61,003 bases of DNA from Candidatus Didemnitutus sp. (GTDB lineage: Bacteria; Verrucomicrobiota; Verrucomicrobiia; Opitutales; Opitutaceae): contig JAMPXH010000009.1 in assembly GCA_023701285.1 (NCBI GenBank), forward strand, positions 1-61,003. The letters are read 5' to 3'. Under the pieces are notes generated by a model. That model was given only the letters and a program-made list of their open reading frames with translations, searched no databases and was not told the origin of the DNA. Positions 1 to 61,003 of this stretch are shown here, one piece after another; within the stretch, counting starts at the first letter, position 1, and each line of letters begins with the position of its first letter. The position numbers and the translations under genes were made by a program.

Positions 1-22
1 CGTTCGGAGAACTCGCCCTACC
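1..22 (-). repeat. REP-like element, copy a (cut by the window edge)
   Basis: These 22 bases are identical to 5855-5876 inside yceH. On the minus strand the element starts GGTAGGGCGAGTTCTCCGAA. It sits 3 bases beyond the hutH stop codon. It belongs to the dispersed GTAGG-headed stem-loop family described under the findings. Its other end is outside the window. Confidence 0.6.
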
Positions 23-25
23 TTG

Positions 26-1564
26 CTAGCAGAGTTGGCCGGCGGTTTTTTCGGCGGCGGCAATGAGTTTTTCGCTACGCACGAGGGCGAGCGCGGTGGC
101 GACGTCGTTGTGGAAGAGTCGGTCGGCTTGGGCGAAGGGAATCACTTTTCTCACCTCGGCGAAGGCGGCCTCGACGCCGCGACCGGCTTTCAACGGACGG
201 AGGAATTCGAGGCCTTGCGCGGCGCACATGAACTCGATGGCGAGCACGGTCTCGGTGTTTTTGACGACTTCGAGCAGCTTCGTGGCGCTGATGGAACCCA
301 TCGAGACGTGGTCCTCCTGACCGAGCGAGGACGGGATAGAATCGACCGAAGCGGGGTGGGCGAAGACCTTGTTCTCCGACACGAGCGCGGCGGCGGTGTA
401 TTGCGGGATCATGAAGCCGGAGTTGAGGCCGGTGTCCTTCATGAGCAGCTTGGGGACCTTGACGTCGCCGATGGTGTCGCCGTGGAGCAGCATGTAGATC
501 CGGCGCTCGGAGATGGAGGCGAGCTCGGCGGTGGCGATGGCGAGGTAGTCGAGGACGAAGGCCAGCGGCTCGCCGTGGAAATTACCGCCGCTGATGACGT
601 CGCCGTTCTCGCACACGAGGGGATTGTCGGTGGCGGAATTGATCTCGGTCTCGACGACATCGCGGGCGTGGGCGATGGCGAGGCGGACGGCGCCGTGGAC
701 CTGCGGCACGCAGCGGAGCGAGTAGGGGTCCTGGACCTTGGCGCAGTGGGCGTGCGAGGGGAGGATCTCAGAGTCGCGCAGCAGCGCGCGGACGTTGGCG
801 GCGGCGTCGCGCTGGCCGGCGTGCGGCCGGGCGGCATGGATGCGGGCGTCGAAGGGCGTGGCGCTGCCGCGCGCCGCCTCAAGCGTGGTGGCGGCGGCGA
901 GGTCGGCGGTCTTGGCGAGATGCTCGATGCGCAGCAAACAGTGCACGGCGTAGGCCGACATGAACTGCGTGCCGTTGATGAGGCCGAGGCCTTCCTTCGA
1001 TTGCAGCTTGAGCACGGGCAGCCCGAGTTGCCGGAGCACGGTGCGCGCCGGGCGGCGGCGTCCGCGATGGATCATCTCGCCGAGACCGAGCAACGGGAGC
1101 ACGAGGTGGGCGAGCGGCGCGAGATCGCCGGAGGCGCCGAGCGAGCCCTTCGTGTAGACGATCGGCAGCGCGTCTTCGTTGTAGAAGCGGATCAGGTGGT
1201 CGACGACGACGGGCCGGACGCCCGACATGCCGACGGCGAGGCCGTTGATCTTGAGGAGCAGCATCAGCCGCACGATGGCGGCGGGCACCTCGTCGCCGAC
1301 GCCGACGGCGTGGCTGAGGATCAGGTTTTCCTGCAACTGCTCGATGTCGGAGGCCGGCACGCGCTGGTGGGCGAGGATGCCGAATCCGGTGTTGATGCCG
1401 TAGTGGGGCGTGGGGTCGTCGTGGAGGCGATCCACGATGGCGCGGGAGGCCTTGATGCGGCGGCGCGCGTCGCCGCTGAGGCGCAGGGGCGCGCCGGCCG
1501 CGAGGGCGGTGCGCAGGTGCGCGAGGGTGAGGTTCTGGCCGCTGAGCGTGAGGGGGCCGGGCAT
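26..1564 (-). CDS. hutH: Histidine ammonia-lyase
   Basis: Deaminates L-histidine to trans-urocanate, the first step of histidine breakdown, in the cytosol. The Ala-Ser-Gly triad that cyclises to the MIO electrophile is seen at residues 144-146 (GSLGASGDLAPL), and the catalytic tyrosine lies in HYGINTGFG near residue 55. With the ATG at 1564 the protein has 512 residues, the usual HutH length. A TTG 21 bases upstream would only add MLAFPHP and is less likely. No hutU, hutI or hutG is next to it, so the rest of the pathway must be elsewhere or the enzyme feeds another route. Phenylalanine/tyrosine ammonia-lyases share the MIO fold, but the overall sequence reads as HutH. Confidence 0.93.
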   Translation of the reverse strand: MPGPLTLSGQNLTLAHLRTALAAGAPLRLSGDARRRIKASRAIVDRLHDDPTPHYGINTGFGILAHQRVPASDIEQLQENLILSHAVGVGDEVPAAIVRLMLLLKINGLAVGMSGVRPVVVDHLIRFYNEDALPIVYTKGSLGASGDLAPLAHLVLPLLGLGEMIHRGRRRPARTVLRQLGLPVLKLQSKEGLGLINGTQFMSAYAVHCLLRIEHLAKTADLAAATTLEAARGSATPFDARIHAARPHAGQRDAAANVRALLRDSEILPSHAHCAKVQDPYSLRCVPQVHGAVRLAIAHARDVVETEINSATDNPLVCENGDVISGGNFHGEPLAFVLDYLAIATAELASISERRIYMLLHGDTIGDVKVPKLLMKDTGLNSGFMIPQYTAAALVSENKVFAHPASVDSIPSSLGQEDHVSMGSISATKLLEVVKNTETVLAIEFMCAAQGLEFLRPLKAGRGVEAAFAEVRKVIPFAQADRLFHNDVATALALVRSEKLIAAAEKTAGQLC

Positions 1565-1689
1565 AGGATGGGGGAACGCCAACAAATCACCGGCGGCTCG
1601 GTTTGAAAACCGAAAAGCCCTCGTCCGTTTGGGCTAAAGCACAGCGCGGGCTGGTGGTGGCCGGAGCGGGGCCGTCCGCTGCGGACATG

Positions 1690-1714
1690 AAAAAGGCCCG
1701 CCAGGCGGCGGGCC
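1690..1714 (-). terminator. Rho-independent terminator of hpf
   Basis: The arms GGCCCGCC (1695-1702) and GGCGGGCC (1707-1714) pair around a 4-base loop. On the minus strand they are followed by a run of five T. The structure lies 35 bases past the hpf stop and ends the hpf transcript before hutH. Confidence 0.75.
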
Positions 1715-1748
1715 GGATGGAACAAGCGGTGCCGCGCGGGCGGCGCGC

Positions 1749-2126
1749 TCAGATGGCCTTGGGGAAGCTCACATCCTGCCACTCCACCGCGTGCGGGTGG
1801 TTGCGCTTGTCCTTGGCGACGCCGTGGCGCTTGCGGATCGACTGGTCGAGCTTGTCGACGAGGAGGTCGATCGATTTGTGGCAATCCTCGGAGCTGACGG
1901 CGGCGTTGATGTCGGGGCCGCGCAGCTGGACGTGGGCCTTGGCGTTGAACTTGTGCTGGCGGTCGTGCTTCGAATCGCATTCGAGCTCCACCTTGATGCG
2001 GACGATGCGCTCCTCGTGGCGAAACAATCGCTCCATCTTCTCGCGCACGTAGAATTTCAGGGAAGGCGTAAGCTCGAGATGAATGCCGGAGACGATGATT
2101 TCGTGGGATGCGTTCGGATTATTCAT
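1749..2126 (-). CDS. hpf: Ribosome hibernation-promoting factor (HPF/RaiA family)
   Basis: Binds the 30S decoding region and silences ribosomes in stationary phase or stress. The 125-residue product starts MNNPNASHEIIVSGIHLELT and shows the single-domain beta-alpha-beta pattern of the family (VSGIHLELTPSLKFYVREKM, then IKVELECDSKHDRQHKFNAK). It ends just after the S30AE/HPF core, so it is a short or intermediate form without the dimerising C-terminal domain of long HPF. The ATG at 2126 has an AAAGGA sequence about 6 bases upstream. Longer in-frame extensions run into Arg/Pro-rich translation typical of noncoding GC-rich DNA and were rejected. It is divergent from the pseudouridine synthase gene. 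Confidence 0.9.
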   Translation of the reverse strand: MNNPNASHEIIVSGIHLELTPSLKFYVREKMERLFRHEERIVRIKVELECDSKHDRQHKFNAKAHVQLRGPDINAAVSSEDCHKSIDLLVDKLDQSIRKRHGVAKDKRNHPHAVEWQDVSFPKAI

Positions 2127-2314
2127 GTTTGGTCCTTTGGGTTGGGAGGAAAGCGCGTGAAAATCTCCCGGAGCCTGATTGGGTTTGTCGCTGACGCCGC
2201 CCCTGAGGGCCGGCCACTCTTTCCTTGTAGGAAAGTCCTTCATTCGACAGCAGCAGGGATAGCCGGGAGGTCGCGTTTGGCAAACGAACTTCGTGTCCTG
2301 TTCCGGAAATAATT

Positions 2315-3325
2315 TTGAACGCCTCCGCCGTGAACGCCCCCGCTCCCGAGGATCTGCCGCCCGCCGAGGCTCCGTTGGTGGACGCGAAGGACTTGCGCGG
2401 CTGGGTCTGCCACGAGGATGCGCGCCTGCTGGCGATCGACAAGCCCGGCTGGCTGGTGGTGCACCCTTCGAAGAACGGACCTTGGTCGAGCTTGGCCGGG
2501 GCGGTGCGCGCCGGACTCGGGCTGGAAACGATCCGGCTGATCTACCGGCTCGACCGTGAAACTTCCGGGGTGATCGTGCTGGCGAAGGATGCGGACACGG
2601 GCCGTCGGCTGCAGAAAGCCGTCGCGCGCCGCGCACTCGGCAAAGCCTATGCGGTGCTGTTGGACGGCGAGTTGGAAGGACCGGTGACAGTCGACCAGCC
2701 GTTGGGGCCGGATACGGAGGCGAACGTCACGGTCAAGCAGCGCGTCGTCGCCGCCGGCACGCCCGGGGCGCAGGAGGCGCACACGGTTTTTCATCCGCTG
2801 ATCGTCCGGGAGGGTTGCACGCTCGCCGGCGTCGAGCTGACCACGGGCCGCAAACATCAGATCCGCGCGCACGCAGAGTGGCTCGGGCGGCGGGTGTTGG
2901 GCGACAAACTATATGGTCCGGACCCGACGCTGTATCGCGAATTCGCGGAACAGGGTTGGACCGCCCGGCACAGTGCGTTGTTGCCGTTGACGCGACAGGC
3001 TTTGCACTGCGCGGCCATCGACCTGAGGCCGGCGGGGATGGACCACGTGCTGCGCGCGCCGTGGCCGCGGGATTTGGCGCGCTTTGCCGAGCTGCGGATG
3101 CACTTGCCGGCAGCGGAGGCGCAGGCGGCGATCGATGCCTTTGTCGCGCGCGTGTTTGCGGCGAACGAACTGTCCCGGGCCAGCGGGGAAACCCCTGCGG
3201 TGCCGCCCGTCGAGAGTGCCCGGGCCCGTTATCGCCGGGAATCGGCCGAAGCACGCCGGGGCCGCGCGACAACCCGCGACGAAGCGGGCGCGCACGAAGG
3301 TGAGACGCCGGGCTCAGTGCAGTAG
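2315..3325 (+). CDS. RluA-family RNA pseudouridine synthase
   Basis: Isomerises specific uridines in rRNA or tRNA to pseudouridine. The family catalytic motif is seen as RLDRETSG at residues 78-85, with Asp80 the expected nucleophile. Other RluA blocks follow: VLAKD, KAYAVLL, LTTGRKHQIRAH and RVLGDKLYG. No S4 RNA-binding domain precedes the catalytic domain. The most plausible start is a TTG at 2315 with GGAAA upstream, since there is no early in-frame ATG. The Arg/Ala-rich C-terminal 50 residues lie beyond the normal domain and look disordered. The last 12 bases overlap the 3' end of the convergent peptidase gene. The exact RNA target cannot be named. Confidence 0.85.
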   Translation: MNASAVNAPAPEDLPPAEAPLVDAKDLRGWVCHEDARLLAIDKPGWLVVHPSKNGPWSSLAGAVRAGLGLETIRLIYRLDRETSGVIVLAKDADTGRRLQKAVARRALGKAYAVLLDGELEGPVTVDQPLGPDTEANVTVKQRVVAAGTPGAQEAHTVFHPLIVREGCTLAGVELTTGRKHQIRAHAEWLGRRVLGDKLYGPDPTLYREFAEQGWTARHSALLPLTRQALHCAAIDLRPAGMDHVLRAPWPRDLARFAELRMHLPAAEAQAAIDAFVARVFAANELSRASGETPAVPPVESARARYRRESAEARRGRATTRDEAGAHEGETPGSVQ

Positions 3326-4063
3326 AGCAGTCAGAGCAGCGTGCACGGCCGCAATCTGCGTCGCGATGCGCTCCGGAAGCGGACGCAGGCTGGCAGTCTC
3401 GAAGGTGTAGCTGAGCGTCGTGTGGTGGTGACGGAGATAGATCGCCTCCGGCCAGTTTTCGCGGAGCAGCGGGTCGCTGTGCGGGCGGATGATGCCCGGC
3501 GCATCGGCCGGGCGACCGTCGATGACAGCGCTGGTTTCGATCGGCCCAAGCGGCTGGACGGCGCGCAACACGGCGTCGGCGAGGGTTGGGCGGTTGTCGG
3601 GATTCAGTTCGTAGAGGTAGAAGCCCTGCGCTTCGTAATCCTCATGCAGGCAGAACGAGGCCGTGAAACGCGGCTGGCTCTGCAACCATGCGACGTGGGC
3701 GCGGATCTCGGCAGTTTGGGGCTGCTGGTAGTCGCGGTTCAGATCGATGCCTTGGAAATTCTCGCGCGTCCGCTGCGTGAAGCCGGAGGGATTGAGCAAC
3801 GGGCAGACATGCCAAGCGGCCCGGGAATCGAAGACGCCTTGCTCGACGAGGTCGAATAAGGCCCAGGGCGGGGCGGGTTCGTCGCCGTGGATGCCGGCGG
3901 AGAGATAAACCGCTGGCGCGTCCGGCGCGGAGGGCTTCGTATAGGCGCGGAGCGCGTGCCCCGCGATCTCGCCGAATTGCTCGCCGGCGAAGCCGGCCTG
4001 CCGGGCCGCGCGGTCTAAGCGAGGGAGGAAGTCGGCGGGATCGAGCGGCAGCGGGCTGGGCAC
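3314..4063 (-). CDS. M14-family zinc carboxypeptidase-like protein
   Basis: A putative zinc carboxypeptidase or related amidohydrolase of about 249 residues. The zinc ligands are seen in order: His and Glu in SAGIHGDEP and a later His in [15 protein letters not shown]. The substrate-binding block GIDLNRDYQ (Asn-Arg) and the general-base Glu in YTFETAS also match the M14 succinylglutamate desuccinylase/carboxypeptidase group. No signal peptide is evident, so the enzyme is probably cytosolic. The GTG at 4063 is the chosen start; a TTG at 4078 is an alternative. The gene is divergent from gltX, about 108 bases away, and convergent with the pseudouridine synthase, overlapping it by 12 bases. The substrate is unknown. 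Confidence 0.72.
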
Positions 4064-4171
4064 GCCGGAGTGGAGCAAAACGCCGGCCCGGCGCCACGCC
4101 GAAACGTCCGCCGCGAAGGATGCTTGGAAATTTGTGTTCCCTCCTGTTCCCTCGTGGTTCTCCCTTCTCCC

Positions 4172-5563
4172 ATGTCCCAGGTTCGCGTTCGCTTCGCTCC
4201 CAGTCCCACCGGCTTCTTCCATATCGGCAGCGCCCGCACGGCGTTGTTCAACTGGCTCTACGCCCGCCACACCGGCGGCACCTTCATCCTCCGCATCGAG
4301 GACACGGACCACGCGCGCAACAGCGAGGAGTTCCTCCGGCTGATCTACGACAGCATGACGTGGCTCGGCATGGATTGGGACGAGGGCCCGAACGCCAACG
4401 GCGTCGGCGAACGCGGCGACTACGGCCCGTATCGGCAGAGCCAGCGCGCCTCCGTCTACAAGGAATACCTCCAGAAACTGCTCGATGCCGGGCGCGCCTA
4501 CGAAAAGGACGGCGCGATCTGGTTCAAGATGCTCGGCGAGCGTTACACGGTGTTCGACGAGCACCGCAAGAAGGAGGTCGAGAAGGTCAAGAGCGCCCCG
4601 GTGGTGATCGACGACCAGATCCGCGGCCGCGTCGAGCGCATGGAAGACGAGGATTTCGTCATCGTCCGCTCCGACGGCAACCCGGTGTTCCACTTCGTCA
4701 ACGTCGTCGACGACATCACGATGAAGGTGACGCACATCATTCGCGGCGAGGACCACCTTTCCAACACGAGCAAGCACGTGCGGCTCTATGAGGGCTTCGG
4801 CGTTACGCCGCCGGTCTTCGCGCACATTCCGCTCATCCTGAAATCGCCCGAGATGGGCCAGGGCAAGATGTCGAAGCGCGACAAGGGCGCGCTCGTCGAG
4901 GAATACCAGCAGCGCTTCTTCCTGCCCGACGCGTTGGTGAACTACATCTCGCTCCTCGGCTGGAATCCCGGCGACGACCGCGAGAAGATGCCGGTGTCCG
5001 AGATCGTGCGGCTCTTCGACCTCCCGGCGGTGAACAAGAGCGGCGCGAAGTTCGACCCCAAGAAGCTGGCGAACCTCAACATGCAGTATCTGCTCGAGTT
5101 GCCGGCGGAGAAATTCCTCGCCCGGGCGAAGGACTATTTTGCGAAGCAGCCGAACGGCCCCGCTGTCCTGGCGAACGAGGCCTACTTCCGCGAGATCGTG
5201 CTGCTCGCGCAGCCGAAGATCAAATCGATCGACGAGCTCGCCGCCTACACGGTGTATTTCTTCAGCGACGATTTCCCGATCGACGCGAAGGTGAAGGAGA
5301 AGCTCCTGGCGAAGGGCGACCCGAAGGCGCGACTGGCCGAGCTGATCGCGGCGCTGCCTGCGATGGATTTCTCGACCGACGCCGCCATCGAGACGGCGCT
5401 CAAGGCGCTGGCTGAGAGCAAGCAGCTCGGTTTCGGCGACTATCAGGGCATCGCGCGCCTCGCCGTGACCGGCACGAACGCCGGCCCGAGCATCACGAGC
5501 ATCTTCCGCGTGCTGGGCAAGGAGCGCGTGCTGGCCCGGCTGCAGAAGTTCGCGGCGGCGTAA
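4172..5563 (+). CDS. gltX: Glutamyl-tRNA synthetase
   Basis: Charges tRNA-Glu with glutamate. A 463-residue class I synthetase starting [20 protein letters not shown], with the HIGH-like signature near residues 15-20 and the second ATP signature GKMSKRDKG near 231-239. The ATG at 4172 gives the canonical N-terminus; in-frame codons upstream would add a Pro/Arg-rich stretch with no similarity. glnS is also present in the window, so tRNA-Gln is probably charged directly. This GluRS may then be discriminating, but that cannot be read from sequence alone. Confidence 0.96.
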
Positions 5564-5690
5564 TCGGCCGATTGCACATCAGCGCAGCACATGTCGCGCA
5601 CGAAGTGCGATTCCTCGGGCGGAGACGAGTCCGGCGGGGTGCGTCGAAGGGACTGCATCGTGTGCAGCGGCGCCGGCTGAGCTCGGCCGG

Positions 5691-6410
5691 TTACTCGAAT
5701 TTCTTCCGGAACTCGTCGAACTCGCGCCGCAGGTCGGCGAGCTGGCGCTTCAACTCGGCGTTGTCGGCTTCGAGTTGGGCGAGACGGACGGGAGCGGAGG
5801 GTAGCGCGAGGTCTCCGAACGAGCCGGAAGGAGCGGTGGCGGGCGCAGGCGGCTCGTTCGGAGAACTCGCCCTACCACCTGATGCCGCGACGGGCGGTTC
5901 GCCCGAGAGCAGGTGCGCGTAACGCGGCTCCTTGGTGCCGGGCTGGCGCGGCAGGAGCGTGACGAGGGCGGGCTGGTCGGGGTTCTCGCGGTGCGTGAGG
6001 CGGCCAAGGACGGCTTGCGCGTCGGCGAGATCGGCGAATTCGTGCATCCGGCCGCTGCGGCCGCGGAGTTCGCCGACGGTCTGTGGGCCGCGCAGGAGCA
6101 GCAGGCAGAGGAGCGACACCTCGGGACGCGAAAGTTCGAGGACTTCGCGGGCCTTGTGGGCGAATTTCAGGACGCGGCTGTCGCCGCCGGTGATGACGAC
6201 GGCGAGGCGCTTGTCGCGGAGCTGGTCGAGCGCGCGCGTGACCTCGGCTTCGCCGAGCGTCATGACGGGCTCGCGGTTATTGATCTGGTTGCAGGCGTTG
6301 ACCAGCGCGTTGAGCGACAGCGGATAGTAGTCCGGCGTCGTCAGGTCCTTCTCGATCAGCGCGCCGAGCACGCGGGCTTCGATGGCGTCGAGTTGGGGGA
6401 GGGGATTCAT
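5691..6410 (-). CDS. yceH: YceH-family (DUF480) winged-helix protein with a repeat-derived insert
   Basis: The protein begins MNPLPQLDAIEARVLGALIE and carries two tandem winged-helix-like segments (SLNALVNACNQINNREPVM and SLLCLLLLRGPQTVGELRG) typical of the YceH/DUF480 family, whose role is not established. It ends in a short coiled coil (LEADNAELKRQLADLRREFD). Between the core and the coil lies a linker containing GGRASSPNEPPAPATA and SGSFGDLALPSAP. Those residues are encoded by an inverted pair of a 26-base dispersed repeat, so the linker appears to come from repeat insertion that kept the frame. The ATG at 6410 is preferred over an upstream GTG at 6440. Confidence 0.85.
   Translation of the reverse strand: MNPLPQLDAIEARVLGALIEKDLTTPDYYPLSLNALVNACNQINNREPVMTLGEAEVTRALDQLRDKRLAVVITGGDSRVLKFAHKAREVLELSRPEVSLLCLLLLRGPQTVGELRGRSGRMHEFADLADAQAVLGRLTHRENPDQPALVTLLPRQPGTKEPRYAHLLSGEPPVAASGGRASSPNEPPAPATAPSGSFGDLALPSAPVRLAQLEADNAELKRQLADLRREFDEFRKKFE
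5800..5876. repeat. Inverted pair of REP-like elements inside yceH (copies b1 and b2)
   Basis: Bases 5800-5825 and the reverse complement of 5851-5876 agree at 24 of 26 positions and are separated by 25 bases. The right copy shares 22 of 22 bases with copy a at the window's left edge. The pair could form a 26-bp hairpin and encodes the proline/serine linker of YceH. Confidence 0.8.
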
Positions 6411-6600
6411 CGGAGTCGGAGGGAAACCACTGTTGGACACGACTGAACACTAACGAAAGGCGGGGAAACGCGGAGGGCGCGGAGTTCTTTCGATCTCGTC
6501 ACAGAGGGCACAGAGGCAAACCGGAGAGCGGGGAGGCTGGGTTGGAAACTCCGTGCGCTCGGTTCGGTTACTCGGTGGGCTCTGTGACCTGATCGATCGC

Positions 6601-6630
6601 GGGCGGTCGCCTGCGAGCAGGCGCCTACCC
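6601..6630 (-). repeat. REP-like stem-loop, copy c
   Basis: The arms CGCCTG (6608-6613) and CAGGCG (6618-6623) enclose a CGAG loop. On the minus strand the element is headed GGGTAGGCG. It occupies the gap between glnS and yceH. The remainder of that gap (6411-6600) has short inverted TCACAGAG/CTCTGTGA words but no gene or clear terminator. Confidence 0.5.
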
Positions 6631-6638
6631 GAGGCAAA

Positions 6639-8429
6639 TCACTTTGCCCAGGTGTCCTTGAGGGTGATCGTGCGGTTGAAGACCGGCTTGCCCGGCTGCG
6701 ACTCCTTCGGGTCGAGCGCGAAGTAGCCGAGGCGTTCGAATTGGAAGCGGTCGGCCAGCGTCGCGCCGGCGAGGGAGGGCTCAAGTTTGGCGGTGACGAC
6801 CTCGAGCGACTTCGGATTCACGACCTTGAGGAAATCCTCCTCGGCGGCGGGCTCGGGGACGGTGAAGAGGCGGTCGTAGAGACGCACCTCGGCCTCGACG
6901 CACTTCGTCGCGCTGACCCAGTGGATCGTTCCCTTCACCTTCTTGTCGGCATTGGGCTCGCCCTTGCGGGTGGTGAGGTCGGCGGTGCAGCGGAGCTCAG
7001 AGATCGCTCCGGAGGCGTCCTTCACGATTTCGTCGAGCTTGATGATGCAGGCGTATTTCAGACGGACCTCGCCGCCCGGCTTCAGGCGGAAATACTTCGG
7101 CGGCGGGACCTCGGCGAAGTCGTCGGACTCGATGAAGACCTCGCGGGTGAGGGCGATCCGGCGCGTGGTGGGCTGCTCGTCCTGCGGATTGTTCACCGCC
7201 TCGCAGGCGACCTCCTCGCCGGCCGGGATGTTGGTGAGGACGATCTTGACCGGCTTGAGGACGGCGAGGCGGCGCTGCGCGGCGCCGTTGAGGTAATTGC
7301 GGACGACGTTCTCGAAGACGGCGGCCTCGGTCAGGGAGTCGAACTTGGTGACGCCAACACTGGTGACGAACTCACGGAGCGCCGGCGCGGGGATGCCGCG
7401 GCGGCGGAGACCGGAGATCGTGGGCATGCGCGGATCGTCCCAAGCGGTGACGATCTTCTCCTCGACGAGCTTCAGAAGCTTGCGCTTGGAAACGAGGGTG
7501 TAGGCGAGATTGAGCTTCGCGAACTCGTATTGGTGCGGGAGCGGACGCGGGAGATCGAGCGCCTCGAGGATCCAGTCATAGAGCGCGCGGTGCACATCGA
7601 ATTCGAGCGTGCAGATCGAGTGCGTGATGCCTTCGAGATAATCGGAGAGGCAGTGGGCGTAATCGTAGAGCGGGTAGATGCACCAACCGCTGCCGGCGTG
7701 GTGATGGTCGACGTGGCGGATGCGGTAGAGGAGCGGGTCGCGCAGCCAGACGTTGGGCGAGGCCATGTCGATCTTGGCGCGAAGGGTGCGGGCGCCGTCA
7801 GGGAACTCGCCGGCGCGCATGCGCTGGAAGAGATCGAGGTTCTCGGCGATGGAGCGGTTGCGGTAGGGGGACTCCTTGCCCGGCTTGTCGGGCGCGCCGC
7901 GATACTCGTCGGTCTCCTTGGGCGTGAGGTCGCACACGTAAGCCTTGCCGCGCTTGATCAGCTCGACGGCGTAGAGGTAGAGCGGCTCGAAATAGTCGGA
8001 AGCGAAGAACGCCTCGGCGTCGGGCGACTTGGCGTCGGCGACGGGCGGCAGGTAAAAGTCGGGCTTGCCGTTGAAGGGCGTGGCGGCGGGGTGCGTGCCC
8101 TTGGCCTTGAAGCCGAGGCAGTGGTCGGCCCAGCCGTCGATCAGCCACTTCACGTCGGTGGTGATGGAGTCGACGTATTCGACGTCCTCCTTGACGGGGT
8201 TGGTGTCGTCGAAGCGGAGGTTGCACCGGCCGTTATTCTCGCGGGCGATGCCGAAGTTCAGGCAAATGGACTTTGCGTGGCCGATGTGGAGGTAGCCGTT
8301 GGGCTCGGGCGGGAAGCGCGTCACGATCTTCGCGTAACGCTGCTCGGCGACGTGTTGCGCGACGATGTCGCGGATGAAGTCGCTGGGAGCGGGCGCGGAC
8401 GGGGAGGGTGACGTGTTCTCGGCTGACAT
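6639..8429 (-). CDS. glnS: Glutaminyl-tRNA synthetase
   Basis: Charges tRNA-Gln directly with glutamine. A 596-residue class I synthetase with RFPPEPNGYLHIGHAKS (HIGH at 48-51) and the second signature seen as LVSKRKLLKLV near 313-318. The GlnRS-specific blocks FDDTNP and FDVHRALYDWILEALDL are also present, followed by the two-barrel anticodon-binding domain. The ATG at 8429 starts MSAENTSPSPSAPAP, a disordered leader before the conserved core. Longer in-frame starts translate into Arg/Ala-rich sequence. Its presence suggests that the GatCAB amidotransferase route is not needed for Gln-tRNA. Confidence 0.95.
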   Translation of the reverse strand: MSAENTSPSPSAPAPSDFIRDIVAQHVAEQRYAKIVTRFPPEPNGYLHIGHAKSICLNFGIARENNGRCNLRFDDTNPVKEDVEYVDSITTDVKWLIDGWADHCLGFKAKGTHPAATPFNGKPDFYLPPVADAKSPDAEAFFASDYFEPLYLYAVELIKRGKAYVCDLTPKETDEYRGAPDKPGKESPYRNRSIAENLDLFQRMRAGEFPDGARTLRAKIDMASPNVWLRDPLLYRIRHVDHHHAGSGWCIYPLYDYAHCLSDYLEGITHSICTLEFDVHRALYDWILEALDLPRPLPHQYEFAKLNLAYTLVSKRKLLKLVEEKIVTAWDDPRMPTISGLRRRGIPAPALREFVTSVGVTKFDSLTEAAVFENVVRNYLNGAAQRRLAVLKPVKIVLTNIPAGEEVACEAVNNPQDEQPTTRRIALTREVFIESDDFAEVPPPKYFRLKPGGEVRLKYACIIKLDEIVKDASGAISELRCTADLTTRKGEPNADKKVKGTIHWVSATKCVEAEVRLYDRLFTVPEPAAEEDFLKVVNPKSLEVVTAKLEPSLAGATLADRFQFERLGYFALDPKESQPGKPVFNRTITLKDTWAK

Positions 8430-8529
8430 AGAGGGAGCACGTTGCGCGGGGCGGCGCGGCAAGGCAATGGCGCAGTTGAGCTGACACTCGGCCGGCGGCG
8501 CGGCGCGAGGTGGCGGTGCGCGCGCGGCG

Positions 8530-10203
8530 TCAGCCCCGCATCTCGCGCAGGATGCTCGTGAGGTAGGGGATGAGCTGTTTCTTGCGGGAGACGATGCCGG
8601 GCATGTCGAAGATCTCGTCCTGCTGGACATGCGCGTAGGAGATGCGGCGGATGAACTCCGGGTCGCCCTTCACGAGCATGAGCGAGTTCTGCGTGTTGAT
8701 GTCGGTGACGAGCAGGGCGGCAAAGGCGAGTTTCTCGGTGTTGCGCAGGTCGGCGAGGGCGGCGGCGATGTCCTTGGCGTGGGCCCAGAAGTTGTCGAAG
8801 CCGAGTTCCTCGACCTGCGAGACGGCGAAGGTGACGCCTTCTTCGTCGTAGATCTTGAAGTCGGAGCGGACGACCTTCTCCGGCGGGCTGGCGAGGATGA
8901 CGGAGCCGGAGCTGAAGATGAGTTCGGCGAGGGCCTTGGCCTTGATGTCGGCGTGGGTCTCGAGCCAGGCGAGCGTGTCGGCGTCCTTGGGCGTGGAGGT
9001 CGGGCTTTGCAGGAGCAGGGTGTCGGAGATGAGCCCGGACATCATGAGGCCGGCGAGGTCGGGGCCGGGCTTGAGGCCGTAGCGGCGGAAGAGGTCGGCG
9101 ACGATGGTGCAGGTGGAGCCGACGGGGTCGTTGAGGAAGAAAATCGGCTGCGGCGTGGCCATCGGCCCGAGGCGGTGGTGGTCGATGATTTCGGTGATGG
9201 TGACCTCGTCGGCGCCGGCGACGGCCTGGGTGAGTTCGTTGTGGTCGACGAGCACGAGGCGGGTCGGCACGGGCTTGAGGACGTCGGATTTGGTGAGGAT
9301 GCCGCGGAGCTTGCCGTCGTCGCCGACGACGAGGAAGGCGGGGGCCGAGGAGGCGCCGAGTCGACGGCGGATGTCGGCGAGGCGCACGTCGGGGCCGACG
9401 GTGTTGAAATTGCGGTCGATGATCGGCGCGAGGCGGCCGGCGGTGCGGATGAGGAGGGCGGTGGTGGCGGTGTCGTAGGGGCTGATCAGGAGGTTGACGC
9501 CGCGGGCGCGGGCGGCGTCGACGACTTCCGGAGCGGCGGGCTTGCCGCCGGTGATGACCAAGGTGCGGACGCCGAGTTCGATGGACTTGCGTTGGATGTC
9601 CTGGCGGTCGCCGACGACGATGATGGACTTGTCGGCCGGGATGCCCTCGGCCTGCGAGAGGCGCCAGAAGGAGGAAATGTCCATGGCGCCGATGCGGACG
9701 TAGCACTCCTCGACGCGGTCGGCGTGGGCGCCGAGATGGACGATCTCGGCCTGCAGGGTGCGGGCGATGGAGTTGAGGTCGGCGGTGACCAGGCGCATGC
9801 GCTTGGGCTCGGCGATCTGGGGGAGGAAGGCGTGGGCGAGCTGCGGGGCGGTGACGGTGCCGACGACCTGTTGATCGCGGTCGACGACCGGGACGACGCG
9901 GTGGCCGTAACGGTCGATGGATTCAAGGGCCTCGGCGTAGGTGGCGTCGTCGGTGACGCTGTGGACGTCGTGCACCATGACGTCGTGCACGCGCGGGGAG
10001 ACGTCACTGAGGTAGAGGGGCAGGGGCGTGCGGAAGCGGGCGAGGATGGCGTCGATGCGGGCGTTGGAATTGCCGCAGCGGGCGGGCACGTAGCCGGTCT
10101 CGCCGCGCGCCTCCTTGAAGGCGGCGTAGGCGATGGCGGAGCAGATGGAGTCAGCGTCGGGGTTGCGGTGTCCGATGACGAAGGTGGAGGGCACGGGGTC
10201 CAT
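8530..10203 (-). CDS. Family II (DHH) inorganic pyrophosphatase with CBS and DRTGG domains
   Basis: Hydrolyses pyrophosphate in the cytosol with a manganese/cobalt centre. The N-terminal catalytic half has GHRNPDADS (residues 11-19), then a CBS domain from about 70, a DRTGG-like middle and a second CBS motif. The catalytic half then resumes with VDHNE near 318 and the DHH signature (IIDHHRLGP) near 338. The C-terminal DHHA2 domain ends in SRKKQLIPYLTSIL. At 557 residues it is far longer than simple family II enzymes (about 310), as expected for the CBS-regulated class that responds to adenine nucleotides. A strong terminator lies upstream, so it has its own promoter. Confidence 0.92.
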   Translation of the reverse strand: MDPVPSTFVIGHRNPDADSICSAIAYAAFKEARGETGYVPARCGNSNARIDAILARFRTPLPLYLSDVSPRVHDVMVHDVHSVTDDATYAEALESIDRYGHRVVPVVDRDQQVVGTVTAPQLAHAFLPQIAEPKRMRLVTADLNSIARTLQAEIVHLGAHADRVEECYVRIGAMDISSFWRLSQAEGIPADKSIIVVGDRQDIQRKSIELGVRTLVITGGKPAAPEVVDAARARGVNLLISPYDTATTALLIRTAGRLAPIIDRNFNTVGPDVRLADIRRRLGASSAPAFLVVGDDGKLRGILTKSDVLKPVPTRLVLVDHNELTQAVAGADEVTITEIIDHHRLGPMATPQPIFFLNDPVGSTCTIVADLFRRYGLKPGPDLAGLMMSGLISDTLLLQSPTSTPKDADTLAWLETHADIKAKALAELIFSSGSVILASPPEKVVRSDFKIYDEEGVTFAVSQVEELGFDNFWAHAKDIAAALADLRNTEKLAFAALLVTDINTQNSLMLVKGDPEFIRRISYAHVQQDEIFDMPGIVSRKKQLIPYLTSILREMRG

Positions 10204-10250
10204 GAACGAAAGCGGCCCAAGCTAGGCGCTGGGGCGGGTGGGGAAAGAAA

Positions 10251-10285
10251 AAAGCCCGGCCTGTGCGGGCCGGGCTTTTGTTTTT
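10251..10285. terminator. Bidirectional terminator between the pseudopilin and pyrophosphatase genes
   Basis: The arms AAAGCCCGGCC (10251-10261) and GGCCGGGCTTT (10268-10278) form an 11-bp stem with a short loop and T-runs on both strands. It serves the pseudopilin gene, whose stop is 37 bases away on the minus strand. Confidence 0.85.
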
Positions 10286-10321
10286 GCCGAAAGCAATGGC
10301 GGGAATCTGACGAACTACTCG

Positions 10322-11053
10322 CTATTGCGGAGTCTGGCCCTGCACCCCGCCTACGGTTCCTAGGGTGGCGGAACTCGTCCCGTAAACGCGAGCGTTGACG
10401 GGAATGGCTTGGAGCAGGGACGGACCCTTTCTGCCGTTGGTCAGTGTGAGCTGACTGCCGGTTTCACTGGTGTTGGGGTAAAACTGGACGTTGCCGCCCA
10501 GAAATGCGATGTGGCCGCCGGTCTCGCGATAGACACCCTTGGTGGCGTCCCAGAAGCCGGTGGAGAGCAGGCCGCGGGTGAAGGCGACGGGGGTGGACGG
10601 GCCGTCGCTCATGCGGAGGCCGCCGACGAATTCGAAGCTGAGGTCGCGCGAGGCGAAATCCGTGGAAAGCACGTTGCGCGTGCCGGGCTCGATGATGGCG
10701 GTGGGGTAGACGCCGTTGAAGACGGGGTCGTTCTTCGCGAAATAGAAGGTGGGGTCGGTGAGGATGCCGCGCTGGGCCAGGACGCCGGCGAAGAGGTGGG
10801 CGCCGTTGCCGCCGGAGATCTGGGCCGCGAGGGCGGTGGGGTCGGGCAGGCGGTCGTTGTTGTCCGCCGCGTAGATCTGGGCGGCTTTCACGATCTCGCG
10901 CAGGTTGTTGGCATCGACCGTGCGTTGGGCGGTTTCGCGCACTTTACCCACGGTGGGGAAAATGAGGGCCGCCAGAATCCCGATGATGGCGATGACTGTG
11001 AGCAGCTCGATCAGCGTAAAGCCTGCTTCAGTGCGACGGGCGGCGAAGACCAT
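10322..11053 (-). CDS. Type II secretion/type IV pilin-like pseudopilin
   Basis: A 243-residue protein starting MVFAARRTEAGFTLIELLTV. It shows the prepilin peptidase site (Gly-Phe with Glu at +5) followed by a hydrophobic helix to about residue 32. The rest is a globular domain with a heptad-like region (ETAQRTVDANNLREIVKAAQ) and the ending common in Verrucomicrobia/Planctomycetes pseudopilins, where a header HIAFLGGNVQFYPN precedes the tail. These bacteria encode many such single pseudopilins without adjacent assembly genes, and none is adjacent here. The role (secretion, surface display or pilus) is undetermined. Confidence 0.85.
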   Translation of the reverse strand: MVFAARRTEAGFTLIELLTVIAIIGILAALIFPTVGKVRETAQRTVDANNLREIVKAAQIYAADNNDRLPDPTALAAQISGGNGAHLFAGVLAQRGILTDPTFYFAKNDPVFNGVYPTAIIEPGTRNVLSTDFASRDLSFEFVGGLRMSDGPSTPVAFTRGLLSTGFWDATKGVYRETGGHIAFLGGNVQFYPNTSETGSQLTLTNGRKGPSLLQAIPVNARVYGTSSATLGTVGGVQGQTPQ

Positions 11054-11373
11054 AAAAGTTAAGTTAAAGTCGAGTCATACCAACCGATGACTTCAAGCCG
11101 ATTCTCGCGCCGGGGCCGGCTTTGACGCGTTAATCGCCGCGGCTGGCGCTGGTTTTGCGGTCTTGGCTGGAGTCGTGTCAGCCAGCGGCGCGCGGTCCGG
11201 TTGGCGCACGCTGGATGTGTCATGCGGGCCGGCGCGGAGGGCGAACCGAGGACTGCGCACTTGCTTCGCGGGTGGGTTTGAGCATTTTCGCTCTGGGCTG
11301 GGGAACGCAGACGGGCCGGGCACCGGGGTGAACGGCGCCGGCGCGCGAACCCGGCACTCTCCACGAATTTTAC
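11054..11373. other. 320-bp divergent intergenic region
   Basis: Separates the pseudopilin gene (minus) from mcsA (plus). It must hold both promoters, but I see no convincing -35/-10 pair, no CIRCE element, no CtsR heptad repeat and no small gene. The first 40 bases beside the pseudopilin are AT-richer (AAGTTAAGTTAAAG) than the rest. Confidence 0.5.
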
Positions 11374-11889
11374 ATGGCCAACTCCCTCAAGTGCGACCTT
11401 TGCGCCAAGCCGGCGACCGTCCACCTCACGCAGATCGTCAATAACAAGATCCACAAGGTCGATCTGTGCGAAGCGTGCGCGCAGGCCAAGGGCGTGACCG
11501 ACCCCAGCGGCTTCTCGCTGGCTGACCTCCTGCTGAAGGCTTCCCTGAATCCCGAGCCCGGTGGCGACGCGGCCTGCGAGGTTTGTGGTTTCACCCAGCA
11601 GGATTTCAAAAAGACCGGTCGTTTCGGTTGTCCGGCTTGCTATGAAGCCTTCGCCCGCACCCTCGAGCCCGTGCTCGAAAGCATGCACAAGGGCGTGGCC
11701 CATGTCGGCAAGGTCCCGCAAAAGGCCTTGGAGCGTCGTTCGCTTTACGACCGCCTCACCGAGCTGGAAACCGAGCTCGAGCAGGCGATCAAGTCCGAGC
11801 GTTACGAGGACGCGGCCCGCTACCGCGACGAAATTCACCAGGTCCGGCAAGCCGTCGGCAAGAAGACGTCCGCGCGCCATGAAGATTAA
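11374..11889 (+). CDS. mcsA: McsA-like zinc-finger/UVR-domain activator of McsB
   Basis: A 171-residue cofactor of the protein arginine kinase McsB. Four Cys-X2-Cys pairs are seen: CDLC, CEAC, CEVC and CPAC, which should bind two zinc ions. A C-terminal UVR motif (LETELEQAIKSERYEDAARY) is the type shared with UvrB/UvrC and the ClpC middle domain. It overlaps mcsB by 11 bases and clpC follows, the same order as in Firmicutes. The Firmicutes repressor gene ctsR is not in front. Confidence 0.9.
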   Translation: MANSLKCDLCAKPATVHLTQIVNNKIHKVDLCEACAQAKGVTDPSGFSLADLLLKASLNPEPGGDAACEVCGFTQQDFKKTGRFGCPACYEAFARTLEPVLESMHKGVAHVGKVPQKALERRSLYDRLTELETELEQAIKSERYEDAARYRDEIHQVRQAVGKKTSARHED

Positions 11890-12961
11890 CGAACTCATCG
11901 CCGGCTCCTCCGAACTCACCGACACCGGTGCGAACAAGACCGCGGTCGTCCTGATGACGCGCATCCGCCTCGCGCGCAACCTCGCCCGGATGCCTTTCCC
12001 GGGCTGGGCCAAGGAAACGCAGCGCCGCGAGGTGCTCGCCTCCTGCCTGCAGGCCGTCGCCTCGCTGCCGCAGATGAAGCGCGGCCTCGCCGTCGGCTTG
12101 GAGGACCTCGACGACCTCGAACGCCAGATCCTCGTCGAGCGGCACCTCATCAGCCGCGAGCTCAGTCACGGCAAGGCCGGTTGCGGCGTCGTCGTCAGCA
12201 AGGACCAGTCCTGCGTGGTGATGATCAACGAGGAGGACCATCTCCGCATCCAGGTCCTCCGCGCCGGTTTCCAGTTCAAGAAGGTCTGGAACACCATCGA
12301 CGCGCTCGACACCGAGCTCGAGGAGCACCTCGACTACGCGTTCTCGCCGCAACTCGGTTACCTCACCGCCTGCCCGACCAACCTCGGCACCGCGATCCGG
12401 GCCTCGACGATGATGCACCTGCCCGCCCTCGTGATCTCGGGCCAGATGGAGAAGGTCGTCCGCGCGGTCAACCAGCTCGGCATGGCCGTGCGCGGCCTCT
12501 TCGGCGAAGGCTCCGACGCCAGCGGCTCCATCTTCCAGATCTCCAACCAGACGACGCTCGGCGAGACCGAGGAGGATATCATCAAGCACCTCACCGGCGT
12601 GCTGAACACCATCATCGAGCAGGAACTCAACGCCCGCGAGCGCCTGATCGAGACCGAGCCGGCGAAGCTCTTCGACAAGATCGGTCGCGCCTACGGCATC
12701 CTCCAGCACGGTTACCTGCTCAACTCCGGCGAGGCGATGAATCTCCTCTCGCTCATCCGCCTCGGCATCGACCTCGGCATGTTCCCGGACACGCAGCGCG
12801 CCTTCATCGACCGCCTCTTCATTGAGTGCCAGCCCGGCCACATCCAGCACGCCCATCGCGGCAGCGTCGAGGCCGGCCAGCGCGACGTGCTGCGCGGCCA
12901 GTTGCTGCGCGCCGAATTTGCCAAACTGCCCGGCCCGGACTTCAGTAGGGCCAGCCAGTAA
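11879..12961 (+). CDS. mcsB: Protein arginine kinase McsB
   Basis: Phosphorylates arginines of damaged or regulatory proteins, marking them for ClpC-ClpP. It belongs to the ATP:guanido phosphotransferase (phosphagen kinase) family. Seen are the arginine-rich nucleotide site MTRIRLARNL, the INEEDHLRIQV block near residues 116-126 and the late RDVLRG near 334-339. The last corresponds to the RDXXRA phosphoarginine-sensing motif of bacterial McsB with Gly in place of the final Ala. Its 360 residues match the family. The ATG at 11879 lies inside the end of mcsA, so translation is coupled. Confidence 0.93.
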   Translation: MKINELIAGSSELTDTGANKTAVVLMTRIRLARNLARMPFPGWAKETQRREVLASCLQAVASLPQMKRGLAVGLEDLDDLERQILVERHLISRELSHGKAGCGVVVSKDQSCVVMINEEDHLRIQVLRAGFQFKKVWNTIDALDTELEEHLDYAFSPQLGYLTACPTNLGTAIRASTMMHLPALVISGQMEKVVRAVNQLGMAVRGLFGEGSDASGSIFQISNQTTLGETEEDIIKHLTGVLNTIIEQELNARERLIETEPAKLFDKIGRAYGILQHGYLLNSGEAMNLLSLIRLGIDLGMFPDTQRAFIDRLFIECQPGHIQHAHRGSVEAGQRDVLRGQLLRAEFAKLPGPDFSRASQ

Positions 12962-12988
12962 CCGACACCCTTTTAAAACAAAGCCCAC

Positions 12989-15529
12989 ATGGAACCCATG
13001 AACAATTTCACGCCTCGCGCGCAGCAAGTGCTCGCCCTGGCACGTAAGGAGGCCGACCGCTTCCATCACAATTACGTCGGCACCGAGCATCTCCTGCTGG
13101 GCTTGATCAAGCTCGGCCAGGGCGTCGCCGTCAGCGTCCTCCAGAAGATGGGCCTCGATCTCGAGACCGTCCGCGGCGAGGTCGAGAAACAGGTCGGCAC
13201 CGGACAGGAGACCAAGACGCCCGCCAGCAGCATCCCCTACACGCCGCGCGTGAAGAAGGTCCTCGCCCTCGCCGGCAAGGAAGCCAAGGCCCTCAACCAC
13301 TCCTATGTCGGCACCGAGCACATCCTGCTCGGCCTGCTCCGCGAGGGTGAAGGTGTGGCCGCCCGCGTGCTCAAGTCCCTCGACATCGACATCGAGCGCA
13401 CGCGCAACGAGATCCTCCGCGAGCTCGACCCGCAGTTCGCCGCCGGCCAGGAAGGCGGCGGCGCCGGCGGTGGCATCGGCGGACCGGGTGGCGGCGAAGA
13501 AGCCTCCTCGTCTTCGCGTTCCGGCTCCGACGACAAGAAGGAAGTCAAGACGCCCGCGCTCAAGGCCTTCGGCCGCGACCTCACCGAGCTCGCCCGCAAG
13601 GGCGAGATGGACCCCGTCGTGGGCCGCAAGAACGAGATCCGCCGCGTCATCCAGATCCTCTGCCGCCGCACCAAGAACAACCCGGTGCTCGTCGGCGAAG
13701 CCGGCGTCGGCAAGACCGCCATCGTCGAAGGCCTCGCGCAGGAGATCGCCAAGGGCAACGTCCCCGAGATCCTCGCCGAGAAGAAGGTCATCACCCTCGA
13801 CCTCGCCCTCATGGTCGCCGGCACGAAATACCGCGGCCAGTTCGAGGAGCGCATCAAGGCCGTGATGGACGAGATCAAGCGCGCCAAGAACGTCATCATC
13901 TTCATCGACGAGCTCCACACCATCGTCGGCGCCGGCGCCGCCGAGGGCGCGATGGACGCCTCCAACATCTTCAAGCCCGCGCTCAGCCGCGGCGAGCTCC
14001 AGTGCATCGGCGCGACCACCCTCAACGAGTATCGCAAATACATCGAGAAGGACTCCGCCCTCGACCGCCGCTTCCAGAACGTGAAGGTCGAGCCGCCGTC
14101 CGTCGACGACACAATCATCATCCTCAAGGGCATCCGCGGCAAATACGAGGATCACCACAAGGCCACCTTCACCGACAAGGCCCTCGAGGTCGCCGCCAAG
14201 CTCTCCGACCGCTACATCACCGGCCGTTTCCTGCCGGACAAGGCGATCGACGTGCTCGACGAGGCCGGTTCGCGCGCCCGCATCAGTGCGCTCAACCGCC
14301 CGCCCGAGATCGAAGGCATGACCAAGGAGATCGACGAGGTCTGCGCCCAAAAGGAGCAGGCCATCGCCGCCCAGCACTTCGAGGAAGCCGCCAAGTTCCG
14401 CGATCGCGAGAAACAGCTCCGCGCCAAGCAGGACGAGGCCATCGCCGCCTGGAAGAAGACTCGCGACGAGCAACGCATCATCGTCGACGAGGAGCAGATG
14501 GCGCAGGTCGTCTCCGACTGGACCGGCATCCCGCTCAGCCGTCTCGAGAAGAAGGAGAGCGAGAAGCTCCTCGTCCTCGAGCAGGAGCTGCAAAAGTTCA
14601 TCATCGGCCAGGACCTTGCCACCGTCGCCATCGCGCGCGCCCTGCGGCGCAGCCGCGCCGACCTCAAGGACCCGCGCCGTCCCATCGGCTCGTTCATGTT
14701 CCTCGGACCCACCGGCGTCGGCAAGACCGAGTTGGCCAAGCAGCTCGCCGCGCAGATCTTCGGTTCGCAGGACGCGATCGTGCAGATCGACATGTCCGAA
14801 TACATGGAGAAGTTCTCCGTCTCGCGCCTCATCGGCTCGCCTCCGGGCTACGTCGGCTACGAGGAGGGCGGCCAGCTCACCGAGGCCGTCCGCCGCCGTC
14901 CGTATTCCGTCGTGCTCTTCGACGAGATCGAGAAGGCGCACCCGGACGTCGTGCAGCTCATGTTGCAGATCCTCGAGGACGGCCGCCTGACCGATTCGCT
15001 CGGCCGCACGGTCGACTTCCGCAACACGATCATCCTGATGACGACCAACGTCGGCGCGAAGCTGATCCAGAGTCAGACGACGATGGGTTTCGCCGCCGCG
15101 GCCAAGTCGGACTTCCACGACCAGGACAAGCTGAGGGAGAAGGTGCTCGAGGAGGCCAAGCGCGTCTTCAAGCCCGAGTTCCTCAACCGCATCAACGACC
15201 TCGTCGTCTTCCGTCCGCTCACGAAGGACGACCTCATCAAGATCGTCGAGATCGAGGTGGGCAAGGTCTCGCAGCGTCTCGCTTCGCGGAACATCCTGCT
15301 CGAGTTCTCGCCGGAATCGAAGCTCCTCCTCATCGAGAAGGGCTACGACGAGAAATACGGCGCGCGTCCGCTCCGCCGGGCCGTCGAGCACTGCCTCGAG
15401 GACCCGCTCGCCGAGGCGATGCTCCGCGGCGACATCAAGGAAGGCGATCCGATCCTCGTCGTGCGCAACGGCGACAAGCTCGAGTTCCGCCAGAAGACGC
15501 CGACCGCCGACACCGGCGTGTCGTCGTAA
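12989..15529 (+). CDS. clpC: ATP-dependent Clp protease ATP-binding subunit ClpC
   Basis: AAA+ unfoldase that feeds substrates, including arginine-phosphorylated ones, to ClpP. Domain order is two N-domain repeats ([12 protein letters not shown] and [12 protein letters not shown]), then a Gly/Ser-rich linker near 150-185. AAA-1 has Walker A GEAGVGKT near 235. A middle domain with a UVR-like motif ([15 protein letters not shown] near 465) follows. AAA-2 has Walker A GPTGVGKT near 572, and the C-terminus carries the ClpP-docking domain. At 846 residues it has ClpC rather than ClpA or ClpB architecture. A second ATG three codons downstream is an alternative start. It is the third gene of the mcsA-mcsB-clpC operon. 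Confidence 0.96.
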
Positions 15530-15555
15530 TCCGACCGTTCCCGCTATGTTTCTCC

Positions 15556-15585
15556 AAAGCCCGCCGCGCTCCGGCGGGCTTTTTT
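15556..15585 (+). terminator. Terminator of the mcsA-mcsB-clpC operon
   Basis: AAAGCCCGCCG (15556-15566) pairs with CGGCGGGCTTT (15572-15582) around a 5-base loop and is followed by a T-run. It begins 26 bases after the clpC stop. Its presence argues against starting the next gene at 15546. Confidence 0.88.
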
Positions 15586-15674
15586 GTGCCCGCGTCGCGC
15601 CGACGGCGGAGGACCGCGGCGCAGCCGGTCTGCGCGCGCTTGCCGGCGTTCATGCGCGCCGCTTTGCTGCCGGC

Positions 15675-17465
15675 GTGCGTCGTTCCGCGCTTATTTTCCT
15701 CGGCTTGGTTGCGGCGGTTGCGCTGACCGCCCAGGAGCGTGCCTTCAATGCTGAGGAACTCGCCCTGCCGCCTTCCGCGTCACGACTGGATGCGCTGGTG
15801 GAATCGGCGGGCCGGCAAGGGTGGGGTGAATGGGTCGAGCCGCTGCGGCAGGCTGCCTTCCAAGTCTATGACCGCGACGCGGCGGCGGCCGGGCCTTGGT
15901 ATCATCTTTATCGTTGGGCGCGGCTCTTTGCCACGCCGCGCCGGGAGGCGGTCGAGTCCTGGCTGCGCGCGGTCGAGGCCGCCCGCGTCGGTCATCCCAA
16001 CATGGCCGAGCGCTACGCCTTGCCGCCGGGGTCACTCGCGGCCGAGGTGCCGCCGGCGTTGCAGCGCTGGCTGATCGGCCAGCCCGATTTCGCGCGCGAG
16101 TTTTTCACCACGTTTGATGACGTCGATCAGCCCATCGAGGTGCTGAGCATCCTGCGGCGTATCCACGCGGCATCGCCAGCGTTGTTCGCGAATTACGCCT
16201 CGCTCGCGCTCGCCATCGCGGTGGTTTACGACGTGCCGCCGCCGCCCGACTGGCCACACGGGCAGGTCGCGGCCCGGTTGCTGCCGCGCCGGTTGCCGGA
16301 CCCGGTCGAAGCCTTCAATCATTGGGCGCGGCTCGACCGCACCGGCGCCAGCGTGCACCGCCTGCGCCGGTTGCCGGCGTCCGAGCTCAAGTTCATCGTC
16401 GATGCGAGTGCGCCCCTGGCCGAGCTGGCGTGGGCGCAACGGCAGGTCACGTGGCCGCTCGCGCAGTTCAGCCGGGCCTATGACCAGATTCGCTACCGCG
16501 ATGACCGGCTGACAAAACTGCAGTTCACGTGGCCCGCGTCCGACTACCGGTTGGCGACGATCCTGCGGGAGGGCGGCATCTGCGTGGACCAAGCCTATTT
16601 CGCGGCCAACGCCGGCAAGGCGCGCGGGTTGCCGACGCTGCTTTTCCGCGGCGCAGGGCTCGATGGCCGGCACGCGTGGTTCGGCTACCTCGGTGCGGGC
16701 GGCTGGGTGCTCGATGCCGGGCGCTACGCCGAGCAGCGCTATGTCGCCGGGCTCGCGCACGACCCGCAGACTTGGCGCAACTTCACCGATCACGAGCTGT
16801 TGTTCCTGTCGGAGCGTTTCCGCGCGACGCCGCTCTACCAACTCGCGCAACTCCACGCGGACTTCGCGCTGGAACTGCTCCGCGGCGGCGACCCGCGCGC
16901 GGCGGTCCGCGCGGCGCGCGAGGCGGTCAAGCGCGAGCCGCGCAACCTGACGGGTTGGCAGGCGTTGCTGACCGCCCAGGAGGCCGCGGGCGATCCGGTC
17001 GGCGAGCGCGAGGCCACGCTGCGTGAGGCGCGCCGGGCTTTCCAACGCTATCCCGATTTGGAGGCGGCCTTCGCCCGCCGGTTGATCCAGAGCCTGCACG
17101 CGCGCGGCGAGAAGGCGGCGGCCGTTGCCGAGGAGCAGCAATTGCTGCGCAAGCATCAGGCGGGGCGGGTGGATCTGAGCATGCAGCAGGCCGGCGAGAT
17201 CCTGCAGCGCAGCCTGCGCGAGGATGACCTGCCCACCCGCATCAAGACCTACCGCCGCCTGCTCGAGACGAACGGGCGCGGCGCAGGGATCGATTTTTTC
17301 GACCAAGTAGTCACGCCTTTCGTGTTGCACCTGCGGGCGCAGGCGCAGCTGCCGGCGGCGCGCGACGCGCTCCAACGCGCCCGCCAGACCCTGCGGGTGG
17401 AGCCGGGCGGGCAACTGGAGGGCGAATTCGAGCGCGCCGCCGCCGAGCTGCGGAAGGCCCGCTGA
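15675..17465 (+). CDS. Secreted transglutaminase-like protein with C-terminal helical repeats
   Basis: A predicted exported protein of 596 residues. The GTG at 15675 gives a clean signal peptide (M)RRSALIFLGLVAAVALTAQ; the frame opens earlier, but a start at 15546 would place the clpC terminator in the coding region. The middle holds a transglutaminase-like core with Cys in GGICVDQAYF (about 302), His in GRHAWFGYL (about 332) and Asp in VLDAGRY (about 346), the expected triad. The C-terminal 200 residues are Ala/Arg/Leu-rich helices that look like degenerate TPRs. A periplasmic protease or peptide-crosslink role is possible, but no substrate can be named. Confidence 0.72.
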   Translation: MRRSALIFLGLVAAVALTAQERAFNAEELALPPSASRLDALVESAGRQGWGEWVEPLRQAAFQVYDRDAAAAGPWYHLYRWARLFATPRREAVESWLRAVEAARVGHPNMAERYALPPGSLAAEVPPALQRWLIGQPDFAREFFTTFDDVDQPIEVLSILRRIHAASPALFANYASLALAIAVVYDVPPPPDWPHGQVAARLLPRRLPDPVEAFNHWARLDRTGASVHRLRRLPASELKFIVDASAPLAELAWAQRQVTWPLAQFSRAYDQIRYRDDRLTKLQFTWPASDYRLATILREGGICVDQAYFAANAGKARGLPTLLFRGAGLDGRHAWFGYLGAGGWVLDAGRYAEQRYVAGLAHDPQTWRNFTDHELLFLSERFRATPLYQLAQLHADFALELLRGGDPRAAVRAAREAVKREPRNLTGWQALLTAQEAAGDPVGEREATLREARRAFQRYPDLEAAFARRLIQSLHARGEKAAAVAEEQQLLRKHQAGRVDLSMQQAGEILQRSLREDDLPTRIKTYRRLLETNGRGAGIDFFDQVVTPFVLHLRAQAQLPAARDALQRARQTLRVEPGGQLEGEFERAAAELRKAR

Positions 17466-17508
17466 GCTTTCTGCTGCGCCGGCGCCGCCGGTCCGTCGTG
17501 CGTCAACT

Positions 17509-17525
17509 GTTCAAATTTATTGAAC
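17509..17525. promoter_or_regulatory. 17-bp palindrome upstream of exbB
   Basis: GTTCAAATTTATTGAAC: perfect 6-base arms around a 5-base AT-only centre, starting 69 bases before the exbB ATG. It stands out against the GC-rich background and could be an operator. No regulator can be assigned. Confidence 0.4.
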
Positions 17526-17577
17526 CTTTTCCGGCTTGTGACGGTCCGAGGCGGCGGTTCACTCCGAAACTTCAGCC

Positions 17578-18177
17578 ATGTTTGATATCTTCAAGGGTGC
17601 AGGCCTGCTCATCTACCCGCTGGGCGTTTGTTCGATTCTGGCCGTCTACATCATCTGCGAGCGCATCTATGCGTTGCGCCAGGCAGCCATCCTGCCCGAC
17701 GACCTCGTCGACGCCGTGATGCAGGGCAAGGCCTACGCGGGCGGCAAGCACTCGGTGCTCGCGCGCGTGCTCGACTACGCCAGCGAACACCGCAGCGATC
17801 CGGAGGCGGTCAAGGCCTTCGCCCGCCTCGAGCTGAACCGCATGGAGCGCGGCATCCCGTATCTCGATGTCATCTATGCCGCGGCGCCGCTCATCGGCCT
17901 CACGGGCACGGTGACGGGCCTCCTGCAGGTGTTCTCGGCCATCTCGCCCGACACGGGCCTGCCCGATCCGGTCGCCTTCACCAAGGGCGTCGCCCTGGCG
18001 CTCTCGGCCACGGTCATCGGTCTGTCGATCGCCATCCCGTCGTTGGTCGGCGCGGGCTATCTCCAGCGCAAGGTCGAGAACTACGCCGCGCAGATGGACG
18101 TGCTGCTCGAGCGCGTGCTCGGTCGCAACAGCCGCGAGCCCTCCACGGTCTCGCCCCAGATTCAGGCGCAAAAATGA
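17578..18177 (+). CDS. exbB: MotA/TolQ/ExbB proton channel protein
   Basis: Inner-membrane proton-channel component that energises TonB- or Tol-type outer-membrane processes. Its 199 residues have the family layout: one helix near residues 8-28 (LIYPLGVCSILAVYIICERI), a cytoplasmic loop, then paired helices in APLIGLTGTVTGLLQVFSAI and GVALALSATVIGLSIAIPSL. It overlaps exbD by ATGA, so the two are translated together. No tonB or tolA is adjacent. The tol or exb assignment is therefore by family only. Confidence 0.9.
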   Translation: MFDIFKGAGLLIYPLGVCSILAVYIICERIYALRQAAILPDDLVDAVMQGKAYAGGKHSVLARVLDYASEHRSDPEAVKAFARLELNRMERGIPYLDVIYAAAPLIGLTGTVTGLLQVFSAISPDTGLPDPVAFTKGVALALSATVIGLSIAIPSLVGAGYLQRKVENYAAQMDVLLERVLGRNSREPSTVSPQIQAQK

Positions 18178-18584
18178 GCGGTCTCTACCAGAAGCGCCGC
18201 AAACGGCCCGAGATGAACCTCGTGCCGTTGATCGACGTGCTCGTGATGTTGATTTTCTTCGCGTTCGTCACGATGCAGTTCCGCTCCGTGGCCACGATGA
18301 ACCTGACGCTCCCCAAGGTGGAGACGGCAGGCAAGAGCGAGCTGAAGGATTCCGTCTCGATCTCCATCACGAAGGAAGGTGCCTACACCTTCCAGTCCGG
18401 CGCGCGCAGCGCGACCGTGAGCGCGGCGGAGCTGGAGCGCCTGATCAACGAACTCGGCGGCATCACGAAGGACGTGACGGTGCTCATCCGGTCCGACGAG
18501 AACACGCCGCTGCGCTTCATCACCGAGGCGATGGACATCTGCCGCAAGAACGGTCTAAACAAGATTCGGTTGCAGTCGCGCTAA
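18174..18584 (+). CDS. exbD: ExbD/TolR-type biopolymer transport protein
   Basis: Partner of ExbB. Its 136 residues have the single N-terminal membrane helix MNLVPLIDVLVMLIFFAFVT containing the conserved proton-path Asp, followed by a periplasmic domain ending NGLNKIRLQSR. The start ATG lies inside the exbB stop (ATGA). It lacks the later helices of fusion forms and looks complete. Confidence 0.9.
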   Translation: MSGLYQKRRKRPEMNLVPLIDVLVMLIFFAFVTMQFRSVATMNLTLPKVETAGKSELKDSVSISITKEGAYTFQSGARSATVSAAELERLINELGGITKDVTVLIRSDENTPLRFITEAMDICRKNGLNKIRLQSR

Positions 18585-18714
18585 GCGCGGCGACCTCCGG
18601 CTATCGGCGCAACCCGCGCTGCGGACGATGCGCTGAGCCAGAACGAACGACGACGGGCGTAGACCGGCGCTACCGTTCGCTTGCGCCGCGGGATGCAGCG
18701 GTCAGCGTGGCGCC

Positions 18715-19404
18715 ATGTCGAAGTTCATCGTCATCACGGGTGTCACCAAGGGACTCGGTCGCGCACTCGCCGAGTGGTATATCGCGAACGGTCATACTGT
18801 CGCGGGTTGCGGTCGCAGCTCGGAGATCCTCGACCTGCGTTTCACGCACCCGGCGCAGCACGATTTCTCGGTGGTCGATGTGACCGATGAAACCAAGGTC
18901 TCGATCTGGGCGGCGAAGCTCTGCGGACCGGATGTCGCGCCCGACCTGCTGATCTGCAACGCCGGCGTGATGAACACGCCCGCGCCGCTCTGGAAAGTGC
19001 CGGCCCAGGAATTCAACCGCGTGATCGACGTGAACGTGAAGGGTGTCGCCACGGTGCTGCGCCACTTCGTGCCGCCCATGATCGCTCGGGGCAGCGGCAC
19101 GATCGTCACGCTCAGCTCCGGCTGGGGCCGGAGCACGTCGCCGGACGTGGCGCCGTATTGCGCGTCGAAGTTCGCCGTCGAGGGCCTCACGCAGGCGCTG
19201 GCGCAGGAATTGCCGTCGGGGCTGGCCGCCGTGGCACTCAATCCCGGCATCATCGACACCGACATGCTGCGCCAATGCTGGAGCGACGAGGCGGGCGGCT
19301 ACGCCAAGCCCGCGGACTGGGCGAAAATCGCGGGGCCTTATCTGCTGCAGCTGGGAGCGAAGGACAACGGTCGCTCGCTCACCGTGCCGGAGCAGGGCGG
19401 ATGA
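18715..19404 (+). CDS. Short-chain dehydrogenase/reductase
   Basis: NAD(P)-dependent oxidoreductase of the classical SDR type, 229 residues. Seen are the nucleotide-binding TGVTKGLG near the N-terminus, the NAG motif (LLICNAGVMN), the catalytic Ser in IVTLSSGWG and the Tyr-X3-Lys motif YCASK. The C-terminal region is short, giving little substrate information. It stands alone between exbD and the convergent peptidase. The substrate is unknown. Confidence 0.88.
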   Translation: MSKFIVITGVTKGLGRALAEWYIANGHTVAGCGRSSEILDLRFTHPAQHDFSVVDVTDETKVSIWAAKLCGPDVAPDLLICNAGVMNTPAPLWKVPAQEFNRVIDVNVKGVATVLRHFVPPMIARGSGTIVTLSSGWGRSTSPDVAPYCASKFAVEGLTQALAQELPSGLAAVALNPGIIDTDMLRQCWSDEAGGYAKPADWAKIAGPYLLQLGAKDNGRSLTVPEQGG

Positions 19405-19419
19405 TCCGGCGCCGGCGCT

Positions 19420-21621
19420 TCAGTTGCCCGCACCCTTGAGGTGCTGGTGGAAGAAATCCATCACGCGCTGGTCGCGGCGCAGGCGCACGAGCGGATCGCT
19501 GATCATGTGCGTGCCGAGCATCGGCAGCAGATCGTAGGATTTGCCGGCCATGAAAAGCGCGTCGGCCATTTGCAGGGTGTGTTGGAAATAGACGTTATCG
19601 TCGGTCAGGCCGTGCACGAGCATCAGCGGCCGGCTGAGTTCATCGGCGTAGGTGGTGGCGTTGCTGATGCGATAGGCGTCGGGATGTTCTTGGGGCAGGC
19701 CGAGGTAACGCTCCGTGTAGTGCGTGTCGTAATTTTCCCAGGTGATGACCGGTGCGCCGGCCACGCCCGCACGGAAGATGTCGGGCCGGCGCAACACCGC
19801 CATGGCGCTGAAATAGCCGCCCCAGGACCAGCCCTGCACGCCGACGCGCGTGAGGTCGAGTTCGGGAAACTCCGCCGCGAGCGCCTGCAGTCCGGCGATC
19901 TGGTCGTTCAGCGCCGTGTCGATGAAGTTGAACTTGATGACGCGCTCCCAATCGCGGCCGCGCCACGGCGTGCCCCGGCCGTCGACTCGCACGACGACAT
20001 AACCTTGGTCGGCCATCCACTGGTCGAGCAGGTAGTCGCGCATGAGGGCGTTGACGCGCTTCACGCCCGGGCCGGCGTAGACGTAGAGGATGACCGGGTA
20101 TTTTTTTGTGGCGTCGAAATCCGCCGGTCGCGTCACGGCGGCGTCGAAGGCGGGCATGCTCTTGGTCTGCACGAGCTGCGTGCTCGGGCGGCGCGGCGGG
20201 GTCTCGGCCACGCTGCGGAGGACGGCGAGCGTGGTGCCATCGCGGTCGATGACCTGCGCGCCGGAGCGTCCGCTGAAGAGCTCGTAGCTGTGCACGAGCC
20301 GGCCCGTGCCGGCGCCGAGCACGGCGCTGTGGTGGCCGGTCTCCCGGGTGAGTTGCGTGCCCGGACCGCCGGCGAGCGGGAAACGCCAGAGCTGCACCTC
20401 GCGCGGATCGTGGCCGCCGCGCACAAAGACGCTGCCGCTCGTCTCGTCGACGCCGATCAGGCCGCGATAGCCGAAAGGCACGGGCGTCAGCTCGCGCACG
20501 AGCTGGCCGGAGGCATCGCGCAACTCGACCTGCCACGTGCCGCGGCGCTCCGTGGTCCAGAGGAAGCGGGTGCCGTCCTTGAGCCAGACGGGCAACTCCT
20601 GTTCGTAATCGAGATTGAGCCAGGCGAGGTCGGTCTCGCGCAGCAGTTCCGTCGTCGCGCCCGTGGCCGGGTCGACGCGGAGCAGGACTTGCTCCGTCTG
20701 CTCGCGGTTTTGCACGAGCACGGTGAGGTGTCCGCCCGCGGCGGCCCACTGCACGCGCGCGACGTAGGGATACGTGGTGGCATCCCACTGCACCCAGCGA
20801 GGCTCGCCGCCCTCGCGTGCGAGCAGAGCGAGGCGCACGACGGCGTTGGGCGAGCCGGCCTTGGGATAGGCGAAGCGGGCGGGCTTTTCCTCGGGCTGCA
20901 GGGCGTTGGCGATGTAGCGGGTCTCGACGCCCGTCTCGTCGGTCTGCTGGTAAAGCAGGGTGGAGGAATCGGGCGACCACCAGTAGCCTTCGTCGCGTTT
21001 CATTTCTTCCTGCGCGACAAATTCGGAAGTGCCGTGGCTGAGCGAATCGGTGGCGCCGTGCGTGAGCTGGCGTGCCGTCTGCGTGGCGAGGTCGATGATC
21101 CAGAGTTCGCGCGCCTGCACGCCGGACACATGCCGGCCGTCGGGCGAGAAGCGCGGATCGATCCAGTTTTCGCCGGGCAAAGCGGTGAAGCGCTGGCTGG
21201 CGCGGTCGACGACGTAGAGCTTGCCCGAGAGGGTGACGAGCAGGCTGGCGCCGTCGCGCGACATTTCGAACGCGGTGAAGCCACGCAGGCTCTGGCGCTG
21301 GCGCTCGCGGCGCGCTTTTTCCTCGGCGGAAAGCGTTTCCTCGCCGGCGCCGAGGATCTGCTCCGGCGAGAGCAACTCGCGCTCGGCGCCGGTGGCGACG
21401 GTGAATTCGTAAAGGCGCAGCGTGGGATTGCGCGGTGCCGCGCGCAGGAAGATCACATGCTCGCCGTCGGGCGTGAGCCGGGGCGAGACGGGGCGGCCGA
21501 GCGTGTAGTTGCGGGTTTCGGCGAGGTCGCGGAAGAACTTCAGGTTGGCGTCGTCGTCCGCACGCGCGAATCCGAGGCAGGGAATGACGCAGGCCAGCAG
21601 GGCAAGGCGCAAAAGGGGCAT
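19420..21621 (-). CDS. Secreted S9-family dipeptidyl/prolyl oligopeptidase
   Basis: A dipeptidyl-peptidase IV-like serine peptidase acting outside the cytoplasm. The ATG at 21621 gives a signal peptide (MPLLRLALLACVIPCLGFARA) on a 733-residue protein. The N-terminal half is a beta-propeller with DPP-IV-type blocks (WSPDSSTLLYQQTDE). The C-terminal alpha/beta hydrolase carries the nucleophile in GWSWGGYF (about 599), the Asp in HGLTDDNV (about 674) and the His in LGTHMISD (about 703). A start 21 residues upstream would hide the signal peptide. It probably releases dipeptides from proline-containing peptides in the periplasm. Confidence 0.9.
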   Translation of the reverse strand: MPLLRLALLACVIPCLGFARADDDANLKFFRDLAETRNYTLGRPVSPRLTPDGEHVIFLRAAPRNPTLRLYEFTVATGAERELLSPEQILGAGEETLSAEEKARRERQRQSLRGFTAFEMSRDGASLLVTLSGKLYVVDRASQRFTALPGENWIDPRFSPDGRHVSGVQARELWIIDLATQTARQLTHGATDSLSHGTSEFVAQEEMKRDEGYWWSPDSSTLLYQQTDETGVETRYIANALQPEEKPARFAYPKAGSPNAVVRLALLAREGGEPRWVQWDATTYPYVARVQWAAAGGHLTVLVQNREQTEQVLLRVDPATGATTELLRETDLAWLNLDYEQELPVWLKDGTRFLWTTERRGTWQVELRDASGQLVRELTPVPFGYRGLIGVDETSGSVFVRGGHDPREVQLWRFPLAGGPGTQLTRETGHHSAVLGAGTGRLVHSYELFSGRSGAQVIDRDGTTLAVLRSVAETPPRRPSTQLVQTKSMPAFDAAVTRPADFDATKKYPVILYVYAGPGVKRVNALMRDYLLDQWMADQGYVVVRVDGRGTPWRGRDWERVIKFNFIDTALNDQIAGLQALAAEFPELDLTRVGVQGWSWGGYFSAMAVLRRPDIFRAGVAGAPVITWENYDTHYTERYLGLPQEHPDAYRISNATTYADELSRPLMLVHGLTDDNVYFQHTLQMADALFMAGKSYDLLPMLGTHMISDPLVRLRRDQRVMDFFHQHLKGAGN

Positions 21622-21735
21622 GGGGAAATGCAAGGTGCCGGCGCAAAAATGTCCACGCAGCTTTGGACTCGTTGCGCCCGGCACGAAAGGCCGGGGCCGG
21701 GTGGCTCCGTCGCAGCGTGGCGGCGGAACGGGGCG

Positions 21736-22212
21736 CTAATCGCGCGTTTTAGAGTCGAGGATAAGGGTCACCGGACCGTCATTGACGAGCGACACCTGCA
21801 TCATGGCGCCGAACTCGCCGGTCTGCACGCGTTCGGTTGCGTCCGAAGGCGGCGAGCCGGCCAGCGCCGCGCGGAGTTGGGCGATGAACTGTTCGTAGAG
21901 TGGGCGCGCGTGCTCGGGGCGGGCGGCGGCGTGGAAGGACGGGCGCGTGCCTTTGGCGGTGCTGGCGTGGAGCGTGAACTGGCTGACGACCAGGATGCCG
22001 CCGCCGATGTCGGCGACCGAGCGGTTCATCTGCCCGTCGGCGTCGGCGAAGATGCGCAGCTTGGCGATCTTTTGCGCGAGCCACTCGCCGTCGGCGGCGG
22101 TGTCGGCGGGCTCGATGCCTTGCAGCAGGAGCAGGCCGCGGCCGATCTCACCGGTCACGCGTCCGTCGACCGTGACGCGGGCGGAGGAAACGCGCTGCAG
22201 GACGACTCGCAT
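21736..22212 (-). CDS. dtd: D-aminoacyl-tRNA deacylase
   Basis: Removes D-amino acids (and glycine mischarged on tRNA-Ala) from tRNA. A 158-residue protein beginning [19 protein letters not shown], with the two DTD signatures: SQFTL near residue 76 and the NDGPVTL cross-subunit Pro motif near 144. The length is a little above the usual 145-150. It lies upstream of the S9 peptidase gene on the same strand, 114 bases away. Confidence 0.95.
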
Positions 22213-22316
22213 GGCTCGTGGGATTAAACGGAATCCAGCGGCAAGTGAGAGGGACGCGGCGGGCGAAGCGCCCTTGTTGCTGGGGAACTTGCCGCTTGGG
22301 TTGCGTGCGCTGCCCG

Positions 22317-23504
22317 TCAGGTCAGCGGGACGTGCGGCTCGACGTCGGCGTCGTAGTTGATGCCGGGCAGGCCGAAGCCGAAGAGCTTGAGAAACTCCGT
22401 GCGGTAACCGGCGATGTCGGTGAGCTGGGCGAGGTTCTCGGTGGTGACCTGCGGCCAGATCGCGGAGACCTTGGCCTGCACATCGGGGCGCATCTCCCAG
22501 TCGTCCACGCGCACGCGGCCTTCGGAGTCAAAGCGCGGGGTGTTGCCGTTGTAGAGGTGGGTGGCGAAGAGGCGTTGCATCTGCTCGATGCAGCCTTCGT
22601 GGATGCCCATCTCCTTCATGACGCGGTAGAGGATAGAGATGTAGAGCGGCACGACCGGGATGGCGGAACTGGCCTGGGTGACGAGCGCCTTGTTCACGGA
22701 GATGAAGGCTTGGCCGTTGCCGTGGGCCTTGAGCTTGGCGTCGATGGCGCGGGCGGCGCGCTCGAGGTCGAGCTTGGCGCGGCCGATGGTGCCGTCCTTG
22801 TAGATCGGCCAGGTGTGCACGGGGCCGATGTAGGAATAGGCCATGGCGGTGGCGCCGGGCGCGAGCAGGTTGGCGCCGGCGAGGGCGTCCATCCACATTT
22901 CCCAATCTTCGCCGCCCATGACGGCGACGGTGTCGGCTGTGGCGGCTTCGTCGGCGGGCTCGATGGTGACTTCGCTGACGATGCCCTTGTCGGTGTCGAC
23001 GGTCTTGTTGGTGTAAGCAGCGGCGAGCGGTTGGAGCGTGGACTTGTGCACGACGCCGGTCTTCGGATGCGTGCGGCGCGGGGAGGCGAGGGAGTAGACG
23101 ACGAGGTCGATCGGACCCATGTCGCGGGCGATGAGGGCGAGGGCCTGCTGCTTGATGTCGTCGGAGAAGGCGTCGCCGTTGAGGTTGGCGGCGTAAAGGC
23201 CGGCGGCGCGGGCGGCGTTGGTGAAAGCGATGCTGTTATACCAACCCGGCGTGGCGGGGCGGTCGTCCTCGGAGGGGCGCTCGAAGAAGATGCCGAGGGT
23301 CTTGGCGCCGGAGCCGAAGGCGGCGGCGATGCGCGAGGCGAGGCCGTAGCCGGTGGACGATCCGATGACGAGGACGTTGCGCGGGCCGCCTTGGATCGGG
23401 CCCTTGGCTTTGACGTAATCAATCTGCTCCTGCACGTGCGCAGCGCAGCCGGTGGGGTGCGCTGTCACACAAACAAAGCCACGGACCTTCGGTTTGATAA
23501 TCAT
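22317..23504 (-). CDS. fabV: Enoyl-ACP reductase FabV
   Basis: Catalyses the last reduction of the fatty-acid elongation cycle with NAD(P)H; the same family includes trans-2-enoyl-CoA reductases. Its 395 residues fit FabV. Seen are the dinucleotide site [17 protein letters not shown] and the family Tyr-X8-Lys active site ([12 protein letters not shown]). FabV is characteristically insensitive to triclosan in studied bacteria; that is family knowledge and not visible here. Whether another enoyl reductase exists cannot be seen. Confidence 0.95.
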
Positions 23505-23596
23505 ACGCGCGGGAGTCTTCCGGTGGCCGGGCGGGTGACAAGTGCCAAGTTTCGGTCAGCCTTGCGCGGTCGCCGGCTTGCGTAACCAGCCTGAAA

Positions 23597-24433
23597 TCAG
23601 CGCTTCCCGAGCAACACGAGGGGGCCTTCGGCCTTCGGCACGCCGCCGGCTTTTTCCAAGCTGATGGCGAACGCAGCGGCCTCGGCGATGGGCTTGTCGC
23701 CCTTGAAGGTGAGCGTGGCCTTGCCGGTGGCGTCGGGCTTGAACACGCCGCCGTCGACGGGGATCGGATACTGCGGATCGATGACCCAAATCTGGTAATC
23801 CTGTGCGGCGGCGATGGCGGGGAGCTGCTCGACGGTGAGCAGGCCGCTTTGCTGCTCGGGGTCCCAGACGGCGATTGCTTTCGCCTCGGGGGTGTTGTCG
23901 AGCAGGGAGGCGAGCGCGGTGATCTTCAGGCGGCTCAGATCCTCGCTGCGCTGCAGGCGGCTGCCGAGGTCGGCGATCATCTTCTCGGCGAGGAGGGTGC
24001 GCTCGTCGAGTTGCGACCGGGCCATGCGGTAAGCGACGTCGGCCAGTTCGCGTTCGGCGCGGAGGGCCGTGTTTTCGGAGCGCAGCGTGTAGGCGCCGAA
24101 CCCGAACCAAGCGGCGGCCAAGGCGAAGCCGGCGGCGGCAGCCCAAGGCATGAGGCGGGACAGCGAGAAGGGGACGATGTTGTCCGGCACCGGCGGCGGA
24201 GCGGACTCTGTCTGCTGCCCGGCGGCGCGAAGGATGGAGTCCTTCAGGCCGGAGGGGGGATCGATTTGCGGCGCGGCGAAGGCGAGGGCGGCGGCGGCTT
24301 CGCGCAGTTCGGGCACGAGGCGGCGCAGGTCGGCGCGCGAGGCCAGCTCGGTTTCGAACGCGTTCCGCTCGGCGCCGTCGAGGAGGTCGAGGGCGTAGAG
24401 CGCGGCCAGTTCTTCGTGGTGCTCGCTGTTCAT
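23597..24433 (-). CDS. Anti-sigma factor, RskA-like
   Basis: Inner-membrane anti-sigma factor, 278 residues. The N-terminal region (HHEELAALYALDLLDGAERN) is the zinc-less anti-sigma domain type. A single transmembrane helix follows near 94-113 (PWAAAAGFALAAAWFGFGAY), then a periplasmic coiled segment and the RskA C-terminal beta domain (QDYQIWVIDPQYPIPVDGGV). Its ATG overlaps the sigma gene's stop (ATGA), so the two are co-expressed and it should hold that sigma factor inactive until a periplasmic signal arrives. Confidence 0.88.
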   Translation of the reverse strand: MNSEHHEELAALYALDLLDGAERNAFETELASRADLRRLVPELREAAAALAFAAPQIDPPSGLKDSILRAAGQQTESAPPPVPDNIVPFSLSRLMPWAAAAGFALAAAWFGFGAYTLRSENTALRAERELADVAYRMARSQLDERTLLAEKMIADLGSRLQRSEDLSRLKITALASLLDNTPEAKAIAVWDPEQQSGLLTVEQLPAIAAAQDYQIWVIDPQYPIPVDGGVFKPDATGKATLTFKGDKPIAEAAAFAISLEKAGGVPKAEGPLVLLGKR

Positions 24434-25035
24434 AGCCGCGAGGCAAGGGTTTCGCGCAACCGGAGCAGTCCGCGCCGGATGCGGGCTTTGACGGTGCCCA
24501 GGGGCTCGCCGAGCTGCTCGGCGATCTGCTGCTGGGTGAGCCCGCGGAAGAACGCGAGTTCGATGGCGGTGCGTTGCTCGTCACCGAGGCTGGTGAGGGC
24601 GTGGCGCACGGCGCCGGCCTTCTCGCGCAGCCAAAGGGCGTCGGCGGAGTCGGTCTCGCCGGAGTGGGCGGGCGGATGGATGTCCGGGGCCGATTCCTGG
24701 ACGATTTCCGCGCGGCGCTTGCGCATGCGGATGCGGTCGAGGGCGCGGTTGCGGGTGAGGGTGGCGGCCCAGGAAAAATAGGAGCCGCGCTCCGGCTGAT
24801 AATCCGCGGCCTTGTGCCAGAGTTGGAGGAAGACGTCCTGCACGACGTCCTGCGCCTCGGCGGCATCGCCGGTCACGCGGAGGGCGAGCGAGTAGAGGGG
24901 CTTGGCGAGCAGGTCGTAGAGCTTGCCCAAGGCGGCCTTGTCGCCGCGGGCCATGGCGGCTGCGAGCTCCGCGTGGTGGCGGGCGGGGTCGGTCGGCGGC
25001 TCGTCCATGCCGGGCGTGGGCATCGCCGGTCTCAT
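24430..25035 (-). CDS. ECF RNA polymerase sigma factor (SigK-like)
   Basis: An ECF sigma factor with region 2 (GKLYDLLAKPLYSLALRVTG, DVVQDVFLQLWHKA, YFSWAATLTRNRALDRIRMR) and region 4 (LGDEQRTAIELAFFRGLTQQ, then GTVKARIRRGLLRLRETLA). The preferred ATG at 25035 has a GAGGAG 10 bases upstream and gives 201 residues. Later starts at MPTPGMDEPP are possible, and an earlier non-ATG extension is unlikely. It is paired with the RskA-like gene downstream. No conserved promoter copy for autoregulation was recognised upstream. Confidence 0.92.
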   Translation of the reverse strand: MRPAMPTPGMDEPPTDPARHHAELAAAMARGDKAALGKLYDLLAKPLYSLALRVTGDAAEAQDVVQDVFLQLWHKAADYQPERGSYFSWAATLTRNRALDRIRMRKRRAEIVQESAPDIHPPAHSGETDSADALWLREKAGAVRHALTSLGDEQRTAIELAFFRGLTQQQIAEQLGEPLGTVKARIRRGLLRLRETLASRL

Positions 25036-25201
25036 GCGCGGACGCTCCTCGCGCCGTGCGGTGGCCGTGCACCAGGCGGGAAAGAGAGGGAGCGTTGAGA
25101 CGATGGCCGTAGACACTTCATGGTTTATACGCGTCCGCGATGGAGCGGGATGCAGGCTTGTTGCAGGTGAGGGGTTGGCAACACGGATTCTTCGCGGAAT
25201 T

Positions 25202-25294
25202 TCACAGCCAGAGCAGGCCGATCACGCCCAAGGCGGCGAGCAATGCGAGGTAGGTGAGGATCTTCCGTTCCTGTTTGGTGAGGGAGAAAATCAT
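25202..25294 (-). CDS. 30-residue single-helix membrane micro-ORF coupled to the exosortase
   Basis: The encoded peptide is short: a basic leader MIFSLTKQERKI and one hydrophobic helix LTYLALLAALGVIGLLWL. Its ATG overlaps the exosortase stop as ATGA, a layout typical of translational coupling. The start resembles the N-terminal anchors of some helix-hairpin-helix proteins, so it may instead be a remnant of such a gene. It is too short for automatic gene callers. No function can be assigned. Confidence 0.5.
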   Translation of the reverse strand: MIFSLTKQERKILTYLALLAALGVIGLLWL

Positions 25295-26940
25295 GGGGCC
25301 AGGCCGAGAGGGGCGAGGTTGTCCTGAAGCTGACGCAGCAAGGGTTCGGCGGCGAGCTCGGACCAAGGCAGGTTGCTGGACATGCGCACGAAATACTGGG
25401 AACCCTCGCGGCGGAAGCCGTAGCGCAAGCCGAGTTCCAGCAGGGCCGGGATCGAGTAGGGGTCGCGGTAATTGATCACGCGGCCGTCGAAGATGTGCCA
25501 GAACCAGACGTGCTGGGCGGCCGGTCCGCGGGTGAACAGCCGGTATTCCGCCGGCGGCAGCGCCCGGCCGGCGAGATCGAGCGCGAGCCGCGGGGTGGCG
25601 TTCGTCTGCGCCACCCAGCCCGAGCCCGGCCAGCAGGCATCGGGCGTATGGGAGGCGACCATGCTCACCGGGACCTGACCGGGGGCCCAATGCGCGATGT
25701 AAACGGTGAGTTGCTCCACGCGCTCGCCGCGACGCCGCAGGTAAGTGCGTTGGGCGAGATGTTCGGTCTGCAAAGTCTCGGAAAATTGATAGAGGTCCTG
25801 CGCCGTCACGACCTGCCAGCCTTCGCTCGCGACGGGCAGCAACCGGTCGGGTTCGAAGGCGATGTCTGCCGTCCGCACTTCCGTCGAGCGCGGGTAGAAG
25901 GCAAAGAAGAGCCCCACCGCGACCAACACCGCCGAGCCGCCTGCGAAGACCCAGGACGCCGCGCGCACGGACGAAGCGGAAGGAGCCGGTTCCTGAACGA
26001 CAGCTGTGTCCGGTGCGACGCCGGCCGGCGCAGGTGTCAGCGCGTCTTCGCTCAGCCAGCTGGCCAGCAAGGCGAGCAGGGCGGCGGTGATGCCGAGGAT
26101 CGCGAAGCCGGTGGTGTCGTGCCAGAAGCCGTTGATGTCGACCCCGCGGTTGGCCAGCAGCGTCAACAGCAGCGAGCGCAGGTAATTCATCGCGATGGCC
26201 AGCAGCGGGGCGATCGTGATGAGCAGCGCGCGCGCCCAATACCGGCGCACCAACCAACCGGAGAAAAAGACACCGGCGTAGAGGCAGGAGAGCAGGCTGC
26301 GGATGCCGCTGCAGGCTTCCTCGACGCCGACACTGGTGTTGGCCAGCTCGATGACATTGCCCGACTGACGCGCGGGGATGCCGAGGATGTGGAGGGCGTT
26401 GAGCACGCCGGTGGTGACCCAGCCTTGCAGCTCCAACGTCAGCCGCGCGTAGGCGCCCGGCGGCAACGGCGAGGCCAGCACCCAGAGCGCGATTGCAGTC
26501 AGCACCGGCCAGTTGAACGGCACGGCGCGCACGCGTTCCCCGGCCAGGATCAACAATCCGCCTCCGAGCGCGGCGGCCAAGGCGCAGGCGAGGAGAAATT
26601 TCACCACGGAGTGCGACCAACCCAGCGAGGCGGCCAGCAGGCCGGCCATGGCGAAGGCGACCAGCGCCGCGGCGAGCGCCACGCCCACGCCGACTGACAC
26701 CCAAGCACCCTCCGGCACCCAGCGGCGCGTGCCGCTGGTCCAGCCCTCGCGCACAAGCAGCGCAAAGATCAGGGGGGCGAACAAACCGTGCGAGAGGTCC
26801 GGGTTGTCCATCCACTCCGGCCAGAGCAGCCAGATGAACCCGCCCAGGAAAAGCGCCATCGGCCCGAGCACGAGCAACGCCGGACCCGCGAGCCAATCGC
26901 GCAAAGGTCGGGGAGCGGGGCGCTCGGAAGGAGGCGTCAT
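25291..26940 (-). CDS. Exosortase fused to an EpsI-type C-terminal domain
   Basis: A membrane transpeptidase-like enzyme expected to process proteins with C-terminal PEP-CTERM-like sorting tails. The N-terminal part is a polytopic membrane domain with the exosortase residues: Cys in VEEACSGIRS (about 209), Arg in NYLRSLLL (about 252) and His in FWHDTTGF (about 272). A linker and a last helix (AASWVFAGGSAVLVAVGLFF) precede an EpsI/DUF3485-like domain (about 375-549). The ATG at 26940 is chosen over a TTG at 26994. The exopolysaccharide export genes at 36-41 kb may belong to the same physiological system, but no substrate with a sorting tail was seen in the window. Confidence 0.87.
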   Translation of the reverse strand: MTPPSERPAPRPLRDWLAGPALLVLGPMALFLGGFIWLLWPEWMDNPDLSHGLFAPLIFALLVREGWTSGTRRWVPEGAWVSVGVGVALAAALVAFAMAGLLAASLGWSHSVVKFLLACALAAALGGGLLILAGERVRAVPFNWPVLTAIALWVLASPLPPGAYARLTLELQGWVTTGVLNALHILGIPARQSGNVIELANTSVGVEEACSGIRSLLSCLYAGVFFSGWLVRRYWARALLITIAPLLAIAMNYLRSLLLTLLANRGVDINGFWHDTTGFAILGITAALLALLASWLSEDALTPAPAGVAPDTAVVQEPAPSASSVRAASWVFAGGSAVLVAVGLFFAFYPRSTEVRTADIAFEPDRLLPVASEGWQVVTAQDLYQFSETLQTEHLAQRTYLRRRGERVEQLTVYIAHWAPGQVPVSMVASHTPDACWPGSGWVAQTNATPRLALDLAGRALPPAEYRLFTRGPAAQHVWFWHIFDGRVINYRDPYSIPALLELGLRYGFRREGSQYFVRMSSNLPWSELAAEPLLRQLQDNLAPLGLAP

Positions 26941-27089
26941 GCAGGTCGCGCAGGCGCGACCGGAGAAACCTAAAATACGGCTCCCGTGCCGCAAGGCGCA
27001 TCTGCCGGCGGGTCCGGCCGCGCAGGACGATTTTTGGCGTCGGCCCTTTGACGAACGGCTGAAAATGGCTTGTCTGAGCGCACTCTCTT

Positions 27090-27707
27090 ATGAACCGCCT
27101 CAAGACCCTCCTCGCCTGTGCCGCGGTTTCCGCGGCCCTGTTCACCTCCGTCCACGCCGCACCCGAAGTCGGACAGCCCGCGCCCGATTTCACGCTGACC
27201 GACATCAACGGCCAGACTCACACCCTCTCCTCCTTCAAGGGCAAGACCGTCGTGCTCGAGTGGGTGAATCCCGAGTGCCCGGTGGTGATCAAACATTACG
27301 AGAAGAGCGGCAACATGCCTGCGACGCAGAAGGTGGCGCAGGAACAGGGCGTGATCTGGCTTGCGATCAATTCCGGCCATCCCGGCGCGCAGGGCGACTT
27401 CGACAAAGCCCAAGTCGAGGCTTGGTCGAAGAAGAACGGCGCCGCGCAGACGGCCTACTTCCGCGACCAGGACGGCAAGGTCGGCAAGCTCTACGATGCA
27501 CGCACGACGCCGCACATGTTCATCATCAATGCGGAAGGCGTGCTCGTCTACGCCGGCGGCATCGACAGCATCCAAGGTGGCAACCCCGACGACATCGCCA
27601 AGGCGACCAACTACGTCAAAGCCGCTCTCGCCGACCTGCAAGCCGGGCGTCCCGTGGCCACGCCGGCCGCGCGACCCTACGGTTGCAGCGTGAAATACCG
27701 CAAGTAA
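27090..27707 (+). CDS. Exported thioredoxin-fold peroxiredoxin/TlpA-like protein
   Basis: A 205-residue protein with signal peptide MNRLKTLLACAAVSAALFTSVHA and an AhpC/TSA-redoxin core (GQPAPDFTLTDINGQTHTLS). The position of the usual CXXC or peroxidatic Cys reads NPECPVV, with one Cys near residue 63. A second Cys sits close to the C-terminus in PYGCSVKYRK and could be the resolving partner. This pattern occurs in exported redoxin-domain proteins of planctomycetes and verrucomicrobia. It probably reduces peroxides or disulfides in the periplasm. It is divergent from the exosortase. Confidence 0.82.
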   Translation: MNRLKTLLACAAVSAALFTSVHAAPEVGQPAPDFTLTDINGQTHTLSSFKGKTVVLEWVNPECPVVIKHYEKSGNMPATQKVAQEQGVIWLAINSGHPGAQGDFDKAQVEAWSKKNGAAQTAYFRDQDGKVGKLYDARTTPHMFIINAEGVLVYAGGIDSIQGGNPDDIAKATNYVKAALADLQAGRPVATPAARPYGCSVKYRK

Positions 27708-27738
27708 GCCGCCCGGAGTTTTTCATCCGTCCAAAACG

Positions 27739-27767
27739 AAGCCGGAGCATTTTCGCTCCGGCTTTTT
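27739..27767. terminator. Terminator between the redoxin and dapF-like genes
   Basis: AAGCCGGAGC (27739-27748) pairs with GCTCCGGCTT (27755-27764) around ATTTTC and is followed by TTT. It lies 31 bases past the redoxin stop. Confidence 0.85.
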
Positions 27768-27821
27768 GCTGGGTGGCGATCTCGCGCGCAGGCCGCGCGC
27801 GAGCGCGCCGGTCCGAGAAAA

Positions 27822-28673
27822 TCACACGCGCGTGCTGAACACCTCGTCGTGCAACGTGCCTTCGGCGACGCGGGTGACGGGGCCGGTCATCTTGATCGCG
27901 AAGCCGTCGCCGATCTCGATGCCGATCCGGCCGCCGGGCATGTGCACGGTGACGGAGCGGTCGACGAGGCCGAGCTTGTGCGCCACGGCGGCCGAGGCGC
28001 TGGAGCTGCTGCCCGAGGCGAGCGTGTAGCCCGCGCCACGCTCCCAGATCTCGATCTGGATGTTGGCGCGGTCGATCACGCGCAGAAACTGGACGTTCGT
28101 GCGCTTGGGAAAGTTCGCATGCACCTCGAGGTCGGGGCCGTAGTGACGCGCGAGCTTTTCCGAGATCTCCGGCAGCGGGATGACGCAGTGGGGATTGCCG
28201 ATGGTCGCGGCGCAGAACGTGAACTCGCGGTCTTGGATGCGGATCTTCTCGTTGATCACCTCGCGCGGCGCGCCGGCGACCGGGATGCGGGCGCTGTCGA
28301 ACGACACGCAGCCCATCTCGACCGTGATCTGCTGGCCGCCGGGCTGGATCGTGACCTCCACCACGCCGCCGGGGGTGTCGATGGTGAACGGTGCGGAGCC
28401 GACTTTTTTCCGGTCGTAAAGGTAGCGCGAGAAGATGCGCAGGCCGTTGCCGGATTTCTCCGCCTCGGAGCCGTCGGGGTTGAAGATGCGCAGGCCGAAC
28501 GGCGCCTGGGTGCTCGGCAGCGGGCCCCACAGGATGCCGTCGGAGCCGGCCCCGAAATTGCGGTGGCAGATCACGCGGATTTGCTCGGGCGTCGGCGTGG
28601 TCCAGCCGGGGAAATCGGCCGGGTCCATGACGATGTAGTCGTTGCCGAGGGCGTGGTATTTGTGAAAGCGCAT
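27822..28673 (-). CDS. dapF: DapF-family epimerase-like protein lacking both catalytic cysteines
   Basis: By family it should interconvert LL- and meso-diaminopimelate for lysine and peptidoglycan synthesis. Its 283 residues keep the fold signatures: HALGNDYIVMD, GAGSDGIL, NPDGSEAEKSGNGLRI, IGNPHCV and ERGAGYTLASGSS. In characterised DapF the two catalytic bases are cysteines just before GNG and in the ACGTG-like loop; here those positions are Ser74 and Ser220. Either this is a divergent subfamily with another chemistry or substrate, or a true DapF lies elsewhere. It is followed closely, possibly in one transcript, by the DUF4336 gene's upstream partner order (28686 start side). Confidence 0.78.
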   Translation of the reverse strand: MRFHKYHALGNDYIVMDPADFPGWTTPTPEQIRVICHRNFGAGSDGILWGPLPSTQAPFGLRIFNPDGSEAEKSGNGLRIFSRYLYDRKKVGSAPFTIDTPGGVVEVTIQPGGQQITVEMGCVSFDSARIPVAGAPREVINEKIRIQDREFTFCAATIGNPHCVIPLPEISEKLARHYGPDLEVHANFPKRTNVQFLRVIDRANIQIEIWERGAGYTLASGSSSSASAAVAHKLGLVDRSVTVHMPGGRIGIEIGDGFAIKMTGPVTRVAEGTLHDEVFSTRV

Positions 28674-28685
28674 GCGGCCCGGAAA

Positions 28686-29360
28686 TTAGAGAAACGCGAA
28701 GGCGGCGCGCAAGGCCTCCTTCGGCGATGACGTGAGATTGTCGCCGTGGCCGACGAGGATGCGGTCGAAGTCCCAGCCGAGGATGCGGTCGATGGACGCG
28801 CGCAGGGCGGCGCGATCATCGATCACGGCCTTGAACATCCGCGACGGGGTGAAGCGGCAGTGGCAGCCGTTGAGGCGCAGCAGCACGCGGCTGAGGAACG
28901 GCATCCGGTCGCCGAGGTTGAAGGCGAGGTCGGCCACGATGAGCGTGCGGGAAGCGCGGTGCAGGAACACCACCTCGTGCACGCGGCGCACGCCTTTCAC
29001 CACGAGTTGGTCGAAGGTGCCGTCCCACGCGGCGGAGGGACGGTCGCCGAGGATGTCCGTGGCGGGGTGTGCGGGGAAGACCCGGTGGAAACGCGGCGGG
29101 GCGTGGAAGCGCGCGGCGGGATAGCGCGGCACCCAGCCTTCGAGGTAGGTGTCGTGCAGGTAATTCGGCGCCACGAGATGGCCCACGGGACCGAGCTCGG
29201 CGAGGGCGGCGGCGAGCGCGTCGCTGTAGGCGACCGGCGAGTGCACCCACAACGATCCGTCGGGCAGGCGGGCGACCGTCATGCGGTGGCCGAGGTGCAT
29301 GCCGAGGACGGTCATCGGCGCGATGAGTTCCCAGAGCCCGGCGTGGACGGGATTGAGCAT
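28686..29360 (-). CDS. DUF4336 family protein (metallo-beta-lactamase-like fold)
   Basis: A 224-residue soluble protein with the DUF4336 pattern: GHRMTVARLPDGSLWVHSPV near the N-terminus, LGPVGHLVAPNYLHD in the middle, then LIVADLAFNL and ILVGHGDNL at the C-terminus. The arrangement of His and Asp residues resembles a metal-binding metallo-beta-lactamase fold, but the classical HXHXDH motif is absent. Biochemical function of the family is unknown. It is only 12 bases upstream of the DapF-like gene on the same strand, so the two are probably cotranscribed. Confidence 0.78.
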   Translation of the reverse strand: MLNPVHAGLWELIAPMTVLGMHLGHRMTVARLPDGSLWVHSPVAYSDALAAALAELGPVGHLVAPNYLHDTYLEGWVPRYPAARFHAPPRFHRVFPAHPATDILGDRPSAAWDGTFDQLVVKGVRRVHEVVFLHRASRTLIVADLAFNLGDRMPFLSRVLLRLNGCHCRFTPSRMFKAVIDDRAALRASIDRILGWDFDRILVGHGDNLTSSPKEALRAAFAFL

Positions 29361-29416
29361 GGCGCGAAGATGTAGTGTCTATCCGCGCCGCACGCACGCG
29401 CGAAAACGGGCCGCGC

Positions 29417-30871
29417 TCAGGCGGGCTGGTAGCCGAGGAGGCGGCGCTCCTTGATGAACTGCGCCACGGGTGCGGGCACGAGGGTTTCCCAGCTCGCATC
29501 GCCACGCGCGATGCGCTCGGCCACGTCGCGGGAATGGATCGGGAGCAGCCGTTCGTCGTAGTCGGTCAGGCAGGCGATGGCGTTGTTCTCGAGCAGGTGC
29601 TGATAGAGAAAACGCAGGTGGTGGGCGACGCGGACGTTGCGCGCCGTGATCAGCTCGCCCGGCGCCAAATTTTCCGGGGCGGCGGCTCCGGCCGGTTGCG
29701 CGAGACGGTGGAGCGTGTCCTCGCGCATCGGGTAGACGTAGAGTTTGACCGCCTGCTTGAACATGCGGCCCATCGACTCGAGCAGGCCGCCGTCGAGGTG
29801 CTCGTAGTAGCGCTCGTTGAAGACGTCGAGGAGCGCATTGATGCCGAGGGTGATGCCGATCATCTCCTTCGTGTAGCGGCGGAAGTAGGCGGCGAGGCGG
29901 AAATACTCGGAGTAGTTCGAGATCAGCACGGTCACGCCGATGCGGCCGAGCATCGCGATGCGGGCGAGGAAGTCGTCCACGTCGCATTCGCCGCCGGAGT
30001 GGAGGTTGTGGATGGTCATCTCCATCAGCACGAGCACGTCCTTGCCCTGCACGGTGGGCTCGCGGAGGAACTGCGCCGTGGCGCCGCGGAGCATGTCGAC
30101 GTTGATGTTCGTCACCGGGCGGAATTTGCCGCGCTCGACGAGCACGGGGCGGTTGAAGAAGGCCTCGGAGGGCTGGAGCACATCGCCGTCGGGGGAAAAC
30201 AAGGCGGCGTTGGTCAGCCCGTGCTGCACGAGGAGGAGCGAGAGCCGGCGGTTGTCGACGTGGGCGAAGGCCGGGCCGGTGAGCTTGAGCATGTCGACCT
30301 CGATGCGGTCGGTGCCGACGTTGTCGACGAGCGAGGTGATGAATTTCTCGGGATCGTGCTGGAAGTAGAACGCCCCGTAGATGAGGTTGGTGCCGACGAT
30401 GCCGAGCGCCTCCTGCTGCTGGACGTTCTTTTTGTCCCACATCCGCACGTGGATGATGATCTCGTTGGGCTCCTCGAGCGGCTGGTGTTGGAAGCGGATG
30501 CCGAGCCAGCCGTGGCCGTCGGAGACGCGGGCGCTCTTGGCGGCGACGGTGTTGGCGAAGACGAAGAAGCGCGTGCGCTCGCCGCGCTTTTCGGAGAGGC
30601 GCTCGCGCAGCAGGGCGTATTCGTGGTGCAGCATCGTCTGCAACCGCTCGCGCGAAACGTAGCGCGGCGCCTTGCCGTAGATGGCGTCGCTGAAAGTCAT
30701 GTCGTAGGCCGACATGGTCTTGGCGATCGAGCCGGAGGCGTTGCCGGCCTGGAAGAACACGCGCGCCACTTCCTGCCCGGCGCCGATCTCGGCGATGGTG
30801 CCGTAGCGCGTGCCATCGAGATTGATCGTGAGCGCCTTGCGGTTGGTGGTCAGCAGATTGTTTTCGCTCAT
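29417..30871 (-). CDS. Conserved protein of unknown function
   Basis: A 484-residue soluble protein that I recognise only as a widely conserved family, not by function. The N-terminus reads KALTINLDGTRYGTIAEIGA, then GQEVARVFFQAGNASGSIAK, and the middle contains EALGIVGTNLIYGAFYFQHD and PVTNINVDMLRG. There is no signal peptide, membrane helix or recognised catalytic motif. From memory, homologues in Bacteroidetes and Cyanobacteria carry contradictory names (adenylyltransferase, TonB receptor), none of which fits the sequence. The ATG at 30871 follows an upstream Pro/Ser-rich in-frame stretch that was excluded. It is divergent from sppA. Confidence 0.75.
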   Translation of the reverse strand: MSENNLLTTNRKALTINLDGTRYGTIAEIGAGQEVARVFFQAGNASGSIAKTMSAYDMTFSDAIYGKAPRYVSRERLQTMLHHEYALLRERLSEKRGERTRFFVFANTVAAKSARVSDGHGWLGIRFQHQPLEEPNEIIIHVRMWDKKNVQQQEALGIVGTNLIYGAFYFQHDPEKFITSLVDNVGTDRIEVDMLKLTGPAFAHVDNRRLSLLLVQHGLTNAALFSPDGDVLQPSEAFFNRPVLVERGKFRPVTNINVDMLRGATAQFLREPTVQGKDVLVLMEMTIHNLHSGGECDVDDFLARIAMLGRIGVTVLISNYSEYFRLAAYFRRYTKEMIGITLGINALLDVFNERYYEHLDGGLLESMGRMFKQAVKLYVYPMREDTLHRLAQPAGAAAPENLAPGELITARNVRVAHHLRFLYQHLLENNAIACLTDYDERLLPIHSRDVAERIARGDASWETLVPAPVAQFIKERRLLGYQPA

Positions 30872-31029
30872 CGGTCGGGCGAAACTAGGCCCGGCGGTCC
30901 GGGGCACAAGGGAAAGAATCGGGTGCTCCGGCCCGCCGCTGGTGGAGCGTCGCTGCCGCTCGTCCGCGCCCGGGGCCTGCGGACAGTTTTCGCTGGCCGG
31001 TGCCGGGGAGGCGTTTACGGTGCGTCACA

Positions 31030-32868
31030 ATGAAGAACTTCTTCACTTCGTTTTTTGCCACGATTGCCGCGTTGCTGGTCTTCGCCTTCGGCGGCTTGTT
31101 GATGGTGTTTGTGCTCATCGGCGCGCTGGCGGCGATGGGCGAGAAAACGGTGGCCGTGCAAAACGGCTCCTACCTCGTGCTCGACCTCAACGCCAACATC
31201 CAGGACACGCCGTCCCAGATGGAAGGCTTGGAAGAGCTGGAGACGGTCTTCGGCGGCGCCGGGGCGCAACGTCTGCAACTGCGGCAGCTGACCCGCGCGA
31301 TCCGGGCGGCGGCGGACGATCCGGACATCGCCGGCATCTTCATGCAGGGGCAGTTCACGCCCAACGGCTACGGCACGGGCTTCGCGGCCCTGCGCGAGGT
31401 GCGCGAGGCGTTGGCCGCGTTCCGCGAGTCGGGCAAGCCGGTGAAGGCCTACCTGACGTGGGCGACCACGCGGGAATACTACCTCGCCTCCGCCGCGAGC
31501 GAAGTGACGCTCGATCCCTATGGCGCCATCCTCATGCCGGGCTTGGCGAGCCAGCCGATGTTCTTCGCCGGAGCCTTCGAGAAATTCGGCATCGGCGTGC
31601 AGGTGACGCGAGTGGGCAAATACAAGTCCGCCGTCGAACCCTTCACCCGTCGCGACATGAGCCCCGAGAACCGGGAACAGGTCCAGAAGCTGCTCGACGA
31701 TGTGTGGCGCGACTTGGTCGCCGGCATCGAGGAAGGCCGCGGGCTCGAGGCCGGCGTGCTGCAGAAAGCCGTCGATGCGGAGGGGTTCCTGCGTCCCGAG
31801 CCGGCGTTGGCCGCCAAGCTCGTGGACCGCGCCGCCTACTGGGACGTCGTGCTGGAGGAGCTCAAGGCCGACACCGGACGCGAAGGCGAGAAGAAGACCT
31901 TCAAGCAGATCGCGATCAAGGACTATGCCAAGCTGGTCTCGGGCGACGGGCTCGCGGCCACCCGCCGCGATGCCGGCAAAGTGCAGCTCTCCGGCAACGA
32001 GCGTCTCGGCATCGTCTATGCCGAGGGCGAAATCGTCGACGGTGACGGCGACGGCGAGAATCTGGTCTACGGCGCCAAGGTCGCGCGGCAGATCCGCGAG
32101 TTGCGGCAGGACGACAAGGTCAAGGCCATCGTCCTGCGCATCAACAGCCCGGGCGGCAGCGCGGCGGCTTCGGAGATGATCCTGCGCGAGGTGCAACTCG
32201 CGCAGCAGGCGAAGCCCGTCGTCGTGTCCATGGGCACGGTCGCGGCCTCGGGCGGTTACTGGATCTCGATGTTCTCCGAACGCGTGTTCGCCGAACCGAC
32301 GACGATCACGGGCTCGATCGGCGTGTTCGGCATGTTCCTCAATTTCCAGGGACTCGCGAACGACAAACTCGGCCTCACCTTCGACGTCGTGAAGACAGGC
32401 AAGTTCGCCGACGCCACCACCGTCGTGCGCCCGAAGAGCGAGGAGGAACTCGCGCTGTTCCAGAAGTTCGTGGACTGGATCTACGAGGAATTCACCACCA
32501 AGGTCGCCACGTCGCGCAAGCTCGACCTCGCCCAGGTGAAGGAGATCGCGCAAGGCCGCGTCTGGTCCGGCGCGCAGGCGAAGGAACTCGGCCTCGTCGA
32601 CGAACTCGGCGGGTTGGAAGACGCCATCCGCTACGCGGCGGAGAAGGCGCAGCTCGGCGACAAGTTCCGCATCGTCGAATTGCCGCGGGCGAAGCAATTC
32701 GCCGAGGTGCTGACGGAGGCGCTGGAAGGCCGCCGCCGCGAGCAGGCGCTGTCCGGCCCGCTGGGCACGATGGTGCGCGACCTCTCCGCCGAGTTGCAGA
32801 GCGTGAACCGCTTCAACGATCCGCGCGGCGTCTATGCGCGCCTGCCGTTCGACGTGCGCCTCAAGTAA
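31030..32868 (+). CDS. sppA: Signal peptide peptidase SppA, long (67K) type
   Basis: Inner-membrane serine/lysine protease that clears cleaved signal peptides. Its 612 residues have an N-terminal membrane helix (FFATIAALLVFAFGGLLMVF) and two tandem ClpP/crotonase-like domains, the E. coli-like double form. The catalytic Lys lies in RVGKYKSAVEPF (about 198) of the first half and the catalytic Ser in VAASGGYWISM (about 408) of the second. The C-terminus carries WSGAQAKELGLVDELGG. The start is the ATG at 31030, 158 bases from the divergent unknown gene. A terminator follows. Confidence 0.94.
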   Translation: MKNFFTSFFATIAALLVFAFGGLLMVFVLIGALAAMGEKTVAVQNGSYLVLDLNANIQDTPSQMEGLEELETVFGGAGAQRLQLRQLTRAIRAAADDPDIAGIFMQGQFTPNGYGTGFAALREVREALAAFRESGKPVKAYLTWATTREYYLASAASEVTLDPYGAILMPGLASQPMFFAGAFEKFGIGVQVTRVGKYKSAVEPFTRRDMSPENREQVQKLLDDVWRDLVAGIEEGRGLEAGVLQKAVDAEGFLRPEPALAAKLVDRAAYWDVVLEELKADTGREGEKKTFKQIAIKDYAKLVSGDGLAATRRDAGKVQLSGNERLGIVYAEGEIVDGDGDGENLVYGAKVARQIRELRQDDKVKAIVLRINSPGGSAAASEMILREVQLAQQAKPVVVSMGTVAASGGYWISMFSERVFAEPTTITGSIGVFGMFLNFQGLANDKLGLTFDVVKTGKFADATTVVRPKSEEELALFQKFVDWIYEEFTTKVATSRKLDLAQVKEIAQGRVWSGAQAKELGLVDELGGLEDAIRYAAEKAQLGDKFRIVELPRAKQFAEVLTEALEGRRREQALSGPLGTMVRDLSAELQSVNRFNDPRGVYARLPFDVRLK

Positions 32869-32902
32869 GCCGCGCCGCGCAACGCACAGTCCTTTTCTCC
32901 CG

Positions 32903-32928
32903 CAGCCCGTCTTCCGACGGGCTGTTTG
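32903..32928 (+). terminator. Terminator after sppA
   Basis: CAGCCCGTC (32903-32911) pairs with GACGGGCTG (32916-32924) around TTCC, followed by TTTG. The T-run is short, so strength is moderate. Confidence 0.65.
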
Positions 32929-33007
32929 CTTGGTGCGGTGCAGATTTCTGGCTTCGCCGGCACCCCGGTGGTTGCGCGGGATGCGCCGGGCTGTTTTATT
33001 GGCGGGG

Positions 33008-33544
33008 ATGAGCCAAACCACCGTCCTCCTCCGCGATACGCCCGCAACCGTGATTCCCGCCGGTGATAAGGTCACGCTGCCCGCCGGCCTGAACGTCTTC
33101 ATCACCCAGACGCTCGGCGGCAACGTCACCGTGCGCACGGAGCAGGGGCTCTTTCAGATCGCGCGCGAACACGCGGAGGCGCTGCAGGGTTATCAGCCGG
33201 CGACGCCGGCCCCGGCGGTGGTGGCGGGCGAATTCAGCGAGCAGGCCGTCTGGGACACGCTCAAGACCTGCTTCGACCCGGAGATTCCGGTCAACATCGT
33301 CGATCTCGGACTCGTCTACGATCTGGCCATCGATCCGCTGCCCGAGGGCGGGCACGATGTGCAGGTGAAGATGACGCTGACCGCGCCCGGTTGCGGCATG
33401 GGCCCGGTGATTGCGGAGGACGCGCGCGCGAAGATCGCCGCCGTGCCCGGCGTGCGCACGGCGCAAGTCCACATCGTGTGGGACCCGCAATGGACGCCGC
33501 AGATGATCTCCGAAGTCGGCCGCAAGACGCTGGGACTGGAGTGA
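33008..33544 (+). CDS. sufT: SufT-like Fe-S cluster assembly protein (DUF59/MIP18 family)
   Basis: A 178-residue protein implicated by family in iron-sulfur cluster maturation. It has the SufT two-part form: an N-terminal beta segment (TVLLRDTPATVIPAGDKVTL) followed by the DUF59 domain (AVWDTLKTCFDPEIPVNIVD). That domain has the conserved DPEIPVNIVDLGLVY block and TAPGCGMG. No sufBCDSE genes are nearby. The ATG at 33008 is preceded by GGCGGGG. Single-domain PaaD proteins lack the N-terminal part, which supports SufT. Confidence 0.85.
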   Translation: MSQTTVLLRDTPATVIPAGDKVTLPAGLNVFITQTLGGNVTVRTEQGLFQIAREHAEALQGYQPATPAPAVVAGEFSEQAVWDTLKTCFDPEIPVNIVDLGLVYDLAIDPLPEGGHDVQVKMTLTAPGCGMGPVIAEDARAKIAAVPGVRTAQVHIVWDPQWTPQMISEVGRKTLGLE

Positions 33545-33616
33545 GTGCGGTTGGCCGCTGACGGCGGCGGGACGTGGACGACGGACTCGACCGCGGCAAT
33601 AAACGTCAGGACTATC

Positions 33617-33644
33617 CGGGCGCGACCGAGGTCGCTGCCTACCC
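33617..33644 (-). repeat. REP-like stem-loop, copy d
   Basis: GCGACC (33622-33627) and GGTCGC (33630-33635) pair with a two-base loop. On the minus strand the element is headed GGGTAGGCA. It lies in the gap between sufT and dus (33545-33679), which contains no gene. Confidence 0.45.
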
Positions 33645-33679
33645 GTGTGTCCGACGCAGGTGGCTCGGTTCGGACCGCT

Positions 33680-34780
33680 TCAGGCGCTGATCGTATCGAG
33701 CGAGCAGCCGTCGGCGGCGGGGGATTCGCAGTTGGGACGCGCGATCACGCCGGCGTAGGGCTCGGGCGCGAAGGGGCGGGCGGGCTCGCTCAACAGGTGG
33801 CGGTCGCACACGGCGAACAACTCCACTTCGGTCATGGCCCGGCGCATGTCGTGCAAGAAGGCGCCCTGTGCATCGACGCTCTGGCCGACGAAGTTGAGGT
33901 ATTTTTTCATCTTCGCCACGTGGGCGTGCTCGGGAATCCCGGGCCCGCGCGTTTCGCGGTAGAGCCGGTCCACGTATTCGCGCACGTCGGCGAGCGTGGG
34001 AGCGAAGACGGGTGCGCCGGCGAGGTGCTCGCGCGTCTGGCGGAAAATCCACGGGTTGCGGATGGCGTGGCGGCCGATCATCACGCCGGCGGCGCCGGTC
34101 TCCGCGAGCACGGCGGCGGCCTTGGCGGCGGAGGTGATGTTGCCGTTGGCGAGCACCGGGCCGCGCACGGAGCGGGCGGCGGTGGCGATGAAATCGTAAT
34201 GCACCTCGCTGCGGTAGCCTTCCTTCACGGTGCGGCCGTGGACGCTGAGGAGGTCGACGGCGTGCTTGTCGATCAGCTGCAACACAGTCTCGTAGGACGC
34301 GGTCGAGTCGAAGCCGATGCGCATCTTGACGGTGAAAAGGCCGGGGACGGCGTCGCGCAGGGCGCCGAGGAGCGAATCGATCTTGGCCGGATCGCGGAGC
34401 AGGCCGCCGCCGACGTTCTTCTTGTAGATCTTGGGCGCGGGGCAGCCCATGTTGAGATCAATGCCGGCGACCGGATGATGGAGCAGTTCCCGGACGGTGC
34501 GCACCATGTGGCCGATGTCCTCGCCGATGAGCTGGGCGAAGACGGGGCGGCCGGTGTGGTTCTCGTCGATGGAGCGGAGGATGTGTTTCTCCGGGCGCGA
34601 CTGGGCGTGGACGCGAAAGAACTCGGTGAAGTAGTAATCGGGCGCGCCGTAGTGCGCCATGAGGCGCATGAAGGGCAGGTCCGTGACGTCCTGCATCGGG
34701 GCGAGCGCGGAGAGCGGGCCGGGTTGAAGCGGCGCAGGCAGCACGCGGGAGGAAGGGGCGGCGGGTGGAACGTCGGGCAT
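33680..34780 (-). CDS. tRNA-dihydrouridine synthase
   Basis: FMN-dependent reductase that makes dihydrouridine in tRNA D-loops. Its 366 residues show the Dus signatures: LSALAPMQDVTDLPFMRL, IDLNMGCPAPKIYKKNVGG with catalytic Cys113, VKMRIGF, LLSVHGRTVKEGY, GPVLANGNI and GVMIGRHAIRNPWIF. The C-terminal helical domain is present. Its Ala/Pro-rich first 20 residues are outside the domain. The DusB or DusA subtype cannot be fixed by eye. Confidence 0.93.
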   Translation of the reverse strand: MPDVPPAAPSSRVLPAPLQPGPLSALAPMQDVTDLPFMRLMAHYGAPDYYFTEFFRVHAQSRPEKHILRSIDENHTGRPVFAQLIGEDIGHMVRTVRELLHHPVAGIDLNMGCPAPKIYKKNVGGGLLRDPAKIDSLLGALRDAVPGLFTVKMRIGFDSTASYETVLQLIDKHAVDLLSVHGRTVKEGYRSEVHYDFIATAARSVRGPVLANGNITSAAKAAAVLAETGAAGVMIGRHAIRNPWIFRQTREHLAGAPVFAPTLADVREYVDRLYRETRGPGIPEHAHVAKMKKYLNFVGQSVDAQGAFLHDMRRAMTEVELFAVCDRHLLSEPARPFAPEPYAGVIARPNCESPAADGCSLDTISA

Positions 34781-34836
34781 GGCGGCGGGCGGCGCGGCTC
34801 GGGCCGCGCGCTGAGGGAATCCGGCGAAGGGCCGGC

Positions 34837-35310
34837 TTACTGGTCTTCCTCCTCGCGGCCGGGCTCGTCCTTCTGCTGCTTGAGGACGCGTTCGAGGATT
34901 TCGGTCATGTCCTCGACGACATCGAAGACGCGCGGGGCGACGAAGATCTGGCGCTTTTGCTGGAGCGCGAGCACGATGGAATCACTCGGGCGGGCGTCGA
35001 GTTCGAGCAGCTTGCGGCCGAGTTCGTTCTGCATCTGCAGGATGATGCGGGCGAAGTAGGTGCCGTCGTTGACGTCGTTGATGATCACGCGCTCGAGGCT
35101 GATGCCGAAGCCGAGGAAGAGGTTGCTGATGAGATCGTGCGTGAGCGGGCGCTCTTTCTTCACGCCCTTGATCGTCATCGAGATGGCGTTGCCGACGCCC
35201 GGATCGACGTAGATGACGAAGGTTTTCTCGTCGTTGCCGAGAAACACGGCGCAGCCGTTGGCCGTGGGCATCAGGCCTTTGATGGAGACTTCGACGATGT
35301 CGGCGGGCAT
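34837..35310 (-). CDS. Bifunctional nuclease (DUF151) family protein
   Basis: A 157-residue protein of the BFN/DUF151 family, some members of which have RNase/DNase activity in plants. Seen are NGCAVFLGNDEKTFVIYVDP, a conserved ERVIINDVNDGTYFARI block and the family hallmark ELDARPSDSIVLALQ. It ends in an acidic tail GREEEDQ. The ATG at 35310 starts at MPADIVEVSIKG; the longer open frame adds unrelated residues. The bacterial role is not established. Confidence 0.88.
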   Translation of the reverse strand: MPADIVEVSIKGLMPTANGCAVFLGNDEKTFVIYVDPGVGNAISMTIKGVKKERPLTHDLISNLFLGFGISLERVIINDVNDGTYFARIILQMQNELGRKLLELDARPSDSIVLALQQKRQIFVAPRVFDVVEDMTEILERVLKQQKDEPGREEEDQ

Positions 35311-35412
35311 GGGGCGAAAGGTGCGGGCGATGGCAGAAAAGTGCAAGTCAGCGGGCGCGGGCTCGCGACCGGCGGCCACCTGTCGGGTGGCTCCGCCTCG
35401 TCCGGTTAAATT

Positions 35413-36252
35413 TCAGAAGCCGTAGAGCGAGATGCCCCAGGCCTTGGCTTGGGAGAGCACGGCAGGCTTTTCGAGGACGATGACCTTGCCGGCTTCGAGG
35501 GCGGCGGCGGAGAGGCCGGCTTCGCGCATGGTCTCGAGGGTGCGCAGGCCGAAGACGGGCACGTCGAAGCGGTAGTCCTGACCGGCTTTCACGGTTTTCA
35601 CGAAGAGGGTCTCGTCGGTTTTGAAGGTGCCGGCGCGGCGCAGCATGGCGTCGGTGCCCTCGAAGGCTTCGACGGCGAGGACGGTGCCTTTGCGCACGAC
35701 GCAGCCCTGGCCGATGTCGAGGCGGGCGATCTCGCGGGCGATGTGGATGCCGTGCTCGAGGTATTCGCGGTCGACGGGAAGCTTCTTGCCGACCATCGGG
35801 CCGGCGTCGGCGAGTTGGTCGTCGATGAAGGAGCGGGCGTCGAGGAGCGTAATGCCGATCTTCTCGATCTCGTTGGCAATGGCGCCGAAGATCGTCTCGG
35901 CGTTGCGGCGTTTGAGGCTGAAGAGAATCTGTGCGGCCTTGAGGTCGGGCGTGAGGCCGTGGAAGAGGCGCTTGGGCTTCACCTGGCCGGCCATGAGGGC
36001 GTAGCCGGCGCCGAATTGGCGAAGGGCGCCGAGCATCTTGCCGAGCTGGCCGACGTTGATCTCGACGCGCTCCCCGGCGGGGAAGGTGGCGGTGAGCTCG
36101 GGCATGGTCTCTTCCTCGAGCGCGATGAGGCGCAGCGGCACACCGGCGCGGCGGATGGCCTCGGCGGTCAGCAGCGGGTAGCGGCCGCGGCCGGCGATGA
36201 GCGCGAGCGGGCGGCGCGGATCGAAGTTCGGCGGCAGGAAGGCGGAGAGCAC
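35413..36252 (-). CDS. lpxI: UDP-2,3-diacylglucosamine pyrophosphatase LpxI
   Basis: Cleaves UDP-2,3-diacylglucosamine to lipid X and UMP in lipid A synthesis; LpxI replaces LpxH in many bacteria. The body reads LALIAGRGRYPLLTAEAIRR, then GQLGKMLGALRQFGAGYALM, IGITLLDARSFIDDQLAD and GCVVRKGTVLAVEAFEGTDA, all family blocks. There is no in-frame ATG near the domain, so the GTG at 36252 (279 residues) is chosen, which matches the family length. Earlier parts of the open frame read as low-complexity Arg/His sequence antisense to the kinase gene. It implies a lipid A-containing outer membrane. Confidence 0.88.
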   Translation of the reverse strand: MLSAFLPPNFDPRRPLALIAGRGRYPLLTAEAIRRAGVPLRLIALEEETMPELTATFPAGERVEINVGQLGKMLGALRQFGAGYALMAGQVKPKRLFHGLTPDLKAAQILFSLKRRNAETIFGAIANEIEKIGITLLDARSFIDDQLADAGPMVGKKLPVDREYLEHGIHIAREIARLDIGQGCVVRKGTVLAVEAFEGTDAMLRRAGTFKTDETLFVKTVKAGQDYRFDVPVFGLRTLETMREAGLSAAALEAGKVIVLEKPAVLSQAKAWGISLYGF

Positions 36253-36284
36253 ACGGGCAGAGAAGAGGGAAGTGGGCGCGGTGC

Positions 36285-36316
36285 CAAAGAAAAAGCCGCG
36301 CGGGAAGGCGCGGCTT
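36285..36316 (-). terminator. Terminator of the exopolysaccharide export operon
   Basis: AAGCCGCGC (36293-36301) pairs with GCGCGGCTT (36308-36316). Read on the minus strand it is followed by TTTCTTT. It begins 19 bases past the BY-kinase stop and separates it from lpxI. Confidence 0.8.
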
Positions 36317-36335
36317 GGGAGGAAGAAAGAAAGCG

Positions 36336-38510
36336 CTACGACTGCGAGCCGTAGTATTTCTTGTAACTCCGGTAGTAGCGGTAGTTCGAGTAATACTCGA
36401 TGCGGCGCGGCGAGAGGCCGTTGAGCACGATGCCGAGGAGCTCGTTCTTGCTGTCGCGGAGATTCTTCACGTAGAGCCGGATGTGTTTCCGGTAGGCGCG
36501 GTTGAAGCGGCAGACGTAGATGACTTCGTCGGTATTGCCGGAGATGAGCAGCGCATCGGTGACGGCGCCCATGGGCGGGGAGTCGACGACGACGAGGTCG
36601 AAGTGGTGTTTCAGCGAGTTCAGGAACTGGCCGAAGAGCGGGTTCTCGAGGAGCTCGGTGGGGCTCTTGGAACGGCCGCCGGAGCGGAGGAGGTAGAGGT
36701 TCTCGTCGACCTTGGTGATGCCGAGGGTGGGATCGGCGATGGGGTCGTCGGGGATGCGTCCGCCGGCTTCGAACCAGGCGATGAGGCCGACCTCGTTGGT
36801 GAGCTTGAAGTGGCGGTGCAGCATCGGGCGGCGCATGTCGCAGTCGATGAGGAGCACGCGCTTGCCGTGGCGGGCGAAGGAGCCGGCGAGGTTGCAGCTG
36901 ATCATCGTCTTGCCTTCGCCGGGGATGGTGGAGGTGACGAGGACCGACTTGGGGAAGTCGAGTTTCGACTGGATCTTCACCGCGCTGTAGACGCTGAGGA
37001 AGGCTTCCGATCCGGGTGACGCCTTGTTGCCGGTGACGAGGGCGTGTTTCTCGCTGTCGGGGACGTCGGCCAGTTCGGGGATGATGCCGAGGAGGTTGGC
37101 GCCGATGAAGCCTTCGATGTCCCACGCGCTCTTGACGCGGTCGTCGAGGAAGCTGAGGCCGACGGCGACAGCGGCGAAGACGACGAGGCCGAGGGAGACG
37201 CAGTAGCGGATGATGCGGCCGAAGTTCGGGGTGTAGGGCTTGCCGGGGACGTTGGCGGCGTCGAGGGGCTTGACCGGGATGTTCTCGAGGTTCTTCGAGG
37301 TGGTGGTCTGGTTGAGGCGGTCGAGGATCTGGATGTAGTTGTTCTTCGCGACGGCGGCCTGGTTTTCGAGGCTCTTGAACTCGACGGAGAGTTCGCCGAG
37401 GCGGAGCTGGTCGTTCTCGGCGGCCTTGTATTCGCGTTCGTAGGAGACCTCGGAGTCGGTGACCTTGGAGAATTGAGTGCGGAGGTCGGCGATCGATTGG
37501 CCGATGCTGCGCTGCATCTGCTGGTTGAGGACGTCGAGCGCGTTGGCGAGGTCGATCATCTTCGGGTGGCGCTCGAGGTAGCGCTCGGTGAGGATGGACT
37601 GCTGCTTGCTGAGCTCGGCGATCTGGCCCTTGAGCGAGGGGATGTTGCCGTAGGTCGCAATGTAGGAGACTTCGAGCAGGTTGCCGCCTTCGGCTTGGAT
37701 GCGCTCGATCTGCTTGAGGAGCACGTCGAGGTTGAGGCGCTCGAGGCGGACGGAGGTGAGGGCCGAGTTGATGGAGCGGAGACGGTCGGCGACGATGTCG
37801 ACGCTGGCGGAGAGGGAGACGAGGTTGTTGCGGCGCTTGTAGTCCTGGAGGCGAGCCTCGGCGGCTTCGGATTCCTGGCGGAGTTCCTCGGCGCGGGTGC
37901 GGAGGTAGTCGACGGCGAACTCGTTCTTGCCGCCGACGTTTTCGATCAGGTAGCGCATGAACTGCTGCACGACGCGGTTGGCGATGAGGGCGGCGCCGTC
38001 GGGGTCGCGGTTCTCGGCCGTGATGCTGATGAGAAAACTGTTGCGCAAGGAAAGCGGGGTGTAGCTGCCGATGAGCTGCGCGGGCGGAGGCGGCACGGCG
38101 CCGGGGGCGAGATCCTGGAGGTAGGGACGCTGCAGGATCTTCACCTCCTCGGGCGTGAGGGATTGCACGACCATGCTGCGCAAGCGGCCGCTGTGCAGGA
38201 TCTGGATGTAGGTGTTGAGGTCGACCTCGGAGCGGACGGAGGAGTCGACGACCTGCTCGTTGAGCACGACGCGCTCGGGGCGCTCGAATTGCATCGTCGC
38301 GGCGGCGCGATACATCGGGGTCTCCTTCGCTTGGAGGTAGCCGACGACGAGGGCGACGACGAGGGCCGCAGGCAGGGCGATCCAGAGCCGCTCCCGGAGG
38401 ATGACGTAGTAATCGCGCAGCGTGCGACGCTCGACGACCTGCTCGTCATTGCCGTGCAGCGAGGGCGGCTGTTTGCCGGGAGGCGGAGGGGCGGCTAAAG
38501 GGGATGACAT
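36336..38510 (-). CDS. Wzc-like bacterial tyrosine kinase / polysaccharide co-polymerase
   Basis: Inner-membrane PCP-2a protein that controls chain length and export of a surface polysaccharide. Its 724 residues have a first membrane helix near 42-58 and a long periplasmic coiled region with the Wzz domain. The second helix lies near 435-452. The cytoplasmic kinase has Walker A STIPGEGKT (about 527-535), Walker A' LLIDCDMRRP (about 553-562) and Walker B LVVVDSPP (about 639-646). The C-terminus is a tyrosine cluster (YYSNYRYYRSYKKYYGSQS) for autophosphorylation. Last gene of the FecR-barrel-Wza-kinase operon; a terminator follows. No flippase, polymerase or glycosyltransferase is in the window. 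Confidence 0.93.
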   Translation of the reverse strand: MSSPLAAPPPPGKQPPSLHGNDEQVVERRTLRDYYVILRERLWIALPAALVVALVVGYLQAKETPMYRAAATMQFERPERVVLNEQVVDSSVRSEVDLNTYIQILHSGRLRSMVVQSLTPEEVKILQRPYLQDLAPGAVPPPPAQLIGSYTPLSLRNSFLISITAENRDPDGAALIANRVVQQFMRYLIENVGGKNEFAVDYLRTRAEELRQESEAAEARLQDYKRRNNLVSLSASVDIVADRLRSINSALTSVRLERLNLDVLLKQIERIQAEGGNLLEVSYIATYGNIPSLKGQIAELSKQQSILTERYLERHPKMIDLANALDVLNQQMQRSIGQSIADLRTQFSKVTDSEVSYEREYKAAENDQLRLGELSVEFKSLENQAAVAKNNYIQILDRLNQTTTSKNLENIPVKPLDAANVPGKPYTPNFGRIIRYCVSLGLVVFAAVAVGLSFLDDRVKSAWDIEGFIGANLLGIIPELADVPDSEKHALVTGNKASPGSEAFLSVYSAVKIQSKLDFPKSVLVTSTIPGEGKTMISCNLAGSFARHGKRVLLIDCDMRRPMLHRHFKLTNEVGLIAWFEAGGRIPDDPIADPTLGITKVDENLYLLRSGGRSKSPTELLENPLFGQFLNSLKHHFDLVVVDSPPMGAVTDALLISGNTDEVIYVCRFNRAYRKHIRLYVKNLRDSKNELLGIVLNGLSPRRIEYYSNYRYYRSYKKYYGSQS

Positions 38511-38518
38511 GAGAGGAA

Positions 38519-39139
38519 TCAGATGAGGCGCTCGGGGACGTAGACGATGTCGCCGGGGAGAAGGAGCAGGGTGTTGTCGTCGATCTTGCCGGCACTGCGG
38601 CGGCCCTTGATGACGTTGTCGACATCCACTTTGAAAACCTGCTTGGTGCCGTCGGGCATGACGCGGGTGACGCTGACTTCGGTGCCCTTGCCGATGTCGG
38701 TGATGCCGCCGGCCTTGGTGACGAGTTCGACGACGGTGAAGGTGGACTCGATCGGCAGGGTGTAGCGGCCGGGGCTGCGGATCTGGCCTTGGATGGAGAC
38801 TTCGCGCGGGGCGTATTCCTCGACGCTGACGGTGATCTGCGGGTTGCGGAGGAAGCGGCCGTCCTGATAAGCGCGCTGGATCAAGTCCTGCGCCTCGACG
38901 ACGGTGAGGCCGCCGATGGTGAGCTCGCCGATGAGCGGGAGGTTGACGATGCCGCGGGCGTCGATGCGGGCGAGGCGGGTGAGTTCTTCCTCCTGATAAA
39001 CGTCGACGCGGACGCGGTCGGCGAGTTGCAGGCGGTGGACGTAGGCCTTCTTGGCGTCAGCGGGGTTGCCGCTTTGGGCGAACGCGGAGGCCGCCACGAA
39101 GAGTGTGGCGAACAGGAGAAGGAGGCGGGAAGCGTTCAT
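38519..39139 (-). CDS. Wza-like polysaccharide export protein
   Basis: A periplasmic/outer-membrane export channel component, 206 residues. Signal peptide MNASRLLLLFATLFVAASAFA is followed by the Poly_export domain (YVHRLQLADRVRVDVYQEEE) and SLBB-type motifs (VSIQGQIRSPGRYTLPIEST and GGITDIGKG). No lipobox Cys is seen, unlike E. coli Wza, and the protein is about half of Wza's length. The kinase gene starts 8 bases after its stop. The ATG at 39139 was chosen because upstream frame translation is Arg/His repetitive. Confidence 0.9.
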   Translation of the reverse strand: MNASRLLLLFATLFVAASAFAQSGNPADAKKAYVHRLQLADRVRVDVYQEEELTRLARIDARGIVNLPLIGELTIGGLTVVEAQDLIQRAYQDGRFLRNPQITVSVEEYAPREVSIQGQIRSPGRYTLPIESTFTVVELVTKAGGITDIGKGTEVSVTRVMPDGTKQVFKVDVDNVIKGRRSAGKIDDNTLLLLPGDIVYVPERLI

Positions 39140-39150
39140 GACGATGGTTT

Positions 39151-40293
39151 TTAGAAGCGGCTGGAGACGTCGACCGAGTAGCCCGAGCGCTCGAAGTCGG
39201 AGAAGCTGAGCGTGGACCAGTTCTTCATGTAGTTGTAGCTGGCGGTGACGCGGAGATGCTCGTTGAAGGAGTAGGTGGCGCCGAGGTCCCAGGAGAAGAA
39301 ATCGTCGCGGCGCGTCGGGGAGACGCCGAGGAAGCGGTTGCGGCCGTAGGCGACGCCGCCCTCGGCTTGGAATTTGCGGGTGAAGACGTAATTCGCGCGC
39401 AGGCCGGCGGTGATGGAGTCGACGGTGATGCCGGTGGCGGTGGTGTTGAAGTCGCGGCCGATGGAGTTCGACACAGTGAGCTTGCGCGTGGCGTTCCACG
39501 TGAGGCCGGTGTTGATGCTGAACTGGTCGAAGGTCTCGCCGGATTCCGTCTCGCGGATCTGGTAGGCGAGGCGGACGGAGCCGTTCACCTTGGGCAGAAG
39601 TCCGTTCATCACGCCGAAGCTGAAGCTGTGGTCGGTGGTGGTGCCGACGTCGGTGTGACCGATGCGGGTGCGGTAACCGGCCACGAGGTCGAGCTTGCTG
39701 GTGAAGACGTAGAACAGGTCGATGGACTGGCCGATGTCCATGTAATCGAGCAGGCCGGTATTCTCGGCGACGAAGCTGCGCTGGAGATAGCTGGTGTTGG
39801 AGGTGAGGTAGAACTTGTCGTTGATCGGGTATTTCACGTTCAGGCCGATCGGGAAGTTCCAGGTCTGCGTGCGCAGGTTCACCGCCGCATCGGCGCGGGA
39901 GCTGCGGAAGGCGCTGATCGTGAGAGCGCCGGTGGTGCGGCCGGTGGTCTTGTTCAGCTCGAGGTTAAAGCTCGGGTTCCACGAGCTCTGGTCCGTGAAC
40001 TCGGTGAACTGTTGGTAGGCGAAGATGGCGCGCGCGTTCACCGCGATGATGCCGGCGCGACGTTTCAACTCGACGCCGACGGAGGCGCTGAAGACGTAGT
40101 CGCCTTCCGCCGCCGATTGGGCGAAGACGTTCGAATCGTAGGCGAACGTGGCGTTGCCAAACACGAAGACCTGGTTGCGCGTGCCGTCGATGTTGAGCAG
40201 CGCGAACGCGCTCGGCGGAGCGAGCAGCAGCGCGGCGAGCGCGAGCGCCAGGAATTGCTTGGGCAGGGAGGAGCTGGCGGAGACCGTGCGCAT
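39151..40293 (-). CDS. Outer-membrane beta-barrel protein of the exopolysaccharide operon
   Basis: A 380-residue secreted protein: signal peptide ending LLAPPSAFA, then alternating hydrophobic strands. Examples are YVFSASVGVELKRRAGIIAV and FSWDLGATYSFNEHLRVTAS. The ending is GYSVDVSSRF, with the C-terminal Phe typical of Bam-assembled barrels. Similar barrel proteins occur beside exosortase/exopolysaccharide export genes. Its start overlaps the FecR-like gene's stop by one base, and its stop is 11 bases before the Wza-like start. It may form the outer-membrane exit or anchor; this is inference from position. Confidence 0.8.
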   Translation of the reverse strand: MRTVSASSSLPKQFLALALAALLLAPPSAFALLNIDGTRNQVFVFGNATFAYDSNVFAQSAAEGDYVFSASVGVELKRRAGIIAVNARAIFAYQQFTEFTDQSSWNPSFNLELNKTTGRTTGALTISAFRSSRADAAVNLRTQTWNFPIGLNVKYPINDKFYLTSNTSYLQRSFVAENTGLLDYMDIGQSIDLFYVFTSKLDLVAGYRTRIGHTDVGTTTDHSFSFGVMNGLLPKVNGSVRLAYQIRETESGETFDQFSINTGLTWNATRKLTVSNSIGRDFNTTATGITVDSITAGLRANYVFTRKFQAEGGVAYGRNRFLGVSPTRRDDFFSWDLGATYSFNEHLRVTASYNYMKNWSTLSFSDFERSGYSVDVSSRF

Positions 40294-41177
40294 TATTGCC
40301 CGGGCGTGATACGGTCGGGGCTGACGGTGATGACGGGCGGAGGCGCGGAAGGCGTCGTCGGGCGCACCACGATCTCCTCCTCGCCGGCACCGGTGTCATC
40401 GTCGATGGTTCCTGGCGGAGCATCCAGGCCGCGTTCGGAGACCCGTTCGATCGTTTCGAAGGTGACGGTCTTCTTCGCGTTGCAGGCGACACTCACTTTG
40501 TCGTCGAGGCTGGCGACGACCTTGCGATCGATGGGGCCGACGGTGACGGTGGGCGGCATGCCGGGGCGACCGGGACGGATGGTGGCCTGCTCGCCCGCGC
40601 GGAGCAGCGTGCCGCCCAAGTCGCGACCGCCGCCCTTCACGGTGGCGTCACCCTCGAGCAGGTAGACCACGGTCTCGTCGTCGCTCGTGGAGATGGAGAG
40701 CTTGCCGCCGCGGATGTTCACGCCGGCGTGCGGCGTGGAGTAATTCATCGATGATCCCGATACGAGTTGGTCGGTGCAGATGCCGACCGAGCCGCGAGCG
40801 ACGAACACGTCGCTCTGGGAAATCGAAGGCTCGACCTCCATCGAGTTGCGGTCCGGCCGGAAGGGTTCCTGGACGAAGCGGTCGACTTCGACGCGCGTGT
40901 TGGCGTCCACAAACATGCCCGTGCCGTTCGAGTAGACGAACGCTTGGTGCGAGTCGGCCTTGGTCTCGATCACGGTGCCGGGTGCGTCGAACGCGGTGGC
41001 TTGTTTCGCGTCGTAGGATTTGCCCTCCGTGGTGATCCGGCCTTCGCCCACCGTCTCCGCGAGGTAGAGCTTGCTGGTGGGGCCTTTCTTTTTGCCGAGC
41101 TGACGCTGCGCAAAGGCCGGGCTGGCCGCGAGGGCGAGAACCGTGCCGAGGACTGCGAGACGAAGGAGCGTTTTCAT
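40293..41177 (-). CDS. FecR-domain periplasmic protein
   Basis: A 294-residue exported protein with signal peptide MKTLLRLAVLGTVLALAASPAFA and a FecR-like beta domain (GTVIETKADSHQAFVYSNG, ISQSDVFVARGSVGICTD, GVNIRGGKLSISTSDDE). There is no transmembrane helix, so it is not a classical FecR anti-sigma factor. The C-terminal 60 residues are acidic and Pro/Thr-rich. First gene of the export operon. FecR-fold proteins in such operons may bind polysaccharide or peptidoglycan, which is unproven here. Confidence 0.82.
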   Translation of the reverse strand: MKTLLRLAVLGTVLALAASPAFAQRQLGKKKGPTSKLYLAETVGEGRITTEGKSYDAKQATAFDAPGTVIETKADSHQAFVYSNGTGMFVDANTRVEVDRFVQEPFRPDRNSMEVEPSISQSDVFVARGSVGICTDQLVSGSSMNYSTPHAGVNIRGGKLSISTSDDETVVYLLEGDATVKGGGRDLGGTLLRAGEQATIRPGRPGMPPTVTVGPIDRKVVASLDDKVSVACNAKKTVTFETIERVSERGLDAPPGTIDDDTGAGEEEIVVRPTTPSAPPPVITVSPDRITPGQ

Positions 41178-41233
41178 GTGGGACCGGGAGGACGGGAGCG
41201 GAGTTTGACCACCACCATGCGCACAGGTTCTAG

Positions 41234-41251
41234 ATAGGGTGTAAACCCTAT
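41234..41251. promoter_or_regulatory. Palindrome upstream of the exopolysaccharide operon
   Basis: ATAGGGTGTAAACCCTAT: perfect 7-base arms around four bases, 57 bases before the FecR-like start codon. It lies in an AT-richer stretch of the 114-bp gap to leuS. Possible operator of the export operon. It has no downstream T-run on the minus strand that would make it a leuS terminator. Confidence 0.45.
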
Positions 41252-41291
41252 TTCAAGCCCATATTCCAGCCCCATTCCAACGCGTAAGGGG

Positions 41292-43889
41292 CTAGCCGAC
41301 AAGTAAGTTCAATAGTTTGCCCTTAACAAAGATGCTGCGCTTGAGTTGTTTGCCGGTGACGTGGGGAACAACTTTGGGGTGTTCCCACGCGATCTTAATC
41401 AGTTCTTGTTCAGTGGATTCCGCCGGCACCTGCGCATCGCCGCGATGCTTGCCGTTGACCTGAAAGACGACGGTGATCGTGGTCGCGACGAGCTTCGAGG
41501 CATCGTAGGCGGGCCAGGGAGCCTGCATGACACAGTCTTTCTGACCCAAACGCAGCCACATCTCTTCGCCGAGATGCGGCGCGAAGGGCGCGAGCAAGCG
41601 GGTGAAGTCGAGCAGCGCGGCGCGCGGCAGCGCCGGCTCCTTCAGCAGCGCATTCAGCAGGATCATCATTTGCGAGATCGCGGTGTTGAAGCGCAGGCCC
41701 TCGATGTCTTCGCCGACTTTCTTGATCGTCTCGTGCCGGAGTTTTTCCGCGTCAGGCGAAAGCGTGGCGGTGTCGGACACACGCGCGCTGAGTTGCCCGT
41801 CCTCGCCGATGCACTCGCGCCAGAACTTGCGGAGGAAACGGTGCACGCCCTCTATGCCCTTCGGATTCCACGGTTTCATCGCCTCGAGCGGCCCGAGGAA
41901 CATCAGGTAGAGACGCAGCGTGTCGGCGCCGTAGCTGCGGATGATGTCGTCGGGATTGACGACGTTGCCGCGGCTCTTGGACATCTTCACGCCGTCTTCG
42001 CCGAGGATGATGCCTTGGTGGAAAAGTTTCTTGAACGGCTCGGCCTGCGGCACGACGCCGAGGTCGAACAGGACCTTGTGCCAGAAACGTGCGTAGAGCA
42101 GGTGCAACACCGCGTGCTCGGCGCCGCCGACGTAGAGATCGGGCACGCCCCAATAGGCGAGCGCGTCCTTGCTCGCGAACGTGTCCGCGTTTTGCGGATC
42201 GAGGTAACGCAGGTAATACCAGCAGGAGCCGGCCCATTGCGGCATGGTGTTCGTCTCGCGGCGGCCGCGGACCCACGCGTCGCCGGCGGGCTTGGGCTGC
42301 GCAGCGGGAATCGCGGCGCCCGTCTTCGCATCGAACCAGACTTCGAGCCACTCGGGCACGTTGGCGAGCGGGCTCTCGCCGGTGCCGGACGGCAGGTAGG
42401 ATTGCACGTTGGGCAAGGTGAGCGGCAGCGCCGCCTCGGGCAGCGGCAGCGCGTAGCGCACGACGCCGTCTTCGACGAACGTCACGGGCTGCGCGGGCAG
42501 ATCGGAGCGCAGCGCGGCGGCGGTGCGGTAGTCGGCTTCGCTCACCCACACGATCGGGAATGGCTCGCCCCAGTAACGCTGGCGCGAGAAGAGCCAGTCG
42601 CGGAGCTTGTAGTTCACCGTGGCCTGGCCGATGCCCTTGGACGCGAGATCGGACGTGATCTTCTTCTTCGCGTCGGCCCAATCGAGACCGTCGTAGCCGG
42701 GCGAGTTGATCAACTGGCCGTCGCCCGTGTAAGGAAGTTTCTCGTCGCCGTCCGGCGCGGCGATGACGCGCGGGATCGGGAGCTGGTATTTCTCGGCGAA
42801 CTCGAAATCGCGCTCGTCGTGCGCGGGCACGGCCATGATGGCGCCGGTGCCGTAACCCATGAGCACGTAGTCGGCGATCCACACGGGGACCTTGGCGCCG
42901 TTGACGGGATTGATCGCGTAGCTGCCGGTGAAGACGCCGGTCTTTTCCTTGGCAGCTTCCGACATGCGCTCGACGTCGCTCTTGGCGGCGGTGGCCTTGC
43001 GGTAGGCTTCCACGGCGTCGCGTTGCGCGGCGGTCGTGAGACCGGGCACGAGCGGGTGTTCGGGCGCGAGCACCATGTAAGTGCAGCCGAAGAGCGTGTC
43101 GGGACGCGTCGTGAAAATCTTCAGGTCGCCGAGCGCGGCGTTCTCCAACTTGAACAGCACCTCCGCGCCTTCGCTGCGGCCGATCCACGCTTCCTGCATG
43201 CGTTTGGTCGAGTCGGGCCAGTCCACGTCCTTCAGGCCGTCGATCAATTGCTCGGCGTAGGCGGTGATGCGGAGCACCCATTGGCGGAGATTGCGGCGTT
43301 CGACGGGGAAACCGCCGACCTCGCTCTTGCCGTCGACGACTTCCTCGTTGGCGAGCACGGTGCGGAGTTCAGGACACCACCAGACCGGACGCTCGTCGAC
43401 GTAGGCCAGGCCCTTCTTGAAAAGCTGGAGAAAAATCCACTGCGTCCAGCGGAAGTATTTCGGGTCCGTCGTGTCGACCTCGCGCTCCCAGTCGTAGGAG
43501 AAGCCGAGGGCTTTGATCTGCCGGCGGAAGTTCGTGATGTTGTTCTGCGTGTTCGAGGCCGGGTGCGTGCCGGTCTTCACCGCGTGCTGTTCGGCGGGCA
43601 AGCCGAAGGCGTCCCAACCGATCGGATGGAGGACGTTGAAACCCTTCGCGCGCTTGTAGCGGGCGAGGATGTCGGTCGCCGTGTAGCCTTCCGGATGGCC
43701 GATGTGCAGGCCCGCGCCGGACGGGTAGGGGAACATGTCCAGGACGTAATATTTCGGCTTCGTCGAGCCATTCTCGGCTCGAAATGGACGGGTCTGCTCC
43801 CAGATTGACTGCCAATGGGGCTCAATCTTGAGAAAGTCGTAGTCGGTGCAATCGGTGGGCTTCACGGGAAACCCGCCACTTTGCGACAT
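41292..43889 (-). CDS. leuS: Leucyl-tRNA synthetase
   Basis: Charges tRNA-Leu. An 865-residue class I synthetase with [20 protein letters not shown] (HIGH near 62-65), the CP1 editing domain including a T-rich stretch ([13 protein letters not shown]), and [10 protein letters not shown] (KMSKS near 636). It also has the anticodon-binding domain and a C-terminal domain ending [14 protein letters not shown]. Length and order are typical for bacteria. The start ATG at 43889 is only 30 bases from the divergent Deg protease start, so both promoters must overlap the partner's coding region or lie within those bases. Confidence 0.97.
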
Positions 43890-43919
43890 TCACCTTCACC
43901 GTCAATCATCGTCCCGGCG

Positions 43920-45239
43920 ATGCTCGTGGTGCTGGTCGCGCTGGCGTGGAGCCCTCTGGCGGACGCGTCGGTCAGCCGCGGCTTCAACCGCCTGCTCGAT
44001 GCCGTGGTGCGCATCGACGTGCGCGAGATGACCTTCGACGCCGGCACGAGGCGCTTCGAGAGCGGCATCGGCTCGGGCGTCATCATCTCCAAGGACGGAT
44101 TGATCCTCACCAACGCCCACGTCGTGAGCCCGCAGGCCGTCGAAATCTCCGTCACGCTCGCCAGCCTCGAGCGCGTCTCGGCCTCGCTCGTCGGCTGGGA
44201 TCACTGGACCGATCTCGCCGTCATCCGCCTCAATCTCGACGAGGTCAGCGCGCGCAAGCTCTCGTTCGCCCATGCGGACTTTGGCGACTCCGATGAGCTC
44301 TACCCGGGCCAGACCGTTTACGCCGTCGGCACGCCGCACGGCCTCACGCGCACGGTGACGCGTGGCATCATTTCCAATCCGCGCCGCCACTTCGAGAGCT
44401 GGAGCGCGATCCGCGGACACTACGAGACCGGTCTGTTCAACACCTGGCTGCAAACCGACGCCGCGATCAATCCCGGCAACAGCGGCGGGCCGCTCGTGAC
44501 GGAGAATGGCCGCATCATCGGCATCAACTCGCGCACCTACATGGGCTCGGACAACCTCGGCTTCGCCATCCCCGCGAGCGTCGCGCAGCGCGTCGCCGAG
44601 GCGTTGGTGCGCCACGGCAGCGTCACGCGCAGCTACCTCGGCCTGCGGTTCCGCGAGTTGCAGGACTTGGAGCGCTTCTACTCGCTCGCGGCGAACACCG
44701 GCACGCTGGTCGACAGCGTCGATGTCGGCTCGCCGGCGGCGCGGGCGGGGCTGCGCCCCGGCGACATCGTGCTCACGCTTGATGGCGCGAAGCTCGACGG
44801 TCGTTTTCCCGAGCAGTTGCCGCCCATCCAGAACAGGATCGCGAACCTCCCCGTGGACGCTGCGGTGCGCCTCGCGGTGAAGCGCGGCAACCAGACGCTC
44901 GATCTCGTCGCCACCACCGAGAAACTGGAGAGCCGCGTGGGCGAGGAGTGGGCGTTCGAGAAATGGGGCCTGAGCGTGCGCAAGGTCTCCCGCGCCTACG
45001 CGCGCGAGAACCAGCTCCCCGATTCCTCCGGCATGCTCGTGATCGGCGTGCAGCCCGGCTACCCCGCGGCGCAATCCGGCATCGCGCGCGGCGACATCAT
45101 CATGAAGGTCGCAGGCCAGACCGCCGACGATCTCGCGCGGCTGAAGGAATTGCACACGGCCTACGAGGCGAAGCCCGAGCCGGTGCTCGTCGAAGCCCAA
45201 CGCAATCGGCGCATCGCCCTGCACGTTTTCAAACCATGA
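43920..45239 (+). CDS. Deg/HtrA-type serine protease with two PDZ domains
   Basis: Exported trypsin-like protease for envelope quality control, 439 residues. Signal peptide MLVVLVALAWSPLADA. The triad is visible: His in LTNAHVV (about 65), Asp in HWTDLAVIRL (about 98) and Ser in NPGNSGGPLV (about 188). Two PDZ domains follow (SPAARAGLRPGDIVLTLDGA and PAAQSGIARGDIIMKVAGQT). The ATG at 43920 was chosen because upstream codons lie over leuS and give no signal peptide. The stop overlaps the next start (ATGA). Substrates are unknown. Confidence 0.9.
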   Translation: MLVVLVALAWSPLADASVSRGFNRLLDAVVRIDVREMTFDAGTRRFESGIGSGVIISKDGLILTNAHVVSPQAVEISVTLASLERVSASLVGWDHWTDLAVIRLNLDEVSARKLSFAHADFGDSDELYPGQTVYAVGTPHGLTRTVTRGIISNPRRHFESWSAIRGHYETGLFNTWLQTDAAINPGNSGGPLVTENGRIIGINSRTYMGSDNLGFAIPASVAQRVAEALVRHGSVTRSYLGLRFRELQDLERFYSLAANTGTLVDSVDVGSPAARAGLRPGDIVLTLDGAKLDGRFPEQLPPIQNRIANLPVDAAVRLAVKRGNQTLDLVATTEKLESRVGEEWAFEKWGLSVRKVSRAYARENQLPDSSGMLVIGVQPGYPAAQSGIARGDIIMKVAGQTADDLARLKELHTAYEAKPEPVLVEAQRNRRIALHVFKP

Positions 45240-46654
45240 TCCTTGCGCTGCGGAAAATGTTTCCCTGTCTCACCCGGCGGCTCGCCGTGTCTGCGCTCGT
45301 CGTCCTGCTCGCGGGCGCGACGACGGCCGGTGCGCTCGAGATCTCCGGCCTGCTCAAGGAGCGGTTGCGCGCGGTCGTCGCGGTGGAGTTCACCATCCAG
45401 ACCGAGACCGATCGCCGGCAAGTCACCGCCGCCGGCACGGTGGTCGATGCGGAGGGCACGATCATCATCACGGGAGCCAGCATCTCGCCCGGCTTGCCGG
45501 TGGACCAGTTGCGCGACTTCAAGGTGTATCGCCCCGAGTCGGACGAGTCCTTCGCCGCGAGCTATCTCGGACAGGACGCGTTGTCGGGTTTCCACTTCCT
45601 GCGCGTGGAAGAGAAGGCGCGTGAGCACCTCTCGCCGCTCACCCGCTTCGGCACCGCGGCGGTGCCGGCCTTGGGCGACGAGGTGTGGGGCATCGGTTTG
45701 CGCGGCAAGGACGAGGATTTCGCTCCTTACGTGCTCTCGGCGCGCGTGGCGATGGTCGCGCGGCTGCCCAACCGCACCGCGCTCGCGGCGCAAGACGTGG
45801 CTTCGCCCGGCTTGCCGGTCTTCGGTCCCGACGGCCAGCTGGCGGGGCTCGCGCTGAATTCCTTCGGCCAGAATTTCCTGCTCTTCTCCCGCACGCAGGC
45901 GGGCGCGCCCATCATGCTCGTGAACGCCGAAGAGAGCAGCGTCGTGCTGCTCGCAGAGGAAGTGCTGCCGTTCCTGCACCGCGTGCCCGCTACACCGGCC
46001 GGCCGGCCCGCGTCGTGGCTCGGCATCTACGGTCTGCAGCCGGTCGATCCGGAAGTAGGCAAGCTGCTCCAACTCGAACGGCAGTCGGGCGTCGTGGTGA
46101 GCGACATCCTCGCCGACAGTCCGGCGGCGCGCGCCGGGTTGCAGGATCGCGATATCGTGCTCGCGATCGACGGCCAGCCGTTGCCGCGCCTGAAGCCCGA
46201 TCGCGTCGTCGTCAGCTACGTCGGTCAGGAAGTCTTGAAACGGCGTCCCGGGGACACGCTGCGCTTCACCGTCCTCCGCGACGGCGCGCGCTTGGAGTTG
46301 CCCGTCGCCGTTGCGGACGAGCCGAAGATGGTGCGCGAGGCGGAGCGGAAATATTTCGAGCGTCTGGGCTTCACCGCACGCGAACAGGTGGTGGCGGACC
46401 GCATCCTGCACCGCGCCGGTCCAGGCGAGGAAGGCGGCGTGATCGTGAATTTTGTCAAACCCAACAGCCCGGTCGCGGCCGCGGGTCTGCGGCCCGACGA
46501 CTGGGTGCGAGAGATCGACGGCGTGACCGTGGCGGATTTCACCGCGGCGGCGCAGCTGCTGGCGGCGATCGAGGCCGACCGGACGCGCGCCGAATTCGTG
46601 TTGCTCACGCGGCGCGGAGGAGAGACGCAAGTGCTGCGGGTAAAACTCAATTGA
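45236..46654 (+). CDS. Catalytically dead Deg-like paralogue with two PDZ domains
   Basis: A 472-residue exported protein (signal peptide SALVVLLAGATTAGA) built like the preceding Deg protease. At the three triad positions it reads ITGASISPG (no His), LSGFHFLRV (no Asp) and ASPGLPVFG (no Ser). The fold's surrounding strands (GTVVDAEGTII, GQLAGLALNSFG) and two PDZ domains (SPAARAGLQDRDIVLAIDGQ and NSPVAAAGLRPDDWVREIDG) are retained. It is translationally coupled to the active protease by ATGA. It may be a regulatory or adaptor subunit; that is inference. Nothing suggests a degraded pseudogene. Confidence 0.82.
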   Translation: MILALRKMFPCLTRRLAVSALVVLLAGATTAGALEISGLLKERLRAVVAVEFTIQTETDRRQVTAAGTVVDAEGTIIITGASISPGLPVDQLRDFKVYRPESDESFAASYLGQDALSGFHFLRVEEKAREHLSPLTRFGTAAVPALGDEVWGIGLRGKDEDFAPYVLSARVAMVARLPNRTALAAQDVASPGLPVFGPDGQLAGLALNSFGQNFLLFSRTQAGAPIMLVNAEESSVVLLAEEVLPFLHRVPATPAGRPASWLGIYGLQPVDPEVGKLLQLERQSGVVVSDILADSPAARAGLQDRDIVLAIDGQPLPRLKPDRVVVSYVGQEVLKRRPGDTLRFTVLRDGARLELPVAVADEPKMVREAERKYFERLGFTAREQVVADRILHRAGPGEEGGVIVNFVKPNSPVAAAGLRPDDWVREIDGVTVADFTAAAQLLAAIEADRTRAEFVLLTRRGGETQVLRVKLN

Positions 46655-46656
46655 TT

Positions 46657-47262
46657 ATGTTCACTGGTATCATCGAGGAAGTAGGCAAAGTGGTGGCGTT
46701 CACGCGCGGCGAGTCGGCGTGGCGCCTGCAAATCGCGGCGGAGGTCGTGCCGGCCGACGTCAAGCTGGGCGACAGCGTCGCCGTGAACGGCTGTTGCCTC
46801 ACGGTGGTGGAGCACGGCGCAGGCCGGCTGGGCTTCGACGTGCTGGAGGAGACCAAGCGGCTGACGAGTTTTGGCGAGTTGCAGCCCGGCTCGGCCGTGA
46901 ACCTCGAGCGCAGTCTGCAGCCGCTCGGGCGGATGGGCGGACATTTCGTCAGCGGACACGTCGATGCGTTGGGACGCGTGGAGGTGTTCGAGCCGCGCGG
47001 GAAGGATCACTACCTGAAGGTGCGCGTGCCCGAGGGCTGCGGCCGCTACCTCGTTTACAAGGGCAGCATCGCGCTCGACGGCATCTCGCTCACCGTCGCC
47101 GAGACCGAGGGCGATACGCTCGCGGTCTGGCTCATCCCGCACACGATGGCGGCGACCAACCTGCACGAGAAGCGCGTGGGCAGCGGCATCAATCTCGAGT
47201 TCGACCTGCTCGGCAAATACGTGGAGAAGCTCCTCGCAAGCGGTCTCCGTCCCGGCGCATGA
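46657..47262 (+). CDS. ribE: Riboflavin synthase alpha chain
   Basis: Converts two 6,7-dimethyl-8-ribityllumazine molecules to riboflavin. Its 201 residues show the two-fold repeat typical of the enzyme: MFTGIIEEVGKVVAF and GHVDALGRVEVF, with the SVAVNGCCLTVV and GSIALDGISLTVAE blocks. The start is 2 bases after the pseudoprotease stop, and its stop overlaps the glycosylase start by ATGA. Other rib genes are not in the window and no FMN riboswitch was recognised. Confidence 0.95.
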   Translation: MFTGIIEEVGKVVAFTRGESAWRLQIAAEVVPADVKLGDSVAVNGCCLTVVEHGAGRLGFDVLEETKRLTSFGELQPGSAVNLERSLQPLGRMGGHFVSGHVDALGRVEVFEPRGKDHYLKVRVPEGCGRYLVYKGSIALDGISLTVAETEGDTLAVWLIPHTMAATNLHEKRVGSGINLEFDLLGKYVEKLLASGLRPGA

Positions 47263-48236
47263 ACGTGCGTGAACACCTGCTGGCGCTGACCGACGAGCTT
47301 CGCCGCTTGAAGGGCGAGGGCAGCCGTCAGGTGGCGGTGTCTGACGCCAGCCTCGCGCACTTGCGGCAGGCGGTCGCGCATGCGCAACGGGAAGTCGCGG
47401 CGCTCGGCGGTGCGAGCGCGCCGGCGGGTGGCGAAGGGACTGCCGTCCCTGCGTCTGCGTCGGTGCAGGGAGAAGTGCGTCGCTACGCTCCGGCGATCGA
47501 GGAACCGGTCGTCCGCTCGGCACCGGAGGTGGCGCGTGCCCCGGCCTTGCCGCCGCGTCCTCCGATTGAGTTGCCGCCCGGCACGAAGCGCGAGCGTTGG
47601 GAGGCGTTGCGCCAGATCGTGCTGAACGACGCGACTTGCCTGGCCCGCGTCTATCCGGGCAAACAGGTCGTCTTCGGCGTCGGCAATCTCGACACGTCGA
47701 TCATGTTCATCGGCGAGGCGCCGGGCGCGGACGAGGAAGAGCAGGGCGAGCCCTTCGTCGGTCGCGCGGGACAGTTGCTCAACCGCATGATCAAGGCGAT
47801 GGGCCTCGAGCGCGAACAGGTTTACATCGGCAACATCCTGAACTGGCGCCCCGAGATGGGCACGCGCAGCGCGGATGGTTATCAGACCGGCAACCGGCCT
47901 CCGACGCAGGAGGAAATGGCCTACTGCCTGCCCTTCATCCGCGCGCAGATCGGCATCATCCAGCCCAAGGTGCTTGTTGCGCTCGGCAAGACTGCGGTGG
48001 ATGGGCTGCTCGGGCCGGACCGTTTCAAGACGATGGGCGCGGCGCGCGGCGCGTGGCATGATTACGACGGCATCCCGCTGCGCGCGACTTATCATCCGTC
48101 CTACTTGCTGCGTCAGGAAGGCCTGAAGTCCGGCCCGGCGCTGAAGATCAAGCGCGACGCGTGGGAAGATCTCCTCGCGGTGATGGAGCGGGCGGAACTG
48201 CCGGTCTCCGAGAAGCAGCGCGGGTATTTCCGCTGA
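47259..48236 (+). CDS. Family 4-like uracil-DNA glycosylase lacking two Fe-S ligands
   Basis: Likely removes uracil from DNA or recognises it. A Pro/Ala-rich N-terminal extension of about 105 residues precedes the glycosylase domain, which has [20 protein letters not shown] (151-170), [15 protein letters not shown] and [11 protein letters not shown]. Family 4 enzymes use four cysteines for a [4Fe-4S] cluster. Here only C127 and C223 remain in place, while the CXXC first Cys and the KCRP Cys (W196 here) are replaced. An insertion ([10 protein letters not shown]) follows the latter. It may therefore be cluster-free or a separate branch. It ends the Deg-pseudoprotease-ribE-udg chain. Confidence 0.8.
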
Positions 48237-48278
48237 GCCTCGCCGCGCGGGTGGATTGCGTCGTGAAGACGGCGCGAC

Positions 48279-48950
48279 TCAACGCACGTTGGCGTAGACG
48301 CTGACGACCAACTCCTCGCCGTCGGCCGTGACGCCCTTGGCGCGCACCGCGGCGTTGGCGGCGGCGGCGGTGGAGAGCGGAGTCACGAGCACGCGATAGC
48401 GGCGCCCTTCCTCGATCGTCTCCAAGCGCGCAGCAACGGTGTCGTTGGAGACGTAGGTTTCCGTGAAGCGGATCGAGAGGCCCGCGGCGACCTCGAGGAG
48501 AGCAGCTTGCTCGCGCGGCTCCGCGCCGATGCGCCACTCGAGCGAGCGCGGAGCGGCGAGCACCGGTGCGGGCACCTCGACGCGCACCGTGAGTTTTTTC
48601 GGCCCGGCGCTGTCGTCGGTCGCCACGGTGATCGTGCGCTCGTGCGGACCGGTTCGCTCACCGACCACGAAGCGCGCCGCGATCAGACCGGCTTCGCCGG
48701 GGAGGAAAACTGTCTTGTCCGCGCGTGCCTCGAGGCAATCGCAATTGGTCTGGATGTGGCGGATGTTGACTGGTGTGGCGCCGGTGTTTCGGAACGAGAA
48801 CGCGACTTGCAGTGTTTTCTGCAGCGGACGCACTTCTCCCTCGAACACATCCGAGGCCCACTGCAGTTGCGCGTTGGCTGGTCCCGCGCCCCAGACGGTA
48901 AACAGCAGCGCGCCCGCTGCGCGCCACCGGCGCCACAATCCGGCGCTCAT
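48279..48950 (-). CDS. Secreted DUF1573 domain protein
   Basis: A 223-residue exported protein with signal peptide RRWRAAGALLFTVWGAGPANA and one DUF1573 immunoglobulin-like domain (VAFSFRNTGATPVNIRHIQT, NCDCLEARAD). The family's Cys-X-Cys is present. The C-terminal half is beta-rich but unassigned. DUF1573 proteins are abundant in Bacteroidota/Planctomycetota/Verrucomicrobiota, without known function. It overlaps the Hpt gene by ATGA, which is unusual because one product is exported and the other cytosolic. Confidence 0.82.
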   Translation of the reverse strand: MSAGLWRRWRAAGALLFTVWGAGPANAQLQWASDVFEGEVRPLQKTLQVAFSFRNTGATPVNIRHIQTNCDCLEARADKTVFLPGEAGLIAARFVVGERTGPHERTITVATDDSAGPKKLTVRVEVPAPVLAAPRSLEWRIGAEPREQAALLEVAAGLSIRFTETYVSNDTVAARLETIEEGRRYRVLVTPLSTAAAANAAVRAKGVTADGEELVVSVYANVR

Positions 48951-49306
48951 GGGCTGCGCAGGCTCTGCAGCACGGCGGCCGCCGCGGTGTAGGCCTCGGC
49001 GAGTGCCTGGGAATTTTGTCCGGCGGTGGCGAAGTCTCCTGTCTTCGCCGCCGACTCCACGGCAGCAGCAAAACGCGCGACCCGATCCGCGCCGAAATTG
49101 CCGGCGCTGCCCTTGATGCTGTGCGCTGCGCGCGCCATGGCGTTGGCGTCGCGGGCCGCGAGCGCCTGCTCCAGTTCACGCAGCCGCGGCGGCGTGTCCG
49201 CGAGAAAAATATCGACGAGCTCCGTCAGGAATTTGCCGCCGTCACCCGGAGCCACTTCGCGAAGGGCTTCAATAGCGGCAGGGTTGATGACATGATCGGT
49301 GCTCAT
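48947..49306 (-). CDS. Stand-alone Hpt phosphotransfer protein
   Basis: A 119-residue cytosolic four-helix Hpt domain with the phosphorylatable His62 in AAHSIKGSAGNFGA. It would relay phosphate between a hybrid histidine kinase and a response regulator. No kinase or regulator is in the window, so its partners are unknown. It is the first gene of a two-gene operon with the DUF1573 gene. Confidence 0.9.
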   Translation of the reverse strand: MSTDHVINPAAIEALREVAPGDGGKFLTELVDIFLADTPPRLRELEQALAARDANAMARAAHSIKGSAGNFGADRVARFAAAVESAAKTGDFATAGQNSQALAEAYTAAAAVLQSLRSP

Positions 49307-49467
49307 GAGGGACGCCTGAAGGCGGGGAGATGCCTATAAGGGAAGCGCGGAAATGCATGGTGGCAAGTCAGGTATGTCGCAGCGCTGCTTCTCGTATCAT
49401 AGAATTCGCATACGTTGATATTTTAACTTGCTGTGCGTCGGGGACGTGCGTTGCCTACCGGGCTTCT
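49307..49467 (+). promoter_or_regulatory. Leader/promoter region of metK-ahcY
   Basis: 161 bases between the Hpt gene and metK. An AT-rich island (49391-49430) contrasts with the surroundings and contains CGTAT (49393-49397) and ATACG (49410-49414) as an inverted pair and TTGATA as a possible -35. I cannot match any SAM, SAH or SAM-II type riboswitch consensus. The 3' part (GGTAGGCA on the minus strand) resembles the head of a REP-like element but has only a 4-bp stem. Confidence 0.35.
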
Positions 49468-50682
49468 ATGGCAAACTCCTTCGTCTTTTCCTCCGAGTCG
49501 GTCGGTGAAGGTCACCCCGACAAAGTCGCTGACCTCATCTCGGACAGCGTGCTCGATGCTTGCTTGAAGATCGACCACACCGCGCGCGTGGCGTGCGAGA
49601 CCTTCGTGAAGTCCAACATCGTCGTCGTCGGCGGCGAGATCACGATCCCGAAGCTGCAGGACGCCAAGAAAGGCACGACCAAGCCGCTCGAAGAGGCGAT
49701 CAATCTCGGCAAGGTCATCCGCGATGCGATCCGCGATATCGGCTACGTGAACGACGACGACGTGTTCCACGCCGACAAGGTTTTCATCAATAACTACCTC
49801 ACCGCGCAGTCGCCTGACATCGCCCAGGGCGTCGATGCGAAGAAGGCCGAGGGCAAGAAGACCGCCGAGCAGGGCGCGGGCGACCAGGGCATCATGTTCG
49901 GTTACGCCTGCAACGAGACCACTGAGCTCATGCCGACGCCGATCATGTTTGCTCACCGCCTCGGCCGCGAGCTGACCAAGGTCCGCAAGTCCGGCGCCGT
50001 GAACTGGCTCCGCCCCGACGCCAAGACGCAGGTCTCCGTTCGCTACCAGAACGACAAGCCCGTCGAGGTCGTGAACGTCGTCATCTCCACCCAGCACACC
50101 GCCGAGGTGAAGCACGCGACGATCGAAAAGTATCTGATCGAAAACGTCGTCAAGAAAGTCATCGACCCCAAGCTGCTGACGAAGAACACCGAGTATCTCA
50201 TCAACCCCACCGGCCGCTTCGTCATCGGCGGCCCGCAGGGCGATTCCGGTCTCACCGGCCGCAAGATCATTGTCGACACCTACGGCGGCTGGGGCCGCCA
50301 CGGTGGCGGCGCGTTCTCGGGCAAGGATCCGTCCAAGGTTGACCGCTCGGCCGCCTACATGGGTCGCTGGGTCGCGAAGAACATCGTCGCGGCCGGCCTC
50401 GCCACGCACGCAGAGATCCAATTCGCCTACGCGATCGGCCACCCGAAGCCCGTGTCGGTGCGCGTCGAGACTTTCGGCACGGCCAAGCTCGGCATCTCCG
50501 ACGAGCAGATCACCGATGCCGTGCAAAAGGTTTTCTCCTTCAAGCCGGCCGACATCGTCGCGCAGCTCGACTTGCTCCGCCCGATTTACCGCCAGACGAC
50601 CAACTACGGCCATTTCGGCAAGAAGGGTCTGCCGTGGGAATCCACCGCCAAGGCCGCCGAACTCCGCGCCGCCATCAAGTAA
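49468..50682 (+). CDS. metK: S-adenosylmethionine synthetase
   Basis: Makes SAM from methionine and ATP. Its 404 residues show [56 protein letters not shown] and GKKGLPWE, all family signatures. The ATG at 49468 gives the standard start; an earlier in-frame start would add unrelated residues. ahcY follows 11 bases later, so synthesis of SAM and removal of SAH are coupled in one operon. Confidence 0.97.
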
Positions 50683-50693
50683 CCCGCACTGCC

Positions 50694-52100
50694 ATGTCGC
50701 ATTCTGACTTCCACGTTAAAGACATCTCACTCGCCGAGTGGGGTCGCAAAGAAATCCAGATCGCCGAGCACGAGATGCCCGGTCTGATGTCCGTCCGCAA
50801 AAAATTCGGTCCGTCCAAGCCCCTCAAGGGCGTGCGCGTCACCGGCTCGCTGCACATGACGATCCAGACCGCCGTCCTCATCGAGACGCTGGTCGAACTC
50901 GGCGCCACCGTGCGCTGGGCGTCGTGCAACATCTTCTCGACGCAGGACCACGCCGCTTCCGCGATCGCCGCCGCCGGCGTGCCGGTCTTCGCCTGGAAGG
51001 GCGAGACGCTCGAGGAATACTGGGACTGCACCCTCAAGGCCGTCCTGAATCCGCAGGGCCAGGGCCCGCAGCTCGTCGTCGACGACGGCGGCGACGTCAC
51101 GCTCCTCATCCACAAGGGTTATCAGCTCGAACAGGGTGACAAGTGGGTCGACTCGCCTTCGTCCTCGCACGAAGAGCAGGTCATCAAAAACCTCCTCAAG
51201 CGCGTCCACGCGCAGAACCCGAAGTGCTGGACCAACGTCGTGAAGGACTGGCGCGGCGTCTCCGAGGAGACGACCACCGGCGTCCATCGCCTCTACCAGA
51301 TGCTCGAGAAGGGCCAGCTGCTCGTCCCGGCCATCAACGTCAACGACTCGGTCACGAAGTCGAAGTTCGACAATCTCTACGGCTGCCGCGAGTCGCTCGC
51401 CGACGGCCTCAAGCGCGCCACCGACGTCATGATCGCCGGCAAGGTCGCTTGCGTGTGCGGTTACGGCGACGTCGGCAAGGGCTCCGCGCACTCGCTCAAG
51501 GGCTTCGGCTGCCGCGTCGTCGTCACCGAGATCGACCCCATCAACGCTCTCCAAGCCGCGATGGAAGGCTTCGAGGTCAACACGATCGAGTCGACGCTCG
51601 GCACGGCCGACATCTACGTCACCACCACCGGCAACGTCGACATCATCACCCTCGAGCACATGCGCCGGATGAAGGATCAGGCGATCGTGTGCAACATCGG
51701 CCACTTCGATAACGAGATCCAAGTCGACAAGCTCAACGCCTCCGACGCCAAGCGCACGAACATCAAGCCGCAATACGACATGTATACGTTCCCGAACGGG
51801 AACAGCATCTACATGCTCGCCGAAGGCCGCCTCGTGAACCTCGGTTGCGCCACCGGCCACCCGTCGTTCGTCATGTCGAATTCCTTCACCAACCAGACGC
51901 TCGCCCAGCTCGATCTCTGGAAGAACAAGGACAGCTACAAGGTCGGCGTCTACCGCCTGCCGAAGCACCTCGACGAAGAAGTCGCCCGCCTGCACTTGGA
52001 AAAGATCGGCGCCAAGCTCACGAAGCTTTCGCCCGAGCAAGCCAAGTATCTCGGCGTCCCGGTCGAGGGCCCCTACAAGCCCGAGCACTACCGCTATTGA
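50694..52100 (+). CDS. ahcY: Adenosylhomocysteinase
   Basis: NAD-dependent hydrolase of S-adenosylhomocysteine to adenosine and homocysteine. Its 468 residues contain [20 protein letters not shown], the NAD-binding [20 protein letters not shown], the catalytic [20 protein letters not shown] and the C-terminal [17 protein letters not shown] tail that reaches into the partner's cofactor site. Second gene of the metK operon, followed by a strong terminator. Confidence 0.97.
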
Positions 52101-52114
52101 GTGGTTCCCTTTCC

Positions 52115-52146
52115 AACGCCGCGGAGCAATCCGCGGCGTTTTGTTT
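52115..52146 (+). terminator. Terminator of metK-ahcY
   Basis: AACGCCGCGGA (52115-52125) pairs with TCCGCGGCGTT (52130-52140) around GCAA and is followed by TTGTTTT. It starts 15 bases after the ahcY stop. Confidence 0.9.
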
Positions 52147-52155
52147 TCCAGCAAT

Positions 52156-52181
52156 GTAGGGCGGGGTCGCCGAACCCCGCC
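52156..52181 (+). repeat. REP-like stem-loop, copy e
   Basis: Headed GTAGGG. The arms GGCGGGGT (52160-52167) and ACCCCGCC (52174-52181) enclose CGCCGA. It shares the CGCCG/CTCCG loop style with copies a and b. It sits just past the metK-ahcY terminator. Confidence 0.5.
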
Positions 52182-52276
52182 TTAAATCGAGCGCGTCATC
52201 ATGTTCTTGGCGGGGTTGCTCCGCCATCATCGCCAAGCCTCCGTCGGCGCCCCCGCCCCACAAAATCAACTTCCCC

Positions 52277-52639
52277 ATGGCCAACCTCATCGCCCAACCC
52301 ACCGTCATCGCCTCCGCCGGCAACAAGCCGAAGCTCATCGAGGAATTCTTCGGCCGCGTGAACTCGCAGACCGACGCCGTCAGCATCGCGCGCATGCGCA
52401 GTCCGGGCGGTTGGGTCGAGCCGGGTCAGACGCCCGAGTTCGACGAATACACCGTCGTCCTGCGCGGCGAACTGCAGGTTGAGACCAAGACCGGCACGCT
52501 CACGGTCAAAGCCGGTCAGGCCGTCCACACGCCGAAGGGCGAGTGGGTGCGCTACTCCACGCCGCACGCCGATGGCGCCGAGTATATCGCCGTCTGCCGG
52601 CCCGCCTTTTCGCCCGCCACCGTGCACCGCGACGCCTGA
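52277..52639 (+). CDS. Small cupin-domain protein
   Basis: A 120-residue single cupin barrel: RSPGGWVEPGQTPEFDEYTV and a second motif GQAVHTPKGEWVRY. Only part of the usual His/Glu metal ligands is present, so metal binding is uncertain. The sequence style resembles EutQ-like ethanolamine-signature cupins, without other eut genes around. Its substrate or ligand is unknown. It may share a transcript with the following HAD gene, 76 bases downstream. Confidence 0.75.
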   Translation: MANLIAQPTVIASAGNKPKLIEEFFGRVNSQTDAVSIARMRSPGGWVEPGQTPEFDEYTVVLRGELQVETKTGTLTVKAGQAVHTPKGEWVRYSTPHADGAEYIAVCRPAFSPATVHRDA

Positions 52640-52715
52640 GCGCAGGACCTGACCGAAAGCAGCAGGCTGAGGCGGCGTGCTTGCACCGCGGCTTCGCGTC
52701 CACCTTCCTGACGCG

Positions 52716-53381
52716 ATGGCCAACCGCTGGATCACCTTCGATTGCTTCGGCACGCTCGTCGACTGGCATATGGGTTTTGCGAACATCCTGCGCCCCCTCG
52801 CCGGTGAGCGTGTTGGCGAACTCGTCGCCGCCTACCACCGCTTCGAACGTCCACTCGAGGAGGCGCGCCCGCACCGGCTCTACGCCGAGGTGCTCTGCGA
52901 AGGCGTTGCCCGCGCTGCGCGCGAGATCGGCCTGAACGTGAACGTCGCCACGCTCGACGCTCTCCCTGAGAACTGGGCCACGCAGCCGATCTTCCCCGAT
53001 GTCGAACCCGCGCTGGCCGAGCTGCGCGCCGCCGGGTGGAAACTCGCCGTGCTGACGAACTGCGACCGCGCCCTGTTCGCGCAGACGGAGCGCGGGTTTC
53101 GCCAGCCGTTCGATCTCGTCGTCACGGCGGAGGAGGTGAAAGATTACAAACCCTCGCTCGCGCACTTCCGGCATTTCTGGCGCGTCAGCGGCGTGGAGCG
53201 GCGGGATTGGGTGCACGCCGCCTGCAGTTTCTACCACGACATCGGCCCGGCGCGCGCAATGGATATCGCCCGCATCTGGGTCGACCGCGATCGCACCGGC
53301 GAGGATCCCGCCGCGGCCTCGGCGCACCTCGGCTCGCTGGCCGACTTGCCGGCGACGGTTCAGCGACTGACGAGATCGTAG
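52716..53381 (+). CDS. HAD-superfamily hydrolase, haloacid dehalogenase type II-like
   Basis: A 221-residue HAD hydrolase with motif I ITFDCFGTLVDW (nucleophile Asp), the cap sequence, motif II LAVLTNCDR and motif III Lys in EEVKDYKPS. The motif IV region HAACSFYHDIGPARAM has an Asp. The FDCFGTLVDW start is the type seen in 2-haloacid dehalogenases and related phosphatases. The substrate cannot be told. Its 3' end overlaps the convergent ABC gene by 22 bases. Confidence 0.85.
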   Translation: MANRWITFDCFGTLVDWHMGFANILRPLAGERVGELVAAYHRFERPLEEARPHRLYAEVLCEGVARAAREIGLNVNVATLDALPENWATQPIFPDVEPALAELRAAGWKLAVLTNCDRALFAQTERGFRQPFDLVVTAEEVKDYKPSLAHFRHFWRVSGVERRDWVHAACSFYHDIGPARAMDIARIWVDRDRTGEDPAAASAHLGSLADLPATVQRLTRS

Positions 53382-54172
53382 TGCCCGCGCGTGCGCACCA
53401 AGCGCAGCGGCTGGCCGAAAAGCCGCGATAACGAGGCCGAGCTGAGCACGCGCCGTGGCGGCCCGTCGGCCACGATGCCGCCGGCGCGCATCAGCAGCAC
53501 CCGGTCGATCTCCGGCACGAGGTCCGCGACGTTGTGCGTGACGAGCACGACACTCTTGCGGCGACGGCAAAGCATCCGCAGCACGCGGCGAAACTCGATC
53601 ACGGCGGCGGGATCGAGGCTGGTCGTCGGTTCGTCGAACAGCACTGCGGCCGGGTCGTGCACGATCGCGCGGCCGATGAAGCAGCGGCGCTGTTCGCCGG
53701 ACGACATCTCGCGCAGCGAGCGCTTCGCAAGGTGGGCTATGCCGAGTAAACGCAGCACACTGCACGCGCGGCGGCGGTGGCTCGCTGTCGGATGCATGTG
53801 CGGCCACAGGCCGATGCTGTCGAAGAAACCGGACAACACCAATTCGAGCCCGGTGACCGTCCGCTCGGTGACCTCGGCGGACAGCCTGAGCAACTGATCG
53901 AGCGCGACGACGCCGAGGGTTTTTCTGAAATCAGTGATGTCGGCAAATTCCTCGCCCAGCAGCCGGAAGCGGTAGCCAGGAGTGTCGGTGACGGGGTAGA
54001 GCTCCCGCGTGAGTGTCTTGATAAGGGTCGACTTGCCGCATCCATTTGGCCCGAGGATGGCGAGGTGCTCGCCGGCACGGAGTTGCAGATCGAGACCGTG
54101 CAACGCGCGGCGCTCGCCGCGGTAGACGGTGAGCTGCCGGAAATCGAAGAGCAGGGGCGCGGTGTCGGGCAC
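53360..54172 (-). CDS. Orphan ABC transporter ATP-binding protein
   Basis: A 270-residue ATPase with Walker A GPNGCGKST (41-49), an LSGGQ-like MSSGEQRR, Walker B AAVLFDEPTTSLD and the switch His in LVTHN. It has no membrane domain and no permease gene is adjacent. The layout resembles the ModF/YlmA stand-alone group. It may serve a permease coded elsewhere or act without transport. It is divergent from ric. Confidence 0.85.
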   Translation of the reverse strand: MPDTAPLLFDFRQLTVYRGERRALHGLDLQLRAGEHLAILGPNGCGKSTLIKTLTRELYPVTDTPGYRFRLLGEEFADITDFRKTLGVVALDQLLRLSAEVTERTVTGLELVLSGFFDSIGLWPHMHPTASHRRRACSVLRLLGIAHLAKRSLREMSSGEQRRCFIGRAIVHDPAAVLFDEPTTSLDPAAVIEFRRVLRMLCRRRKSVVLVTHNVADLVPEIDRVLLMRAGGIVADGPPRRVLSSASLSRLFGQPLRLVRTRGHYDLVSR

Positions 54173-54259
54173 GGGTGGTCATTTCGCACGAACTCCGCTG
54201 CCGCGGCAAGCGTCGGGCGCTGCCCGCTTTGATCTCCCGGCGGCGGGCGCGAGGAATGT

Positions 54260-54273
54260 TTGATTCAGCTCAA
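54260..54273 (+). promoter_or_regulatory. FNR/Dnr-type box upstream of ric
   Basis: TTGATTCAGCTCAA, matching TTGAT-N4-ATCAA at 9 of 10 conserved positions. It is centred 44.5 bases before the ric ATG, where a class II activator site would put the transcript start about 3 bases before the AUG. A weak -10 (TAAGGT, 54296-54301) fits. Confidence 0.65.
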
Positions 54274-54310
54274 GGCGCACCGGCCGGGCAGCGGGTAAGG
54301 TCGCGGCACG

Positions 54311-55045
54311 ATGTCAACAACCTCCACGAAACCAACTCTCAGTGCCGACCTCACCGTCGGCGAAATCGTCGCGGCCTGGCCGACCCTCGCGCGGGTCTTC
54401 GAGCAGCTCAAGGTCGACTACTGCTGCGGCGGCAAGCGTCCGCTCCGCCAGGTCTGCACCGAACTGCGGCTCGATCCCGTCTCGGTCGTGGCGCTGTTGC
54501 AGGCCTCGGTCGATGCGCTGGCCTCCGCGGCCGGCAGCGAGCTCGATGTCTCGGCGTATTCGCTCACTGAGCTGGCGGATCACATCGAGCGCACGCACCA
54601 CGCCTACGTGAAGGCCGAGTTGCCGCGCCTGTGCGAGATGGCCGACCGGGTGGCACGCAAGCATTCCTGGCGCGACGAGCGGCTCGTCGACGTGGCGGAG
54701 ACCACGCTCGCTCTGGCCGCCGAGATGTTCAGCCACATGGACAAGGAGGAAAAGATCCTCTTCCCGCTCGTGCGCCAGATCGAGCGCGGCGCCTCGGACC
54801 AGTTTCACTGCGGCTCCATCGCCAATCCCATCCGCCAGATGGAGGACGAGCACGAGAGCGCCGGCCAGGCCGTGGCGCGGTTGCGGGAGCTGACGGACGG
54901 CTTCGCGCCGGCCGAGGACGCCTGCAACACGCACCGCGCGCTGCTCGCCGGACTGGCCGAGTTCGAGTCCGATCTGCACCGCCACGTGCACAAGGAGAAC
55001 AACATCCTGTTCCCGCGCACGCTGCAGGTGGCCGGCAACAACTGA
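54311..55045 (+). CDS. ric: RIC/YtfE/ScdA-type iron-sulfur cluster repair di-iron protein
   Basis: Repairs Fe-S clusters damaged by nitric oxide or peroxide. Its 244 residues have an N-terminal DUF542 domain with the Cys-Cys motif DYCCGG (36-41). A hemerythrin-like four-helix domain follows, with its ligands in IERTHHAYVKAELPR, HMDKEEKILFPLV, EDEHESAG and HRHVHKENNILFPR. An FNR/Dnr-type box lies upstream and a terminator downstream. A regulator gene of that family is next on the opposite strand, which supports NO stress control. Confidence 0.93.
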   Translation: MSTTSTKPTLSADLTVGEIVAAWPTLARVFEQLKVDYCCGGKRPLRQVCTELRLDPVSVVALLQASVDALASAAGSELDVSAYSLTELADHIERTHHAYVKAELPRLCEMADRVARKHSWRDERLVDVAETTLALAAEMFSHMDKEEKILFPLVRQIERGASDQFHCGSIANPIRQMEDEHESAGQAVARLRELTDGFAPAEDACNTHRALLAGLAEFESDLHRHVHKENNILFPRTLQVAGNN

Positions 55046-55073
55046 CGTGCCGCAGCCCCTGCGCTGTTCATTC

Positions 55074-55107
55074 GCCGGGTCCGCGCGAGCGGCCCGGCTT
55101 TTGCTTT
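55074..55107 (+). terminator. Terminator of ric
   Basis: GCCGGG (55074-55079) pairs with CCCGGC (55093-55098), extended by an inner CCGC/GCGG stem, followed by TTTTGCTTTT. It abuts the stop codon of the convergent regulator gene. Confidence 0.75.
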
Positions 55108-55827
55108 TCAGGCTTCGCCGAGGTTCCGGCGCAGCATCGCGGCGAGTTCCTGCGGCTGGTGCACCGCGATCGATTTGCCGTGCACGGAGATCAGCTTCTG
55201 CGTGCGCAGGCGGGCCAGCGTCCGCGAGAGCGTCTCGCTGCTCGTGCCCAGCTCGGCGGCGAGCACGCGCTTGGTGCCGGAGAGCTTGATCACGCCGCCG
55301 CGCGCCTGCGCGCCGTGTTTCACGAGCCAGTTGAGCAGGCGCGTCTCCACGTCCTTCAGCGTGAGGTCGTCCAGCATGCCCACGAGCACGCGCAGGTGCG
55401 CGCTCATCGATCCGAGCATGCGCATCGCGAGGTCGGGACGCTGCCCGATGAGCTCGAGGATCGGAGCCTTGGGGATCAGCAGCACCGAGCTCGGCTCGAC
55501 CGCGCGCGCGTTGGCCGGGTAGCCCGTGGGCGAGGCGAGCGAGGCCTCGGCCAGCGATTCGCCCGAGCGGAAGACGTGGATGACCTGCTCCTTGCCCGCG
55601 GCGTTCACGCGGTGGACGTTCAAGGCCCCGCTTTGCACGATGTAGCAGCCGCGGGACGGCTCTCCTTCGCGGAACAGGTAGGCGTCCTTCGGCAGCGCGA
55701 CCGTCGTGGTGAACGCGGCGATCGTCGTCAGGTCCTCGGCCGACAGGCCGCTGAAGAGCTGCGCGCAACGGAGCGACCCAATGAGGCCGGTGATCTTGAG
55801 ATCGGCAGGGCGGGGACTGACGGGCAT
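55108..55827 (-). CDS. Crp/Fnr-family transcriptional regulator, Dnr-like
   Basis: A 239-residue regulator with a cNMP-binding-type sensor domain (DAYLFREGEPSRGCYIVQSG), a dimerisation helix and an HTH domain. The recognition helix TSSETLSRTLARL has the Glu198-X2-Ser201-Arg202 residues that in FNR read TTGAT half-sites. It lacks the N-terminal cysteine cluster of FNR (only Cys21 and Cys61), so it is unlikely to hold a [4Fe-4S] cluster. A haem-type NO sensor as in Dnr is the best inference. Matching boxes lie near three neighbouring genes. Confidence 0.88.
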   Translation of the reverse strand: MPVSPRPADLKITGLIGSLRCAQLFSGLSAEDLTTIAAFTTTVALPKDAYLFREGEPSRGCYIVQSGALNVHRVNAAGKEQVIHVFRSGESLAEASLASPTGYPANARAVEPSSVLLIPKAPILELIGQRPDLAMRMLGSMSAHLRVLVGMLDDLTLKDVETRLLNWLVKHGAQARGGVIKLSGTKRVLAAELGTSSETLSRTLARLRTQKLISVHGKSIAVHQPQELAAMLRRNLGEA

Positions 55828-55936
55828 CGTTGCCAGTTAAGCGAGCGGAGTGCCGCCGCCAAGTTTTCCTTGCATAAAATCGCCTCGGCCGGACCGCGCG
55901 CGGCACCGCGGCAACGAACGGAAATCGCGCCGGAAT

Positions 55937-55950
55937 TTGACTTGGATCAA
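55937..55950 (+). promoter_or_regulatory. FNR/Dnr-type box between the regulator and the CXC gene
   Basis: TTGACTTGGATCAA; on the opposite strand it reads TTGAT-N4-GTCAA, matching the Dnr/ANR consensus fully. It is centred 44.5 bases before the ATG at 55988 and about 116 bases upstream of the divergent regulator's start. It could serve both, but its position fits activation of the plus-strand gene. Confidence 0.8.
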
Positions 55951-55971
55951 GGCGGCCGCGTCCGGACGGAC

Positions 55972-55977
55972 GATAAT
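55972..55977 (+). promoter_or_regulatory. -10 element of the CXC gene
   Basis: GATAAT, five of six matches to TATAAT. With the box centre at 55943.5 it fits a class II site at -41.5 and a transcript start near 55984-55985. It overlaps the ATG at 55976, which argues that this ATG is not the translation start. Confidence 0.55.
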
Positions 55978-55987
55978 GCGCGACCCC

Positions 55988-56404
55988 ATGGAACCGGAAC
56001 TCGTTCAACGTCTGCGCGCGCGACGGGCGCAGATCCATGCCCGCTGGGAGGCTTTCCTGCGTCTGGAAAAGGCGACCGGCCCGCTGGCTAACCCGGATAC
56101 GTTGGTCTTCGGCGTCGATGCCTCCCTGCGCGAGATCTTCTCGGCGCTCCGCGCGGCTGAACCTTTGCCCGAGGAACAGGCTGAGGAGTGCGGCTGCGGC
56201 CGTCATCCATTGCAGGCCTATTACCGGGCCGGCGAGCAAGCGGTGCTGGAGGCGCTGGTGCTCGTGCAGGCCGAGCGCGCACCCTTGCCGGCGGAGGTGC
56301 GTGACCGCGAATTCGCGGAGGTGAAACGCGTGGTCACGGCGCTGGCGCGGCGTGATCTGGGCGCCTTCGCCCGCCTCTGCCAGCTGGATCGCCCGGCGCA
56401 GTGA
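55988..56404 (+). CDS. Small Cys-X-Cys protein of unknown function under a Dnr-type box
   Basis: A 138-residue all-helical soluble protein I do not recognise. The N-terminal half is basic (MEPELVQRLRARRAQIHARW) and the centre carries EECGCGRHP with Cys68, Cys70 and His73, a possible metal or haem site. The C-terminal half is helical (AYYRAGEQAVLEALVLVQAE). An ATG at 55976 in frame was rejected because it lies within a -10 promoter element. Its only clear clue is its place under an NO/low-oxygen promoter beside the Dnr-like gene. The last 184 bases overlap the antisense tail of the next gene. Confidence 0.65.
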   Translation: MEPELVQRLRARRAQIHARWEAFLRLEKATGPLANPDTLVFGVDASLREIFSALRAAEPLPEEQAEECGCGRHPLQAYYRAGEQAVLEALVLVQAERAPLPAEVRDREFAEVKRVVTALARRDLGAFARLCQLDRPAQ

Positions 56405-56781
56405 GGCCGCGTCCGGCCGGCCCCCCAGCCACAGCCCGGCGCGGGCGGCGTGGCTTGGATGACGAGCAGCGTCAGCTCATCGAGCGCGCGCACGGCGTGA
56501 GGAGCCTTGGGCGGCATGTGCAGCAATTCGCCCGGCGTGAGCACGCGCGGCTGGCCGTCGATGGTGAACTCGCAACGTCCGCTCATCACCTGCACGAGCA
56601 CGCGGGCACTGCTCGTGTGCTCCGAGAGTTCCTGGCCCGGCGCGAACTTGAACAGCGTCGCACGCAGCCCGGGGGCCGTGAGCAGCGCCTGGCTGACGAT
56701 GCCGTGGGCCACGCGGTCGACGGGGATTTGCAGCGGGCAGGTGCCACTGGTTTCAGGAGCGAGCAGGGCGGAGGAGGACAT
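56221..56781 (-). CDS. Cupin-domain protein with an antisense-overlapping tail
   Basis: The first 115 residues form a single cupin: FKFAPGQELSEHTSSARVLV, VMSGRCEFTIDG and GELLHMPPKAPHAVRALDEL, with metal-ligand-like His residues. The frame then continues 70 residues with no stop, through Arg/Ser/Ala-rich sequence that is the antisense of the CXC gene. Either the tail is translated, or a stop codon has been lost. Such small cupins accompany NO-stress genes. It is 68 bases downstream of the DUF2249 gene, probably in its transcript. Confidence 0.68.
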   Translation of the reverse strand: MSSSALLAPETSGTCPLQIPVDRVAHGIVSQALLTAPGLRATLFKFAPGQELSEHTSSARVLVQVMSGRCEFTIDGQPRVLTPGELLHMPPKAPHAVRALDELTLLVIQATPPAPGCGWGAGRTRPHCAGRSSWQRRAKAPRSRRASAVTTRFTSANSRSRTSAGKGARSACTSTSASSTACSPAR

Positions 56782-56849
56782 GGTGGGAAAAGGTTTTCAG
56801 TTGCACAGTGGGGAGCGCAGGAACGCGCAGGAGGCGCCGACGCTCACGG

Positions 56850-57083
56850 TCAGTCTCTCCAGAAATTCACCGCCCATGCGCCGTCGGCGCGGCGCTCCAT
56901 CGTCGTGGAATAGCCTTCGCTTTGCAGCAGCTCGACCAGCGGGGCGGGCAGAAAGGGCGCGACGACCGTGAGACCCTGGCCGGCCTCCAGCGCATCGACG
57001 CGCTCGCGGATGAGGGGGAAGGGTTCGTTGCCGGCGGCCAGATGCGGACGCACGTCGAAGGTCTTGAAAGTCTTGGGTTTCAT
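56850..57083 (-). CDS. DUF2249 protein
   Basis: A 77-residue protein of the DUF2249 family: KTFDVRPHLAAGNEPFPLIR and a C-terminal EGYSTTMERRADGAWAVNFW. Members are often encoded with ric, Crp/Fnr regulators and denitrification genes, with a TusA-like fold but unproven role. The ATG at 57083 is 58.5 bases downstream of a Dnr-type box centre. With a -41.5 site the transcript would start near 57100, and the extended -10 (TGCTAACCT on the minus strand) agrees. Confidence 0.82.
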   Translation of the reverse strand: MKPKTFKTFDVRPHLAAGNEPFPLIRERVDALEAGQGLTVVAPFLPAPLVELLQSEGYSTTMERRADGAWAVNFWRD

Positions 57084-57134
57084 GGCGAAGGAGCGGAAAC
57101 AGGGACAGGTTAGCAGAGAAGCGGGAGGAAAACC

Positions 57135-57148
57135 TTGATTCCCATCAT
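57135..57148 (-). promoter_or_regulatory. FNR/Dnr-type box upstream of the DUF2249-cupin pair
   Basis: TTGATTCCCATCAT on the plus strand, with one mismatch to TTGAT-N4-ATCAA. It is centred about 41.5 bases before the transcript start predicted from the TAACCT -10 at 57107-57112 (minus strand, with an upstream TG). It sits just beyond the 3' end of the cytochrome b fusion gene. Confidence 0.6.
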
Positions 57149-57172
57149 GCAAACCCGCTCTGCGTGCGCAAT

Positions 57173-59293
57173 TCAGGGTTCGCGGCGGAAACCCGTCCCC
57201 GGCTCGAAAGAGATGACCACCAGCCGTCCGGGTTCGGCCGTAAATGTCCCATCCCACACCTGCGCGGCGCTTTCCGCGCCCGGAGCCGTGCTCACGCTCA
57301 AGCTCAGGGTATGCGCGCCGACCGCGAGCGGACGCCGCAACTCGCCGATGGAGGCTCCGTCGGATTTGAAGCCCTTGGGCCGGAACACATGTTCCTCCGC
57401 TTGCCCGTCGAGTTCGAGCCGCACGGTGACGGGCGCACGCGACCGGTTGGTGTGCATCGTCGCGCGCATGTGCACGGGCCGATCATCCGCGGCCGCCTGC
57501 GTCGTGGCATCGAGCCAATCGCCATACGCGCGGAAACTGAACACGAGCTCCGGCACCGGCGCCGTCGGATGGCGGAAGGGCGCGTCGCTCACCCAGATCA
57601 AGCCTGCGAACAGCAACACCGTGAGCCCCGCCGCGGCGGCGAGCAGGCGGAAACGCGTGGGACGCGTCGCTGACGGCGACGGCTCGCCTTGCCACAGGCG
57701 TGCCGCGGCGCGGGTGAGATCGCCGGGGCGCGTCGGATCGTAGCGCACATGCGCCGTCTTGCGCGGATCGGCGCGATTCGGCCGGAAATGCGGTTCGCGT
57801 TCGCCGCGGAGCCGGAGCGGCAGCCACGCATCGCCTTCGCGGCAGAACGGATCGCTGTTCACGGTGCTCACGACGAGCACCGCGCGGGCGCCTTTCGCGA
57901 TGAGCGACTCGATCACCTTCGGTTCGACCCAGCCCGAGGAAGGCACCGGCCGCACCTCATAGCCCGGCAAGCGCGCGCGCCAAGCTGCCGCCTGAAAGAA
58001 ATCCCACCCGCCGTCGGCTTGCGAGCAGACCAAAGCCAGCGCCGGGGCCTTGCCGCCTGCGACTTCCCCGCTGACGTAATCCTGCAACTCCCGCGTCACG
58101 CGGCGGGCGTCGAACCACGCCATGCCGATCGCCTGCGTGTCGCACGATCCGGTGCAGATGCCGCAGCCGACGCAACGGTCCGGATCGACCTGGGCTTGGG
58201 AAGGGAAAGGTTTCCCATCGGTGCGCGTCACCATCGTGATCGCACCGAACGGACAAGCCTGCGCGCATTGCGTGCACGAGAAGCAGCGCGACGTGTTTAC
58301 CGTCGCCTGATAGCTCGCCCGCGCGCGCCGCCGGCCCAGCCACCATGGCACGGTTGCGAGCACGAGCAGGAACGACCCGGCGGCCAGCCAGACTCCCGCG
58401 CCCGAGAGACGGGCGGAGAGCGTCAGCGGCCAGAGATACCACCAGTCCATCGTGAAGGCCTGCGGCTTGAGCGCCATGTCGGCCGGCGCCGCGACATCCG
58501 CCGGCACGATCAGCGCGACGAGCACAGTGGCCACGGTCAGCCAGACCGAGAAGCGCGCCACCGGCAGCAGCTTCGTGCGGCTCAACCGCGCCAGATGCAG
58601 GCAAAGCCCGGCCGCGATCGCCAGCGGCAGCACCATGTGGAGAAAGAAGACGACGAAGAAGAGCAGCGACGGCACCGTGTGGTTGGCCGCGAACAGCCGG
58701 CCCATTGGCTCGCCGAAGATCGGGAGCACGTCGACGGCCTTCATCGTGTCGAGCGCGACCCACTGCGCCCGGACGTCCCACACCAGCCAGTAGCCGGTCC
58801 AGCCGATGAACCACACCAGCGCCAGCAACAGCACGCCGCTGACCCAGGCCAGCCAGCGCGCTCCGGGGAATTTACGCGCAACGAACGCGCGCACCGCGTG
58901 CCCTAGGATGAACAGCATCGCTAAATCAGAGGCGTAGCGATGCACGCTGCGTAGCACGCCGCCGATCGAGCGCGGGCCGAGTTCGGCGAGAGAACTCCAC
59001 GCCTGATGCACGCTCGGGGAATACCAGAACAGCATCAGCACGCCCGAGACGGTCGCGAGCAGCAGCGCGGCATTGGCGGCCGCCCCGAGTTGGGCCAGCG
59101 GGTTGTAGTCGCGTGGCAACGCCCGTTCGACCCACGCGTCCGCGCGCACGAAAAGCCGCTCCGCCCAAGCGAGAACCCGCGTCCCGCGCGTCGCCGGTAA
59201 AGGTGCGGTGGGTGCGCTGATCGGCTCGCCGCCCGGCCCGAGCGTATCCGCCAGCGTCTCGCAATCCGGTTCCGGATGATGATGCCCGCTCAT
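57173..59293 (-). CDS. Cytochrome b / two-[4Fe-4S] ferredoxin / degenerate MvhD-like fusion protein
   Basis: A 706-residue membrane electron-transfer protein. Residues 70-320 form a cytochrome b6-like unit with two His-X13-His pairs: H118/H132 and H205/H219, for two b haems. Two [4Fe-4S] motifs follow: C337, C340, C343, C347 (CFSCTQCAQACPFGAI) and C374, C377, C380, C384 (CVGCGICTGSCD). Residues about 418-530 align by pattern with the MvhD/FlpD hydrogenase iron-sulfur domain, but its cysteines are mostly lost (PSSGWVEP for CSGRVDP; only C423 and C484 remain). A last helix (LLAAAAGLTVLLFAGLIW) and an extracytoplasmic domain end it. It could pass quinol electrons to an oxidase or NO reductase. 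Its promoter region carries the nested palindromes. Confidence 0.8.
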   Translation of the reverse strand: MSGHHHPEPDCETLADTLGPGGEPISAPTAPLPATRGTRVLAWAERLFVRADAWVERALPRDYNPLAQLGAAANAALLLATVSGVLMLFWYSPSVHQAWSSLAELGPRSIGGVLRSVHRYASDLAMLFILGHAVRAFVARKFPGARWLAWVSGVLLLALVWFIGWTGYWLVWDVRAQWVALDTMKAVDVLPIFGEPMGRLFAANHTVPSLLFFVVFFLHMVLPLAIAAGLCLHLARLSRTKLLPVARFSVWLTVATVLVALIVPADVAAPADMALKPQAFTMDWWYLWPLTLSARLSGAGVWLAAGSFLLVLATVPWWLGRRRARASYQATVNTSRCFSCTQCAQACPFGAITMVTRTDGKPFPSQAQVDPDRCVGCGICTGSCDTQAIGMAWFDARRVTRELQDYVSGEVAGGKAPALALVCSQADGGWDFFQAAAWRARLPGYEVRPVPSSGWVEPKVIESLIAKGARAVLVVSTVNSDPFCREGDAWLPLRLRGEREPHFRPNRADPRKTAHVRYDPTRPGDLTRAAARLWQGEPSPSATRPTRFRLLAAAAGLTVLLFAGLIWVSDAPFRHPTAPVPELVFSFRAYGDWLDATTQAAADDRPVHMRATMHTNRSRAPVTVRLELDGQAEEHVFRPKGFKSDGASIGELRRPLAVGAHTLSLSVSTAPGAESAAQVWDGTFTAEPGRLVVISFEPGTGFRREP

Positions 59294-59395
59294 CGGCAAT
59301 TCCTCCGCCCGCCCTCGTTCCTCGCCTGAAGTGGATGCTTCGCTCCGTGTCCGGTTGCCTCCACAACGCATCGGTCCACACCGCGCGGGTCGACG

Positions 59396-59493
59396 TCCCA
59401 AAGGTAACCTATTAGGTTACCAAGCAGCACTCGCGTCACTCGTATCACGGCGAAAGTTCGGTGAAAATGGTAACCTAATAGGTTACTTTGGGA
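59396..59493. repeat. 98-bp nested-palindrome element upstream of the cytochrome b fusion gene
   Basis: Two inverted arms, 59396-59421 and 59469-59493, match over 25 bases apart from one inserted G and both begin, reading inward, TCCCAAAG. Each arm contains a palindrome, GGTAACCTATTAGGTTACC at 59403-59421 and its inverted mate at 59469-59487 (18 of 19). The 47-bp centre is AT-richer than its surroundings. It lies in the 217-bp gap after the SCO gene, 103-200 bases before the cytochrome b start. Paired operators, a cruciform or a tiny mobile element are all possible. Confidence 0.8.
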
Positions 59494-59510
59494 GCACGTG
59501 GCGCGGGCGA

Positions 59511-60491
59511 TCATCGAGATTCGGCGAGGAGGGAACCAAGGGCGGCGCGGAGCCAGGCGCGGTGGCGAGGCTCGAGCGTGAAGCGGTAGGCGATCTGGCC
59601 GCGGCGGTCGACGAGGAGGAAGAGATTCACGTGCTCGATGACGCCCGTTTCGGGATTGCGGACGCGGGAGAATTGCAGGCGCGACAGCAGGTCGAGCATG
59701 TCGGCCGGGCGCGCGGTGTTGACGTAGCGGAATTCCGGATGCGTGAAGCCCTGGCTCTGCGCCATGAGGTCCATCAGTTCGGCCGTCTCGTATTCGGGAT
59801 TGAGCGTCAGCGCCACGACGCGCACGCCAGCGCGCTCGTCCGCCGGCAGGTCCGCGAGCAGGGCGCGCGTTTCCTTGATGATTTCGGGGCAGGCGGTGGT
59901 GCACGCGGCATAGATGCCGGTGACGAGGATGACCTCGCCGTGCAGGTCGGAAAAGCGGAAGGGAGCGCCCTTCTGATCGATGAGCGCCACATCGGGAATT
60001 TCGAGGGCAACGCGGATGCGCTCACCGGGGAAAGGCGGCAACGCCTCCGCCGCCCGCACCTCGGTTTGCGCGTAGGCGACAAGGCCGGCGATGGCACCGG
60101 CGATGACGAGCAGTGCTGCGGTCGCGGCACCGGCGTGCCGGCGCCAGGTGTGTGCGTGGCGCAGTTCCAAGAGTGTCGAGCGCCAGAGCACGACCGCCAC
60201 GCCGACGACGAAGAGCGGCTCGATCAGCATGACGCTCACGGCGGTCCACGACATGCCGCCGGTGCGCGGGTCGAGGTTGTAGCACCAAAGCTGGAAATCG
60301 CGCACGAAGCCGCCGAGCCAGCCGCTTTCGAGCGGCCAGAAAATCGTGAAGAGGAGAAACACCTCGTAGGCGGCGAGCGCGGTCACGAGAAAGACCATCA
60401 GGCCCGCGCCGGTGAAAAACTGTCCGGCACGGGCGACGGCGCTGGCGCGGCCGAGCGGTGGCGAAGCGGGAGAGTGGGCGGGAGCGAGCAT
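59511..60491 (-). CDS. SCO-family protein with an N-terminal multi-helix membrane domain
   Basis: SCO/SenC thioredoxin-fold proteins deliver copper or redox equivalents during cytochrome oxidase-type assembly. The C-terminal domain has the copper/redox motif CTTAC (C197, C201) in IYAACTTACPEI and the expected His287 in IEHVNLFLLVD. Unusually the N-terminal 145 residues hold three membrane helices (near 31-52, 84-104 and 121-141) with a conserved-looking loop FQLWCYNLDPRTGGMSW. The start is the ATG at 60491. It lies downstream of the membrane-protein gene at the window edge and upstream of the cytochrome b fusion. Confidence 0.88.
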   Translation of the reverse strand: MLAPAHSPASPPLGRASAVARAGQFFTGAGLMVFLVTALAAYEVFLLFTIFWPLESGWLGGFVRDFQLWCYNLDPRTGGMSWTAVSVMLIEPLFVVGVAVVLWRSTLLELRHAHTWRRHAGAATAALLVIAGAIAGLVAYAQTEVRAAEALPPFPGERIRVALEIPDVALIDQKGAPFRFSDLHGEVILVTGIYAACTTACPEIIKETRALLADLPADERAGVRVVALTLNPEYETAELMDLMAQSQGFTHPEFRYVNTARPADMLDLLSRLQFSRVRNPETGVIEHVNLFLLVDRRGQIAYRFTLEPRHRAWLRAALGSLLAESR

Positions 60492-60563
60492 GATCGGGAA
60501 GGGCGCACTGAGCGATGAGCAGTGAGCGGTGAATCCGAGGGGCGGGAGGGGTTGGGAACGTGG

Positions 60564-60590
60564 GTAGGGCCGGCGACGAACGCCGGCCCC
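60564..60590 (+). repeat. REP-like stem-loop, copy f
   Basis: GGTAGGG head. The arms GGGCCGGCG (60567-60575) and CGCCGGCCC (60581-60589) form a 9-bp stem with an ACGAA loop. It lies between the partial membrane-protein gene and the SCO gene; the rest of that 179-bp gap holds no gene. Confidence 0.55.
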
Positions 60591-60670
60591 ATGAGTCAGA
60601 TTGGATTCGAAAACAAGCGGGACGGCGGTCGACCCGCCGCCCCGCGAGCACTAGGCTGAGAAAAATCCGC

Positions 60671-61003
60671 TCAACGCACGGGCCAGACGTCGGCCAGCGC
60701 CTTCCAATTGGCGAAGTAATAGACCGCGAAGCAGCCGAGGAACACGAGGGTGAGGATGATCGTGCCCTTGGTCGCGTAGTGGTCGTGGGCGAGTGAGCCG
60801 TCCTTGAAACCGGCGAGCGGCTGCACGGTGCCCCAGTCGGCCATCGGGCGGCCTTCGGTCTTCTTGCCGAAGAGCAGCGTGCCCACGCAGAGGAGCACGA
60901 AGATGAGCAGGCTGGTGAAAGCCAGCACGCCGCCGATGCCGACGAAGCCGAGCCAGAGGTGCGCGGCGGCGCTGTAGATGCCCTGCGCGTCGATGTCCCA
61001 CGA
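60671..61003 (-). CDS. C-terminal 110 residues of a membrane protein (5' end outside the window)
   Basis: The frame is open to the window edge, so the gene continues beyond 61003. The visible part has two membrane helices (GVLAFTSLLIFVLLCVGTLL and IILTLVFLGCFAVYYFANW) separated by a hydrophilic loop with HDHYATKG. It ends LADVWPVR. Position before an SCO gene and beside the NO-response genes suggests a subunit of a haem-copper oxidase or nitric oxide reductase. The visible piece has no diagnostic haem ligands, so this remains a guess. Confidence 0.6.
   Translation of the reverse strand, partial: SWDIDAQGIYSAAAHLWLGFVGIGGVLAFTSLLIFVLLCVGTLLFGKKTEGRPMADWGTVQPLAGFKDGSLAHDHYATKGTIILTLVFLGCFAVYYFANWKALADVWPVR

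Follow-up and report, generated by a model that had tools for sequence, protein, structure and literature searches.

What does a protein do in which a membrane cytochrome b, a ferredoxin and an MvhD-like domain are joined in one polypeptide, and which enzyme does it serve? The question is raised by an open reading frame with an ATG start at position 59293 in the 61,003-nucleotide stretch of Candidatus Didemnitutus sp. DNA analysed here (the window), which is an entire contig (C89) and ends inside the gene of an eNOR-type subunit I (Table 1). The first-pass annotation had seen in this frame two b-haem histidine pairs, eight [4Fe-4S] cysteines, an MvhD-like domain and a further extracytoplasmic domain, and this composition was borne out by Pfam, by an alignment of 66-67 rows and by a structural model.

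Table 1. The fusion gene, its parts and its neighbours in the window.
Feature	Position	Strand	Evidence or remark
Cytochrome b - 2x[4Fe-4S] ferredoxin - MvhD-like - TM - periplasmic beta-sandwich fusion, 706 aa	57173..59293	-	ORF, Pfam, alignment, model
Cytochrome-b-like membrane part, residues 40-320, helices A-F, putative haem ligands H118, H132, H219, H233	58334..59176	-	Pfam PF00033 2.5e-22; VIA Z 22.9
Two [4Fe-4S] ferredoxin motifs, residues 331-391, C337, 340, 343, 347, 374, 377, 380, 384, predicted cytoplasmic	58121..58303	-	Pfam, alignment, loop charges
MvhD/FlpD-fold domain, residues 395-537, 1/4 cluster cysteines (C423 kept; S452, T477, P482)	57683..58111	-	Alignment, structure matches
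Seventh transmembrane helix, residues 547-569	57587..57655	-	Model helix H547-569
Periplasmic beta-sandwich, residues 572-706, conserved HMR, DG and GF motifs	57176..57580	-	Alignment, model
SCO1/SenC-type protein, two N-terminal hydrophobic helices (by eye)	59511..60491	-	Pfam 4.7e-11
eNOR subunit I, C-terminal 110 residues, cut by the contig end	60671..61003	-	Rest probably on contig C146

Relatives of the fusion were collected from GTDB genomes in one pattern-based scan, which gave 66 loci and 67 aligned rows, some of them partial. The Pfam matches of the 706-residue protein include Cytochrome_B (residues 67-239, 2.5e-22) and two copies of Fer4 (331-391). Two haem-ligand histidine pairs, as in cytochrome b, lie on helices B and D and are present in 65-67 of the 66-67 rows (H118 in 66/66, H132 in 65/66, H219 and H233 each in 67/67), and each of the eight Fe-S cysteines is found in 66/66 rows. 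The ligands of the predicted cofactors are therefore established at the level of the alignment, and we infer that the protein conducts electrons across the membrane.

An AlphaFold2 model built with 53 relatives (mean pLDDT 86.4, pTM 0.85) places helices A-F first, followed by the ferredoxin, an alpha/beta domain, the seventh helix and the beta-sandwich. The membrane part of this model resembles the cytochrome b chains of bc1/bcc complexes, the best match being 9ftz_H (254 residues, rmsd 3.2). The structural alignment, for which range ends are reported, extends to residue 375 for the top match and to 573-579 for many of the rest, so that more than the b6 half of cytochrome b appears to be involved. 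Lysine and arginine make up 0.15-0.38 per residue in loops on the predicted cytoplasmic side versus 0.05-0.09 on the opposite side. As this follows the positive-inside rule, the Fe-S and MvhD parts are predicted to be cytoplasmic and the beta-sandwich periplasmic, and the extracytoplasmic position of the C-terminal domain is supported by loop charges and model alike.

In the MvhD-like domain of the window's copy the FlpD family (PF02662) matches at E=0.18 and 12.3 bits, short of the cut-off of 22.3, whereas 40 of the 54 relatives scanned match at E<=0.01 (best 8.1e-17); the assignment is thus weak from the window's copy alone but sound for the family. When residues 393-706 were modelled separately (pLDDT 86.9; pTM 0.53, so that the placement of the domains is uncertain), the four best structural matches were all MvhD chains (8rvu_F, 5odh_D, 7bkb_F and 5odc_D; Z 9.3-9.9, the next match 8.1). 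The predicted fold superposes on 8rvu_F with Z 9.9 over 107 residues (rmsd 2.9), 5odh_D is the best Foldseek match (2.3e-4), and a four-cysteine relative aligns with the MvhD of a methanogen complex (5odc_D) at 3.5e-10. The first-pass annotation, which had staked its reading on such a superposition, had also taken the motifs SSGWVEP and STVNSDPFC for the remains of an MvhD [2Fe-2S] site. Both motifs are present and, by way of a relative (L058), align with the CSGR.. and GC..DC motifs of MvhD; the ligand columns 423/452/477/482 read C-S-T-P, so the window's copy lacks the four-cysteine site. The domain therefore shares with the MvhD/FlpD subunit of MvhAGD-HdrABC its fold and its ancestral cysteine pattern, but it differs in being fused to a membrane cytochrome b and in having one of the four ligands left in the window's lineage, and neither HdrA nor a hydrogenase was seen in the operon.

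The loss of cysteines proved to be no hallmark of the system. Among 65 rows (L062 and L068, in which the region is missing, were excluded), cysteine occupies all four ligand columns in nine, three in 34, two in one, one in eight, including the window's copy, and none in 13. In 17 of the 34 three-cysteine rows an extra cysteine lies two residues past the fourth ligand, which it might replace. A tree of the family was based on 60 rows, the 7 partial ones of 67 being excluded. The four-cysteine rows in it are mostly deltaproteobacterial or Myxococcota by label, together with L048 of the Verrucomicrobiota and L060 (labelled Pseudomonadota), while the Myxococcota rows L054 and L055 have three cysteines. 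The window's one-cysteine clade (100/99) nests beside three-cysteine rows, apart from a clade with none or one (100/100), so that the central cysteine pair was lost at least twice. Since four cysteines, read by eye, are also found in a Defluviimonas protein and in a copy whose gene is flipped (genome G651), four is likely the ancestral state. Judged from the sequences, the loss of the cluster cysteines is a late and repeated event.

The fold appears to have outlived the cluster, as the annotation had proposed. In the window's clade the dN/dS of the MvhD-like domain is 0.06-0.21 in three comparisons; two comparisons of three-cysteine rows gave 0.11 and 0.18. Purifying selection on the domain in the window's clade is thus supported, and the constraint persists after the cysteines were lost; in the none-cysteine clade, with 0.45, 0.40 and 0.19 in three comparisons, it is perhaps relaxed. 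The relatives offer a natural series for following how an MvhD [2Fe-2S] site disappears stepwise from a fold that is retained.

The neighbouring genes point to the partner. The SCO protein keeps its CxxxC motif in 72/72 loci, some of which overlap. In subunit I, glutamine stands at the position of the crosslinked tyrosine, located by alignment to that of the ba3 oxidase, in each of the 69 copies that include it (from 73 loci, some of which overlap). According to PMC8756737, this replacement of the crosslinked tyrosine of oxygen reductases is diagnostic of eNOR, and by this signature the partner gene encodes the subunit I of a nitric oxide reductase of the eNOR type. The adjacent subunit II carries the CuA motif CxExCxxxHxxM in 61/61 copies (some loci overlap), and its COX2 Pfam match reaches 23.3 bits versus 22. 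Contig C146 of the same assembly, which encodes subunit I residues 1-501, the CuA subunit, a 49-residue transmembrane (TM) protein and an HCO-like protein, probably completes the window's piece. There is no exact overlap between the two contigs, and the 34 subunit I residues that they share differ at 2 positions, so a strain mixture or errors at the contig ends are possible. In a 93% relative (L003) the gene order is nirK, an FGE/NirV-type gene, SCO, a porin-like gene, the HCO-like gene (487 aa) and the 49-aa TM gene, followed by the CuA subunit, subunit I, SCO and the fusion.

Several other features of the locus were considered. Two 19-bp palindromes between SCO and fusion (59403-59421 and 59469-59487) were rejected as operators, since their core recurs at 17 sites in the genome (up to 2 mismatches), with six pairs 65-68 bp apart, and they therefore represent a dispersed repeat. 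Fusions of SCO with the cytochrome, suggested by long open frames, were found in none of the loci checked, and Rfam gave no match in 53000-61003.

The link between fusion and eNOR extends well beyond the window. Both SCO and eNOR subunit I lie directly upstream of the fusion in 54 of the 57 loci with at least 1.5 kb of upstream sequence (9 of 66 loci had less and were left out; L059, with only a C-terminal piece of subunit I, was counted as linked), so the tie to nitric oxide reductase genes that the annotation had expected of orthologues holds. The exceptions are L041, L052 and L063; the genome of L063 has eNOR elsewhere, and in those of L041 and L052, both MAGs, eNOR was not found. The five-gene upstream module (HCO-like gene of 487 aa, 49-aa TM gene, CuA subunit, subunit I and SCO) is complete in 39/45 loci, and in L040, L062 and L066 the HCO-like gene alone is missing at the threshold used.

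Co-occurrence across genomes gives a similar result. The window's phylum was sampled with 288 genomes, of which 6 carry the fusion, and the same 6 carry eNOR (>=55% identity). In 8 others subunit I is matched at 27-33% identity, a level to be expected of oxygen reductases. Among 200 Opitutaceae, a sample that overlaps with the former, the fusion occurs in 43 and eNOR in 44, with 42 in common (Fisher p 1.3e-39, a value inflated by shared ancestry, which the test ignores). In the two genomes with eNOR only, a contig break lies just downstream of eNOR, and in the single genome with the fusion only, a piece of subunit I adjoins it; all 36 pairs on the same contig are co-directional and 940-1400 bp apart. 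In 235 genomes of the phylum of L051 (Myxococcota by label), the fusion is present in 30 and eNOR in 28, all 28 shared, and in the two remaining genomes the fusion gene lies near a contig end. In G651 the flipped gene is still adjacent to eNOR. By genetic linkage, the fusion thus belongs to the eNOR operon as a dedicated accessory, and since it stands beside eNOR in several bacterial groups, it is probably a dedicated electron-moving helper of this enzyme.

However, eNOR loci without the fusion also exist. Four eNOR-type records were examined among 50 plasmid records matching subunit I, whose gene tables are incomplete. In two from Thermus and one from Thermomicrobium (subunit I at 44-45% identity, glutamine kept, CuA subunit present), neither SCO nor fusion was detected within 8 kb, and the fusion therefore looks like an accessory rather than part of the catalytic core. 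The absence of SCO there is not certain, since the search is insensitive (the Defluviimonas SCO was matched at only 25% identity, 5.7e-6) and the annotation of the Thermomicrobium locus lists a 'cytochrome c oxidase assembly protein' upstream, besides a haem o synthase downstream. The fourth record, a Defluviimonas plasmid, reads CuA subunit, subunit I, haem o synthase, SCO, a protein of the same cytochrome b-ferredoxin-MvhD order (WP_347309654, named 'cytochrome b N-terminal domain-containing protein' in the record) and a 172-residue protein that matches the C-terminal profile of the fusion at 1.7e-21. In contrast to the window's fusion, the periplasmic domain is here a separate gene, and hence a separable module, and all four MvhD cysteines are kept. 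With both present in Defluviimonas and both unseen in Thermus and Thermomicrobium, SCO and fusion appear to travel together.

Known systems close to the fusion include CcoG and NosR. CcoG/FixG/RdxA reduces cupric copper during the assembly of cbb3 oxidase, to whose copper module it belongs; PMC7558416 describes it with two tetranuclear Fe-S clusters, a periplasmic Ig-like C-terminus and a gene just downstream of the oxidase genes, and the fusion is likewise a membrane protein with two [4Fe-4S] motifs and a predicted periplasmic C-terminal domain, encoded directly downstream of the structural genes of a haem-copper enzyme. Unlike CcoG, it has a two-haem cytochrome b bundle and an MvhD domain, and the genome keeps a separate FixG_C gene. 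Homology to CcoG was rejected at the sequence level: FixG_C (PF11614) has no Pfam match in the fusion, the hhalign probability for the C-terminal domain is 2.3% (against 5 of 8 fetched CcoG C-termini), and that of the full-length comparison, 94.9%, covers the ferredoxin motifs only. A fold comparison of the FixG_C type returned generic beta-sandwiches (Z at most 8.1). NosR/NapH are membrane [4Fe-4S] proteins devoted to one reductase and thought to pass electrons to it or activate it (PMC5928378), and the fusion resembles them as a dedicated protein of this kind in nitrogen-oxide respiration. It differs from NosR in its b-type cytochrome scaffold and in the FMN-binding domain, which is absent from the 17 Pfam families listed for it at E<=1.

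By analogy with these systems, the fusion may tentatively be read as a NosR/CcoG-like transmembrane electron conduit, serving most likely the reductive maturation of the eNOR copper sites together with SCO. In such a scheme, the two cytoplasmic [4Fe-4S] clusters would link to two b haems that span the membrane toward the periplasmic beta-sandwich, and the protein would play the part that CcoG has for the assembly of cbb3 oxidase, or NosR for the reduction of N2O. Fusion and adjacent SCO would then supply electrons on the periplasmic side, reducing copper or the thiols of SCO and CuA, and the CuA site of eNOR (perhaps also CuB) would thereby be loaded or kept active. The MvhD-like domain would formerly have relayed electrons through a [2Fe-2S] cluster to a partner in the cytoplasm. 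In the window's lineage this relay would have been lost, as it would separately in a second lineage of Opitutales, while the domain would persist as a scaffold or docking surface. A role in maturation or activation is favoured by the pairing with SCO, the absence of the fusion from leaner eNOR loci, the CcoG-like layout and the alternative complex III genes (ActD, NrfD and Fe-S) in the window's genome, through which electrons from quinol may reach periplasmic carriers independently of the fusion. Against it stand the C-terminal domain without detectable relation to FixG_C in a genome that has its own FixG_C gene, and a periplasmic domain in which no copper-binding motif has been demonstrated; the full cytochrome b bundle, moreover, exceeds the needs of a cupric reductase and suggests quinone chemistry.

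All of the linkage evidence, the near-obligate pairing and tight gene order included, fits electron delivery during turnover equally well. The close rival, nearest to the idea of the first-pass annotation and a real possibility if a somewhat less likely one, is therefore that the fusion is the electron-input subunit of an eNOR supercomplex, in which menaquinol on the p-side or a ferredoxin- or NAD(P)H-linked cytoplasmic donor on the Fe-S side would feed the b haems and then CuA. The match to whole cytochrome b chains, with ranges beyond the b6 half, favours quinone chemistry, as does the p-side loop xDWWYLxP, in which Asp283 is invariant (67/67 rows) and which we take to resemble the PEWY quinol-site motif. 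The ferredoxin part is the most constrained of the protein (dN/dS 0.016-0.08 in the window's clade). In addition, eNorB is called quinol-dependent in PMC13274419. The likeness to bc1/bcc, on the other hand, is limited to the two histidine pairs and the bundle fold: cytoplasmic Fe-S modules are inserted before the last helix, neither Rieske nor cytochrome c1 has a Pfam match among the operon genes scanned (all but the 49-aa gene), and PF00032, the C-terminal part of cytochrome b, has none in the window's genome. The Thermus and Thermomicrobium loci and the alternative complex III genes also weigh against electron input, and the Fe-S domains, predicted to be cytoplasmic and away from the periplasmic CuA of eNOR, fit poorly with a simple wire from quinol to CuA. 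Of the dedicated quinol-to-partner conduit proposed at first, the partner has stood, since the haem-copper enzyme that is associated with SCO and runs off the edge of the window is eNOR. Quinol is a putative donor, and the direction of electron flow is likewise a proposal.

It is rather improbable that the fusion, as a near-obligate companion of one eNOR subclass, uses its cytochrome b to tie the reduction of NO to the pool of ferredoxin in the cytoplasm, with ferredoxin driving that reduction across the membrane or with the electrons of quinol divided between eNOR and ferredoxin. If so, these operons would encode a supercomplex in which the NO reductase could draw directly on electrons of low potential.

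Mere co-inheritance of a general electron-transfer protein with eNOR, as by hitchhiking in a denitrification island, seems very unlikely. The genomes of L041 and L052, where eNOR was not found, the truncation of the L052 copy to 487 aa and the effect of shared ancestry on the statistic would agree with it; however, these are only 2 of 57 loci, both in MAGs, whereas the order of the genes and the distances between them have been kept in two phyla and adjacency survives the flipped gene of G651. In methanogens, HdrA-like ferredoxin and MvhD modules are parts of bifurcating complexes, and a bifurcating or reverse-flow device, in which quinol oxidised on the p-side would pass one electron on to eNOR while the second would cross the b haems, reach the [4Fe-4S] clusters in the cytoplasm and reduce ferredoxin, would suit their union with a cytochrome b fold and the presumably PEWY-like loop, but it is the least probable reading, since neither a flavin domain nor a Rieske protein is among the Pfam matches of the 706-residue fusion and the [2Fe-2S] relay for onward electrons is lost in the window's lineage.

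The preferred maturation reading, like its close rival, bears on a recently recognised family. According to PMC8756737, eNOR produces N2O and is frequently taken for an oxidase in annotations. That it occurs in Verrucomicrobiota is already known from that source and from PMC13274419, which describes Verruconatronum, with eNorAB in its genome, as reducing nitrite to N2O. The enzyme is stated to be biochemically characterised (PMC11388526) and occurs in an operon with NirK (PMC4653789). In a literature search mostly at the level of passages, with the central eNOR paper outside its scope, no description was found of the fusion together with eNOR, nor, in the passages covered, of the electron and copper supply of eNOR. 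The fusion accompanies eNOR in Verrucomicrobiota and in a second phylum, labelled Myxococcota, as well as on a single plasmid from an alphaproteobacterium. It is thus a concrete and testable candidate for the supply of electrons or copper to eNOR, as well as a genomic marker of this eNOR subclass.

The eNOR operons carry, in most cases (39 of the 45 full loci), a gene for a 487-aa haem-copper oxidase (HCO)-like membrane protein ahead of the CuA subunit gene. Sequence searches returned no Pfam, NCBIfam or credible PDB match for this protein. Four histidines at haem/CuB-type positions are conserved in 46-47 of 47 loci, and the position of the His-His pair is variable among these loci. It is possible that the protein is a second, degenerate HCO subunit.

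In the window, the neighbourhood of the cytochrome b-ferredoxin fusion includes NO-response genes, among them a match to the RIC/YtfE iron-sulfur repair protein (1.1e-67). Among the 35 relative loci of at least 18 kb, 13 also contain RIC, 17 contain Crp and 20 contain DUF2249. The core of the two palindromes lying between the SCO and fusion genes occurs at 17 genomic sites, including six pairs spaced 65-68 bp, and is also found directly 5' of the fusion in three other loci (L003, a 93% relative of the window locus, L005 and L016); the palindromes appear to be copies of a REP-type repeat that is dispersed in these bacteria.

Features discussed in this part, with their locations
Feature	Location	Strand	Remark
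Two 19-bp near-perfect palindromes, SCO-fusion intergenic	window 59403-59421 and 59469-59487		
RIC/YtfE, Crp/FNR-type regulator, DUF2249 and cupin genes	window 54311-56404 and 56850-57083		NO-response neighbourhood
eNOR subunit I on C89	window 60671-61003		overlaps C146
eNOR subunit I on C146	L071:3-1505	-	overlaps C89
487-aa HCO-like membrane protein	L003:4748-6211	+	
487-aa HCO-like membrane protein	L071:2235-3698	-	
nirK with fused C-terminal cytochrome c domain, FGE/NirV-type gene, second SCO gene	L003:146-4540		
894-aa ORF	L087:6342-9023	-	genome G402
Fusion copy	L052:9875-11335	+	no detectable eNOR in genome
Fusion copy	L041:9962-12076	+	no detectable eNOR in genome
Formate-dehydrogenase-like operon fragment	L070		contig C73 of the window's assembly; named by eye from translations

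In G402, the fusion is joined in frame, within a single ORF, to an internal segment of eNOR subunit I, as the result of either a natural deletion or an assembly artefact. The copy in L052 ends early, inside the MvhD domain, and adjoins a cytochrome P450. Only one of the four scanned neighbours of the L041 copy matched Pfam, as a DUF1501 protein.

Within the window's genome, the sole further match to the fusion is a 543-aa open-ended Fe-S protein in L070, a locus possibly derived from another organism in the bin. The eNOR subunit I sequences of C89 and C146 differ at two of the 34 overlapping residues, which hints at a strain mixture or at contig-end errors in the assembly.

In L003, the stretch upstream of the eNOR genes holds a nirK-cytochrome c gene, an FGE/NirV-type gene and another gene for SCO; together, these genes form a nitrite-to-N2O cluster.
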